This document shows, one piece after another, positions 1 through 46,812 of a DNA stretch of 46,812 nucleotides. The position numbers were made by a program, and so were the translations under genes. Source of the DNA: Fibrobacterota bacterium. GTDB taxonomy: Bacteria > Fibrobacterota > Fibrobacteria > UBA11236. The notes under the pieces are model-generated. The model worked only from the letters and a program-made list of their open reading frames with translations. It was not told where the DNA came from and searched no databases. The number at the start of each line of letters is the position of its first letter. Positions within the stretch are counted from its first letter, which is position 1. The DNA is taken from NCBI GenBank assembly GCA_947466585.1, contig CANIEU010000018.1, forward strand, positions 1-46,812. Direction: 5' to 3'.

Positions 1-1554
1 GTACGAGAACGCGGCCGTGGGGCCGAGTGCCGACGAGATGCGCAGCGTGCGCGAAAGGCTGTCGCCGGCGGCGGCATGGCCATAGGCGCGGATGACCACG
101 TCAGAAGCGGCGGCCAAGACGGTGGCCGTGCCACCGATAGCACCGGAAGTCTTGTTCAGCGTGATACCCATGGGCAAAGTGCCGCTGACAACCTTAAAGC
201 TGTCCACGGGGCCGCCAACGTAAGTCGGTGAGACGGTGGCCAAAGTGCCGACCACGAAGGCGGACAGGGTGTCCGCAGCCTTGGCGGAATCACCGTAGGC
301 GAAGCCGTGCAGCGTGGCGGGAGGTGTGTTGGTCAGCGAGGTGCCAAGGGCCACGATGGTGGAGCCCTTCTTCTGGTTGTAGTACTCGAGCTTCTGCCAG
401 TCGGCCGAACGGGCGACGTTGGAAATGCGGAGTTCATCCACACCGCCGCGCATAAAGCGATCGACGTTGGTCAGACGGCCGATGTACACCGGCGAAGCGT
501 TGCCGACGGAAATCGGCTGCTGGTTAGCAGTTGCCGCGGCAGTTGCGGAGAATGCGGAATCCTTGAACATTTTCAGGTTGGCCGCACCGGTTGCGTCGGG
601 AGTCGGCGTCGTGCTGTTGCTATTATAGGAACCGGAGACATATGTCCACGCGTTGGCGGTGCAGGGTGCATCGGCAATATATTCCGCAACTCCGGAAGTG
701 GTGGATTCGGAAGAGAAGTCACTGGGGTTGTTGGTCACACGCCAGTTAGCCCCATTGCTGGTCTGCAGCGCATAGGCGCGGCCGTGGACCGGAGCGGTGT
801 TCACGTTGGCGTACTTCGAAAGAATCGTAATGCGGGCTGTGCCATGGCAAACGGCGGGGCTGGCCCAGGCCGACAAGGTCCACGGACCCATGCTGGTGTT
901 GAGGTTCAGGGCGCTATCGGCATTCATGACCGAGAAGTAACCGCCGGTGTTGATCGCCGCGGTGCCTGCGGCACCACGGAAATTTTTTCCGGAGCCGATG
1001 ACGCCGGCGGTGTCAACCGGAATAGCGGCACCCGCGGTGGTATCGGCGATTGCATGGTGGCCGTTGCCCGTCACGTCGCGGAGGGTGTCCCCCTTGGCGG
1101 CGATGGCATCGTTGAAGTGCCAGACGGCGAGATAGCCGTTGCCGGTCGAAAACACCGACGAGCCTTTGGAGCTGTCGGTAGCATCGGCCTTGCCCCAGTA
1201 CATGCGGATCGATTGCGCGGTGTCGTTCGACTTGATGCTGTCGACGCGCACCCAGAACTCGGCCACTTTACCGGCGGAGTCCCAACGCTCGCGTTCGTGC
1301 TTCAGACGCTGGCCACCGACGGTGGTAAAGCGGATGTCGGCGCCATTGGCTTTGGCCTGGGCGAACACATCAGCAGAAGCGGAGTCGAGACGTACCAGCA
1401 GAGGGAAGTTTCCCACCGAGGCGGCTGTCGCGGCACCGGTTGCGCCGGTGTTGATTTTGATGTTCTTGTATTTCGACCAGTTCGAATAATTTTCCTGCGC
1501 ACCGGCTACTGCCGCACACATCAGAAAAACAGCAGACACTAATTTCTTGTTCAC
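1..1554 (-). CDS. DUF2341/LamG-domain secreted surface protein, 3' part cut by window edge
   Basis: The reading frame is open from a GTG at 1554 to the left edge (518 codons, no stop). An AAGGAGGT SD lies 6 nt before the GTG. Residues 1-19 form a signal peptide (NKKLVSAVFLMCAAVAGA then Q). Residues about 45-140 look like DUF2341 (FPLLVRLDSASADVF, GADIRF, AEFWVRVDSI, IRMYWG). From about 143 (VWHFNDA) to about 330 there is a LamG/concanavalin-like domain (SVMNADSALNL, GPWTLSAWA, GGVDELRISNVARS). A putative Ig-like segment follows (LPMGITLNKTSGAIGGTA). Such proteins are exported and usually bind carbohydrate or form large surface adhesins; the ligand cannot be read here. They are common in Fibrobacterota. 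The missing C-terminus may hold further repeats or a sorting signal. Family assignment is firm, function open. Confidence 0.85.
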   Translation of the reverse strand, partial: MNKKLVSAVFLMCAAVAGAQENYSNWSKYKNIKINTGATGAATAASVGNFPLLVRLDSASADVFAQAKANGADIRFTTVGGQRLKHERERWDSAGKVAEFWVRVDSIKSNDTAQSIRMYWGKADATDSSKGSSVFSTGNGYLAVWHFNDAIAAKGDTLRDVTGNGHHAIADTTAGAAIPVDTAGVIGSGKNFRGAAGTAAINTGGYFSVMNADSALNLNTSMGPWTLSAWASPAVCHGTARITILSKYANVNTAPVHGRAYALQTSNGANWRVTNNPSDFSSESTTSGVAEYIADAPCTANAWTYVSGSYNSNSTTPTPDATGAANLKMFKDSAFSATAAATANQQPISVGNASPVYIGRLTNVDRFMRGGVDELRISNVARSADWQKLEYYNQKKGSTIVALGTSLTNTPPATLHGFAYGDSAKAADTLSAFVVGTLATVSPTYVGGPVDSFKVVSGTLPMGITLNKTSGAIGGTATVLAAASDVVIRAYGHAAAGDSLSRTLRISSALGPTAAFSY

Positions 1555-1661
1555 GGGCACACCTCCTTGTGAGAACCTGTTGACGGCCTGAAAAGACCGC
1601 ATCGGCCTGTTAATCTACCGCACCATCCTTATTCGTGGAGCTTTAATTGTGATAAACGAAT

Positions 1662-1738
1662 CTTTTGACAATTTCGTGAATTTCTAGGCTGCCGGATTTG
1701 TCAAAAGCCGTTTTCCGGAATAAAAATTCCGAAAAACG
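1662..1738. promoter_or_regulatory. Perfect 10-bp inverted repeat plus strong hairpin between DUF2341 gene and tRNA-Pro
   Basis: CTTTTGACAA at 1662-1671 is mirrored by TTGTCAAAAG at 1698-1707; each arm contains a TTGACA-like -35 hexamer, on opposite strands. Immediately after, 1708-1721 and 1725-1738 form a 14-bp stem with one mismatch and a very short A-loop. No good -10 sits at 16-18 bp from either hexamer, so promoter activity is uncertain. The arrangement could be a divergent control region for the surface-protein gene (-) and tRNA-Pro (+), or a terminator-like structure. Confidence 0.4.
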
Positions 1739-1802
1739 GGGCGTTTCCAGAAATACTCCCGAATTGCCGGATCTCCTGTTGGGAACTAAGATTGCAATTC
1801 CG

Positions 1803-1879
1803 CGGGAATTAGCTCAGTCTGGTAGAGCATCTGCTTTGGGAGCAGAGGGTCGTCAGTTCGAATCTGGCATTCCCGACCA
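1803..1879 (+). tRNA. tRNA-Pro (anticodon TGG)
   Basis: A 77-nt cloverleaf: acceptor CGGGAAT pairs with ATTCCCG, discriminator A, and an encoded CCA at 1877-1879. The D-arm is GCTC...GAGC and the T-arm carries GTTCGAATC. The anticodon stem TCTGC/GCAGA encloses loop TTTGGGA, giving TGG at 1837-1839. The C1-G72 pair is typical of bacterial tRNA-Pro. Confidence 0.96.
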
Positions 1880-1919
1880 TCGATTTTTCATCAAATCCCT
1901 CAAAACCGGCGGCTCATTC

Positions 1920-1979
1920 CAATGCCTCCGGAAAGGTTCGGGCGAATTGGTTGGAATTTGGCTGGTCACGGAGGCATTG
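1920..1979 (+). other. Stem-loop: 11-bp perfect inverted repeat with 38-nt loop
   Basis: CAATGCCTCCG (1920-1930) and CGGAGGCATTG (1969-1979) are exact reverse complements, lying between tRNA-Pro and the SGNH hydrolase gene. T-rich runs follow at about 2001-2006 and 2010-2014. It may process or terminate the tRNA transcript or be a leader structure; no known riboswitch was recognised. Confidence 0.4.
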
Positions 1980-2054
1980 ACAAACCCCAAAGTCCCCGTT
2001 TTTTCAGGTTTTTAGGCCCTTTAGCGGCTCTTCTTGGGTTCCCCTCGGCCAAGC

Positions 2055-2062
2055 TACCTTTG
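2055..2062 (+). promoter_or_regulatory. Bacteroidota-like -7 box TACCTTTG for the SGNH gene
   Basis: TACCTTTG matches the TAnnTTTG -7 element of Bacteroidota exactly and ends 6 nt before the ATG at 2069. No SD is present, so a leaderless or near-leaderless mRNA is inferred. Confidence 0.45.
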
Positions 2063-2068
2063 CCAGCC

Positions 2069-4144
2069 ATGTCCAACGCAACTGCATCCCGGAAATGGTC
2101 CCGTTTCGGCATCAACCTGTTGGTGGCCGTAGGCAGTCTGATCTTTTTCTTCGCCGTTTCCGAGGGGATTTTCGCCCTTTCCGGAGTGAAGCCGCTCGCC
2201 TTGACGGAAGACCCGTATTTCGGATTCGCGTCGGGGCAACCGTTGTTTCTGAAAAAGAAAAATGCGGCGGGCGCTGAGGTGTACGAAACCAATCCAGTCA
2301 AGCTCACCCATTTCAACTTTCAATCCTTTCCGGCCAAAAAGGCTCCGGGAACTTTCCGGATTTTCACCCTCGGCGGCTCTACCACCTACGGCCACCCATG
2401 GCGCGACTCCACCTCGTTCACGGGTTGGCTGCGCGAACTGCTCGCCGACCAAGACAGCACCCGTCACTACGAAGTCATCAACGCCGGCGGCATCAGTTAC
2501 GCCAGCTACCGCGCCGCGCGTCTCGCCGAAGAACTCGCCGGTTACCAACCCGACCTGTTTGTCGTTTATAACGGGCATAACGAATTCCTTGAAGAGCGCA
2601 CCTATCGCGCCGCGCTCGAAATTCCCGGATGGGTACGCAACCTCTCGAGCCTGCTCGACCACACGCGCACGTACTCGACGATGCGCCGTCTGGCGGGCGC
2701 GCGCAAACCGCTTGCGGGCCAAACGCTGGCCGCCGAGGTCGACGACGTGCTGGCACGCACCATCGGCCCGAGCTCCTACAAGCGCGACGATGCCCTGAAG
2801 GCGCGCGTGCTGGAGCATTACGAAGAATCCCAAAAGCGCATCGGTTTGCTGGCCAGGTCCGCAGGTGCGCAAGTGATCTACATCACGACTCCCTCCAATG
2901 AGAAGGATTGCTCTCCGTTCAAAAGCGAGGCCACGCCGGGGTTGGCGGTCGATCAAGCCCTGCGGTCTGCCGCGTTGCTTCGAGCCGGTGAGGCGTTGCT
3001 CGCCTTCCGTCCGGCGGAAGCTTCGGAGAAGTTCGATTCCGCCGCCGCGCTCGATCCCCGCAACGCCGCCACCCGCTATGCCGCCGGCCGTGCGGCCCTG
3101 GTCGCGGGGCGCGCCGACGCCGCCAAGGCGCAATTTCGGCGCGCCATCGACGAAGACATTTGCCCGCTGCGAGCCTTGACACCCATGCACGCCATTGAGT
3201 TGCGCGTGGCGCGTGCTACCGGCGGCGGGTTCGTGGACTTCGAGGACAGCCTCCGCGCCTCCGTACGCGTGCGTCAGGGCTACGATGCCTTGGGCGATCC
3301 CGACTTCACCGACCACGTGCATTTGACGGTGGCGCACTACGGCGACATCGCGCGCGGAGTCGTGGCTGAAATGATCCGGATGAAGCTGTTACCCGCGGTC
3401 GATTCCGCGATCTCCGCACGAGTCCGCGCTTTGGCAGCACGGCGAGTTTATGCGCGTCTCACACCCGCCGAAGAAGGTTTGGGTTACCACAATATCGCCA
3501 AGGTGCTGAACTGGGCCGGCAAGACCGAAGAGGCCACGCGCGCGGCGATGCACGGTCTCGAAAAAGATACCGTAAGCCTCGAATCGATTTGGAGTTCGCT
3601 CTTTGTGGGCGCGGAGCTCGAGCGGCACGGCGATTCGCGCAAGGCCCTGCCTTATTACCGCCGCGCCTTGCGTCTCGACTCCACTAACTCCGAATGCTGG
3701 CGCTTGCTCGGTGAGGCTTTGGTGCGGCTCGGTGACACAACGCAGGGCGAAATCCTGATTGAAGAAGCGATCGTTCGCGATCCCGCAGATCTGCATTTGC
3801 GGGAACAGGCGGGACGCTTGGCGTACGCGCGTCGCAAATACGAGGCAGCGGTGTATCACCTGCGTGTGGTGTCGGCTCGCAATCCGGAAAATACCTCGCC
3901 GCGCGTTTTGTTGGCGGGTTCTCTGATCGCGCTTGGCCGACCGACCGAAGCCGAGGTGGAATTGCGCGACATTCTCCGCGTCAATCCGAACGAAGCCGGC
4001 GCATGGTTCGGGATGGGCTTTATTTCCGAGAGCCGGGGTGATATCCAAAGCGCGATCCAGAACTATGCGCAAGCGGTCCGGCTCGACCCCGGAGAGGTCA
4101 TGGCGCAGAACGCCTTGGCGCGATTGATGGGCGGGGGCCGCTAG
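2069..4144 (+). CDS. Membrane-anchored SGNH/GDSL-like hydrolase with C-terminal TPR repeats
   Basis: 691 residues from the ATG at 2069; the frame is open further upstream, but that stretch has no family features and this ATG opens directly onto a signal-anchor (NLLVAVGSLIFFFAVSEGIF, residues 15-34). SGNH blocks are visible: block I FTLGGSTTYG (Ser104), block II INAGG (Gly about 140), block III YNGHNEF (Asn171) and a late D-H pair in FTDHVHLTVAHYG. A helical TPR-like stretch lies between blocks III and V, and several TPR units follow to the end (ALPYYRRALRLDS, SAIQNYAQAVRLDP). The catalytic part is expected outside the cytoplasmic membrane and to act on ester or acetyl groups; the substrate is unknown. 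The stop overlaps the stop of convergent panC by 3 nt. Confidence 0.85.
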   Translation: MSNATASRKWSRFGINLLVAVGSLIFFFAVSEGIFALSGVKPLALTEDPYFGFASGQPLFLKKKNAAGAEVYETNPVKLTHFNFQSFPAKKAPGTFRIFTLGGSTTYGHPWRDSTSFTGWLRELLADQDSTRHYEVINAGGISYASYRAARLAEELAGYQPDLFVVYNGHNEFLEERTYRAALEIPGWVRNLSSLLDHTRTYSTMRRLAGARKPLAGQTLAAEVDDVLARTIGPSSYKRDDALKARVLEHYEESQKRIGLLARSAGAQVIYITTPSNEKDCSPFKSEATPGLAVDQALRSAALLRAGEALLAFRPAEASEKFDSAAALDPRNAATRYAAGRAALVAGRADAAKAQFRRAIDEDICPLRALTPMHAIELRVARATGGGFVDFEDSLRASVRVRQGYDALGDPDFTDHVHLTVAHYGDIARGVVAEMIRMKLLPAVDSAISARVRALAARRVYARLTPAEEGLGYHNIAKVLNWAGKTEEATRAAMHGLEKDTVSLESIWSSLFVGAELERHGDSRKALPYYRRALRLDSTNSECWRLLGEALVRLGDTTQGEILIEEAIVRDPADLHLREQAGRLAYARRKYEAAVYHLRVVSARNPENTSPRVLLAGSLIALGRPTEAEVELRDILRVNPNEAGAWFGMGFISESRGDIQSAIQNYAQAVRLDPGEVMAQNALARLMGGGR

Positions 4145-4986
4145 GATTTCTCGAGAGTCACGTTATCGATCAGGCGCGTCTTTCCGTAGAAAACCGCCAC
4201 CGCGATGACTGCAGGGACCTCGATCTTATCGATCGGTTCCAATTTGGATTGCGACACCGCTTCGATGTAATCGATTCGCGTCGGTTCGGATGTTTCGATC
4301 TCCATTTGCACGATCCGGATCAGGGCATTGGCAGTCCGTTCTCCGTTTGCAAATGCATCGCGTGCTCGTGACAGGCCGCGGTTTAGGGCGATCGCGCGCG
4401 CTCGTTCATCGGGAGTGAGGTAGGCGTTGCGTGAAGAGAGAGCAAGGCCAGAAGGTTCGCGCACGGTATCGACCAGTCGCATGTCCACATCGACCGCGAG
4501 ATCGGAGACCATCCGTTTGAGGATGAGCGCCTGTTGGATGTCCTTCTTTCCGAAATAGGCGCGGTGAGGCCGCACAGCGTGGAACAGCTTGAGCACCACG
4601 GTGCAGACTCCGCGAAAGTGGCCGGGGCGCGCGGCTCCGCACAGGTGGCGGTCGAGCCCATGCACATCGACGAAGGTGGCGTGATCAGGTGCGTAAAAAT
4701 CTGCCGGTTCCGGCGCGTAGATCGCATCGACTCCCGCGGCTTCGCACAGGGCGGCGTCCTTCTCGAAGGGTCTGGGGTACCTTGCCAGATCTTCGTTCGG
4801 CCCGAATTGCAGAGGGTTCACGAAGATGGAGACCACGGTGATCGAATTTTCCCGCCGGCATTCCTCAACCAGTTTCATGTGGCCTGCATGCAGCGCGCCC
4901 ATGGTGGGCGCGAAGCCGACGGAGGCGGACAGGGGGATGCTGCGCCTCCAGAGCCGCAGATCATCTAGTGTTCGGAGAATGAGCAT
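4141..4986 (-). CDS. panC: Pantothenate synthetase (pantoate--beta-alanine ligase)
   Basis: 281 residues, the usual family length. PanC joins pantoate and beta-alanine with ATP to give pantothenate, the last step before coenzyme A synthesis, in the cytoplasm. The HIGH-like nucleotide motif PTMGALHAGH is at residues 27-36, followed by FVNPLQFGPNEDLARYPR, the pantoate-binding region FRGVCTVVLKLF, YFGKKDIQQ, and ALSSRNAYL near the KMSKS-like loop. The ATG at 4986 has no SD; a heptad array runs up to it. The FolK-kinase fusion gene lies 126 nt upstream on the same strand, so cotranscription is possible, but the array suggests an own promoter. Confidence 0.96.
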   Translation of the reverse strand: MLILRTLDDLRLWRRSIPLSASVGFAPTMGALHAGHMKLVEECRRENSITVVSIFVNPLQFGPNEDLARYPRPFEKDAALCEAAGVDAIYAPEPADFYAPDHATFVDVHGLDRHLCGAARPGHFRGVCTVVLKLFHAVRPHRAYFGKKDIQQALILKRMVSDLAVDVDMRLVDTVREPSGLALSSRNAYLTPDERARAIALNRGLSRARDAFANGERTANALIRIVQMEIETSEPTRIDYIEAVSQSKLEPIDKIEVPAVIAVAVFYGKTRLIDNVTLEKS

Positions 4987-4988
4987 GG

Positions 4989-5105
4989 GGGAAGAAAATC
5001 AGAAATAGGAAATATGAAATATGAAAGGGGGAACGGGATTTTCGAAAGCGCAGAAAATTTTGCGTTTTGTGTTCCTTTCTGCTTTCATATTTCCGATTTC
5101 ATATC
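4989..5105. repeat. Facing heptad arrays (CATATTT type) between folK fusion gene and panC
   Basis: Read on the minus strand towards panC, units CATATTT (5017-5023), CATATTT (5010-5016), CCTATTT (5003-5009) and CTGATTT (4996-5002) are followed by a C-rich stretch and the ATG at 4986. A facing arm lies at about 5082-5105 (CATATTT, CCGATTT, CATATCT). A 12-bp perfect inverted repeat joins them: GAAATATGAAAG (5016-5027) with CTTTCATATTTC (5082-5093). An inner hairpin CGCA/TGCG sits near 5049-5064. Confidence 0.6.
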
Positions 5106-5112
5106 TCCTTGT

Positions 5113-6288
5113 TTAGTGCTGCGCTCCCGGAGACCAGTACGTTACCCCTTCCGGGGCTTTCAGGATTTGCTCGATCAACAGGTTGAGGTCGTCGGTTTTA
5201 CGAACGAAGTCAAGATGGTTGGTGTTGACGATAAGCAGGGGGGAGGCGTCGTAATAGTGGAAATAATCGTTGTAGGCCTGATTCAGCGATTCGATGTAAT
5301 CTTCGTCGATGTTCCGTTCGTAGTCGCGGTCCCGTTGCTTGATGCGGCTCAGCAAGGTTTTGGTATCGGCCTGCAGATACACCACGTAATCGGGTTTGGG
5401 GAGTTGGCGTTCCATCAAACCCGAGAGGCGCAGGTACAAGCTCATTTCGTTTTCGTCGAGATTCTGCGTCGCGAAAATCTTGTCTTTCGCGAACATGTAA
5501 TCGCTCACCACCTGGGGACGGAACAGATCCTGTTGCTGGAAATAATCCTGAATCTGACGGAAGCGCGAAAGCAGAAAGAAGATCTGGGTTTGGAACGCAA
5601 AGCGGTGGCGGTCTTTGTAAAAGTCGGCGAGAAAAGGGTTGTTCTCGAATTCTTCAAACAGGGTTTGTCCTCCGAGGCGTTCGCCGAGCAGGCGGACCAA
5701 GGTGGTTTTTCCCGCGCCGATCACGCCTTCGATGGCCACGTAGCGGAGGTGGTCGGGGAACGAGGCGGTCGACCCACCGGGAAGAAGCCGGTATTCCCGA
5801 ATGTCAAAGTCACCCTGCGTGGCCCGCGCGTTGTAGAGCAGGCGGGTTACGCTGTCGCGGAACCCGGGAAGCACGGCATCGGGGTCGATTTCGGCGAGCG
5901 GAACCAGCACGAATTGGCGTTCGCCGATTCCAGGATGGGGAAGTACCAGGTCGGCCTCACGGAGCGTTTGCCCCTCGAAGGCGAGAATGTCGATATCGAT
6001 TTCGCGCGGGGCCCAGCGACCGCGAGGAATGCGGCCGATGCGTGTTTCGGTCTCTTTGCAGAACTCGAGCAGCTGGCGCGGATTCAGCACCGTACTCAGG
6101 CGCACGCAGAGGTTCAGGTAGTTTTCCTGGGGGCCCGGACCGACCGGTTCGGTCTCGTAAATTTTGGAGACACGCATGCCGCTGTCTGCGATTTCACGCA
6201 GACTCTCAAGGGCCTTGCGCAACTGAGCGGCGCGGTCGCCAACGTTGCTTCCAAGGGCCAACCAGACCGTTTTGCCGCGTAGTGTCAT
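5113..6288 (-). CDS. FolK-deoxynucleoside kinase fusion (HPPK + dNK)
   Basis: 391 residues with two complete enzymes. Residues about 1-160 are HPPK (FolK): [59 protein letters not shown]; it pyrophosphorylates 6-hydroxymethyl-dihydropterin in folate synthesis. Residues about 180-391 are a deoxynucleoside kinase of the dGK/dAK type: P-loop [58 protein letters not shown] (lid arginines), NQAYNDYF; it phosphorylates deoxynucleosides for dNTP salvage. The ATG at 6288 has no SD but has TACCTTCA 7 nt upstream. The two genes are often neighbours in FCB genomes; here they share one chain. Transcribed divergently from rho, 126 nt upstream of panC. Confidence 0.93.
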
Positions 6289-6295
6289 GAAGGCT

Positions 6296-6303
6296 TGAAG
6301 GTA
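6296..6303 (-). promoter_or_regulatory. Promoter-like box TACCTTCA for the folK fusion gene
   Basis: On the minus strand TGCTACCTTCA (an extended -10, TGnTAnnTT) ends 7 nt before the ATG at 6288; there is no SD. Short-leader or leaderless transcription is inferred. Confidence 0.4.
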
Positions 6304-6318
6304 GCAAAGCGGGGGGAC

Positions 6319-6347
6319 TTGCCGTTTCCGGCGCCGGGGTTTATACT
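6319..6347 (+). promoter_or_regulatory. Sigma70-like promoter of rho
   Basis: TTGCCG at 6319-6324 and TATACT at 6342-6347 are separated by 17 bp. Transcription should start near 6354, giving a leader of about 150 nt before the TTG at 6502. A long rho leader is a common place for Rho autoregulation. Confidence 0.6.
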
Positions 6348-6501
6348 ATGTTGGCCTCACGGTGGCCGGTTTTTTGTTCCGGCCACGGCGACGTTTCCCA
6401 CCCCCCCTCGTCGCATTTCGTTTCACCCACCCGCTCACCTATCCGTTGTGTCCGTCGCCAAATTGCGCGCCCGGCCCGGATTCTCGCCCAAGGAGCCTCC
6501 A

Positions 6502-8109
6502 TTGGCCGGACGTCCTCGTACCACCCCCAAGAAAAATCCTGCACTCGCCGAAGAGGGCGACGCGCCGGATCTTGCCCCGGTGGAACCGCCGAAAAAGCCT
6601 GCGCGGGGACGCGCGGCAGCAGCGGCGCGTGCGCCCGAGGCTGGATTGGCGGAAGTTGCGGAAGTTGCGGACGCATTCGAATCCGCCGCAGCCGAGGAAG
6701 CTGCAGAATTTGCAGAAGCCGCAGAGACCTCCGACGGTTTTTATGTGTCTGATGCTTCCGAAGCTTCCGAAGCTTCCGGTTTCTCCGAAGACACGGACGG
6801 CGGTGAGAGTGCAGAGAACGGCGAGGGCGGTTCCGGCACCACCATGCAGGAAGCGAAGAACCGCTGGCTCACGCTGAAACGCATGGGCATGAAGGAACTG
6901 GTCAATCGCGCGCTCGAACTGGGCATTCACGAACCGCGCGTGCTGCGCAAGCAGGCGCTGATGTTCGCGATTCTGGAGCGCGAGCATGGCGGCTCCGAAG
7001 CCAGCATTTACGCCGAAGGCGTGCTGGAAGTGATGGACGAAGGGTACGGCTTTTTGCGCTCGCCCGAGCACTCCTATGTGGCCGGCCCCGACGACGTGTA
7101 CGTCTCCTCCACGCAGATCAAGCGCTTCGGACTGAACACCGGCGACACCATCAACGGAATGGTGCGCGCCCCCAAGGAAAACGAGAAATACTTCGCGCTG
7201 CTGCGCATCCAGAAGTGCAACGGTGACCCAGTGGACAAGGTGCGCGAGCGCGTGGCCTTCGACAATCTCACGCCGCTGCATCCCGACGTGGCCTTCAACA
7301 TGGAGTACGACCCGGCCGAGATCAGCTCCCGCATCATGAACCTGTTCACACCGGTGGGACGGGGTCAGCGCGGCTTAATCGTGGCGCCGCCGCGCGCGGG
7401 TAAAACCATCTTGCTCCAAAGTATCGCCAATGCGATCGTGAAGAACCACCCCGACGTCAAGTTGATGGTTTTGCTTATCGACGAGCGTCCAGAGGAAGTC
7501 ACCGACATGCGGCGCAACGTGCCGGCCGAGGTGTACAGTTCCACCTTCGACGAGCCGCCCGAGCGCCACATCCAGGTGTCGGGGATGGTGATCGAAAAGG
7601 CGCGTCGGCTTGTGGAACACGGCCAGCACGTGGTGATCCTCCTCGACTCGATCACGCGCCTGGCGCGCGCTCACAACGTCGTGATTCCCCACTCGGGCAA
7701 GATCCTTTCCGGTGGTGTGGACGCCATGGCGCTGCAAAAGCCCAAGCGCTTCTTCGGTTCGGCGCGCAGCATCGAGGGCGGTGGTTCGCTCACCATCATC
7801 GCGACGGCGCTGGTCGAGACCGGCAGCCGGATGGACGAGGTGATTTTCGAAGAGTTCAAGGGCACGGGTAACATGGAGCTCATTCTCGACCGCAAGATCG
7901 CCGAAAAGCGCATTTGGCCGGCCATCGACGTTTTCAAGTCGGGCACGCGCAAGGAAGAACTACTCATGCCGCCCGACGACCTGCGCCGCGTGTGGATTCT
8001 CCGCCGTTATCTGCAGGACCTTTCGCCGGTGGAGATCATGGAATTCTTGTCCGAAAAGTTGAAGGGGACGAAGTCGAACCGGGAATTCCTGGATTCGATG
8101 AACGGTTAA
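6502..8109 (+). CDS. rho: Transcription termination factor Rho
   Basis: 535 residues from TTG at 6502; an AAGGAG SD lies 7 nt upstream, while the longer open frame from 6295 would place the promoter inside the gene. Rho is the hexameric RNA helicase that ends transcription. Residues 1-about 115 form a low-complexity linker: [14 protein letters not shown], then Ala/Glu-rich and Ser/Glu-rich ([11 protein letters not shown]). The Rho N-terminal helical domain follows ([19 protein letters not shown]), then the cold-shock-like RNA-binding domain ([33 protein letters not shown]) and the ATPase with Walker A APPRAGKT (about residue 297), Walker [12 protein letters not shown], the Q-loop region [16 protein letters not shown] and R-loop GTGNMEL. 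proC starts 14 nt downstream. Confidence 0.97.
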
Positions 8110-8123
8110 CACAGGGCATCCTC

Positions 8124-8951
8124 ATGAACTCATCGCAGAAAATCACCGAGACGATTGGCTTTCTTGGGTTCGGGAATATGGGGGGGGCAGTTGCACGGGG
8201 CTTGGTCGCGGCTAGACTTGTCGCGCCAGAGAAGATTCTCGTGCATGATCCTATGGCCTCTCCAGCGGTGCTCGCGGAGTTGGGGGCGTCCCTCGCTGCG
8301 TCCGCAGAAGATGTCTTTCTGCGTGCGGATGTCATTCTTCTCGCGGTGAAGCCTCAGGTATTCAAGGAAACCGCAGCCGCATGGACGGAACTCGTATCCG
8401 GGCACTCCGGTAAAACCGTCATCAGTGTTATGGCTGGAATTCGTACGGAAAAATTGCGCGCGGTGTTTCCCGGTTTCACGGCGATCCGCGTCATGCCGAA
8501 CCTCGGACTTTCTGTGGGTGAAGGTGCAACATCCATTGCAACAGACGGCATATCGGAGGAATCGCTGTCGCTCGTCGAGACGATTTTCCGGTCCTGCGGG
8601 ACCACGGTACGCGTCACGGAAGAGCAAATGGACGCCGTCACGGCGGTCTCCGGTTCCGGGCCGATGTACGTGTTCGAGTTTATCGAAGCGATGACCCAGG
8701 CCGGTGAAAAGGCGGGTTTGTCTCGCGAGACGGCCTTTGAGTTGATCAAACAGACCATCCGCGGTAGCCTGAAGTTGTTGGAACCGGTCGATGGTGTTCC
8801 GTCGGCTTCGCCTGATGAATGGTCCAAACGGGTACGCTCTCCGGGCGGGACTACGGCGGCGGCACAGGACCTTCTCCAAGAAGAGAATTTTCGAGCCATC
8901 ATCGAGCGTGCCGTTTTGGCCGCAAAAAATCGCTCGATCGAACTTTCCTAG
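8124..8951 (+). CDS. proC: Pyrroline-5-carboxylate reductase
   Basis: 275 residues from the ATG at 8124, just after the rho stop; the open frame upstream overlaps rho and is a shadow. ProC reduces pyrroline-5-carboxylate to proline with NAD(P)H. The Rossmann motif GFGNMGGAVARGL is at the N-terminus, the family motif VMPNLGLSVGEGATSI in the middle, and AVSGSGPMYVFEFIEAM plus SPGGTTAAAQDLL in the C-terminal dimerisation and substrate region. No clear SD; probably cotranscribed with rho and ended by the terminator at 8993. Confidence 0.96.
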   Translation: MNSSQKITETIGFLGFGNMGGAVARGLVAARLVAPEKILVHDPMASPAVLAELGASLAASAEDVFLRADVILLAVKPQVFKETAAAWTELVSGHSGKTVISVMAGIRTEKLRAVFPGFTAIRVMPNLGLSVGEGATSIATDGISEESLSLVETIFRSCGTTVRVTEEQMDAVTAVSGSGPMYVFEFIEAMTQAGEKAGLSRETAFELIKQTIRGSLKLLEPVDGVPSASPDEWSKRVRSPGGTTAAAQDLLQEENFRAIIERAVLAAKNRSIELS

Positions 8952-8992
8952 GAAATCGATCGCCAATCGCGTCTCTGCGAAGAGACTCGAAA

Positions 8993-9033
8993 CAAAAAAG
9001 GCCTCCGCCCAAACTGGGTGGAGGCCTTTTTTA
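8993..9033. terminator. Bidirectional intrinsic terminator after proC
   Basis: Stem AAAAAAGGCCTCC/GGAGGCCTTTTTT with a short C/A/G loop. The A-run on one side and T-run on the other let it serve proC (+) and the convergent secreted-protein gene (-) ending at 9079. Confidence 0.9.
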
Positions 9034-9078
9034 ATGCGTCGGAGAAATTCCCGACCTGTATGGATCTCTGTGCGGATC

Positions 9079-11112
9079 TCAAAGTGAGAGGATTTTGCTG
9101 TAGACTTCGCCCGCGCTGCGCACTTCGAGGGTGAAAATCCCCTGGGTACCGGCGGGAATACGGAGCAATCCCGGCATGCCGGCGGTTCCCGAAACCCGGC
9201 TGAGCGTGCGCCCTGCGACGTCCCGTAGACGGGCTTCGAAGGGTTTCATGTTGTCGACGTTGACGTTGAGCATCTCGGCGCCGCGCGTGAACCAGACCTT
9301 GTTCTCGAGCATGGAGGCGGTCTTCGGTTTGGCCACTGAGGTGACGACTCCGCCGGTCCACGAACGCGTCGTGTTGATCCAGTTTTGGGCGTAATCCGCT
9401 TCCGTCGTGTAGATGGTGTCACCGGTTGCCGAACGGATGGTCGAGGCGAAGGTGAGCATGGTGTGCCAATGCGTGACCGAGTCGCCGCGACGTGCCTGAT
9501 TGATGCGCAGCACGCCCGAGACCTTCAGACGGATGCGGAGGCTGTCGAGCGAGACCTGGACCGAGTCGATGACGCGGTTCGTGAACTGGGGCGTTCCGGT
9601 GGTTGAGTTGGGACTGTTGGCGGGGACGAAGCCCATGCCGTAACCCGACTGGCGCGCCCACGAACGCTGTTTGACCGTGAAGCGGTCCGCGGAAACCGTT
9701 GCGGGGTTGACCTTTTTGTTGAGCACGAGTTCGTAGCCGTCCTTGAGAGAACGGATGTTCAGGATTTCGAACTGGGTCGGGCTTGGATTCGGCTTGAAAA
9801 CATAAATGAGGGCTTGGCTCTGACCGCCGGCCCAGTTGCCGACAGAGCGACCGGAACCCGCGTAAATGGTGCCGTCGGGGCCTTGAGAAAGGCGGTTGAT
9901 GCCTGCGGTACCGGTGCCGAGAGTATTGCCCGAACTACCGGGGTTGAAGTAGAACACGGCTCCCTGCACGTTTTCCGTCCCAGTGGTGTCGTTCAAGGTA
10001 TCGAGCGCCACGCGCCACAGGCCGCGGCTGTTGATATCACCTACAAGGAGTTGACCGGCATAAGCGCCCTTTTCAAGATACAGGGGCTGTGCGATTCCGA
10101 CCCAACCGGTTTTGCCGTTTTGGTCGTAGCGATTGATGGCGATGGGCGGCACGTAATCGGCCTGTCCGCGGTCATACCATGCCTGTGCGAAGTTCGCGGA
10201 ATACCCCTGGTCTTGACGGTACCCGCCGAACTGCATTTTGGGTGCATCGATCTTATAGCGCGTGAGCGTGCACATCGGCAACCAGGAACCTTGATGGTCG
10301 GTGACGAAGACGGATCCGTTGGGGCCGAGTGTGGTTCCGTCGGGGGAGCGCAGGCCGCCGGCGAAGCGGTTGGCCGTGGAGTCCAAGGAGGTGGTGGTGG
10401 AATCCCAACGGAGCAGGGCGCCCGAGTAATAAGATGAGGCGTTCAGGTTGGCAGTACCGCTGCCGCTGCCGGTGTTGCCGCCATAGGCCGCGTAGAATTT
10501 TCCCTGATAATAGACCGGAGTGAAGATGTAGTGGTGTGCTTGCGAGTTCGAGCTAGTGCAGGTAAGGCCGCTGCAGGTCGACTTGTTGAAGGCAAAATTA
10601 TTCGGGGCTCCGTTGCCACCGTACATGTCGGATGTCGGGGTGCCGAAGCGCCGTGTGCGGTTCGAACTCGTATCGGAGGGCGCCGGGTTGTTTTTGGGGA
10701 TGACGTAAACGCTGTCCATATCGCTGACCCAGATCTTGTCGTTCACCACCCGGATGCCGCCCGGTTGCTTGAAGTTCGAGGCGATGGTGGTCACGGTGGA
10801 ACCGCTACCGATGGGGGTCGAAACGATCGAAACCTTGGCCGTCGAACGGCTCGCAGGCTTCTGGTCGTGGCCGAGATAGTCGTTGGTGAGAATGACCATA
10901 CGTCCGTCGGAAAGCCAGTCGAAGCCGTACAGGGTGGTGCAGCCCACACCTTCACCGCTGCAAGTGCCCATTGCGATCGGGTTCCAGGTGGTCATGTCGT
11001 ACATGCCGTTCGGTTTGGTAGGCGGAACGACAAATTGGGCGGAAACAAGGGAAACCATTCCGGTTGCAGTGAGCACGAACGTGCTGAAAAATCCAAGAAT
11101 TCGTGAGTTCAA
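9079..11112 (-). CDS. Secreted beta-propeller (glucose/sorbosone-dehydrogenase-like) with C-terminal sorting-type domain
   Basis: 677 residues if started at TTG 11112, which has GGGGAGG 6 nt upstream; another in-frame TTG at 11127 lacks that spacing. Residues about 1-25 are a signal peptide (GFFSTFVLTATGMVSLVSA). The body has propeller-like repeats: TTLYGFDWLSDGRMVILTNDY, GGIRVVNDKIWVSDMDSVYV, SPDGTTLGPNGSVFVTDH, RLSQGPDGTIYAGSG, resembling PQQ-type sugar dehydrogenases. Paired cysteines occur in GTCSGEGVGCTTL and STCSGLTC. The last about 80 residues (PFEARLRDVAGRTLSRVSG to EVYSKILSL) look like a T9SS type A sorting domain, so export to the surface is inferred. Substrate and redox cofactor are unknown. 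It ends against the shared terminator. Confidence 0.7.
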   Translation of the reverse strand: MNSRILGFFSTFVLTATGMVSLVSAQFVVPPTKPNGMYDMTTWNPIAMGTCSGEGVGCTTLYGFDWLSDGRMVILTNDYLGHDQKPASRSTAKVSIVSTPIGSGSTVTTIASNFKQPGGIRVVNDKIWVSDMDSVYVIPKNNPAPSDTSSNRTRRFGTPTSDMYGGNGAPNNFAFNKSTCSGLTCTSSNSQAHHYIFTPVYYQGKFYAAYGGNTGSGSGTANLNASSYYSGALLRWDSTTTSLDSTANRFAGGLRSPDGTTLGPNGSVFVTDHQGSWLPMCTLTRYKIDAPKMQFGGYRQDQGYSANFAQAWYDRGQADYVPPIAINRYDQNGKTGWVGIAQPLYLEKGAYAGQLLVGDINSRGLWRVALDTLNDTTGTENVQGAVFYFNPGSSGNTLGTGTAGINRLSQGPDGTIYAGSGRSVGNWAGGQSQALIYVFKPNPSPTQFEILNIRSLKDGYELVLNKKVNPATVSADRFTVKQRSWARQSGYGMGFVPANSPNSTTGTPQFTNRVIDSVQVSLDSLRIRLKVSGVLRINQARRGDSVTHWHTMLTFASTIRSATGDTIYTTEADYAQNWINTTRSWTGGVVTSVAKPKTASMLENKVWFTRGAEMLNVNVDNMKPFEARLRDVAGRTLSRVSGTAGMPGLLRIPAGTQGIFTLEVRSAGEVYSKILSL

Positions 11113-11345
11113 GCGAAGCCTCCCCAAAGCGTCGTTTTCCGGTATTTTTTGCCCGGATTGTAAATATGACGTAACAGTTAAAATACCTCGAAATCCAATT
11201 TCACGCAGGTCAAAAAAGACAAGGCCACGAGCCTTTACAATCGAGGTTGGGAAATGGGCTTTTTTTTTTAGCGCACCGGCGGCGGTTCGCTCGCAAGAAA
11301 AACCGAATTTTTATTTCGGGAGCACCGGGCCCACCTTGCGCGATT

Positions 11346-12932
11346 TTACCCTTTGTAGACGAGGTAATCCATCTCGGAAAAAATGTTGTTTGTCAATTCG
11401 AGATTGTGGAGAAATCCTTCGTCGATATGCCCCGAGGCGATCTGTGCCGCCAGCACCAGACAATGATGCACGTGCACCTTGGTCCGCTTCACGGCGTATT
11501 CCACCATGGTTCCGGTCTTCATGATGAAGGCCCAGTCGGAGGATTGGGCCAACAGCAATTCGCGCGCCATCTGATTGCGCGCGCGCACGTCGAGTTCGCC
11601 TCGCTCGGGCAGGTTGGCCGTCTCGTTCATCAGGTCGGCGATCTTATGGAGATGCGGATAGATCCAGTCGTTCGAACCTTCGAGCCAGACGTCGGCATAA
11701 CCGCCCGCACCCCAGCTCGAAAAAGCCGGCTGGCTTTTCGGCGGGTGGGGATGCCGATCGAGGTAATCGCGCGGTGAGGCAAGCGCGATGCCGTGCGATT
11801 CGGTCAGCGCTTTGCGCATTACCGCGCCGAGAAAGCGCGGGCCTTCGTACCACCAATGACCGAAGAGTTCCGCATCGTAGGGACAAATGATGTTGGCGGG
11901 AGCGCCGTCATCCGATGCCGCAAGTAAAGGATCGATCCACCCGGCTTGCAGGTCGCGGTTGTAAAGGAAGTTGCCCGCGTGCTCTTCTGCGGCGGCGAGC
12001 GCCCGGGCTTCCACGTAGGGTTCCTTTTCGCAATTCTTGCCCGTGATGCGGTGGTACTTGATACCCGTCTGGATACGCAAGCCCATGGGATGGATATAAG
12101 GCGCGATGTATTCGAAGTCGAGATCGTGACCGATGTCGCGGTAGAATTCACGGTAGCGCCAATCGCCGGGATAGCCTTCTTCCGCCGACCACACCGCTTT
12201 AGAAGATTCGGGGTCACGGGCGAAGCAAAACACGCCTGCGGGCGTTTCCACCGGGGCGTAGCAGCCTTTTGGGGAGGGCGGTTCGCCCTGCAGGATGCCG
12301 TGCGTGTCGGTGAAGAAATAGCGTAGTCCCGCTTGCTTGAGCAGGGTGTCGAGTCCGGGATAGTAGCCGCACTCGCCGAGCCAGATTCCTTGCGGTTGCA
12401 CGCCGAAATGCTTGTGGTGGTTGCGAACCGCCACTTCGAGTTGCGCTTCCACCGCGCGGTGCGAGTGGCGCAGGTTGGGAAGGAATCCGTGCGTCGCACC
12501 GCAGGTGAGGATTTCAAGATTGCCGCGGCGTTGGTAATGCCGGAACCCGTTCAACAGATTGCGGCCGAGGGCCTCGAACTTGAGGTGGCAGGCCTCGAAG
12601 CGGTTGCGGTACATGGCCGCGAGTGGCGCAAGCCGATCGTCGTGTTTGAGGCGCGCGCATTCCTTTTCGGCCAGTTCGCGCAGGCGGTCGAGGTGGTTCG
12701 CATACCGCGCCTGCAATAACTCGTCGGCCAGCATTTCGCACAGCGGCGGCGTGAGACTCATGGTAATGCGGAAGGGGAGACCATCCTTCTCCAGCGCTTC
12801 GAACTCGAGCAGAAGCGGGATGTAGGTCTCGGTCATCGCCTCATACAGCCACTCCTCTTCGAGAAAGCGGGCGTGCTCGGGGTGACGCACAAAAGGAAGG
12901 TGCGCGTGCAGAACGAAATTAAGGTAGGCCAT
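11346..12932 (-). CDS. GH57 1,4-alpha-glucan branching-enzyme-like glycoside hydrolase
   Basis: 528 residues from the ATG at 12932 (MAYLNFVLHAHLPFVRHPEHARFLEEEW), the standard GH57 opening; the longer upstream open frame overlaps the DUF4912 gene and is rejected. GH57 signatures are HAHLPFVRHP (metal or substrate His), GIWLGECGYYPGLD with the catalytic Glu, FFTDTHG, CPYDAELFGHWWYEGP with the catalytic Asp, and a helical C-terminal domain (TNNIFSEMDYLVYKG). The family's bacterial members of this type make alpha-1,6 branches in glycogen; cytoplasmic, since no signal peptide is seen. The DUF4912 gene lies 28 nt upstream, a known neighbour of GH57. Confidence 0.9.
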   Translation of the reverse strand: MAYLNFVLHAHLPFVRHPEHARFLEEEWLYEAMTETYIPLLLEFEALEKDGLPFRITMSLTPPLCEMLADELLQARYANHLDRLRELAEKECARLKHDDRLAPLAAMYRNRFEACHLKFEALGRNLLNGFRHYQRRGNLEILTCGATHGFLPNLRHSHRAVEAQLEVAVRNHHKHFGVQPQGIWLGECGYYPGLDTLLKQAGLRYFFTDTHGILQGEPPSPKGCYAPVETPAGVFCFARDPESSKAVWSAEEGYPGDWRYREFYRDIGHDLDFEYIAPYIHPMGLRIQTGIKYHRITGKNCEKEPYVEARALAAAEEHAGNFLYNRDLQAGWIDPLLAASDDGAPANIICPYDAELFGHWWYEGPRFLGAVMRKALTESHGIALASPRDYLDRHPHPPKSQPAFSSWGAGGYADVWLEGSNDWIYPHLHKIADLMNETANLPERGELDVRARNQMARELLLAQSSDWAFIMKTGTMVEYAVKRTKVHVHHCLVLAAQIASGHIDEGFLHNLELTNNIFSEMDYLVYKG

Positions 12933-12960
12933 GGATTCCGGTGTCGCGGGCCCGAAGCCG

Positions 12961-14019
12961 TCAGCCTGCGCGTTTGTTTTTGACTGCGGACTTTGCGGAG
13001 ATCGAACCTGACGAAGAACCGGTCGAACCGGGACCCTTGAAGTTCCAGTCGCCCGGCACCGGCATGGCGAGTTTCTCGACATGCACCGGCGCGTTTTCGG
13101 AAGATCCTTGCGGGCGACCGGCCTTGAGGGTGCGGGCGAGCACGCTGTCGGCAGACGCCCCGGCGAGTGCCTTCAAACGGTGGCGCGTCGCGACCCAGCT
13201 TTCGGGCGCGTCGGATGCGTTGGAAGTCAACAGCGAAATGAAGTGTCCCTGGTTGCTGAGCCAACCGATTTCGACATGGTAGGCGATACCCGAGAACGGC
13301 ACGCGCATATACCACTTGCGCGCGGCGTGCGTGACCGGCAGCAGCAGGTAATTCGCGTCGAAGAGATCTCGCGCGTTCCAGTTGAGACGCAGCGCTTCGC
13401 GGTATTCCTCGCCCTGCAACATGGCTTTGCGGCCCTCTGCCTGAAGCTCCGGCGTGACTTCCCAATACGCGAACAGATATTCGGGGTCCTTGGCCATCAA
13501 CACCAAACGGTCTTCACCATACAACTCGGGAAGCTCGGGTGCGTCTGCGGGAAAGCCGAATCCGCGCGCGACATCGCGCGGCGCAAAGGCCTTGGGACGT
13601 TTCGCGGAAGCGGGTGTTTTCGCAGGAGCTTTCGGCGAGGCTTTAACCGGTACTTTCGCGGTAACCTTGGCCGCAGCCTTGGTCGCAACGTTGGCCGAAG
13701 GTTTAGCAGAAGTTTTTTCAGGGGCGATGGTCTTCGCCGACGCGGATTTTTCGGGGCGCTTCGCAGCGACCTTCTTTTTGATCTTCGCGACGGCCTTGGA
13801 TACGCGGCTGGTGACGGCCTTCACCGTTTTCTTGACGGCGCGCCCCACCGTTTTCTTCAGCGAAGATTTGGGCTCGGGCTTTGCAGAAGATTTTGCGGTA
13901 TATTTTGTCGCGGGCTTTGCAGCCTTCTTCGCGGCGGGCTTCGCGAGTTTAACCGAAGCCTTCGCCGTTTTTTTGTCCGCGCTTTTGGAGGATCGAGGTG
14001 CCGGTTTGGGAGATTTCAT
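12961..14019 (-). CDS. DUF4912 protein with histone H1-like Ala/Lys/Pro-rich N-terminus
   Basis: 352 residues from the ATG at 14019, which has AAGGGG 6 nt upstream; an in-frame TTG two codons earlier is less likely. Residues about 1-150 are Lys/Ala/Pro/Ser repeats (KPAAKKAAKPATK, KKTVGRAVKKTVKAV, KAAAKVTAKVPVKA), strongly basic and like bacterial histone H1-type tails, which suggests nucleic-acid or polyanion binding. DUF4912 follows from about 165: LPELYGEDRLVLMAKDPEYL, FAYWEVTPE, ALRLNWNARDLFDANYLLLPV, KWYMRVPFSGIAYHVEIGWL. DUF4912 has no settled function but is repeatedly found beside GH57 glucan enzymes. The C-terminus is again basic (SAKSAVKNKRAG). Confidence 0.8.
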   Translation of the reverse strand: MKSPKPAPRSSKSADKKTAKASVKLAKPAAKKAAKPATKYTAKSSAKPEPKSSLKKTVGRAVKKTVKAVTSRVSKAVAKIKKKVAAKRPEKSASAKTIAPEKTSAKPSANVATKAAAKVTAKVPVKASPKAPAKTPASAKRPKAFAPRDVARGFGFPADAPELPELYGEDRLVLMAKDPEYLFAYWEVTPELQAEGRKAMLQGEEYREALRLNWNARDLFDANYLLLPVTHAARKWYMRVPFSGIAYHVEIGWLSNQGHFISLLTSNASDAPESWVATRHRLKALAGASADSVLARTLKAGRPQGSSENAPVHVEKLAMPVPGDWNFKGPGSTGSSSGSISAKSAVKNKRAG

Positions 14020-14043
14020 CGACAACCCCTTTTTTACGAAAGC

Positions 14044-15270
14044 CTATCTGCGTTTGCGAACCGGTTGTCCCCAAACGCTCACCCCCACAACGGAGGCCGA
14101 CAGCTTCACGTAGTCTTCTGTGAACAATGTATTTCCATCGAAGGTTCGGTGTCCATATTTGATCGCAAAATCGAGTTGATGGCCGCGCTGCCCGAGGGGC
14201 ATACCGAAACCGGCGGTCGCGAACACTTCGGGCACTTCGCGGAGGTAGAGCACCTTGTACCCGGCACCCGCCCGCCACGCCGTGCGCTTGAGCAAGCCGT
14301 CGAAGGGGTTTTCGGTGCCGCGGTATTCGTAGCCGGTGCTCACCTGCCAGGCGGGGTTCAGATTGCCGCCACCGGTCCAATTTTCGTAGAAAACGTCCAG
14401 AACGGCAGTTTGACGGCGATCGGGCTTCCACGCCGCACCCGCCGCAAGGGTTTGGGGAAGCTTAAGGGTCGTGTCGGCCAGCGCATCTGATCCCTGATTG
14501 TTGGTGCGCCGGTCACGGGTGACGTCGAGGGTGGCCGAGTGGGTATAGGAGAGGGCGAGGTCGAGATTGTGGGGGAGACGGAAGGTTGCGGACACGGAGG
14601 GATAGGATCCCTGACCGCTCGATTCGAGCGAGGTGTCGGTCATGTTTTCGGCTTCGCCGGGTGCGATATCTGTGAAGTCGACGGGACGGATGAACCGGTC
14701 ACGATTGAGCACCAGGTTTTGGGACACGCCGAGGCCGAACCAAGGCAGGGGGGAGTAGCCCCAGCTGACACCGAGTAGATAGGTGCCGCCTTCGGCAAGG
14801 TAGCCGGCTGCGGGGGAGTTTCCATCGCGTGGAATGTTCACCTCAAAATTACGGAGGTAGCTCTGTTGATAGTAGGCGCCGAAGGTACCGAAATTCTTGC
14901 TGTGGATCAGCGTGGCCAGCGAGGGAAACGCGCCCGTGGAAATGCGCGACGAAGAATTGTCATCCCGCAGCCAATCGGCGTCGTTTTCGAGCGTTGCGAG
15001 AAATACGGTTTTATCGTGAAAGGCGCTCCGGCTGACGTTGGCCAGCGTAAAGCCTTTCCCGGTGACGGCGGCGAGGCCGCCTTCGCCCAAGGCACGCTCA
15101 CGCGATCCCATCTGGGAGACGGGCATGCCGAACCCCTCGGAATGGATCGACAGGGGTGAGAACTCGGCAAAAGCGGTTCCGGCGGCGAGCGCAAGCAGAA
15201 CGAGTGTGGGAGTCCACAGAATCCGCAGCATCTGAATCAATGGGGCCGACGACGGCAGACGTGGGCTCAT
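14044..15270 (-). CDS. Outer-membrane beta-barrel protein (FadL/PorV-like)
   Basis: 408 residues. A signal peptide spans about residues 10-35 (MLRILWTPTLVLLALAAGTAFA). The rest alternates polar and hydrophobic strands with aromatic girdles (FGTFGAYYQQSYLRNFEV, LNRDRFIRPVDF, LDLALSYTHSATLDVTR, QTAVLDVFYENWTGGG, WRAGAGYKVLYL, QLDFAIKYGHRTF) and ends in a strand (YVKLSASVVGVSVWG). This fits a 12-14-strand barrel such as FadL/OmpP1 or PorV. The start overlaps the lipoprotein stop as ATGA, showing translational coupling; the DUF4912 gene starts 24 nt downstream. The transported or bound ligand is unknown. Confidence 0.72.
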   Translation of the reverse strand: MSPRLPSSAPLIQMLRILWTPTLVLLALAAGTAFAEFSPLSIHSEGFGMPVSQMGSRERALGEGGLAAVTGKGFTLANVSRSAFHDKTVFLATLENDADWLRDDNSSSRISTGAFPSLATLIHSKNFGTFGAYYQQSYLRNFEVNIPRDGNSPAAGYLAEGGTYLLGVSWGYSPLPWFGLGVSQNLVLNRDRFIRPVDFTDIAPGEAENMTDTSLESSGQGSYPSVSATFRLPHNLDLALSYTHSATLDVTRDRRTNNQGSDALADTTLKLPQTLAAGAAWKPDRRQTAVLDVFYENWTGGGNLNPAWQVSTGYEYRGTENPFDGLLKRTAWRAGAGYKVLYLREVPEVFATAGFGMPLGQRGHQLDFAIKYGHRTFDGNTLFTEDYVKLSASVVGVSVWGQPVRKRR

Positions 15271-17135
15271 TGTCCGGCCTCCAGAGGATAGAGATAGAGT
15301 TCGAGGCCGACCTTCAGTTTACCGTCGCCCCCGCGCTTGAAGTCGATTTCACCAAATGCGGGTTGTACCACGCGCCGGTAGGTGAGAGAATTGACGGATG
15401 CCGTATCGAAAATGGCCCGGTCGACGCTGCGGAGATACATGTCGGGGGATACGGAGGAACCCGGCACACGATTGAGCAGATTACGAAGGCCGCGTGTGAC
15501 ACGCACGTTGAGCGAGTCGGCGCCGGGACGGAAGAAGCGGTGCGTGAGACGGTAGTTCGCATTCTCGCTAATGGAATTGCCGGTCGAGTCGAGAATGAAA
15601 CGGGGTTCGGTGATGGACGCAACATTGAAGAACACCTCCACACCGAGGCGGGCGGCGGCCCGTACGCTCAACGTGGTGGCATGCGACCAACCCGTGTGAC
15701 GGCGAAGCGTGATTTCGCGCTGCCGTCCGTCGGTATTTAGTGTGACGGTATCGGCGATCGTCGGCTCCCCAGCCCACCGGGTAAGCGCCTGCCGCAGCGT
15801 GGTATCGGCAGGGTGCGGGCGATACGAGACGATCAGCGTGTCCACCGGGCGGGAACTTCCGGCCGCACCGCCCTGCACGACGAGACGCATGCTGTCGCCC
15901 ATGGCGATGTTGATGTCGTCATGGAAAGCAGCCGAGGCGTCTCCGAGGCTATCCACATCTGTGGTGACAGCCATGTCGATGGCGAACGCGGACGGCACGC
16001 GGGTGAGGGCGTGGTCGATAGGCAGGCGCATTTCGGCGTAGGGCACGAAGAAGCGACGATCGAAGGTGCCGGTGGAAACGAAGCCGGTATCGAGGTAGCG
16101 GTTGCCCAAACCCGGCTCCAGCGCATTGAGTTTGCTGCGGATGCGGGTGATCAGGGTATCGCGATTGATGCCCAGATGGACTCCGCGCGAAATGCCGTGC
16201 AGCATGGAGCGGGAAGAGGATCCATTGAATTGGGCTTCGTAGTTTCCGGCGGGAACATAACCGCGGGTGGTGTTTACGAAGTAAGGGGTAAGTACTGCGC
16301 CTACGTTAGCGAGGCTATCTCCCTTATACCGGCCCAGCCACAATCCGGAAACGTATTTGCGACGGATCATGTCGTTTCCCCCGACGTTGAGCAGGTTGAA
16401 GTGAAACATGCCCGAATCGGCTGTGGTGAGCGGGGAGAGTTCGATGAACACGAGCCACTTGCGGGTGGCGTCGCTGCCGCCACCGGTACGCAGGCGATTC
16501 CACAATTGCGGCAACAGACTCGCCTGCGAGGAATCCTGGGCGGTTCCGGAATCGGGGTAGCCGCGTTTGGGATAGACCGTGATGGTGTCGCGGCGTTTGA
16601 AGCGGCTGTCGAGCGTTGAGAAGGGAACCGGCGTGGTGAGGATGCGGCGTTGGAAGACCGTGAACGAATCGTTCAGAGAATTGTTGCTGTCGGGCATCGA
16701 GAACGATTCCACGAGCACCCGCAGGGAGTCCCGACCGCGAGCCGCGTCGCGGAGTGCGGCTCGACCTGCAAAATTTCCGCTGAGGGGAATGGTGGTGAGA
16801 CGCAAGTAAAGGCCCTTGGCGAGACTGTCGCGCTGGGCTTGCGTGGTGATCTGGAAGCCGAGACGCGCCTTGGTGAGATATTCGCTTTCGCGGCCCACCA
16901 CCAGCAGCGATTCGCCGAAATGGTTGAGGGGGACTTCGGTGGCAAAGACGCTGTCGAGAGGGAGGTCGTCGAAGCTGAGGTGGTAGAGCGGGGCCGAAAT
17001 GCGGATGCCCTGGGCTTCCAGATAGCCGAGACCCGTCTCGCCAGGGGTTTGTCCGCAGGCGGTGAACAGGAGCGCGAGGCCGGCTGCCAGGGCGGGAAGG
17101 GTCAGGGCACGTGACCCGGAATGGCTGAATTTCAT
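15267..17135 (-). CDS. Large lipoprotein of unknown function
   Basis: 622 residues from the ATG at 17135 (MKFSHSGSRALTLPALAAGLALLFTACGQ): a lipoprotein signal with lipobox LFTAC. The longer open frame upstream would bury the signal peptide and is rejected. The mature part is beta-rich with many Asp/Thr/Arg strands (SFDDLPLDSVFATEVPLNHFGESLLVVG, RKWLVFIELSPLTTADSGMFHFNLL, RRFFVPYAEMRLPIDHAL) and ends GDGKLKVGLELYLYPLEAGQ. I do not recognise a family. It is the first gene of a unit with the outer-membrane barrel (4-nt overlap), DUF4912 and GH57 genes. Its role may be outer-membrane assembly or binding with the barrel; that is inference from coupling only. Confidence 0.75.
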   Translation of the reverse strand: MKFSHSGSRALTLPALAAGLALLFTACGQTPGETGLGYLEAQGIRISAPLYHLSFDDLPLDSVFATEVPLNHFGESLLVVGRESEYLTKARLGFQITTQAQRDSLAKGLYLRLTTIPLSGNFAGRAALRDAARGRDSLRVLVESFSMPDSNNSLNDSFTVFQRRILTTPVPFSTLDSRFKRRDTITVYPKRGYPDSGTAQDSSQASLLPQLWNRLRTGGGSDATRKWLVFIELSPLTTADSGMFHFNLLNVGGNDMIRRKYVSGLWLGRYKGDSLANVGAVLTPYFVNTTRGYVPAGNYEAQFNGSSSRSMLHGISRGVHLGINRDTLITRIRSKLNALEPGLGNRYLDTGFVSTGTFDRRFFVPYAEMRLPIDHALTRVPSAFAIDMAVTTDVDSLGDASAAFHDDINIAMGDSMRLVVQGGAAGSSRPVDTLIVSYRPHPADTTLRQALTRWAGEPTIADTVTLNTDGRQREITLRRHTGWSHATTLSVRAAARLGVEVFFNVASITEPRFILDSTGNSISENANYRLTHRFFRPGADSLNVRVTRGLRNLLNRVPGSSVSPDMYLRSVDRAIFDTASVNSLTYRRVVQPAFGEIDFKRGGDGKLKVGLELYLYPLEAGQ

Positions 17136-17257
17136 GTAAACCGCATGACCTAGGGTGAGAAAGGAGCTGAGAAAACAGGTGTGCGAAGGCTTTAGAAAAG
17201 CCGGAACAAAAGAGGCGGGAAATATACACAGGTGCCGTGCCAAAACCCCTGTTTTCC

Positions 17258-17265
17258 TACCTTGG
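17258..17265 (+). promoter_or_regulatory. Promoter-like box TACCTTGG for thrC
   Basis: CTACCTTGG ends 6 nt before the thrC ATG at 17272, the same spacing as at the SGNH gene, and no SD is present. Leaderless transcription is inferred. Confidence 0.42.
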
Positions 17266-17271
17266 GCCCCC

Positions 17272-18594
17272 ATGACAGCCTTTTCCGCCCGCTTCCGGGG
17301 TACCCGGACGCAATCGACCCATTCCTTGGATGAAGTTCTTTATCGCGACGCCGAAGGCGGCCTGCTCGAGGTCGAGCACGACATGGACGCCTTGCGACAA
17401 AAATCCGCCGCCGAGTGGAAGGCCTTGTTCGAAGCGCGCAGCGGTTCGCATCAGTGGCCCTATGCCTCCGGCATATGGGGCAAAAAAGAATGGGTGCTTC
17501 CCGGTATCGCCGATGAAGACATCGTCTCCCTGAACGAGGGGTGGACCAACCTCTTTTACGCCAAGCGCCTCGGTGAACAGCTCGGCCTCAAGGATTTGTG
17601 GGTCAAGCTCTGCGGCAACAGCCATACGGGATCGTTCAAGGATCTGGGCATGACCGTGCTGGTTTCCCAGGTGAACCGCATGCGCAAACTCGGTGTGCCG
17701 ATCCGTGCGGTGGCGTGCGCCTCCACGGGTGACACTTCCGCCGCGCTCGCGGCCTATTGCGCTGCGGCGGGCATTCCTTCCGTCGTGTTTCTGCCCGGCG
17801 GCAAAATCAGTGTGGCGCAACTCATTCAACCGATCTCGAACGGTTCGATCGTGCTTTCGCTCGACACCGATTTCGACGGTTGCATGAAGGTCGTGCAGGA
17901 AATCACACAGGACAAATCGTTGTACCTCGCGAACTCGATGAACTCGCTGCGCATCGAAGGGCAGAAGACCATCAGCTTCGAGATCTGCCAGCAGTTCGGT
18001 TGGGACGTGCCCGACGTGCTCATTATTCCGGGTGGCAATCTCGGCAACGTTTCGGCGCTCGGCCGCGGCTTCGACATGATGCTCGAGCTCGGCCTCATCA
18101 AAAAGAGGCCGCGTATCGTGGTGGCGCAAGCCGCCAATGCGAACCCGCTCTACGAGGCCTACAAGCGCGGTTTCGACAAACTCGAACCGATGCAGGCAAA
18201 GAGGACGGAAGCTTCCGCGATCCAGATCGGCAACCCGGTCAGCTACGAACGCGCGGTGAAGATTCTCAAAGCCTACAACGGCGAAGTCTACCAGGTCACC
18301 GAACAGCAACTCGCCGACGCCGCGCACCGCGCCGATCTCACGGGCCTCTACTGCGATCCGCACACCGGCGTGGCCTTGGGCGCGCTGGAGCAGATGGTGG
18401 AACAGATGAAGGTGGACGCGAACGAGCGCGTGGTGATCGTTTCCACGGCGCACGGGCTAAAGTTCTCGGAGTTCAAGACGAAGTACCACGAGCAGAAGCT
18501 CGCGGGTGTGACGTCGACTTATGCGAATCCGATTATTGAGTGCGCGGCGGATGCCGACAAGGTAAGGGACGCGCTTAAGAAGCGACTCGGGTAA
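17272..18594 (+). CDS. thrC: Threonine synthase
   Basis: 440 residues from the ATG at 17272; the open frame continues upstream into the divergent gene's leader without family sequence. ThrC converts O-phosphohomoserine to threonine with PLP. The PLP lysine is K123 in NSHTGSFKDLGM; ACASTGDTSAALAAYCAAAGI and FLPGGKISVAQL bind the phosphate and cofactor; PGGNLGNVSALGRGFDMM is the glycine-rich phosphate loop. The C-terminus has GLYCDPHTGVALGAL and VVIVSTAHGLKFSEFK, typical of the family. Monocistronic; no intrinsic terminator seen in the 83 bp before the convergent barrel gene. Confidence 0.95.
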   Translation: MTAFSARFRGTRTQSTHSLDEVLYRDAEGGLLEVEHDMDALRQKSAAEWKALFEARSGSHQWPYASGIWGKKEWVLPGIADEDIVSLNEGWTNLFYAKRLGEQLGLKDLWVKLCGNSHTGSFKDLGMTVLVSQVNRMRKLGVPIRAVACASTGDTSAALAAYCAAAGIPSVVFLPGGKISVAQLIQPISNGSIVLSLDTDFDGCMKVVQEITQDKSLYLANSMNSLRIEGQKTISFEICQQFGWDVPDVLIIPGGNLGNVSALGRGFDMMLELGLIKKRPRIVVAQAANANPLYEAYKRGFDKLEPMQAKRTEASAIQIGNPVSYERAVKILKAYNGEVYQVTEQQLADAAHRADLTGLYCDPHTGVALGALEQMVEQMKVDANERVVIVSTAHGLKFSEFKTKYHEQKLAGVTSTYANPIIECAADADKVRDALKKRLG

Positions 18595-18677
18595 GGATTC
18601 GGTCGAGGCCGGTTCCAGACTTCCCTTGGTTCGGGTTTCTGCCTAGACGAGGCTCCGTGCCTTAGGCGGAGGCGACT

Positions 18678-19286
18678 TTACAGCGTCCCGATTTTGATTC
18701 CCAGGAAAAGATGGAAGGCATCGTTGTGCCACGTGTCGCAATCGGAGTTGGCGTCGGTGAGGCCGTAGGTGTACCCCAAACCGAGGATGCCCGCCGGGCC
18801 GGAATAAGAGAACGGCAATTCGATGCCTGTTTCGGCGCGCAGATTGAAATCGAATTGTTCCGCGTTGTTGAAGGTGAACGTGAAACTGTTGCCGGCGTAA
18901 TCGGAGTTCAGCAAAAATGCTGGTTCGATGCCCAGGTTGACGAACAAGCGTGGGCCGTTCAGGCCCTCGGGCATGTTGGTACCGAGGGAGACCATCAGGG
19001 GAATGGTCATGTAGTCGAGACGGATGTCACCGCCACCAGCGCCGGTGAGGTGCATCCTCTTGTTTTCATACCCGGCGCCGAGCTGTAACCGCATGGGGCC
19101 GTCGCCGAACTCGCCAAGCAAGGCGCCGTTGAGGCCTTGGCGGTATTCGCGGTTCGAGGGCGATGTCGGTTTGGGATCGGTGACGGCTTTGGCGAAGTTC
19201 ATGCCGCCGCGGAGGATGACGCCTTGCGCGAAAGCTGCAGGGACGAGGGCACAGAACAAAGCGGCGGCGAAAAATTTGTGTTTCAT
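18678..19286 (-). CDS. Small outer-membrane beta-barrel (porin-family) protein, paralog 1
   Basis: 202 residues with a cleavable signal (MKHKFFAAALFCALVPAAFAQ). It reads as an eight-strand type barrel of the OMP_b-brl family: GVILRGGMNFAKAVTDP, MRLQLGAGYENKRMHLTGAG, IRLDYMTIPLMVSLG, RLFVNLGIEPAFLLNSDY, FDFNLRAETGIELPFSYSG, FHLFLGIKIGTL with a final hydrophobic strand. An AAAGGAG SD precedes the ATG and TATGAT lies at 19307-19312. It is clearly paralogous to the product of 20801-21424 (shared GAGYENK.MHLTGAGGGD and NLG.EPAFLL.SDYA). Such barrels are structural or adhesive; ligand unknown. Confidence 0.82.
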   Translation of the reverse strand: MKHKFFAAALFCALVPAAFAQGVILRGGMNFAKAVTDPKPTSPSNREYRQGLNGALLGEFGDGPMRLQLGAGYENKRMHLTGAGGGDIRLDYMTIPLMVSLGTNMPEGLNGPRLFVNLGIEPAFLLNSDYAGNSFTFTFNNAEQFDFNLRAETGIELPFSYSGPAGILGLGYTYGLTDANSDCDTWHNDAFHLFLGIKIGTL

Positions 19287-19306
19287 GGGAGAACTCCTTT
19301 CCTCCC

Positions 19307-19312
19307 ATCATA
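19307..19312 (-). promoter_or_regulatory. -10-like TATGAT upstream of small barrel paralog 1
   Basis: TATGAT on the minus strand lies about 20 nt before the ATG at 19286, with an SD between them. It suggests own transcription in addition to read-through from mtnN; a convincing -35 was not found. Confidence 0.35.
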
Positions 19313-19387
19313 GGACGAATCGCACCTCGATGACAGTCGGGACATTGCTCCCTTGCCAAACTTCGGTGCGCTTTCTCGGATTGCTCC

Positions 19388-20128
19388 TTACCCCTTCACG
19401 CCCTCCAGAATCGCCTTTACGATGTGGAAGGAGTTGTTCGCCACCTCGGGGAGGAACTTCACGTAGTCCACGTCTGCGCTGCCGTCGGCCATGTCGGAGA
19501 GCGTGCGCACCGATACGAACGGCGTGTTGTTGACGCGGCACACCTGCGCGATGGCGGCGCTTTCCATGTCCACCGCGTCGCCTTCGAGCTCTTCGGTCAG
19601 GTAGGGGTGGGTGGTGGCGCGGTCGCCGTGGATGAATTGGTCGCCAGTAACGATGCGGCCCGCAACGGCTTTGTGGCTCCGGTTTTCGAGATCGGCGGAG
19701 AGGGCGAGGCGGACCAAGTTTTCGTCGCCTGCGAAGAAGCGGTAGTCGGTGTAGGGGATACGGCCGCGGGGGAAGCCCAGCGCGCTCGTGTCGAGGTCGT
19801 GGTGGACGCAATCGCGACTGACCACCACGTCACCGATCGTGAGAGCGGGGGAGAGTCCGCCCGCGACACCGGTGGAGATGATTCCTGCGGGATGGTAGGC
19901 GTCGATCACGTGCTGGGTAATCATGGCGGCGAACACCTTTCCCACGCCGCACTTGATGATGGCGACGGGTACACCGCACAGTTCGGCCTCATGCACGTGA
20001 AAGGCGCCGCGATCGACCACGCGGTCGACGCGGGCGTGTGCGAGAAATTCCTCGACCTCTTCCACCATCGCACCGATGATGACGTATTGGGGGGTTGCGG
20101 TCAGGGGCGTTTTCATCTCTGCGATCAT
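19388..20128 (-). CDS. mtnN: 5'-methylthioadenosine/S-adenosylhomocysteine nucleosidase
   Basis: 246 residues. The enzyme hydrolyses MTA and SAH to adenine plus thioribose sugars. Family marks: YVIIGAMVEEVEEF at the N-terminus, IIKCGVGKVFAAM, GIISTGVAGGLSPALTIGDVVVS (substrate loop), GDQFIHGD, AVDMESAAIAQVC (ribose-binding Met-Glu) and SVRTLSDMADGSA with the catalytic Asp. The ATG at 20128 follows the apt stop by a single nucleotide (TGA-A-ATG), so the two are translationally coupled: adenine released here is the substrate of Apt. If the organism makes menaquinone by the futalosine route, the same fold could also cleave aminofutalosine; not decidable here. Confidence 0.93.
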   Translation of the reverse strand: MIAEMKTPLTATPQYVIIGAMVEEVEEFLAHARVDRVVDRGAFHVHEAELCGVPVAIIKCGVGKVFAAMITQHVIDAYHPAGIISTGVAGGLSPALTIGDVVVSRDCVHHDLDTSALGFPRGRIPYTDYRFFAGDENLVRLALSADLENRSHKAVAGRIVTGDQFIHGDRATTHPYLTEELEGDAVDMESAAIAQVCRVNNTPFVSVRTLSDMADGSADVDYVKFLPEVANNSFHIVKAILEGVKG

Positions 20129-20129
20129 T

Positions 20130-20744
20130 TCAATGCCCCGGGTATTGGACGATGGAAAACACCGGATAGCCTGCAGCCTCGATTTTGCGACTGCCGCCGA
20201 GGTCGGGCAGGTCGATCACCACCGCGCACCCGATCACATTCGCACCCACGCGCTTCAGCAATTCAATGGAAGCGAGGAGGGTGCCGCCTGTGGCGAGCAA
20301 GTCATCCATCACCAACACGGATTGTCCGGGTTCGATCGAATCTTTGTGGATCTCGACACAGTCGGTACCGTATTCCAGTTCGTATTCAAAGGAGTGGACT
20401 TCGGCCGGGAGCTTGCCGCGCTTGCGGATGGGCACGAAACCGATTCCGGTTGCGGCGGCGAAGGCCGATCCCACCACGAACCCGCGGCTTTCGATGCCGA
20501 CCACCAGATCGGGATGCGCCGCGGAGCGGTCGGCATGATCGGCATGGGCGATACGATTGGTTGTCGCGCCGGGGAACCCTTTGAGGGCATAATGCTCTGC
20601 GAACGAATCCATGCAGGCGCGAAAGGCTGCCGCATCTTTCCACACCGAGGTGATGTCCCGAAACAGAATGCCGGGTTTGGGGAAGTCGGGGATATCCCGC
20701 ACCTTGGATCGGATGAGTTCGGCAGACGCGTTCAAACTGGTCAT
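20130..20744 (-). CDS. apt: Adenine phosphoribosyltransferase
   Basis: 204 residues, longer than the usual 170-185 because of a loop around KGFPGATTNRIAHADHADRSA. Apt makes AMP from adenine and PRPP. Visible marks: VRDIPDFPKPGILFRDITSV at the N-terminus, DLVVGIESRGFVVGSAFA, FVPIRKRGKLP, and the PRPP motif VLVMDDLLATGGTLLASIELL, then GCAVVIDLPDLGG. It lies 56 nt after a porin-family gene and 1 nt before mtnN, so adenine made by MtnN is recycled. Cytoplasmic. Confidence 0.94.
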   Translation of the reverse strand: MTSLNASAELIRSKVRDIPDFPKPGILFRDITSVWKDAAAFRACMDSFAEHYALKGFPGATTNRIAHADHADRSAAHPDLVVGIESRGFVVGSAFAAATGIGFVPIRKRGKLPAEVHSFEYELEYGTDCVEIHKDSIEPGQSVLVMDDLLATGGTLLASIELLKRVGANVIGCAVVIDLPDLGGSRKIEAAGYPVFSIVQYPGH

Positions 20745-20800
20745 GGATGCACCCGCAAATCCATGGATTTAAAAAATATCCGCTGCGGAGGCGGCGGAAT

Positions 20801-21424
20801 TCAGCTTCCGCGAAGTTTCAGACCCAGGAAAAGGTTGAAGGCGTAATTGTGCCAGGTGTTTCCGCTTTTGTCGGCATCGGTGAGGGCATAGGTATACGCG
20901 CCGCCCACGACCGCCGCGGGACCGGAATAGGTCAGCGGCAGCTCCAGTCCCAATTCGGCGCGGAGATTGAGGTCGAAATCTTCGGCTCGGTCGAACTGGA
21001 AGGCGAAGGTGTTCATGGCGTAATCGGAGGAGAGCAGAAAGGCCGGTTCGACGCCGAGGTTGAGGAATAAGTTCGATTCGATGTTCACTGAAGGCCTACC
21101 GATCGAAAGCATCACGGGCACGGTCATGTAGTTGAGCTGGAGGTCGCCCCCACCGGCGCCCGTAAGGTGCATCCCCTTGTTTTCATAGCCGGCACCCAAG
21201 ATCAGGCGGATTGGGCCTTGTCCGAGTTCGCCGAGCAATGCGGCGTTGTATCCGCGGAGGTAATCCCGGTTAGAAGGTAAGACCGGCTCGGGATCGGTGA
21301 TCGCTTTGCTGAAATTCATGCCGCCGCGCACGGTCAGCCCCTGGGCGAATGCGGCGGGCGCGAGGGTCGTCAACACAATCGCGAGCACGGCGACGAGAGA
21401 AAGAAACGAGAACGAACGGTTCAC
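20801..21424 (-). CDS. Small outer-membrane beta-barrel (porin-family) protein, paralog 2
   Basis: 207 residues from GTG at 21424, which has AAGGAG 6 nt upstream. The signal peptide is SFLSLVAVLAIVLTTLAPAAFAQ. Barrel strands follow paralog 1 closely: LTVRGGMNFSKAITDP, IRLILGAGYENKGMHLTGAG, LQLNYMTVPVMLSIG, LFLNLGVEPAFLLSSDY, FDLNLRAELGLELPLTYSG, FNLFLGLKLRGS. It heads the unit with apt and mtnN. The two paralogs bracket the purine-salvage pair, which suggests duplication in place. Ligand unknown. Confidence 0.82.
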   Translation of the reverse strand: MNRSFSFLSLVAVLAIVLTTLAPAAFAQGLTVRGGMNFSKAITDPEPVLPSNRDYLRGYNAALLGELGQGPIRLILGAGYENKGMHLTGAGGGDLQLNYMTVPVMLSIGRPSVNIESNLFLNLGVEPAFLLSSDYAMNTFAFQFDRAEDFDLNLRAELGLELPLTYSGPAAVVGGAYTYALTDADKSGNTWHNYAFNLFLGLKLRGS

Positions 21425-21648
21425 ACGGAACTCCTTTTCAAAATGAGTTGGCGCACGCGATCGAGGCCGGGGACGAGGCGTCAGGGTAGGGGAGGCTGTC
21501 CAACCTGCGGTAGGGGGAGCGTTGCCTCAGAAGAACTGTCGGGTCGTTGCGCAATCGCGCAATCGCGAAACCGTGAACAAGGCGCCCGAATTAAATCATC
21601 ACGAAGTCAATCAACAGAACAACACATCAACCAAGCGACGGACATCTG

Positions 21649-21981
21649 TTAGACGGACTTGTCCTTCTTCAACAAGGAAAGCACTTCCGGAACCAGATCG
21701 AGGGCCTTGCCGAAGATATCCTTGTCGCGCGTGAGACTGACGATTTTGACGTCTTCCCCCTGAACCACCAAAAAGGCGATGGGTTCTACGGTGAGACCAC
21801 CGCCGGAGCCGGCAAGTTCACCCTTGCCCGAAGCACCGCCGAGGCCGAAACCGATCGAGACACGCGAAACGGGGATCAATGTCACACCCTCTGCCTGAAT
21901 CGGCGCACCCACCACGGTATCGGTCTGGGCAATGCCCTTAAGCTTGTCGAGCAGTACGGATGCCATGGTATCCAGGTTCAT
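21649..21981 (-). CDS. GerW/YtfJ-family protein
   Basis: 110 residues from the ATG at 21981 (MNLDTMASVLLDKLKGIAQTD), the normal family opening; the open frame upstream adds unrelated residues. YtfJ/GerW proteins have the pattern seen here: VGAPIQAEGVTLIPVSRVSIGFGLGGA, a Gly-rich GKGELAGSGGGLTVEPIAFLVV, and a closing EVLSLLKKDKSV. In Bacillus the relative is a spore germination protein; in non-sporing bacteria its role is unknown. Monocistronic. Its promoter-like box TATCATTC is 5 nt before the ATG and the 10-bp repeat array lies about 115 bp further upstream. Confidence 0.85.
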   Translation of the reverse strand: MNLDTMASVLLDKLKGIAQTDTVVGAPIQAEGVTLIPVSRVSIGFGLGGASGKGELAGSGGGLTVEPIAFLVVQGEDVKIVSLTRDKDIFGKALDLVPEVLSLLKKDKSV

Positions 21982-21986
21982 GGGAG

Positions 21987-21994
21987 GAATGATA
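21987..21994 (-). promoter_or_regulatory. Promoter-like box TATCATTC for the GerW-family gene
   Basis: On the minus strand TGTTATCATTC (extended -10 TGnTATCAT) ends 5 nt before the ATG at 21981; no SD is present. Confidence 0.4.
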
Positions 21995-22094
21995 ACATAC
22001 AGCGAATCCGGAGATCTGGTTGACAACCCCGGGAAACCCGTCCGAAACCGGGAAAGTGTGGTTGAAGTCCGAAACTTCACGGGAGATCATAGCC

Positions 22095-22164
22095 GTTTAC
22101 CGACGTTTACCGATGTTTACCGACCTTTGCCGATGTTTACGGACATTCGCTGACATTCAGTGAT
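22095..22164. repeat. Seven tandem units of exactly 10 bp (GTTTACCGAC type)
   Basis: Units in order: GTTTACCGAC, GTTTACCGAT, GTTTACCGAC, CTTTGCCGAT, GTTTACGGAC, ATTCGCTGAC, ATTCAGTGAT. Divergence rises with distance from the 22095 side. The array lies in the 338-bp gene-free stretch between the GerW start and the tRNA-Arg terminator; nothing else was recognised there. A 10-bp period places each unit on nearly the same helix face. Confidence 0.85.
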
Positions 22165-22281
22165 ATTTAGAGCCCCAAAAGAGACCCTCTGGACTCTCGC
22201 GGAAGATCTCGGGTGGTTTACAGACACCTTCCGGAGGCTTCTCGAGGTCAAACAGGAATGAATCCCGAATAATCCGACAAT

Positions 22282-22317
22282 AAAAAACCCCCGGAACCGG
22301 AGTTCCGAGGGTTTTAA
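22282..22317 (-). terminator. Intrinsic terminator of tRNA-Arg
   Basis: On the minus strand a stem CCCTCGGAAC/GTTCCGGGGG with loop TCCG is followed by a run of T. It lies directly behind the tRNA 3' end. Confidence 0.85.
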
Positions 22318-22319
22318 AG

Positions 22320-22396
22320 TGGTGCAAGCGCCAGGGGTCGAACCTGGAATCTTCTGATTCGTAGTCAGATGCCTTATCCAGTTTGGCCACGCCTGC
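22320..22396 (-). tRNA. tRNA-Arg (anticodon ACG)
   Basis: A 77-nt cloverleaf: acceptor GCAGGCG/CGCTTGC with a G-U pair, discriminator A, encoded CCA at 22322-22320. Anticodon stem CTGA-C/GAATCAG region encloses CTACGAA, giving ACG (read as ICG after deamination). T-arm GGTTCGAACC. Confidence 0.95.
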
Positions 22397-22408
22397 AACG
22401 GGTTGGAA

Positions 22409-22414
22409 AGTATA
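22409..22414 (-). promoter_or_regulatory. -10 box TATACT of tRNA-Arg
   Basis: TATACT on the minus strand places the start about 6 nt before the mature 5' end at 22396. The -35 region (GGTGAC, 17 bp upstream) is weak. Confidence 0.5.
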
Positions 22415-22447
22415 GTAAAACCTTACGGAACGTCACCGCAAATTCCC

Positions 22448-22456
22448 TACATTTTG
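22448..22456 (+). promoter_or_regulatory. Promoter-like box TACATTTTG for the class A PBP gene
   Basis: CTACATTTTG ends 6 nt before the ATG at 22463; no SD is present. Similar in sequence and spacing to the boxes at the SGNH and thrC genes. Confidence 0.4.
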
Positions 22457-22462
22457 CGGTGC

Positions 22463-24766
22463 ATGCTGAAAAATATCATCAAGATCCTCAGGAATGTCCT
22501 CAAATTGACGGTGAGCGGATTCGCGGACTGGGTCCGCGTCCTCTCGGGCGAACTCCGGAAGCCCTCTTACCGCGCCCACGTCACCTCTTGGCTGAAATTC
22601 CTGTTGTTGGCCACCGGCGCATTTTTGGTGGTTGGGGCGGTGGTGTTCCTCGCCTTCTCCTTCTCCCTGCCCTCGCTCGACAGCCTCGAACGCCTCGACC
22701 CCGGGCGCATCACCCGTGTGACCGGAAACCGCGGCGCAGTGGTGCACGAGTTTTACATCCAACGCCGGATCTGGATGCCCGAAGAGAAGATGCCGGAGCG
22801 CCTCAAGCAAGCGGTCATCGCCATCGAGGATCGATCCTTTCGTGAACATTGGGGAGTCGATCTGACGGCCTATCCCTCCGCGATTCTGCCCGCATTGGTG
22901 GGCGGTCGCGCGCGCGGGGCTTCCACCTTGACGCAGCAGCTCGCGAAGAATCTGTTTCTAACTCCCGAGCGCAGTCTAGGGCGCAAGGTGCGTGAAATTC
23001 TGCTCGCGCTGCAGATCGAACGGAACTACACCAAGAAGGAAATCTTGGAGTTCTACTTCAACCATGTCTATCTCGGCGGCGGAGCCTACGGGTTCGTTTC
23101 TGCGGCGGAGCGCTATTTCAATAAACCGCTCGACTCGCTCACGACCGATGAATATGCTGTACTCGCCGGATTGTTGCAGCGCCCGGAAGCCTATCGTCCC
23201 GACGTGAACCCCGCCGGGGCGCAGGCGCGGCGCAACGTGGTGCTGGGCGCCATGCGCAGCGCGGGCTTTCTCTCGCGCGCCGAATACAAGGCCGGAGTGG
23301 CGGCACCATTGGGTGCGCGCGCCTATCGCGCGCCTTCCGATCTCGGCCCTTATTTCATCGAGAATGTTCGCCAGTTCCTCAGCAAGCGCTGGGGCGACGA
23401 GTTCGTATACAACCTCGGCGGTTCGGTCGAGGTCACCATGGATTCGGCGATCCAGCAAACGGCCGACAGCGCGCTGCGCTTCCGCCTTTCCGAAATCCGC
23501 GAACGCATGCAGCGGCGCACCGCGCGCGCTTTCGATCTTCCCAAAATGTTGAACATGCCGCTGGAGGCCATCCTCAAGGATTGGGACCGCCAGTATGCGC
23601 GTTTCGAGCGCAAGTATCTCGCCGACGGTTCCGTGGAAGCCATGCGCCGCTTTCCGGACCGCTTCCGCTACAAGCGCCCGCAGGCCGCGTTGATCGTGAT
23701 CGAAAACTCCAACGGAGCGGTGCGCGCCTTGGTGGGCGGCGAGGATTTCGAACGCTCCAAATACAATCGCGCCTTGCAGGCGGTGCGCTCGCCGGGTTCT
23801 TCCTTCAAGCCGTTCGTGTACGCCACGGCGGTGGAGCGCGGCGCCGGGCCGGGCGACGTGCTGAATGACCAGCCCATTTCGATTCCCGACCCGTCCGATT
23901 CCACCAAGATGTGGCAGCCGACCAACTTCGACCCGGGTTTCGAAGGGCACATGACCATGCGGCGCGCGTTTTACCGGTCGCAAAACCTGCCGGCGGTGGA
24001 GGTCGGGCTCAAATACGGTCTTGAAAACGTTTCCGATCTCGCGCGGCGCGCGGGCTTCCGGCACAAGGTCGATCCAGTTCCTTCCTTGGCGCTCGGCTCG
24101 TGCGATGTCACGCTGCTGGAGCTGGTTTCGGCTTACACGGTATTCCCCAACGGAGGCTCGCGCTCCGAACCGTATTTCGTGGAGCGCGTGCGCGACCGCA
24201 ACGGCAAGGTGCTTTACCGCAACAGCCCGCGCCGCGAAGAGGTGCTGAGTCCCGAAGCGGCGTGGATCGTGACCTCGATGTTGCGCGATGTGAACATCCG
24301 CGGCACCGCAGCTGCGGTGTGGGCTTCGGGATTCCGCCATCCCTCGGGCGGCAAAACCGGCACCACCAACGAGTTCACCGACGCGTGGTACGTGGGCTTC
24401 ACCAAGGCCTATACCATGGGCGTGTGGGTGGGCCTCGACGACTTCTCGCCCATGGGCGGGGGACAGACCGGTTCCGCCAACGCGGTGCCGCTCTGGATCG
24501 ACGTGATGCGCGAAGCTTCGCGCCGTCAACCGATGGCCGACTTCCCCCGGCCCGAAGGCGTGGTTTCGGTATCGCTTTGCCCGATCAGCGGATTGCGCGC
24601 GCAGTCCTACTGCCCGGCGCCGCACGAGGACTATGTGATCGCCGGGCATGAGCCGGGATATTGCACTCCCGGTTACCACACGCACAAGGCGGTCACGGTT
24701 GACGCCGAAATCGTCCCGGACGAAGAGCCGAAAAAAACCGACCCTCGACTGAAAAAGACGTTTTAA
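22463..24766 (+). CDS. Class A penicillin-binding protein (PBP1A type)
   Basis: 767 residues from the ATG at 22463. It polymerises and cross-links peptidoglycan in the periplasm. After a cytoplasmic stretch, a membrane anchor lies at about 44-70 (WLKFLLLATGAFLVVGAVVFLAF). The glycosyltransferase domain has AIEDRSFREHWGVD (catalytic Glu), RGASTLTQQLAKNLFLTPE, KKEILEFYFNHVYLGGGAYG. The transpeptidase has RSPGSSFKPFVYATAV (SxxK, about residue 445), YRSQNLPAVEV (SxN) and SGGKTGTTNEFTDAWYVGF (KTG, about 630). The C-terminus carries paired cysteines (SLCPISGLRAQSYCPAPHED). Divergent from tRNA-Arg; rmuC follows by 39 nt. Confidence 0.95.
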   Translation: MLKNIIKILRNVLKLTVSGFADWVRVLSGELRKPSYRAHVTSWLKFLLLATGAFLVVGAVVFLAFSFSLPSLDSLERLDPGRITRVTGNRGAVVHEFYIQRRIWMPEEKMPERLKQAVIAIEDRSFREHWGVDLTAYPSAILPALVGGRARGASTLTQQLAKNLFLTPERSLGRKVREILLALQIERNYTKKEILEFYFNHVYLGGGAYGFVSAAERYFNKPLDSLTTDEYAVLAGLLQRPEAYRPDVNPAGAQARRNVVLGAMRSAGFLSRAEYKAGVAAPLGARAYRAPSDLGPYFIENVRQFLSKRWGDEFVYNLGGSVEVTMDSAIQQTADSALRFRLSEIRERMQRRTARAFDLPKMLNMPLEAILKDWDRQYARFERKYLADGSVEAMRRFPDRFRYKRPQAALIVIENSNGAVRALVGGEDFERSKYNRALQAVRSPGSSFKPFVYATAVERGAGPGDVLNDQPISIPDPSDSTKMWQPTNFDPGFEGHMTMRRAFYRSQNLPAVEVGLKYGLENVSDLARRAGFRHKVDPVPSLALGSCDVTLLELVSAYTVFPNGGSRSEPYFVERVRDRNGKVLYRNSPRREEVLSPEAAWIVTSMLRDVNIRGTAAAVWASGFRHPSGGKTGTTNEFTDAWYVGFTKAYTMGVWVGLDDFSPMGGGQTGSANAVPLWIDVMREASRRQPMADFPRPEGVVSVSLCPISGLRAQSYCPAPHEDYVIAGHEPGYCTPGYHTHKAVTVDAEIVPDEEPKKTDPRLKKTF

Positions 24767-24805
24767 CAACCTTTCTGAAGTGTTGGAAGTGCATTTTTAA
24801 ACGAC

Positions 24806-26263
24806 ATGATTCTCAACATTCTTTTGTTCGTTCTGCTTCTTTTGTTTCCTGTCACGGCTGTGATGTGTTGGCGTCTCGCCTATGCGCGCGGCCGTCGCGA
24901 ATCGGAGCTTGAAGCCGGCGTCGCTTCGGCACCGCTGAAGGAGCGCGCTGAAGATTTGGCGACTCGTCTGGTCGCCGCCGAAGCGCGCGTCGAAAAAGCG
25001 GGGGAGACCTTCCGCGAAATGCAGGGGCAAAAGGGGGCGCTCGAAAGCACTGCGGCGCGCGTGCCCTTACTGGAGAAGGAAATCGAGACCCTGCGGAACC
25101 GCGCGGAGGCTTTGGCGCGCGAGGTGGCGGAATCAGGGAATCGGAACGCGGAGATCGAGGCGACGCTCCGCGAGTTGCGCTCCCATGAGCCGAAGATGAA
25201 AGAGTTGCTGGCGGCGTTTCTTCAGGAAAAGGGCGAGTCGCTCACTAAGCACAATTCCGAAAACCTGAAGGCGATTCTTGACCCATTGAACCTGCGCATT
25301 CAGGAATTCAAGTCGCAGGTGGAAGCGACCCACAAAGAGGGGCGCGACCAGCATGTGCAGTTGAAGACGCAGATCGAAGGTCTGCTCGGGATGAACAAGC
25401 AGCTGAGTACCGAAGCGCAAAACCTGACCAGCGCCCTCAAAGGCAAGAACAAGGAAGGCGGAAACTGGGGCGAACTGGTACTAGAACGCGTGCTTGAAAG
25501 CTCGGGTCTCGAAAAGGGGCGCGAATACCGCGTGCAGCCGTCGTTCAAAGGCGAAGAGGGCGTGCAACGCCCCGACGTCGTCATCGATCTTCCCGACAAT
25601 CGTCACCTTGTGGTCGACTCCAAACTCTCGCTCGTCGCCTACGAACGCTATTGCTCGGCCGAGACCGCGGAAGCCGCCGAACAAGCACTCGATGCGCATG
25701 TGCAATCAATCCGCCTGCATATCGATCAGCTTTCCGCAAAGAAATATCAGGATCTGCACGCGCTGAATTCGGTGGACTTCGTCTTTCTGTTCATGCCGGT
25801 GGAGCCGGCGTTCATCGAGGCGTCGAAACGCGATCCGTCCTTGTTCGAAACGGCCTTCGCGAAAAGCATCGTGATCGTTTCGCCCTCTACCTTGCTCGCT
25901 ACCCTGCGTACCGTGGCCAGTATCTGGAAACAGGAACACCAGAACCGGAACGTGCGTGAAATCGCGCGTCAGGCCACCGCACTGTACGAAAAATTCGTCG
26001 GCTTTCTCGGCGATCTCGACAAGGTGGGCAAGGCCATCGGGGCGGCGCAAGAATCCTTCGGCGAGGCGCGCTCCAAGTTGTCGACCGGCAAGGGGAATCT
26101 CGTGTCGCGCGTTGAATCCATCCGCAAACTCGGAGCCAAATCCGGAAAGGTGATTCCCGTCACGTGGTTGCAGGCCGAAGGGGACGAAACGGTTGGAGAT
26201 GCGTCCGGTGATGCGGCAGGAGAAGATGCGCCGTCGCTTTCCCTCGAAGACCCGCGCGACTGA
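24806..26263 (+). CDS. rmuC: RmuC-family DNA recombination protein
   Basis: 485 residues. One N-terminal membrane segment (MILNILLFVLLLLFPVTAVMCW), then a coiled coil to about 220 (ERAEDLATRLVAAEARVEKAGETF, LLEKEIETLRNRAEALAREVA), then the RmuC nuclease-like domain: NWGELVLERVLESSGLEKGREY, RPDVVIDLPDNRHLVVDSKLSL, DFVFLFMPVEPAFIEA, IVIVSPSTLLATLRTVASIWKQEHQNRN. In E. coli RmuC limits rearrangements at inverted repeats, which is of interest given the inverted repeat arrays nearby. Downstream acyl-CoA synthetase gene starts 7 nt after the stop. Confidence 0.94.
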   Translation: MILNILLFVLLLLFPVTAVMCWRLAYARGRRESELEAGVASAPLKERAEDLATRLVAAEARVEKAGETFREMQGQKGALESTAARVPLLEKEIETLRNRAEALAREVAESGNRNAEIEATLRELRSHEPKMKELLAAFLQEKGESLTKHNSENLKAILDPLNLRIQEFKSQVEATHKEGRDQHVQLKTQIEGLLGMNKQLSTEAQNLTSALKGKNKEGGNWGELVLERVLESSGLEKGREYRVQPSFKGEEGVQRPDVVIDLPDNRHLVVDSKLSLVAYERYCSAETAEAAEQALDAHVQSIRLHIDQLSAKKYQDLHALNSVDFVFLFMPVEPAFIEASKRDPSLFETAFAKSIVIVSPSTLLATLRTVASIWKQEHQNRNVREIARQATALYEKFVGFLGDLDKVGKAIGAAQESFGEARSKLSTGKGNLVSRVESIRKLGAKSGKVIPVTWLQAEGDETVGDASGDAAGEDAPSLSLEDPRD

Positions 26264-26270
26264 CGGTTCC

Positions 26271-28055
26271 ATGACCTTCCCTTTTTCGACGCTGCCCGGC
26301 CTCGCGCTTTACGCCGGAGGCATTTATCGGAATCCGGCGGCGCTGGGTTTTAAATCCAACGGGAGCTGGGAAGACATCTCCTCGCAGGAGATGCTGGACT
26401 CCGTGCGCCGAGCGGGAGAGGCATTGATCGAGCTGGGGTTGAAGCCCGGTGATCGTGTCGGCCTCGCCGCCGATTCTTCGCCATTCTGGATGATGGCCGA
26501 TCTTGCCGCGTTGGGCGCCGGTGCGGTGACGGTGCCGCTGTTCCCCAACGCAGCGCGCGAAGCCCTGCGGCACCAAATCTCGGATTCGGGCATGCGTTTT
26601 CTGCTGGTGGGCAGCGCCGAACTGCGTGAGCAGTTCCTGCCGCTGTGCGAGCGCGTTGAGCAGGTCGTGGTGATCGCACCACGCGCACGCCACGCCACCG
26701 CAGCGACCTCGATACCGCCCTCGGCGGCATCACGGGCACCGGGCACGCATGCGGCCACCGAAACGGGCGCCTGGGACGAGCGCGCGGCCGCGGTGCGCCC
26801 CGATGCGACCGCGACCTTGATTTACACCTCCGGGAGTACCGGTAATCCCAAGGGCGTGGAGCTTACCCATGCCAATCTGGTGCAGCAAATACAAGGGGCG
26901 CGGAGGCGATTCCCGCTTGACCCCGATTCGGACTCTGCGCTTTCCTTTCTGCCGCTGTCTCACGTCTTCGAACGCATGGTCGCCTATTTTTACTTGGCCT
27001 CGGGCGTGACTGTGCGGTTTGCCGAAGATCCGCATCACGTCGGGGACGATTTGTGGGCTTTGCGTCCGACTCTTCTCACCACCGTACCGCGCTTCCTGGA
27101 AAAGGTCCATGACAGTATCATGGCAGCCGCACGGGGTACTGGTGGAGCCGGACGTCGGTTTGTCCTATCGGCCTTGCGGCGCGTTTTCGAAAAATCGGAG
27201 GATGCGCCTCTGCGTTGGAAGGATCGCATCTTCGATTACCTCGTGTACCGGCGCATCCGCGGACGCATGGGTGGCCGGTTGCGCATCGTGATCTGCGGCA
27301 GCGCGCCGCTCGACCAGGGGTTGGCGCGATTTTTCCTGAACCTGGGCGTTCCGGTGTACGAAGGCTATGGCCTCACCGAAAGTTCGCCCGTGCTCACGGT
27401 AAACTTTCCCGGAAACCGAAAGCTCGGGACCGTTGGCAAGCCGTTTCCGGGCGTTGAACTTCGCATCGCTCCCGACGGAGAAGTGCTGGCACGCGGGTCG
27501 ACCATCATGCGGGGCTACTACCGTGATCCCGAAAACACCCTCCTTACGCTCGATGCCGAAGGCTGGTTGCATACCGGTGATCTGGGGCGTTTGGATTCCG
27601 AGGGTTACCTGACCGTTGCGGGCCGTAAAAAGGAACTCTTCAAAACCGCCAACGGCAAATACGTGGCTCCGGTGCCCATCGAACAGGCGCTCGACGCCCA
27701 TCCGCTGGTCAACGCCGCAGTGGTGATCGCTGAAGGGCGCCCGCACGCCACGGCCCTGATCTATCCCGATTTCGATGCTCTCGTCACCTTGTGGCGGGAA
27801 ATGGAGCGCACCGGTGAATTCGAATCCGCCACGCCCTTCCTGCGTTCGCAGGCGGTGCAGGAGCGTTTTCAAGAAATCGTGGACTCCGTCAATACCCGTC
27901 TAAACTCCTGGGAACGCCTCCATCGATTCGCGCTGGCCGATGCGCCGCCTTCCATCGAGTCGGGTGAGCTGACCCCCACGCTCAAGCTGCGCCGCCACGC
28001 GGTGGAAGCGAGATACGCATCCAAAATCGAGGGGATGTACAAGCACAGTAGGTAG
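26271..28055 (+). CDS. Long-chain acyl-CoA synthetase (AMP-forming)
   Basis: 594 residues from the ATG at 26271, 7 nt after rmuC; the longer frame overlaps rmuC. It activates fatty acids to acyl-CoA by way of acyl-AMP. Motifs: P-loop LIYTSGSTGNPKGVELTH, LSFLPLSHVFERM, VYEGYGLTESSPVLTVN, GWLHTGDLGRLDSEGYL, GRKKELFKTANGKYVAP, typical of the FadD15/long-chain group found in FCB genomes. The segment after PRARHATAAT is an Ala/Pro-rich insertion. The last codons (KHSR then TAG) lie within the first unit of the GTAGACA array, so the array may have moved or replaced the original stop region. Confidence 0.93.
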   Translation: MTFPFSTLPGLALYAGGIYRNPAALGFKSNGSWEDISSQEMLDSVRRAGEALIELGLKPGDRVGLAADSSPFWMMADLAALGAGAVTVPLFPNAAREALRHQISDSGMRFLLVGSAELREQFLPLCERVEQVVVIAPRARHATAATSIPPSAASRAPGTHAATETGAWDERAAAVRPDATATLIYTSGSTGNPKGVELTHANLVQQIQGARRRFPLDPDSDSALSFLPLSHVFERMVAYFYLASGVTVRFAEDPHHVGDDLWALRPTLLTTVPRFLEKVHDSIMAAARGTGGAGRRFVLSALRRVFEKSEDAPLRWKDRIFDYLVYRRIRGRMGGRLRIVICGSAPLDQGLARFFLNLGVPVYEGYGLTESSPVLTVNFPGNRKLGTVGKPFPGVELRIAPDGEVLARGSTIMRGYYRDPENTLLTLDAEGWLHTGDLGRLDSEGYLTVAGRKKELFKTANGKYVAPVPIEQALDAHPLVNAAVVIAEGRPHATALIYPDFDALVTLWREMERTGEFESATPFLRSQAVQERFQEIVDSVNTRLNSWERLHRFALADAPPSIESGELTPTLKLRRHAVEARYASKIEGMYKHSR

Positions 28056-28163
28056 ACAGTAGACAGTAGACGGTAGACAGTAGACAGTAGACGGTAGACA
28101 GTAGACAGTAGACAGTAGACGGTAGACAGTAGACGGTAGACGGTAGACGGTAGACGGTAGATG
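28052..28163. repeat. Sixteen tandem 7-bp units (GTAGACA/GTAGACG)
   Basis: Fifteen exact GTAGACR units and a final GTAGATG, without any phase slip. As reverse complement the units read CTACTGT and CTACCGT, the same family as the arms at 28287 and 40607-40763. The array begins on the stop codon of the acyl-CoA synthetase. Confidence 0.97.
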
Positions 28164-28286
28164 GGATCGGTGGGGAGCCCGAACGGTAGGGCAGGTCGAG
28201 GCACTTCCCGATCAACCCCTTTTTCGGGTCTCCTGGTTGAGCCTAGGCTCTTTCCAGGCGCATTTCCCGGCTCTTTTCTGTGTTCG

Positions 28287-28328
28287 CTACCGGCTACCTA
28301 CTACCGTCTACCTACTATCTTCTTCCTA
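28287..28328 (+). repeat. Facing heptad arm ending at the rrf2 start codon, with promoter-like last units
   Basis: Six units in phase: CTACCGG, CTACCTA, CTACCGT, CTACCTA, CTATCTT, CTTCCTA, then CC and the ATG at 28331. The fifth unit contains the TATCTTCT box (28316-28323), 7 nt before the ATG; there is no SD. The arm is inverted relative to the array at 28052-28163, so a transcript through both could form a long hairpin. The 123 bp between the arms hold no gene that I can see. Confidence 0.75.
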
Positions 28329-28330
28329 CC

Positions 28331-28828
28331 ATGAAGTTCACCCGGAAAACCGACTATGCGCTGCGGGCCATGCAAAACCTGGCCCGGCGGTATTACGAGG
28401 ATGCGGAGGAAGGGCGTTTACCTTCTCCGGTCTCCGTCCCGGTTTTAGCCGCGGATTCCGACCTATCGCTAGGGTTTTTAAGCGGAATCATGGCCCGGCT
28501 GTCCCGGAAAGGCCTTGTGAAGGCCATTCCCGGTCCCGGGGGAGGTCTGCGTTTGGCGCGTTCGCCCGAGGGCATCACCATCCTCGATATCGTGGAAGCC
28601 GCGGAAGGGCCGATCAACCTGATGGATTGCATGTCGCACCCCGAAAACTGCGCCGACGCCTCCGGGTGCTCGATCATGGGCGTGTTGCATACCGCCCAAG
28701 GCGCGTTGGTAAGCAGTTTGCGTAACACGAACCTCAAGCTGATGGTCCGAGCCAAAGCCTCCCCGTTCCGGGAGCTTCCCGAAGGACATTATCTCAAGCC
28801 GCGCTTCGGTTGCCCGGTGTTGAAATAA
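28331..28828 (+). CDS. Rrf2-family regulator with three-cysteine (Fe-S type) loop
   Basis: 165 residues from the ATG at 28331; the codons before it come from the heptad arm. Rrf2 winged-helix opening MKFTRKTDYALRAMQNLARR, a short acidic/proline insertion (about 23-35), recognition-helix region LSLGFLSGIMARLSRKGLV, wing GPGGGLRLARSPEGITILDIVEA. Cys100, Cys107 and Cys113 (C-x6-C-x5-C) match the cluster-binding loop of IscR/NsrR/RirA relatives, so an Fe-S cofactor sensing iron, oxygen or NO is inferred. A fourth Cys is near the C-terminus. sucC starts 84 nt downstream; control of the TCA genes is possible. Confidence 0.9.
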   Translation: MKFTRKTDYALRAMQNLARRYYEDAEEGRLPSPVSVPVLAADSDLSLGFLSGIMARLSRKGLVKAIPGPGGGLRLARSPEGITILDIVEAAEGPINLMDCMSHPENCADASGCSIMGVLHTAQGALVSSLRNTNLKLMVRAKASPFRELPEGHYLKPRFGCPVLK

Positions 28829-28912
28829 CCCTTTAAACATTGAACGAAACCTACGCATTAAGCATTTTTGCGGGCGTTGGTTTACCCCGCATTCTAGAAG
28901 GTCAACAAGCGC

Positions 28913-30094
<1,182 letters not shown>

Positions 30095-30098
30095 TCGC

Positions 30099-30977
30099 AT
30101 GGCCATCCTGATCGACAACAACACACGCCTCATCACCCAGGGCATCACCGGCAAGGCCGGCCTCTTCCATTCGCAGAAATGCCGCGACTACGGCACGAAC
30201 GTCGTCGGCGGCGTGACGCCCAAAAAGGGCGGCACCACGGTGGACGGCTTCGCCGTCTTCAACACCGTGCGCGAGGCGCGCGAGGCCACCGGCGCGAATG
30301 CCACCATGATCTTCGTCCCGGCGCCGTTCGCGGCCGATGCGATCCTCGAGGCCGCCGAGGCGGGCATCGAGCTGATCGTCGCCATCACCGAGGGCATTCC
30401 CGTGATGGACATGCTGCGCGTGCACAACGCGATGAAGGGCATGTCCAACATCCTCATCGGCCCAAACTGCCCCGGCGTCACCACCGCCGACGTTTGCAAG
30501 ATCGGCATTGCGCCCGGTCCCATTCACAAAAAGGGTAAAATCGGCATCGTCTCCCGTTCCGGTACTCTGACGTACGAAGCGGTACACCAAACCACCTTGC
30601 TCGGTCTCGGTCAGACCACGGCGGTGGGCATTGGCGGCGATCCGGTGCACGGCTTGTCGCATCTCGACGTGGTCAAGCTGTTCAATGAAGATCCCGAGAC
30701 CGAGGGCATCGTGCTCATCGGCGAGATCGGCGGAAGCGACGAAGAAGCGGCCGCAGCCTACATCAAGGAGTTCGTGAAGAAGCCCGTAGCGGGTTTCATC
30801 GCGGGTGCCTCGGCGCCCAAGGGCAAGCGCATGGGACATGCGGGTGCTATCGTCGATGGCAACTCCGGTACGGCACAATCCAAGAAGGCCGCATTGGCCG
30901 ACGCGGGCATCTTCGTGGCCGAAACGGCCGCCGAGATCGGCCGCAAAATGCTGGAAGCCATGAACGCACGGCGTTAA
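30099..30977 (+). CDS. sucD: Succinate-CoA ligase, alpha subunit
   Basis: 292 residues from the ATG at 30099, 4 nt after sucC; the upstream open frame overlaps sucC. The CoA-binding Rossmann part has [40 protein letters not shown]; the active-site histidine region is [17 protein letters not shown] (phosphohistidine). [21 protein letters not shown] and [17 protein letters not shown] are standard. Works as a complex with SucC; mdh follows 53 nt later. Confidence 0.97.
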
Positions 30978-31030
30978 TCCGCGGTTGCCGTAAAAGAATT
31001 CAATAGAACGCAAAAGAAAAAGGACGAAGA

Positions 31031-31975
31031 ATGGCAAAGCGTACCAAGATCTCCCTCGTCGGCGCCGGACAAATCGGCGGCACCATGGCCCTGCTGGCCG
31101 CCCAAAAACAACTCGGCGATGTCATGCTCATCGACGTGTCCGAAGGTGTGCCCCAGGGCAAGGCCCTTGACCTGCTCCACGGCGGACCGATCATCCCGAC
31201 CTCGTCGGCGCTGAGCGGCTCGAACGACTACGCCGACCTCAAGGACTCCGACGTTGTCATCGTCACCGCAGGCCTGCCGCGCAAGCCCGGCATGAGTCGC
31301 GATGACCTGCTCGATGTGAATTTTGGCATCATCAAAACGGTGGGCGAGGCGATCAAGAAGAACGCCCCGAACGCCTTCGTGCTCGTGGTCACCAACCCGC
31401 TCGATGCCATGGTCTATGCCATGCAGAAGGTCACCGGATTCCCGACCCACCGCGTGGTCGGCATGGCCGGTGTGCTCGACTCCGGCCGCTTCGCCGCCCT
31501 CGTGGCCGAAGCCATCGGCGTCTCCGCCGAAGACGTGCAGGCCCTCGTCATGGGCGGCCACGGCGACACCATGGTGCCGCTGATCCGCTATTGCTCCGTC
31601 GGCGGCATTCCCGTCACGCACTTTCTCTCTCAGGAGAAGCTTGACGCGATCTCCAAGCGCACCGCCAATGCGGGCGGCGAGGTCGTGGCCCTTCTCAAAA
31701 CAGGCTCGGCGTTTTACAGCCCGGCACTTTCCGCGATTCACATGGCCGAAGCCTACCTCAAGGACAAGAAGCGCGTCATCACCGCCGCGGCCTTCCTCAA
31801 CGGTGAATTCGGTTACTCGGGCGTGTACGCGGGCGTGCCGGTCATTCTCGGCGGTAACGGCCTCGAGAAGGTGATCGAGGTGGAACTCGACGCCGGTGAG
31901 AAGAAGGCCTTTGACGCGTCAATGGAAGCGGTGAAATCGCTGGTGGCGTATATCGACAAGAAGTTGGCGGAATAA
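31031..31975 (+). CDS. mdh: Malate dehydrogenase (LDH-like type)
   Basis: 314 residues; an AAGGACG SD sits 6 nt upstream. It interconverts malate and oxaloacetate with NAD. Motifs: [19 protein letters not shown] (NAD Rossmann), [16 protein letters not shown] with the NAD-selecting Asp, [17 protein letters not shown] (mobile loop Arg pair), [34 protein letters not shown] with the catalytic His. The LDH-like form is usual in FCB bacteria. Third gene after sucCD, giving a compact TCA unit that ends in the terminator at 32001. Confidence 0.97.
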
Positions 31976-32000
31976 GTTTTTCGACCGGAGCAGTATTGGA

Positions 32001-32029
32001 AGCGGGGGAGGCGACTCTCCCGCTTTTTT
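32001..32029 (+). terminator. Intrinsic terminator after mdh
   Basis: Stem AGCGGGGGAG/CTCTCCCGCT with a GCGA loop, followed by six T. Confidence 0.88.
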
Positions 32030-32056
32030 GTTGTCCGGTGCCCATTTCGAACGAGG

Positions 32057-32064
32057 TTAATTTG
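32057..32064 (+). promoter_or_regulatory. Promoter-like box TTAATTTG before the interrupted methyltransferase
   Basis: TTAATTTG differs from TAnnTTTG at one position and ends 6 nt before the ATG at 32071, the same spacing as at the SGNH and thrC genes. The promoter therefore appears intact although the reading frame behind it is broken. Confidence 0.35.
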
Positions 32065-32070
32065 TCCGGT

Positions 32071-32997
32071 ATGGTTGATTCGGAACAAGCGATGAACGAA
32101 ATGCAATCCGTCATCGCGGCGATTCGGGTGGATGACTTTCTCTTTGAAGACGTGCATTTCGAGGCGCGACTTTTGGCTATCGATCGCCTGTAATTCGAAG
32201 TGCTCGACCGTCTGGAGGGGTTGGGATCCGTTCTGAATGGAACCGGTGATCCGGCCATCTCGGATATTTGGGAAAGCGCGAGCAAGCTGACAAAGAGACT
32301 GGAAGCCTGTAACGGCACGTTGTTCCGTAAGGTGCGTGTGGGTATTCGATCGAGGTCGCCTGCAGACGAGGATTTTCTCGGGTTGCTGCGCGAAAATGCG
32401 GGCCTTGTGCCCGTAAAGGTCGCAGGACAAAACGAACCCGGCTAGGATGCGCTCGATGCCTTCGTGAACGGTCTCTTTTCCGATGCGCCGATCCCGGCCG
32501 AAGAGAACGCGCGCGAGCCGGAGATGGTGTTTTATCAGAAGACTCCCGTCCGCATTGTGCTCGAAGTTGTTGAACGCGCGGGATTCGGTGCAGACGATGT
32601 TCTGTACGACCTGGGATCGGGCCTCGGACAGGTTCCGATTCTGGCGAACCTCCTCTGCGGAGTAAAAGCCCTCGGGGTTGAGGTCGATCCGGCATACGTC
32701 CACTATTCCCGCCAATGCGTTCAGGACCTCGGAATCCGGAATGTTTCCTTCGTTGAGGCCGATGTGCGCTCCGCCGATCTGTCGGACGGCACGGTGTTCT
32801 TCCTCTATACTCCGTTCACTGGCGTTATGTTACAGGAAGTTATGGCACGGCTGCAACAGGAAGCCGAGCGCCGCAGCATTCGCATCTTCACCTATGGTCC
32901 TTGCACGTTCGAGTTCTTCGGACAAAAATGGCTGCAGTGGGAAAACGCCAAAGGGCCGCACACGCATGCCCTCGGAGTGTTTCGGAGTCGTCTTTAG
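32071..32997 (+). pseudogene. Class I SAM methyltransferase frame with two in-frame stops (TAA, TAG)
   Basis: One frame of 309 codons runs from ATG 32071 to 32997 without frameshift but holds TAA at 32191-32193 and TAG at 32443-32445. The three pieces read on as one protein: DDFLFEDVHFEARLLAIDRL, stop, FEVLDRLEGLGSVLNG ... KLTKRLEACNGTLFRKVRVGI ... AGQNEPG, stop, DALDAFVNGLFSDAPIP, then an intact Rossmann methyltransferase: EMVFYQKTPVRIVLEVVE, DVLYDLGSGLGQVPILANLL (SAM motif I), GVEVDPAYVHYSRQCVQDLG, TVFFLYTPFTGVMLQEVMARL, RIFTYGPCTFEFFGQ. From memory of the family, a Tyr precedes DALD, so TAG may replace a Tyr codon. Either a recent pseudogene or stop-codon readthrough. The C-terminal part could also start at GTG 32464. 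Confidence 0.8.
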
Positions 32998-33056
32998 AAC
33001 CGGTTCGGGACGCGGTCGCCCCCAAGAAGGCGAGCCCGCATCGATTCCCGAACGCT

Positions 33057-33064
33057 TAGATTTG
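33057..33064 (+). promoter_or_regulatory. Bacteroidota-like -7 box TAGATTTG for the Crp/Fnr gene
   Basis: TAGATTTG matches TAnnTTTG exactly and ends 4 nt before the ATG at 33069, which has no SD. A leaderless mRNA is inferred. Confidence 0.45.
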
Positions 33065-33068
33065 ACCC

Positions 33069-33698
33069 ATGATCCTCTCCCCGCACTTTCTTGACGTTTT
33101 CGGAAAAGAACTTGCCGACGAGATCGCCGCCAAGGCGCGTTCCGCCCTTTTGCATGCCGGTGAATCCTTTATCGAGCCGGGAGCACCTGTCAAGGCAATG
33201 CCCATCGTGCTCTCGGGGTTGCTGAAAGTCTCCCGGGTGGATGACGACGGTAAAGCCTTGTTTCTGTATTATCTCGGACCCGACGAAAGCTGCGCCATGA
33301 CGTTCACCTGCTGCATGGATCAACACGTGAGCGAAATCCAGGTCGTGGCCGAGGACGACTCCGAACTCCTGTTGATTCCGGTGGAGGCGATGGGAGACTG
33401 GTTGGTCCGCTTTCCGGCGTGGAAGGCTTTTGTGATGCGCACGGTGCGCGAGCGTTACAACGAACTTTTGAAAACTATCGATCTGATCGCATTTCAGAAT
33501 CTGGATCAGCGTTTGGTGACCTACCTCAAGGAGAAAGCTCGAGCGCAAGGTGGTTCGCTCGTAAATCTTTCCCACGAAAAAATCGCCGAAGAACTTGCGA
33601 CCTCGCGCGTGGTGATTTCTCGACTTCTGAAAAAGCTCGAGAGCGACGACAAAGTTCTGCTCTTCCGCAACCAGATCAAGCTGCTGGAAGCATTGTAA
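33069..33698 (+). CDS. Crp/Fnr-family transcriptional regulator
   Basis: 209 residues. The N-terminal cyclic-nucleotide-binding fold (LLHAGESFIEPGAPVKAMPIVLSGLLKVSR, DDGKALFLYYLGPDESCAMTFTCCM) is joined by a long helix (AFVMRTVRERYNELLKTIDLIAF) to a winged helix (LDQRLVTYLKEKARAQGG, LSHEKIAEELATSRVVISRLLKKLE, recognition helix TSRVVISRLLK). The vicinal cysteines in FTCCM are typical of the FCB members that sit beside rhodanese and DUF2892 genes, and may sense redox or sulfane sulfur; this is inference. Next come OsmC, rhodanese and a DUF2892 protein. The stop codon lies inside the palindromic operator at 33694-33709. Confidence 0.92.
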   Translation: MILSPHFLDVFGKELADEIAAKARSALLHAGESFIEPGAPVKAMPIVLSGLLKVSRVDDDGKALFLYYLGPDESCAMTFTCCMDQHVSEIQVVAEDDSELLLIPVEAMGDWLVRFPAWKAFVMRTVRERYNELLKTIDLIAFQNLDQRLVTYLKEKARAQGGSLVNLSHEKIAEELATSRVVISRLLKKLESDDKVLLFRNQIKLLEAL

Positions 33699-33709
33699 CC
33701 AATGTGACA
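33694..33709. promoter_or_regulatory. Crp/Fnr-type palindrome TGTAAC-N4-GTGACA
   Basis: A 16-bp site with half-sites matching 5 of 6, between the regulator and osmC. A TACCTTCT box at 33731-33738 would start transcription near 33743, putting the site centre about 41 bp upstream, as in class II Crp/Fnr activation. It is the likely operator of the neighbouring regulator. Confidence 0.55.
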
Positions 33710-33755
33710 GACCCGAATTGATGCAGGGGGTACCTTCTTGCCCAGGAGGTTTATC

Positions 33756-34253
33756 ATGCATCATGAAGTCGAGACCCAGTGGATGGGCGGCATGCAGTTC
33801 AATGTTGATGTGAACGGCCACACGATAGTTTTGGATGCGCCCGAGCGCGCCGGCGGTGAAGACAACGGACCGATCCCCAAACCCTTGATGCTCACTGCAC
33901 TGGCCGGCTGCACGGGTATGGACGTGGCCGCTCTGTTGCGCAAGGCAGGCAAATCACCGGATTCCTTCAGCCTGAAGGTGACCGGCGAAATCTCACCGCG
34001 GCCGCCGATCGTTTACACCGCCGCCCATATCATCTACACCTTCGAGGGATCCGCCGCGAATCGCCAGGCCGCCTTTGATGCGGTGGGGCGCTCCCAGGGC
34101 GAACTCTGCGGTGTCAGTCACATGCTCAAGCAGATCATGCCTGTCACATGGGATGTAGTCTACAACGGCGAAACTCTGCATTTCGCTGCGACCAGCCTCA
34201 TCGACAACCCGGAGAGCGCATGCGTTACCCCCGCTTCCAGCCTCGCTGCCTGA
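33756..34253 (+). CDS. OsmC/Ohr-family protein
   Basis: 165 residues from the ATG at 33756, which has a strong AGGAGG SD. OsmC-fold proteins reduce organic hydroperoxides through two cysteines or act on reactive thiols. The first Cys is in MLTALAGCTGMDVAALLRKAG and the second in RSQGELCGVSHMLKQI, both at the conserved positions. N-terminal strands MHHEVETQWMGGMQFNVDV are normal for the family. It lies between the Crp/Fnr gene and rhodanese, so a role in sulfur or peroxide stress is inferred. Confidence 0.92.
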   Translation: MHHEVETQWMGGMQFNVDVNGHTIVLDAPERAGGEDNGPIPKPLMLTALAGCTGMDVAALLRKAGKSPDSFSLKVTGEISPRPPIVYTAAHIIYTFEGSAANRQAAFDAVGRSQGELCGVSHMLKQIMPVTWDVVYNGETLHFAATSLIDNPESACVTPASSLAA

Positions 34254-34296
34254 ATCACAAAGAACCGCAAAAAGAACCAAAAAAAGGAGTCATCAC

Positions 34297-34614
34297 ATGC
34301 TGGATTTTCTCAAGAAACTAACTGGTGCCCCGGCAGGTCCCACGGTAGCTGAACTCTTCAAAGACGGCGCCCAGATCGTCGACGTGCGCAGTCCGGAAGA
34401 ATTTGCCGGCGGGCATGTAGCCGGTGCGATCAACCTCCCGCTCCAAAGCTTGGATCGTGGGATGTCCAAACTCCGCAAAGACAAGCCGGTGATCACTTGT
34501 TGCGCGAGCGGCATTCGGAGTGCCGCTGCGAAAAGCCAACTGGAATCGAGGGGGTTTTCCCCGGTGGTGAACGGTGGGGGATGGGTGAGCCTGCAACGGA
34601 AATTGAGTGCCTAA
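34297..34614 (+). CDS. Single-domain rhodanese (sulfurtransferase)
   Basis: 105 residues; an AAAGGAG SD precedes the ATG. Rhodanese fold: VAELFKDGAQIVDVRSPEEFAGGHVAGAINLPL, active-site loop VITCCASGIRSAAA with the catalytic Cys in CCASGIRS, and the final GGGWVSL. It carries sulfane sulfur as a persulfide. Cytoplasmic, or beside the membrane through the DUF2892 protein encoded next, an arrangement equal to a split YgaP. Confidence 0.93.
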   Translation: MLDFLKKLTGAPAGPTVAELFKDGAQIVDVRSPEEFAGGHVAGAINLPLQSLDRGMSKLRKDKPVITCCASGIRSAAAKSQLESRGFSPVVNGGGWVSLQRKLSA

Positions 34615-34723
34615 ATGAATGAAGGCCTAAAGTCCTAAAGGCGCAAGGTCCCCATTAAATCCAGATAGTCGATTTTTTCGGTTTTTTTGGAGGGGGAAGT
34701 AGTGAAAAAAATTCCGTAAAGGT

Positions 34724-34743
34724 CCGCGGATGTGCGGTTTTTT
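34724..34743 (+). terminator. Short hairpin with T-run after rhodanese
   Basis: CCGC/GCGG stem with a GGATGT loop followed by six T. The stem is short, so termination may be partial and allow read-through to the DUF2892 gene. Confidence 0.5.
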
Positions 34744-34781
34744 AAGTGAAGCAGCGTTATGTTAAAATCAAGGAGGTTCTC

Positions 34782-34982
34782 ATGAATGCAAATGTCGGAA
34801 AATTGGATCGTATCGTTCGGATCGTGGCGGGCATCGTGCTTGCGGTGCTTTACTTCAACGGTACCTTGACCGGTACACTCGGCGTCGTGCTCCTTGTGGT
34901 GGGAATCGTCTTGATCCTCACCGCACTGATAAAGTTTTGCCCTCTGTACCGAGTGATCGGTATGAGCAGCTGCCGAAAGTAA
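34782..34982 (+). CDS. DUF2892 (YgaP-type) small membrane protein
   Basis: 66 residues; an AAGGAGG SD precedes the ATG at 34782. It opens MNANVGKLDRIVRIVAGIVL, the DUF2892 signature, with two membrane helices (IVRIVAGIVLAVLYFNGTL and LGVVLLVVGIVLILTALI) and ends KFCPLYRVIGMSSCRK with two cysteines. In E. coli YgaP the domain is fused to rhodanese; here it is a separate gene behind one. Confidence 0.93.
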   Translation: MNANVGKLDRIVRIVAGIVLAVLYFNGTLTGTLGVVLLVVGIVLILTALIKFCPLYRVIGMSSCRK

Positions 34983-35016
34983 AAGTCGGAATCCGGTTTC
35001 AGCCGGTCGTCATTTT

Positions 35017-35053
35017 AAATAGAGGACGGGCGACCAGCTCGTCCTCTATTTAT
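35017..35053. terminator. Bidirectional terminator between the DUF2892 and amidohydrolase genes
   Basis: Stem AAATAGAGGACG (35017-35028) with CGTCCTCTATTT (35040-35051), flanked by A/T. Serves the convergent genes on both sides. Confidence 0.85.
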
Positions 35054-35064
35054 TTGTTGAGCGA

Positions 35065-36282
35065 TTACACGCCCGCTAAAATGTCGCAGCTTTTTCCTGC
35101 AAGGACGATTGTTGAAAGTTTCCCGAAAGCCTTTGGAGGCTCCTCGGTAGCGTTTTCAGATACGGCGATGAAATCCGCCTGGTTGCCGGCCTTCAATACG
35201 CCGACATCGGAGAGTCCCAATGCGTGTGCTCCATGCGTCGACGCCAAAGTGAGGATTTCGTCGAGCGGCACTTCCGGGTAGGCCTCCGCAAACAAACGCA
35301 TTTGCTCTAGCATCGAAAGTGAATCGCCCGAAGCGAGGCTGTCGGTGCCGAGCGCTACGTTGATCCCGCGCGCGCGCAGCGCTTCGTACGGGAAGCGGGG
35401 ATGTCCGAAAAAAGCGTGACTGGACGGACAGTGCACCACGGTCGCCTTGCGCCGCGCCAGAATTTCCATATCAGCTTCGTCCAATATGTTTCCATGTACG
35501 AGGATCAACCCGTCCGGAAACAGCCCGTTGGCCTCGAGCCACCGCACCGGTGAGGTGCCGTGATGGCGCGGAGCGTCGGGGTAAATACGGCGGCAATAGT
35601 CCGCCAACGGCCCGGTTCCTGATGCGAACATTTCCGCCTCTTCGCGACTTTCAGCGGCGTGGATCGTCACCGGGAGTCCCAAACTTTTCTGGTGATCGAG
35701 CACGCGGCGCAAAAGTTCCGGAGACATCGAGTACGCCGCGTGCGGCGCGATCCCGGGACGGAAACGATCGGTGGGCAACCCCTTTTCCCCTCGATGACTT
35801 TCGATCCGGGATCGCGCCGCATCGAAACGAGGTTCGGCGAGCGCGGGGTCTAATCCGAGGGTTTCGACGCAGGCGAACGCGCGCAACGGGCTCGCAGCCA
35901 GAACGGGCAATGCGTCACCGGTATTCCCGACATCCAGCACCGTCGTGCAACCGCCCGCCAGTAATTGGCGCACGCCTTCGTATGCCGCATGGTGGTAGCT
36001 GGTGCTGTCGAGGCCGGCGGTGTAGGCGCGCAACTGTTCCACCCACACAGGAAAGGAATTGCCGCTGTCGAGACGGCCTTGCAAGGTGGTGAGTTCGAGA
36101 TGACAATGCGCGTTGACGAGGCCGGGCAACAGGGCGCAGCCTGCGAAGCGTTGCACGGGTACGCCTTCAGGGAGACCCGAGGCGGAGCCGGTGGCCACGA
36201 TGCGATTTCCCTCGACCTGAATCCAACCGTTGCGGACGGGTGACCCTTCTCCCGTCAAGAGCCAATCGGCGAGGTAGATCAA
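35065..36282 (-). CDS. Amidohydrolase (chlorohydrolase/aminofutalosine-deaminase-like)
   Basis: 405 residues from TTG at 36282; the TTG overlaps the stop of the upstream lipoprotein gene (TTGA), so translation is coupled. Metal-dependent hydrolase with all expected ligands: LLPGLVNAHCHLELTTL (HxH), PVTIHAAESREE (His), LILVHGNIL (His) and NVALGTDSLASGDSLSMLEQM (Asp). An N-terminal composite domain (LADWLLTGEGSPVRNGWIQVEG) and the C-terminal GNQADFIAVS strand complete the fold. Family members deaminate aminated purine-like or futalosine substrates; the menaquinone route is possible given UbiD and MtnN in this window, but not shown. Last gene of a six-gene unit. Confidence 0.88.
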   Translation of the reverse strand: MIYLADWLLTGEGSPVRNGWIQVEGNRIVATGSASGLPEGVPVQRFAGCALLPGLVNAHCHLELTTLQGRLDSGNSFPVWVEQLRAYTAGLDSTSYHHAAYEGVRQLLAGGCTTVLDVGNTGDALPVLAASPLRAFACVETLGLDPALAEPRFDAARSRIESHRGEKGLPTDRFRPGIAPHAAYSMSPELLRRVLDHQKSLGLPVTIHAAESREEAEMFASGTGPLADYCRRIYPDAPRHHGTSPVRWLEANGLFPDGLILVHGNILDEADMEILARRKATVVHCPSSHAFFGHPRFPYEALRARGINVALGTDSLASGDSLSMLEQMRLFAEAYPEVPLDEILTLASTHGAHALGLSDVGVLKAGNQADFIAVSENATEEPPKAFGKLSTIVLAGKSCDILAGV

Positions 36283-37052
36283 GGGTACTGATAGCGGTTT
36301 GCGACGACCGATACGGTGTCGGTGTGGGTGCCGGAGCAGGCGGGAAGGACCGATGGCGAGAGGGCCGGGGTGGCGTACAGGGTGCGGACGTAGATGCTCA
36401 ACGTGTCGCCGCCGTGCAGATGGCGGAATACGGCCGCCTGGATCACCTCGCAGGCTTCGAGCGTCGCCGAAAGAGTGCGTCGCGAGAACCCTGCGGTGGA
36501 GTCACGGAGGGTATAGCGTCCGTGTGTGACGAGGGTATCGGTTGCCGAACGCGCATGCAGGAATCCCTCATTCACACCGTTGCCTGCGAAGGTGAAGAGG
36601 GAGTCGGTTTTTTTACCGCCGGGGGTGCGCAGGTAAAACATGCGGCCCGCCTCCGTGGCGTTGGTGTCGAGCACGGTGTCGAGTCCGGTGGAGAGGCCGC
36701 AATTGGGCGCGGCGGGCAATGTGATGCTCGAATGGATGCCGAGGTAGGTCGCGCCTGCGGAGTCGGCAAGCGTCCACGAGAAGGACTGTATCTTCGCGCA
36801 GGCATACACCCGTTTGAGCCCATACACTTCGACTGTGAGCGGGTCGTTCGCTAATGCATAAACGCGCGTCGGCCAGAACACGAGGGAATCGGCATCGGCA
36901 TCGGTGATCACAGCCGGCGTGCGCGTGGGCCACGAGTCGGTGGTGCAGGCGTTCAAAAACAGAATCGCGACGAGGGGCAGCAACAAAAGAAAACCCCGAC
37001 GAACGGGGTGCCTGGAAACGGAAAACATGCGGATCGATTCGTGAAAGGTCAT
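36279..37052 (-). CDS. Four-cysteine lipoprotein, paralog 2
   Basis: 257 residues from the ATG at 37052, which overlaps the upstream stop as ATGA; a later ATG at 37028 is possible. Signal with lipobox LLLLPLVAILFLNACTTD. The mature part resembles the product of 37049-37828: DSLVFWPTRVYALANDPLTVEVYG, C in YACAKI, PNCGL, FYLRTPGGKKTDSLFTFAG, EACEVIQAAVFRHLHGGDTLSIYVRTL, VLPACSGTHTDTVSVV. Four cysteines beyond the lipobox are shared by the pair. No family recognised; envelope location by the lipobox. Confidence 0.72.
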   Translation of the reverse strand: MTFHESIRMFSVSRHPVRRGFLLLLPLVAILFLNACTTDSWPTRTPAVITDADADSLVFWPTRVYALANDPLTVEVYGLKRVYACAKIQSFSWTLADSAGATYLGIHSSITLPAAPNCGLSTGLDTVLDTNATEAGRMFYLRTPGGKKTDSLFTFAGNGVNEGFLHARSATDTLVTHGRYTLRDSTAGFSRRTLSATLEACEVIQAAVFRHLHGGDTLSIYVRTLYATPALSPSVLPACSGTHTDTVSVVANRYQYP

Positions 37053-37828
37053 GGGAACTTGTAGAGGTCTCGAACCACCTCTACGGAATCCCGATGCGGC
37101 CCGGCGCAGGCCGGTAAAACGGAATCGGGAAGCACGTCGGCCTGAATGCGGCGCACGCGCACGCGCAAGGTGTCTCCGCTGCGCTTGAACACGGCGGTTT
37201 GCAGGATCTCGCACATCGCCAGAGAATCGGACCGCACCATCCACCGGGGATGGGAGGCGGTGGAGTCGTTGAATACGAATGGCCCGAAAGACGAGCTGGG
37301 ACTCTCTTCGACCACGACGTGGGTGAAGCTGTAGATGCTCGCCTTGCCCGAGACGAACATCAGCGAATCCGTGCTCCGGGGGCCTGGTGTTTGTAGGTAG
37401 AATCGTGTGCCCGCAGGCGGCTGAATGTTCAAGTTTGGGAAGAACACACGCTTGAAGAGCGAGTCGATGGTTGGGATGAGCGGGCAGTTGGGAGGGTCCG
37501 CTTGCTGATAAAGAGGCGTACGGAGTCGGTAAAAATAGGTTCCGGTAGTATCCTGAGTGGAATTCCACCCACCGTCCAAAAGCTTGTCCGAGCAATCGTA
37601 GCTTTGACCAATGCCCAACCCGCGCAACGTCAGCGAGTCGTTTGGGCGAGCGTAATGCAGCGTGGGAGGCCAAAAAACAAGGGAGTCCACCGTCCCGTAT
37701 TCTTGCACCATGGGGCTGGGTTCAACGGTGGAACCTTCCTTGTTGCATGCCGTCAGCAGGCACGCCGCAGCGAGCACTGTCACGGATACCGCGATGCCGG
37801 CGATCAGCAAGCGGACGAAACGACTCAT
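37049..37828 (-). CDS. Four-cysteine lipoprotein, paralog 1
   Basis: 259 residues; the ATG at 37828 overlaps the stop of the 121-residue gene (ATGA) and has a GGAG at 8 nt. Lipobox CLLTACNKEG. The mature part carries DSLVFWPPTLHYARPNDSLTLRGLG, YDCSDK, PNCPLIPTIDSLF, FYLQTPGPRSTDSLMFVSG, AMCEILQTAVFKRSGDTLRVRVRRI, VLPACAGPHRDSVEVV. The order of blocks and four cysteines is the same as in the next gene, so the two arose by duplication. Function unknown. Confidence 0.75.
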   Translation of the reverse strand: MSRFVRLLIAGIAVSVTVLAAACLLTACNKEGSTVEPSPMVQEYGTVDSLVFWPPTLHYARPNDSLTLRGLGIGQSYDCSDKLLDGGWNSTQDTTGTYFYRLRTPLYQQADPPNCPLIPTIDSLFKRVFFPNLNIQPPAGTRFYLQTPGPRSTDSLMFVSGKASIYSFTHVVVEESPSSSFGPFVFNDSTASHPRWMVRSDSLAMCEILQTAVFKRSGDTLRVRVRRIQADVLPDSVLPACAGPHRDSVEVVRDLYKFP

Positions 37829-38190
37829 GGTTCATTCTCCAAAAAGGAAACCCCGTCAAGCGCGAAGTTCTCCGGGACGTCCTCTGAATCTAGCGTCAGG
37901 CAACCGGAACGACCCAGTAAATCTACTGCAAGGCCCAGATCTTTCGGGGTGCGCAATTCCCAATCCGCGAATACGGCATCAGAGAGCGGACCGAAGTCGC
38001 AGCGGACGGCCTCGCGAAAGGCTTCGGTAGTGTCGGCCGGTGTCAATGCGTTGCCGCGGTTGCGGGATGCACTTCGGACCACTTCGAGCACGTAATGCAG
38101 GCACGCGGGTGGATATGCGACAGCGCCGTCATGGTAGAGCGCGGCGTAGGCTGCCTTCCACCCAGAAGTTCCCGCGAGCTCCTTCGCCAT
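37825..38190 (-). CDS. Small protein of unknown function in envelope operon
   Basis: 121 residues from the ATG at 38190, which overlaps the upstream stop (TGATG); a GTG one codon earlier is an alternative. No signal peptide or membrane helix. Helical and acidic: AKELAGTSGWKAAYAALYHDG, HYVLEVVRSASRNRG, TEAFREAVRCDFGPLSDAVF, LGLAVDLLGRSGCLTLDSED. Three or four cysteines are scattered. No family recognised. Overlaps on both sides show it is translated with its neighbours. Confidence 0.65.
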   Translation of the reverse strand: MAKELAGTSGWKAAYAALYHDGAVAYPPACLHYVLEVVRSASRNRGNALTPADTTEAFREAVRCDFGPLSDAVFADWELRTPKDLGLAVDLLGRSGCLTLDSEDVPENFALDGVSFLENEP

Positions 38191-39188
38191 CACGGAACCC
38201 CGGAGAATTGTTCACCGTCCACCGATTCGGGCTCGGGTACCGGTACGGCCTGGATACCCCAAAACATGGCAGGGTCGCGGGACTGCCCGGCTTGCACGAT
38301 GCGTACCGTGAGGACGTTGCCCTCCGTCCCCGCCGCGCTTGCAAGCACATCGCCGAGATGCGATCCGGCCTTCACAGGCGCGCCGCTGCGTACCCCGTGT
38401 GCCGGTTCGAGCGGCCCGTACTCTGCGTAGATCTCACGACCGTGGTACACGGTCACCGTGACTCCGGACGGGGTCGAATCGACGGACACCACATGGCCGG
38501 GTAAAACTGCCAGCACCTGACGCACTCCCGAAACCCAGTGTCCGTTCATACCGCCGTGCCGCGCCTCTTCGGCGTCTTCCTGAAGGTGGCCTTGCGCGAG
38601 CGGCGTGCGGGGTAGCGGATCGCGCAGGCATCCGCGTGCGGCATCGCACCAAGTGGAGATACCGGCGGCGCGGCGGAAGAGGTAGACGCCCGCATCGTCG
38701 TTGCCGCGCAGGCCAGAAAGTTCCAACCCCCAGTCGCCGAGATCGGAAACGATGGCGCGGGCCTCGAGCAACAAGGCCTCCTTGCCTGCAGGCGCATGTG
38801 AGTGCGAGATCCGTTGCTTCCAACGGGCCTTGGCGAGCAGCGCCTGAGTCTCACCGCACAACCCTTGGTCCAAGGATTCGAGGGCGGCGCAGCAATCGTT
38901 CTCTAGACCGGCGGCACAGGCCAGTGTGACACGGCTGGAATCGCGGGCCCACACCGGTTCGAGCGCGCCGGAGTGTGCCGGGGCCGGCGCCGTTTTTCCC
39001 GACCAGGGTGCCACGGCGGTAGCGGCTTTGCGGAGGTGTGGCCAATAGTCATCGAAGCGCGCGTACACCAGCAACCCCACTCCGATCAGGAGTGCAATCC
39101 GGATGAGCGGAAGTTTGCGCCGGGGTTTTCCGGAGGGTACGAAGCGGGGGCGCTTCCCGGGGCGAAAATCGGCGTGGGTTGGCTTCAC
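38190..39188 (-). CDS. Membrane-anchored, apparently inactive M23-like (LysM-less) protein
   Basis: 332 residues from GTG at 39188. A basic N-terminus leads to one membrane helix (LPLIRIALLIGVGLLVYARF, about 29-48), placing the rest in the periplasm. Residues about 55-200 are Cys- and Ala-rich (CAAGLENDCCAALESLDQGLCG). From about 235 the fold resembles M23 peptidases: VLPGHVVSVDSTPSGVTVTVYHGREIYAEYGPLEPAHGVRSGAPVKAGSHLGDVLASAAGT is the usual strand order (shown here as one motif region at about 236-296). The HxH metal motif of active enzymes (normally AHL after the LY strand) is GPL here, so a scaffold or activator role like EnvC/NlpD is inferred. Confidence 0.62.
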   Translation of the reverse strand: MKPTHADFRPGKRPRFVPSGKPRRKLPLIRIALLIGVGLLVYARFDDYWPHLRKAATAVAPWSGKTAPAPAHSGALEPVWARDSSRVTLACAAGLENDCCAALESLDQGLCGETQALLAKARWKQRISHSHAPAGKEALLLEARAIVSDLGDWGLELSGLRGNDDAGVYLFRRAAGISTWCDAARGCLRDPLPRTPLAQGHLQEDAEEARHGGMNGHWVSGVRQVLAVLPGHVVSVDSTPSGVTVTVYHGREIYAEYGPLEPAHGVRSGAPVKAGSHLGDVLASAAGTEGNVLTVRIVQAGQSRDPAMFWGIQAVPVPEPESVDGEQFSGVP

Positions 39189-39192
39189 GTAT

Positions 39193-39200
39193 GAAAAATA
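39193..39200 (-). promoter_or_regulatory. Promoter-like box TATTTTTC inside the envelope operon
   Basis: TATTTTTC ends 4 nt before the GTG at 39188 in the 66-bp gap behind the barrel gene; no SD is present. It may give the five downstream genes an own start. Confidence 0.35.
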
Positions 39201-39254
39201 GATGCAATATGCGGGGTTTGCGGCACCGGTGACCCCGGCGACACCAAAATCCCA

Positions 39255-40586
39255 TCACTGTTTTTCGAGGATTTCTCCCTCTTCGAGTTCTTCCTCTTGA
39301 GGACCCGGTTGGGTGGCCTTTGGACCGTTCGGTGCGGGAGGCGGGGCCACTTCCGTCGGCTTCGAGTCCGTTTGCAGCTTGGTTTCCGCTGCGGGTTCGG
39401 CGGCAGCGGAGGGTGGGACCGAAGGCGTGACGGAGCGTTCGGCCTTCGCGGGAACGCTGGGGGAAGGGTAAACCGGGCGCAGTTTTTCCGGCTGCACGGT
39501 AACGGGGTCGCGCGGGCGGTAGTTGCGTCCCTCGAACCCGGCAAAGGCCGGGGTGAACCGCAGCGCCACCCGGTGACTTTCGTCGAGGTAGGGGTGGGCG
39601 GCGAAGGCATAGTCGATGGCCACGATATGGCGCCAGTTGTACCCCATGCCGAGGCGCACCGAGGAGGTCAGGGCCGACGGAGCGATTTCGTCGAAACCTG
39701 CCCGCAAGCTCAGGCCGAAATCGAAATTGAACTCGGCCCCCACCTTGGAGGTTTTGAGGACCGAGACGGGGTCGGTGATACCGCGATCTCCTTCGAGGTG
39801 CGAAGCGGACCGAGCGCCGGGCTGTAAAATTCCCGGGGTCTCGAATCCGGTTTCGAGCGTGCCGTAAAAGTAAGGGACCGGTTTCCGCAAGGCAACAAAC
39901 AGCACCGCTTCCGGGACTTCGTATTCCGTATGCCCCTCGCTCCAGGCCGCCGAGGAAGGGATCAATCCGCGAATGAATGTGCCCGCACGAACCCGGCCGT
40001 CATGCGTGCACTGGAGCATGGCGTCGCCGCGGATTCCCATGCCGTTCTGGTCGAGATGGCGTTGCAACAAATGCACGGAGCCGCCGACGTCGAACACCGA
40101 AGGTCCCGAACCGAATCTACGGGCCACGGCACCGGTTATCATCCAGTCGGAGGTGGTGAACAAACCGTCGGGGTCGGAGGTCGGTTGCCCCACGGTGGCA
40201 GCACGGTTTTCGACGCCGCTGACCGCATAACGAGCGAGTCCGAACCCCAAGGTGGTGCGGGCCTCCATGGGTACCAGCAACGCCGCGTTGTCGAAGCGTG
40301 CCGATCCGAATTTCTCGGCATGCGCCGTGGTAAAAGTGAAGTCATTGACGTCGTTCATGGAGGCAGGCGCGTTCACGACCGCGTCGGCGCCCTGTCCGAA
40401 CCCGGCTCGGGTCAAGGCCGTGCCCTGATGGCGGGCTCCGAATCCTTCGCTGGCAGTGAGATTTACGCCGGCGGCCTGTTCGAGAGCGTGCGCCGAATCT
40501 GCTGCGGAAAGCGCAGCCAGAACAAACGCCGCCAAAACAATCGTCGCGGAGTGCAGGACGGGTACGGCGTGGCGCTTTACGAACAT
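39255..40586 (-). CDS. Outer-membrane beta-barrel with long Pro/Glu-rich C-terminal tail
   Basis: 443 residues. Signal peptide about 1-35 (TIVLAAFVLAALSAADSAHA). The barrel part has strand patterns such as ARTTLGFGLARYAVSG, SVFDVGGSVHLLQRHL, PYFYGTLETGFETPG, KVGAEFNFDFGLSLRAGFDEI, SSVRLGMGYNWRHIVAIDYAFAAHPYL, ESHRVALRFTPAF, close to PorV/FadL-like proteins. From about 355 the chain becomes Pro/Ala/Glu-rich and ends EEELEEGEILEKQ; a tail after the last barrel strand is unusual and should lie in the periplasm. Start at ATG 40586 with TAACTTCC 5 nt before it and no SD. First gene of the six-gene unit; divergent from the NUDIX gene across heptad arrays. Confidence 0.75.
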   Translation of the reverse strand: MFVKRHAVPVLHSATIVLAAFVLAALSAADSAHALEQAAGVNLTASEGFGARHQGTALTRAGFGQGADAVVNAPASMNDVNDFTFTTAHAEKFGSARFDNAALLVPMEARTTLGFGLARYAVSGVENRAATVGQPTSDPDGLFTTSDWMITGAVARRFGSGPSVFDVGGSVHLLQRHLDQNGMGIRGDAMLQCTHDGRVRAGTFIRGLIPSSAAWSEGHTEYEVPEAVLFVALRKPVPYFYGTLETGFETPGILQPGARSASHLEGDRGITDPVSVLKTSKVGAEFNFDFGLSLRAGFDEIAPSALTSSVRLGMGYNWRHIVAIDYAFAAHPYLDESHRVALRFTPAFAGFEGRNYRPRDPVTVQPEKLRPVYPSPSVPAKAERSVTPSVPPSAAAEPAAETKLQTDSKPTEVAPPPAPNGPKATQPGPQEEELEEGEILEKQ

Positions 40587-40592
40587 CCGCAG

Positions 40593-40634
40593 GAAGTTAC
40601 AAAGAGACGGTAGACGGTAGTAGGTAGACGGTAG
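40593..40634 (-). repeat. Heptad arm leading to the barrel gene (minus strand)
   Basis: Read on the minus strand: CTACCGT (40634-40628), CTACCTA (40627-40621), CTACCGT, CTACCGT (to 40607), CTCTTTG (40606-40600), TAACTTC (40599-40593), then CTGCGG and the ATG at 40586. The promoter-like TAACTTCC box is thus in phase with the array. Confidence 0.8.
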
Positions 40635-40721
40635 TCTGAGAAGGTGGATACTCAGATTCAGGAAAGGATAAGATCGTTACCATTCTGGGCTCGGCGAAAC
40701 GCCGGGATTCTTTCGTTTTAT

Positions 40722-40763
40722 CTGCCGTCTACCTACTACCGTCTACGTACTAACTTTCCCCCC
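40722..40763 (+). repeat. Heptad arm ending exactly at the NUDIX start codon
   Basis: Six units in phase: CTGCCGT, CTACCTA, CTACCGT, CTACGTA, CTAACTT, TCCCCCC, immediately followed by the ATG at 40764. The fifth unit supplies the TAACTTTC box (40751-40758). It faces the arm at 40593-40634 across about 87 bp that hold no gene. Confidence 0.82.
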
Positions 40764-41204
40764 ATGACTCAATATCCCCTCACGACCGTGGGCGGCTTGC
40801 TGCGCGATGCGGCGGGCAACGTGCTGCTGGTGCGCACCCACAAGTGGTCCAACCTCTGGGGGATTCCCGGCGGAAAGGTGGAATACGGAGAGTCGCTCGA
40901 GGCCGCCTTTCTGCGCGAGATCCGTGAAGAAACGGGCTTACGGGCCGAAAATCCCCGTATGGTCATGGTGCAGGAGGCCATCGAGCATCCCGAGTTCCAC
41001 GCGCCTAAACACTTCATATTGATCAACTATGTTGCGGATGTCACGGGTGTGAAACCCGTGGTGACGCTAAATGACGAAGCGGAAGAGTGGCGCTGGCTAT
41101 CGCCGGAAATCGCCCCGGAACTTCCGCTGAACGGGCCGACGCGCGCCTTGGTTGAAAACATCGCCGCGCAAAAGCGGAGAGGGGAGACGGTGTGGGCACG
41201 CTGA
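40764..41204 (+). CDS. NUDIX hydrolase
   Basis: 146 residues from the ATG at 40764; earlier codons in the frame belong to the heptad arm. The NUDIX box is perfect: GGKVEYGESLEAAFLREIREETG region at about residues 38-61 with G-x5-E-x7-REIREETG. NUDIX enzymes hydrolyse nucleoside diphosphates linked to another group, with Mg at the REUxEE glutamates. N-terminal strand TTVGGLLRDAAGNVLLVRTHKW. The gene overlaps folB by 13 nt, so one role could be removal of the pyrophosphate of dihydroneopterin triphosphate, the missing NUDIX-type step in folate synthesis; inferred from context only. Confidence 0.92.
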   Translation: MTQYPLTTVGGLLRDAAGNVLLVRTHKWSNLWGIPGGKVEYGESLEAAFLREIREETGLRAENPRMVMVQEAIEHPEFHAPKHFILINYVADVTGVKPVVTLNDEAEEWRWLSPEIAPELPLNGPTRALVENIAAQKRRGETVWAR

Positions 41205-41548
41205 GCATTCGCGAGTTGAGGATTTCGTGCATCGTGGGGGTGTATCCCGACGAGAGGAAACGCGAACAGGATTTGTTCGTGGACGTCGACATGGAATTCG
41301 ATTTCGCACGTGTGACCGCCTCCGATCATCTTGCCGATACGGTCGACTACACCGATGTGGCCGCCGACCTCACCGAGTACGTGCGCGTCGAGCGTTTCCA
41401 AATCATCGAGACGTTGGCGCAGCGGGCCTGCGCCCGCATTCTCGACCGGCACCCCGTGCTGCAGAGCGTTCGGCTGGTGATCCGTAAACCCGCCGCCGTG
41501 GCGCATGCCCAAGGTGCGGTGGTGACCGTCGAATTGGAGCGCGCATGA
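41192..41548 (+). CDS. folB: Dihydroneopterin aldolase
   Basis: 118 residues from GTG at 41192, with GGGGAG upstream and a 13-nt overlap with the NUDIX gene. FolB cleaves dihydroneopterin to 6-hydroxymethyl-dihydropterin and glycolaldehyde, giving the substrate of FolK (fusion gene at 5113). Marks: LSIRELRISCIVGVYPDERKREQDLFVDVDMEF, DTVDYTDVAADLTEYV, RFQIIETLAQRACARIL with the conserved Glu, and VRLVIRKPAAVAHAQGAVVTVE with the conserved Lys-Pro. Cytoplasmic tetramer or octamer in the family. Confidence 0.94.
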   Translation: MGTLSIRELRISCIVGVYPDERKREQDLFVDVDMEFDFARVTASDHLADTVDYTDVAADLTEYVRVERFQIIETLAQRACARILDRHPVLQSVRLVIRKPAAVAHAQGAVVTVELERA

Positions 41549-42399
41549 CGTCCGCCCGTAGCGCTCAAAATTTTGAAAAATTTGCATTAGTCACCGGCTC
41601 CGCCCGGCGTCTCGGGCGCGCCATCGCCTTGCGCCTCGCCGCCTCGGGTCACTTCACCTTCGTCCACTATCGCGGCTCCAAACGCGCGGCCGAAGCGGTG
41701 CTGAAGCTCATTCGTGCGGCGGGCGGCGACGGCGCCTTGGTCGCGGGCGATCTCGCCAAGGCTGCCGACGTGACCGCCATCTCCCGCGCGGTGCGGGCCA
41801 AGACCCGGCAACTCGACGTGCTCGTCCACAACGTGGGCGTGTACAAGGTCGGTCCGCTTTTGACTTTCGACGCCGATGATTTCGACGGTTTGTTGCGCGC
41901 CAACCTGACCGGGTGTTTCCGCCTCACTCAGGCTCTTTTACCCCTGTTTTCGCGGGGCGCGAATATCGTGCACATCGGCTATGCCGGCGTGGACAATCTG
42001 ACGGCATCCACCCACAACACCGCCTACCTGATATCAAAGACGGGTCTGCTGATCTTGACCAAGTCGTTGGCGCAGGCGCTGGGGCCGCGCGGCGTGCGGG
42101 TCAACATGGTTTCCCCCGGCATTCTTTCCAACAGCGTGGAGCTGCCCGCGCGGCCCGCCGACTTCGTGCCCCTCGGCGTGCTCGGCGAAGTGGACGATGT
42201 TGCCGATGCGGTCGAGTACCTGGTGGGCGACACCGCGCGTTATGTGACGGGGATCAACCTCGATGTGGCAGGTGGCTACCATTTGGGACTAAAGTCGCTG
42301 GAGAAATCCGAGTCTGTCAATCGACCCGCGCCTACGATCCGTGCAAAGCCCGGCAGTACGGTTCGGAAAAAGACCCGAACGCAGGGCGGACGCCGATGA
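41545..42399 (+). CDS. Short-chain dehydrogenase, pteridine-reductase/FolM-like
   Basis: 284 residues; the ATG overlaps the folB stop (ATGA). The NADPH motif is VTGSARRLGRAIALRLA: TGxxxRxG, the form that marks pteridine reductases (PTR1, FolM) rather than the ordinary TGxxxGxG. Then LDVLVHNVGVY (NAG-like motif with HNVG), IVHIGYAG with a catalytic Ser position replaced in part, AYLISKTGLLILTKSLAQAL (YxxxK), VRVNMVSPGIL and DTARYVTGINLDVAGGYHLG. With folB and NUDIX next to it, reduction of dihydrofolate or dihydromonapterin is likely. The last 35 residues are a basic tail (TIRAKPGSTVRKKTRTQGG) not typical of the family. Confidence 0.85.
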   Translation: MTSARSAQNFEKFALVTGSARRLGRAIALRLAASGHFTFVHYRGSKRAAEAVLKLIRAAGGDGALVAGDLAKAADVTAISRAVRAKTRQLDVLVHNVGVYKVGPLLTFDADDFDGLLRANLTGCFRLTQALLPLFSRGANIVHIGYAGVDNLTASTHNTAYLISKTGLLILTKSLAQALGPRGVRVNMVSPGILSNSVELPARPADFVPLGVLGEVDDVADAVEYLVGDTARYVTGINLDVAGGYHLGLKSLEKSESVNRPAPTIRAKPGSTVRKKTRTQGGRR

Positions 42400-43601
42400 G
42401 TTCCGATCTGAAATCAACTTCGAAATCCGCTTACCTCTCCGGTTACATCGAAGGTTATTACGGTCGCTTGCTCACGTTCGAGGAACGCCTCGGCATCTCT
42501 CAAAAGCTCCGTGCCATCGGGGCGGGGCATTATCTCTACGCGCCCAAGGAAGACCTTTACCATCGGCGCGAGTGGCGCAAACCCTATCCCGCCGCGTGGA
42601 AGAGGGTGTTCCGGAATTTCGTCGCGAAATCAAAAGTTCTCAGCGTCACGGTTGTCCCCGGAATTGCGCCGGGGCAATCCTACCGGTATCACAAGAGCGA
42701 AGACTTCGTCACCCTCGTGCGCAAGCTGACCTCGCTCACCGACCTGGGCTGCCGTGAAGCCGCCTTGCTCATGGACGATATTCCGGTGGAGTTGCCCGAT
42801 GCCGACCGCAACGCCTTCCGTTCTCTGGGCGAGGCGCACGGCCTGATGCTCCAAAAGCTTTGGCCGCTTTTGCGCGCGCGCGGATTGAAGCGTTTGTGGT
42901 TTTGCCCCACGGTGTATAGTGATTTCTTCGCGCCCGAGGGCTTGGCGCACAGCGCCTACCTCGAAGATCTCGCGGAGTTTCTCGAACCCGGTATCGAGTT
43001 GATGTGGACCGGACGCGCCATCGTTTCACCCGACTACCGCGCCTCCGATCTCGCTTCGCTGCGCCGCATCACGGGCGTGCGGCCGGTGATCTGGGACAAC
43101 TTGTACGCCAATGATTATTGCCCCGGAAAAATCTTTCTCGGCCCCTTCGCCGATCGTCCCGCTTCGTTGCGCGGCCTTACGGGTGGAATGCTGATCAACC
43201 CGACCGGATTGTATCACACCGACTTGTTTTTACTGGATGTGTTGGGCGGTTTTCTGCGGGGTCAGTCCGCTGCGGCGGGTTGGAAGAAGGCTGTTCGAGA
43301 TGCGGCGATTCCCCGCGAGTTTTTTGTGATCGCGCCGCTACTCTCTTCGCCCTTTTTGCGGCTCGATGCCAAATCGATGAGTCTGGCGCAGGTGCAGGCG
43401 GAGGTCAAAGCCTACCGCGCGGCACTGAAGCCGCTGATCTGGGATTGGAAGTCGCCGCTACAGCGGGAGTGGTATCCGTACCTGTATGCTCTCGACGGAG
43501 ACCTACGTTTGCTCGAAGCGGGCGTGGCAGCTCCCGACGAGGCCTGGGTGCGGAAGAAGTACACGCCTGTGGTCGCGGAGCTTTTGCTGAAGAAAAAATG
43601 A
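42396..43601 (+). CDS. GH84 beta-N-acetylglucosaminidase-like enzyme, no signal peptide
   Basis: 401 residues from the ATG at 42396, overlapping the reductase stop (ATGA). GH84 (O-GlcNAcase/hyaluronidase-type) catalytic barrel: GYIEGYYGRLLTFEERL (16-32), HYLYAPKEDLYHRREWRKPYP, catalytic Asp pair LLMDDIPVEL (D126-D127), LMWTGRAIVS, VIWDNLYANDY, GMLINPTGLYHTDLFLLDVL. These cover the residues that bind the N-acetyl group and sugar. It lacks signal peptide, carbohydrate-binding modules and the N-terminal domain of secreted relatives, so it should act in the cytoplasm. Position at the end of a folate operon is odd. Ended by the terminator at 43627. Confidence 0.88.
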   Translation: MSSDLKSTSKSAYLSGYIEGYYGRLLTFEERLGISQKLRAIGAGHYLYAPKEDLYHRREWRKPYPAAWKRVFRNFVAKSKVLSVTVVPGIAPGQSYRYHKSEDFVTLVRKLTSLTDLGCREAALLMDDIPVELPDADRNAFRSLGEAHGLMLQKLWPLLRARGLKRLWFCPTVYSDFFAPEGLAHSAYLEDLAEFLEPGIELMWTGRAIVSPDYRASDLASLRRITGVRPVIWDNLYANDYCPGKIFLGPFADRPASLRGLTGGMLINPTGLYHTDLFLLDVLGGFLRGQSAAAGWKKAVRDAAIPREFFVIAPLLSSPFLRLDAKSMSLAQVQAEVKAYRAALKPLIWDWKSPLQREWYPYLYALDGDLRLLEAGVAAPDEAWVRKKYTPVVAELLLKKK

Positions 43602-43626
43602 TTCCCGAAAAAGTCGTCGAAGAAAC

Positions 43627-43660
43627 AAAAAAGCCCCGCGGATTCCCGCAGGGCTTTTTT
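43627..43660. terminator. Bidirectional terminator after the GH84 gene
   Basis: Stem AAAAAAGCCCCGCGG/CCGCAGGGCTTTTTT. Serves the convergent FKBP gene as well. Confidence 0.9.
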
Positions 43661-43705
43661 GGTGGTGTTTTTCGTGCACGGTAAACCGTGCCTCGAAAAA
43701 TCCTT

Positions 43706-44413
43706 TTACTTGTTGATCGAAATCAGCTCGACTTCGAATATCAGCGTGGAGCTGGGTCCGATGTCGGGGCCGGCGGCCTGTTCGCCGTAGGCGAGGTTCG
43801 AGGGGACGTAGAGCATCCATTTCGAACCGATGGGCATGAGCTGCAGCGCCTCGGTCCAGCCGGCGATCACGCCGTTGACGGGGAAGGTGGCGGGCTGGCC
43901 GCGCTTGATGGAGCTATCGAACTCCTTGCCGTCGATCAGTGTGCCGCGGTAGTGCACCGAAACCATGCTGGTGAGCACGGGCTTCTCGCCGGTGCCGGCT
44001 TTCAGCACCTTGTACTGCAGGCCGCTCGGCAACGTGACCACGCCGGCTTCCTTCGCGTTCTTGGCGAGGAATTCTTCGCCGAGCTTCTTGTTGGAGGCAC
44101 CCTTGGCCTTGTTCGTGGAGTCGGCGCGCTTCATCATGTCCTGCTGAAAGGTCGCCATGATTTCGGCCATTTGGGCTTCGGTCAGTTTCGACTCGGCACC
44201 CTTGAGCACGTCTTCGATGCCGGCTTGGAGTTTTGCGAGATCGACCACGTCGCCATCCAGACCCTGCTGCTTGAAGCTGCGGCCGATGTTCTGACCGATG
44301 ATGTAGCTGACCTTGTCTTTTTGCGTTTCCAATTTCGCGTTTCCTTTGCCGTTGCAGGCGATCAGAAGGAGACCCGCCAAGCCGATGCCCAGAAGGCGCA
44401 CAGTCGTTTTCAT
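43706..44413 (-). CDS. FKBP-type peptidyl-prolyl isomerase, Mip/FkpA-like lipoprotein
   Basis: 235 residues; GGAGA lies 4 nt before the ATG at 44413. Lipoprotein signal LLGIGLAGLLLIACNG with lipobox LIAC. The FKBP N-terminal dimerisation domain (KVSYIIGQNIGRSFKQQG, KLQAGIEDVLKG, AQMAEIMATFQQDM) is followed by a linker helix and the FKBP domain (GLQYKVLKAGTG, VSVHYRGTLIDGKEFDSS, VIAGWTEALQLMPIGSKWMLYVPSNLAYGEQ, STLIFEVELISI). Active-site Tyr, Asp, Trp and Phe/Tyr positions are kept. It helps fold envelope proteins from the periplasmic face. Its leader carries three GC-rich hairpins (44430-44499). Confidence 0.95.
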   Translation of the reverse strand: MKTTVRLLGIGLAGLLLIACNGKGNAKLETQKDKVSYIIGQNIGRSFKQQGLDGDVVDLAKLQAGIEDVLKGAESKLTEAQMAEIMATFQQDMMKRADSTNKAKGASNKKLGEEFLAKNAKEAGVVTLPSGLQYKVLKAGTGEKPVLTSMVSVHYRGTLIDGKEFDSSIKRGQPATFPVNGVIAGWTEALQLMPIGSKWMLYVPSNLAYGEQAAGPDIGPSSTLIFEVELISINK

Positions 44414-44429
44414 GAATTCTCCGGATATC

Positions 44430-44499
44430 GGCGGGGTATCCCGCCGGGTTCATTTTGGGCGGGGTATCCCGCCGGGTTGATTTCAGCGGGAAATCCCGC
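44430..44499 (-). repeat. Three tandem GC-rich hairpins in the FKBP leader
   Basis: GGCGGGGTATCCCGCC at 44430-44445 and again at 44458-44473, and a variant GCGGGAAATCCCGC at 44486-44499. Repeat spacing is about 28 bp, and each is followed by GGGTT or GGGTG. A partial fourth copy GGCGGGGTA begins at 44507. All lie between the promoter-like box at 44513 and the SD of the FKBP gene. Confidence 0.85.
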
Positions 44500-44512
44500 C
44501 GGGTGAGGCGGG

Positions 44513-44520
44513 GTAAGGTA
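44513..44520 (-). promoter_or_regulatory. Promoter-like box TACCTTAC for the FKBP gene
   Basis: On the minus strand TTTTGTACCTTAC gives TAnnTT with an upstream TTTG. Transcription from here would produce a leader of about 95 nt holding the hairpins. Confidence 0.4.
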
Positions 44521-44540
44521 CAAAATCAGGCGGAAGTGAC

Positions 44541-44703
44541 CAGTTTACACTCTACTGTAATCGCCCGGAAAAATGTTTCCAGCCCCCTCTTTTTTTGGAA
44601 TCCGGGGTGTCCAGGACCAATGCCCCCGGGACACCCGCTTCTTCGTTTGTACTGTAAACCGTCAAATGTTCACTGTAAACGCACCTCTCCCTGCTATCTT
44701 TTC
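44541..44703 (+). promoter_or_regulatory. ACTGTAAAC repeats and promoter-like box before the Rid gene
   Basis: ACTGTAAAC occurs at 44651-44659 and 44672-44680, 21 bp apart. ACTGTAA at 44554-44560 and the reverse form CAGTTTACA at 44541-44549 lie nearer the divergent FKBP gene. TATCTTTTC at 44695-44703 is the promoter-like box. A shared operator for the divergent pair is inferred. Confidence 0.5.
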
Positions 44704-44740
44704 GGCTCACCCCCCCCCATTTTTTCATCAGGAGGCCGTT

Positions 44741-45133
44741 TTGGGCACGATCAAGCGCGAGAACATTTCCACCGGCTCGAAGTGGGAGCCGATCCTCGGT
44801 TACTCCCGTGCGGTGAAGGTCGGCAACACGATCTTCGTGGCCGGCACTACCGGTGCCGATGCCGAGGGCAAGTTCGCCGCCGATGCGGGTGCGCAGACGC
44901 GCCAGGCGCTGCAAAACATTTTGGCCGGTCTCGCCAAGGCCGGTGCCACTGCCGAAAATGTGGTGCGGACGCGTATTTTCGTGACCGACATTTCGCAGTG
45001 GGAGGCCATCGGCCGTGCGCACGGCGAAATCTTCGGCGAGATCCGCCCCGCCATGGCGATGGTCGAGGTGAGCAAGCTCATCGATCCGGCCATGCAGGTC
45101 GAGATCGAAGCCGACGCCATGATCACGGACTAA
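44741..45133 (+). CDS. Rid-family (YjgF/YER057c/UK114) protein lacking the RidA arginine
   Basis: 130 residues from TTG at 44741, with AGGAGG 5 nt upstream; the longer frame has no family sequence. Fold marks: SRAVKVGNTIFVAGTTGADAEGK, DAGAQTRQALQNILAGLAKAGAT, VVRTRIFVTDISQWEAIGRAHGEIFG, AMVEVSKLIDPAMQVEIEADAM. RidA enzymes hydrolyse reactive enamines or imines with an Arg in the motif PAR; here the same place is PAM, so canonical deaminase activity is unlikely and it belongs to another Rid subgroup, as seen in many genomes. The UbiD gene follows by 27 nt. Confidence 0.9.
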   Translation: MGTIKRENISTGSKWEPILGYSRAVKVGNTIFVAGTTGADAEGKFAADAGAQTRQALQNILAGLAKAGATAENVVRTRIFVTDISQWEAIGRAHGEIFGEIRPAMAMVEVSKLIDPAMQVEIEADAMITD

Positions 45134-45160
45134 CGTCCACCTCGCCTCCTCGGTTCCTTG

Positions 45161-46812
45161 ATGGATTTTCCGTCCCTCCGCGCCGCCGTAGATGCCCTTG
45201 AACGCAAGGGTTGGCTGCGACGCGTGACGGAGGAGGTCGATCCCCATCTCGAGATGGCGGAGATCCACCGCCGGGTCTATGATGCCGGCGGGCCGGCGTT
45301 GTATTTCGAGCGCGTGAAAGGCTCGCCCTTTCCCGCCGTTTCCAATTTGTTCGGCACGCGCGAACGCACTCTATTCTTGCTGGGCGACGGCATCAAACGC
45401 GCACAGGCATTGGTTCGCATCAAGGCCGATCCCGCGCGTGTGTTGCGCCACCCTTTCGAATCGCTCGCGGCAGGCTGGGGGGCGCGCACGGGTCTGCCAT
45501 TGAAAGTCCTCAATCCCGCCGTGTCTGCGCATGAAACTCGACTCTCCCTCCTTCCGCAAATCCAATGTTGGCCGAAGGATGGCGGTGCGTTCGTCACCTG
45601 GCCGCAGGTTTACACCGAGCATCCGGAATCACCAGGAATCTGGAAGTCGAATCTCGGCATGTATCGCATCCAGCTTTCGGGCGGAGAATACGTGCCACCA
45701 AATAAGGGCTTCGCCGGCGAAGCGGGCATGCATTACCAGATTCATCGCGGTATCGGCGTGCATCATCATGCGGCGCTGCGCCGGAACGAGAAACTTAAGG
45801 TCAGTATTTTCGTCGGCGGGCCTCCTGCGCATACGCTGGCGGCCATCATGCCGCTGCCTGAAGGATTACCCGAAGTACTGTTCGCCGGCGTACTCGCAGG
45901 GCGATCGTTTCGATATGCTTATCGTGACGGACATCTCCTATCGGCCGACGCGGACTTTTGCATCACCGGAACGATCGAGCCGGGAGTTCTCAAACCGGAG
46001 GGGCCCTTCGGCGATCATATCGGCTACTACAGCCTCGCGCACGATTTTCCCGTACTCACGATCGACAAGGTCTATCACCGCAGAAATGCCATCTGGCCCT
46101 TTACGGTGGTCGGACGTCCGCCGCAAGAAGACGCCCAATTGGCCGCGCTCATTCACGAAATCGCCGACGGCGCGCTGTCGCAAGAGATACCCGGTTTGCG
46201 CGCGGTGCATGCGGTGGAGGCCGCAGGCGTGCATCCGCTGCTGCTCGCCATTGCGGACGATCGCTACGCACCCTTCTTGCCGAGGAAGCCGCGCGAGCTG
46301 CATACCATCGGGCATGCGATGCTCGGCTACGGGCAGATGTCGCTGGCGAAGTATCTCTTCATCGCGGCTTATGAAGACAATCCGGGCTTGAACATTCGTA
46401 AGGTCGGTGATTTCTTCGACCATGTTCTGCGGCGAGTCTCGTGGGAATCGTCCCTGCATTTCGTGACGCGTACGACGATGGACACTCTCGACTACACGGG
46501 CGGCGCGATCAATGAAGGCTCCAAACTGATGCTCGCCGTTTCGGGCTCTCCGCGCCGCGAACTCGCCGATGAAATCCTCACGGCCTTGCTCGACCTCTGG
46601 CCTGATTTCTGGTCCAAGCCGCGTGTGGCCATGCCGGGCGTGCTGGTGTTTGGCGGAGCCTCTTATGCCGATGCGGATTCTGCGACGCTGGCGCATCAGA
46701 TGGAACAGCTTACGGAGCGCCTTGCCGATGCCGGAGGACTACTCGCCGCGCTGGACGAATTTCCGCTATGGGTACTCGCCGATGATCCGGAATTCGCTGC
46801 GGCGAATAGCGA
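45161..46812 (+). CDS. UbiD-family decarboxylase, 3' end cut by window edge
   Basis: The frame is open from the ATG at 45161 to the right edge (550 codons seen). UbiD enzymes use prenylated FMN to decarboxylate aromatic or unsaturated acids, as in ubiquinone and menaquinone synthesis. Seen: YFERVKGSPFPAVSNLFGT, NLGMYRIQLSGGEYVPPNKG (active-site Arg), GIGVHHHAALRRNEKLKVSIFVGGPPAH, LKPEGPFGDHIGYYSL, VYHRRNAIWPFTVVGRPPQED. The acid motif is EGPFGD where E. coli-type UbiD has EGPFGE; Asp is usual in the Bacteroidota-type group as I recall it. The UbiX partner is not in the window. No SD; may be read through from the Rid gene. Confidence 0.92.
   Translation, partial: MDFPSLRAAVDALERKGWLRRVTEEVDPHLEMAEIHRRVYDAGGPALYFERVKGSPFPAVSNLFGTRERTLFLLGDGIKRAQALVRIKADPARVLRHPFESLAAGWGARTGLPLKVLNPAVSAHETRLSLLPQIQCWPKDGGAFVTWPQVYTEHPESPGIWKSNLGMYRIQLSGGEYVPPNKGFAGEAGMHYQIHRGIGVHHHAALRRNEKLKVSIFVGGPPAHTLAAIMPLPEGLPEVLFAGVLAGRSFRYAYRDGHLLSADADFCITGTIEPGVLKPEGPFGDHIGYYSLAHDFPVLTIDKVYHRRNAIWPFTVVGRPPQEDAQLAALIHEIADGALSQEIPGLRAVHAVEAAGVHPLLLAIADDRYAPFLPRKPRELHTIGHAMLGYGQMSLAKYLFIAAYEDNPGLNIRKVGDFFDHVLRRVSWESSLHFVTRTTMDTLDYTGGAINEGSKLMLAVSGSPRRELADEILTALLDLWPDFWSKPRVAMPGVLVFGGASYADADSATLAHQMEQLTERLADAGGLLAALDEFPLWVLADDPEFAAANS

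Follow-up and report, generated by a model that had tools for sequence, protein, structure and literature searches.

The window, a stretch of 46,812 nucleotides, belongs to a Fibrobacterota MAG of 2.24 Mb in 28 contigs that is 98% complete. On its forward strand, positions 32071 to 32997 hold an interrupted frame, recognized by translation, homolog alignment and profile match as a DOT1-like class I methyltransferase and probably a pseudogene. Translation reveals exactly two internal stops, a TAA at 32191-32193 (codon 41) and a TAG at 32443-32445 (codon 125), and the frame terminates at a TAG at 32995. A remnant of 177 codons remains open on the same strand from a GTG at 32464 to 32997, and its match to PF08123 shows that it contains the whole recognizable methyltransferase domain. 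Next to the frame, at 33069-33698 of the forward strand, lies an intact Crp/Fnr-family regulator, assigned by profile match, which is also the neighbor of the gene in a same-genus relative. Upstream is a malate/lactate dehydrogenase gene (31031-31975), followed by a terminator-like hairpin with a T run on the forward strand (31998-32027). This hairpin is very stable (z -5.18 over 31985-32040), and given its terminator-like form the methyltransferase gene was probably transcribed on its own.

The same-genus ortholog supports ATG 32071 as the start of the frame, since its own start (MESFVAFKEI...) aligns there. A sequence-only reading of the window had described an intact promoter-like box for this frame, a claim that was not borne out. 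No sigma-70-type promoter was found for it, and the putative box amounts at most to TTAATTTG, directly 5' of the start. In a 447 kb sample, TAnnTTTG boxes stood 4-8 bases before an ATG in 16 of 60 occurrences; three permuted patterns did so in 12 of 185. The form TAnATTTG, placed exactly 4 bases 5' of the ATG, is common to crp of the window's genome (33057-33069) and of genome G003 (locus L005). We take the TAnnTTTG box to resemble the Bacteroidota -7 box, and it could mean that leaderless transcripts occur in this lineage.

Relatives of the methyltransferase were sought in the genome_contigs collection, where 471 candidate stretches encode them. Bacteroidota and Chloroflexota supply most of the best 80 of these 471, and Fibrobacterota, Acidobacteriota and Gammaproteobacteria a few; the distribution of the family is patchy. 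The homologs align before, between and after the two stops and cross both in a single frame without any frameshift. Each stop is a single-codon replacement with homology on either side. In these respects the sequence-only reading, which had proposed the coordinates, the two stops, the lack of a frameshift and the family-like sequence in all three parts, was correct. Homologs carry sense codons at both sites. At the TAA, a family Glu/Asp position, 67 of the 80 aligned homologs have one of these two residues (Glu in 39, Asp in 28), and another eight have Gly. The TAG replaces a nearly invariant Tyr, present in 77 of 80; this is the Tyr that the earlier reading had placed before DALD. The homologs in the collection are uninterrupted over the part of the frame that each covers, including the same-genus ortholog (L005), which has the same neighbors, crp and osmC, and L082, whose aligned frame is short yet proved intact, with the N-terminal part present. 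The frame in the window is thus disrupted relative to intact homologs.

Within the genus, the gene is present in one of the three other genomes and was not found in the remaining two (G001 and G002). Of these two, G001 does carry crp and osmC, while in G002 the crp in question was likewise not found. A search of the window's own genome found no second copy.

On sequence grounds, the frame is assigned to the DOT1-like class I SAM methyltransferases, with an extra N-terminal region. The C-terminal remnant matches the DOT1 family (PF08123) at 27.4 bits, above the cut-off of 23, while the frame falls far short of the NCBIfam equivalog cut-offs. Sequence matches of the catalytic domain to solved structures were strongest for 5bxy (E 3.8e-16), followed by 5jwj and DOT1L (both ~4e-6). 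The first of these, the closest solved relative, is a stand-alone protein of 158 residues labelled as an RNA methyltransferase, which aligns from about profile position 145; 5jwj is labelled as a protein-lysine methyltransferase. By resemblance, protein lysine or RNA would be the candidate substrate.

The remainder of the frame shows no excess damage compared with its intact sister. Profile scores for the three segments are 0.85, 0.39 and 2.14 in the window versus 0.91, 0.33 and 2.12 in the sister, and none of 75 conserved positions carries a residue foreign to the family. In neutral simulations, no foreign residue appeared in ~10% of runs at 20 substitutions and in ~1% at 30, which limits any neutral decay to roughly 25-30 substitutions. 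Apart from the stops there is no sign of relaxed selection and no indel, and the state of the frame is compatible with a recent loss.

Other broken genes were sought in a homology scan of 447 kb of the genome, with 941 open frames taken as queries from sampled parts of G001 and G003. This gave 158 matches at ~145 distinct testable places, with 31 raw interruptions. Filtering against antisense open frames removed 24 hits; 13 stayed flagged, the methyltransferase among them. The rest were put down to antisense frames, tandem paralogs or starts extended too far, some of them on their Pfam positions and the others by inspection; for two hits in L154 without a Pfam match this assignment is tentative. 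A codon-usage scan for stops in coding flanks was too noisy at 60% GC for ranking pseudogenes, and neither of the two stops was an outlier in it. The methyltransferase is therefore the only clearly interrupted gene among the ~145 testable places, and an isolated case like this is accounted for neither by a code change nor by decay across the genome. The earlier view that a global code change is unlikely is upheld by this result. No relevant paper on pseudogenes in Fibrobacterota was found in a literature search.

The sequence-only reading had left two explanations side by side, a very young pseudogene and stop codons that are read through or suppressed. Reading of both stops, which would yield a full-length enzyme, could account for the constrained appearance of the whole frame. 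It would require that two different stop codons be read, at sites where the homologs have sense codons. The genome has 44 tRNA genes by an Rfam search, and among the anticodons assigned to them by ARAGORN none reads UAA, UAG or UGA. A tRNA-Leu with anticodon CAG was likewise not found among the 44; either Leu-UAG presumably serves CUG codons as well, or the CAG tRNA-Leu gene fell into a gap of the assembly. The genome also has two release factor genes of full size, open over 378 and 408 codons and probably encoding RF1 and RF2, and a short third member, all uninterrupted. No structured RNA was found after either stop, the folding being no stronger than that of shuffled sequences (z +0.9 after the TAA and +0.7 after the TAG). 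Neither a cognate suppressor tRNA, nor a missing release factor, nor a set of genes interrupted by the same stop codon was thus found, and no other gene was clearly interrupted at the ~145 places. Recoding is very unlikely because there is no suppressor tRNA, the release factors are full-size, structure is lacking and two different stops are involved. As far as the sequence tells, the genome has no means of making the full protein.

Two further rivals to a pseudogene were considered. An error in the MAG consensus, through a miscall or a mixture of strains, would leave the real gene intact. Such an error would fit a frame that shows no other damage and scores as its intact sister does, in a draft genome of 28 contigs of which the window is one. 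Against this, two separate stop-giving substitutions within ~250 bases and without indels are unlike general base error, and the ~145 testable places in 447 kb hold no other clear interruption; we regard a consensus error as unlikely. Slightly less probable again is that a catalytic C-terminal fragment, made from an internal start at GTG 32464 or ATG 32524, is kept as a stand-alone enzyme for which the N-terminal part is dispensable. The segment from 32464 to 32997 holds the whole recognizable domain with its conserved residues intact and could in principle fold, and 5bxy, with its 158 residues aligned from about profile position 145, is itself a stand-alone protein. However, no homolog beginning at GTG 32464 was seen among those examined, and the complete ones carry the N-terminal part. 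Inspection of the sequence 5' of the GTG gave no clear ribosome-binding site. Had the C-terminal part alone been in use for long, the N-terminal segments should also have decayed further than in the intact sister, and they have not.

We therefore favor as the probable explanation an ordinary pseudogene, formed recently by nonsense mutations in an accessory gene, the reading best supported by the intact relatives, the lack of suppressor tRNAs and of a second copy, and the undamaged remainder of the frame. In its original form the gene would have specified a class I SAM-dependent methyltransferase of two parts, ~150 N-terminal residues and a DOT1/aKMT-like catalytic domain. Two nonsense substitutions would then have arisen in the N-terminal half. 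Translation from the normal start would stop after 40 codons, and because this is ahead of the catalytic domain, no normal enzyme would be made. The loss was presumably tolerated because the gene is accessory, as the failure to find it in G001 and G002 suggests. It is mildly surprising that pure decay should have left two nonsense changes and no other damage. Nonsense changes make up about 3-4.6% of random substitutions, so that one further stop among 20 or fewer substitutions would be unremarkable. The 447 kb hold no other clear pseudogene and the genome is not visibly in mass decay, which also speaks against the young-pseudogene reading.

That an uncultured Fibrobacterota lineage probably lost an accessory methyltransferase not long ago has little significance taken alone. 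The case does offer a clean example of why a pair of in-frame stops between intact flanks need not mean recoding where a genome lacks suppressor tRNAs and is otherwise normal. In the sequence of its catalytic domain the protein is like the DOT1-like class I methyltransferases (PF08123), the archaeal protein-lysine methyltransferase aKMT (NF041081), which is among the closest known systems, and the bacterial relative 5bxy. Unlike DOT1, aKMT and 5bxy, the methyltransferase here has ~150 extra N-terminal residues and an interrupted frame. Young nonsense pseudogenes of accessory genes are familiar in bacteria, and the present case shares with them intact orthologs elsewhere, a patchy presence and stops without a compensating device. 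It differs from them in nothing notable, and its two stops without an indel place it at their young end.
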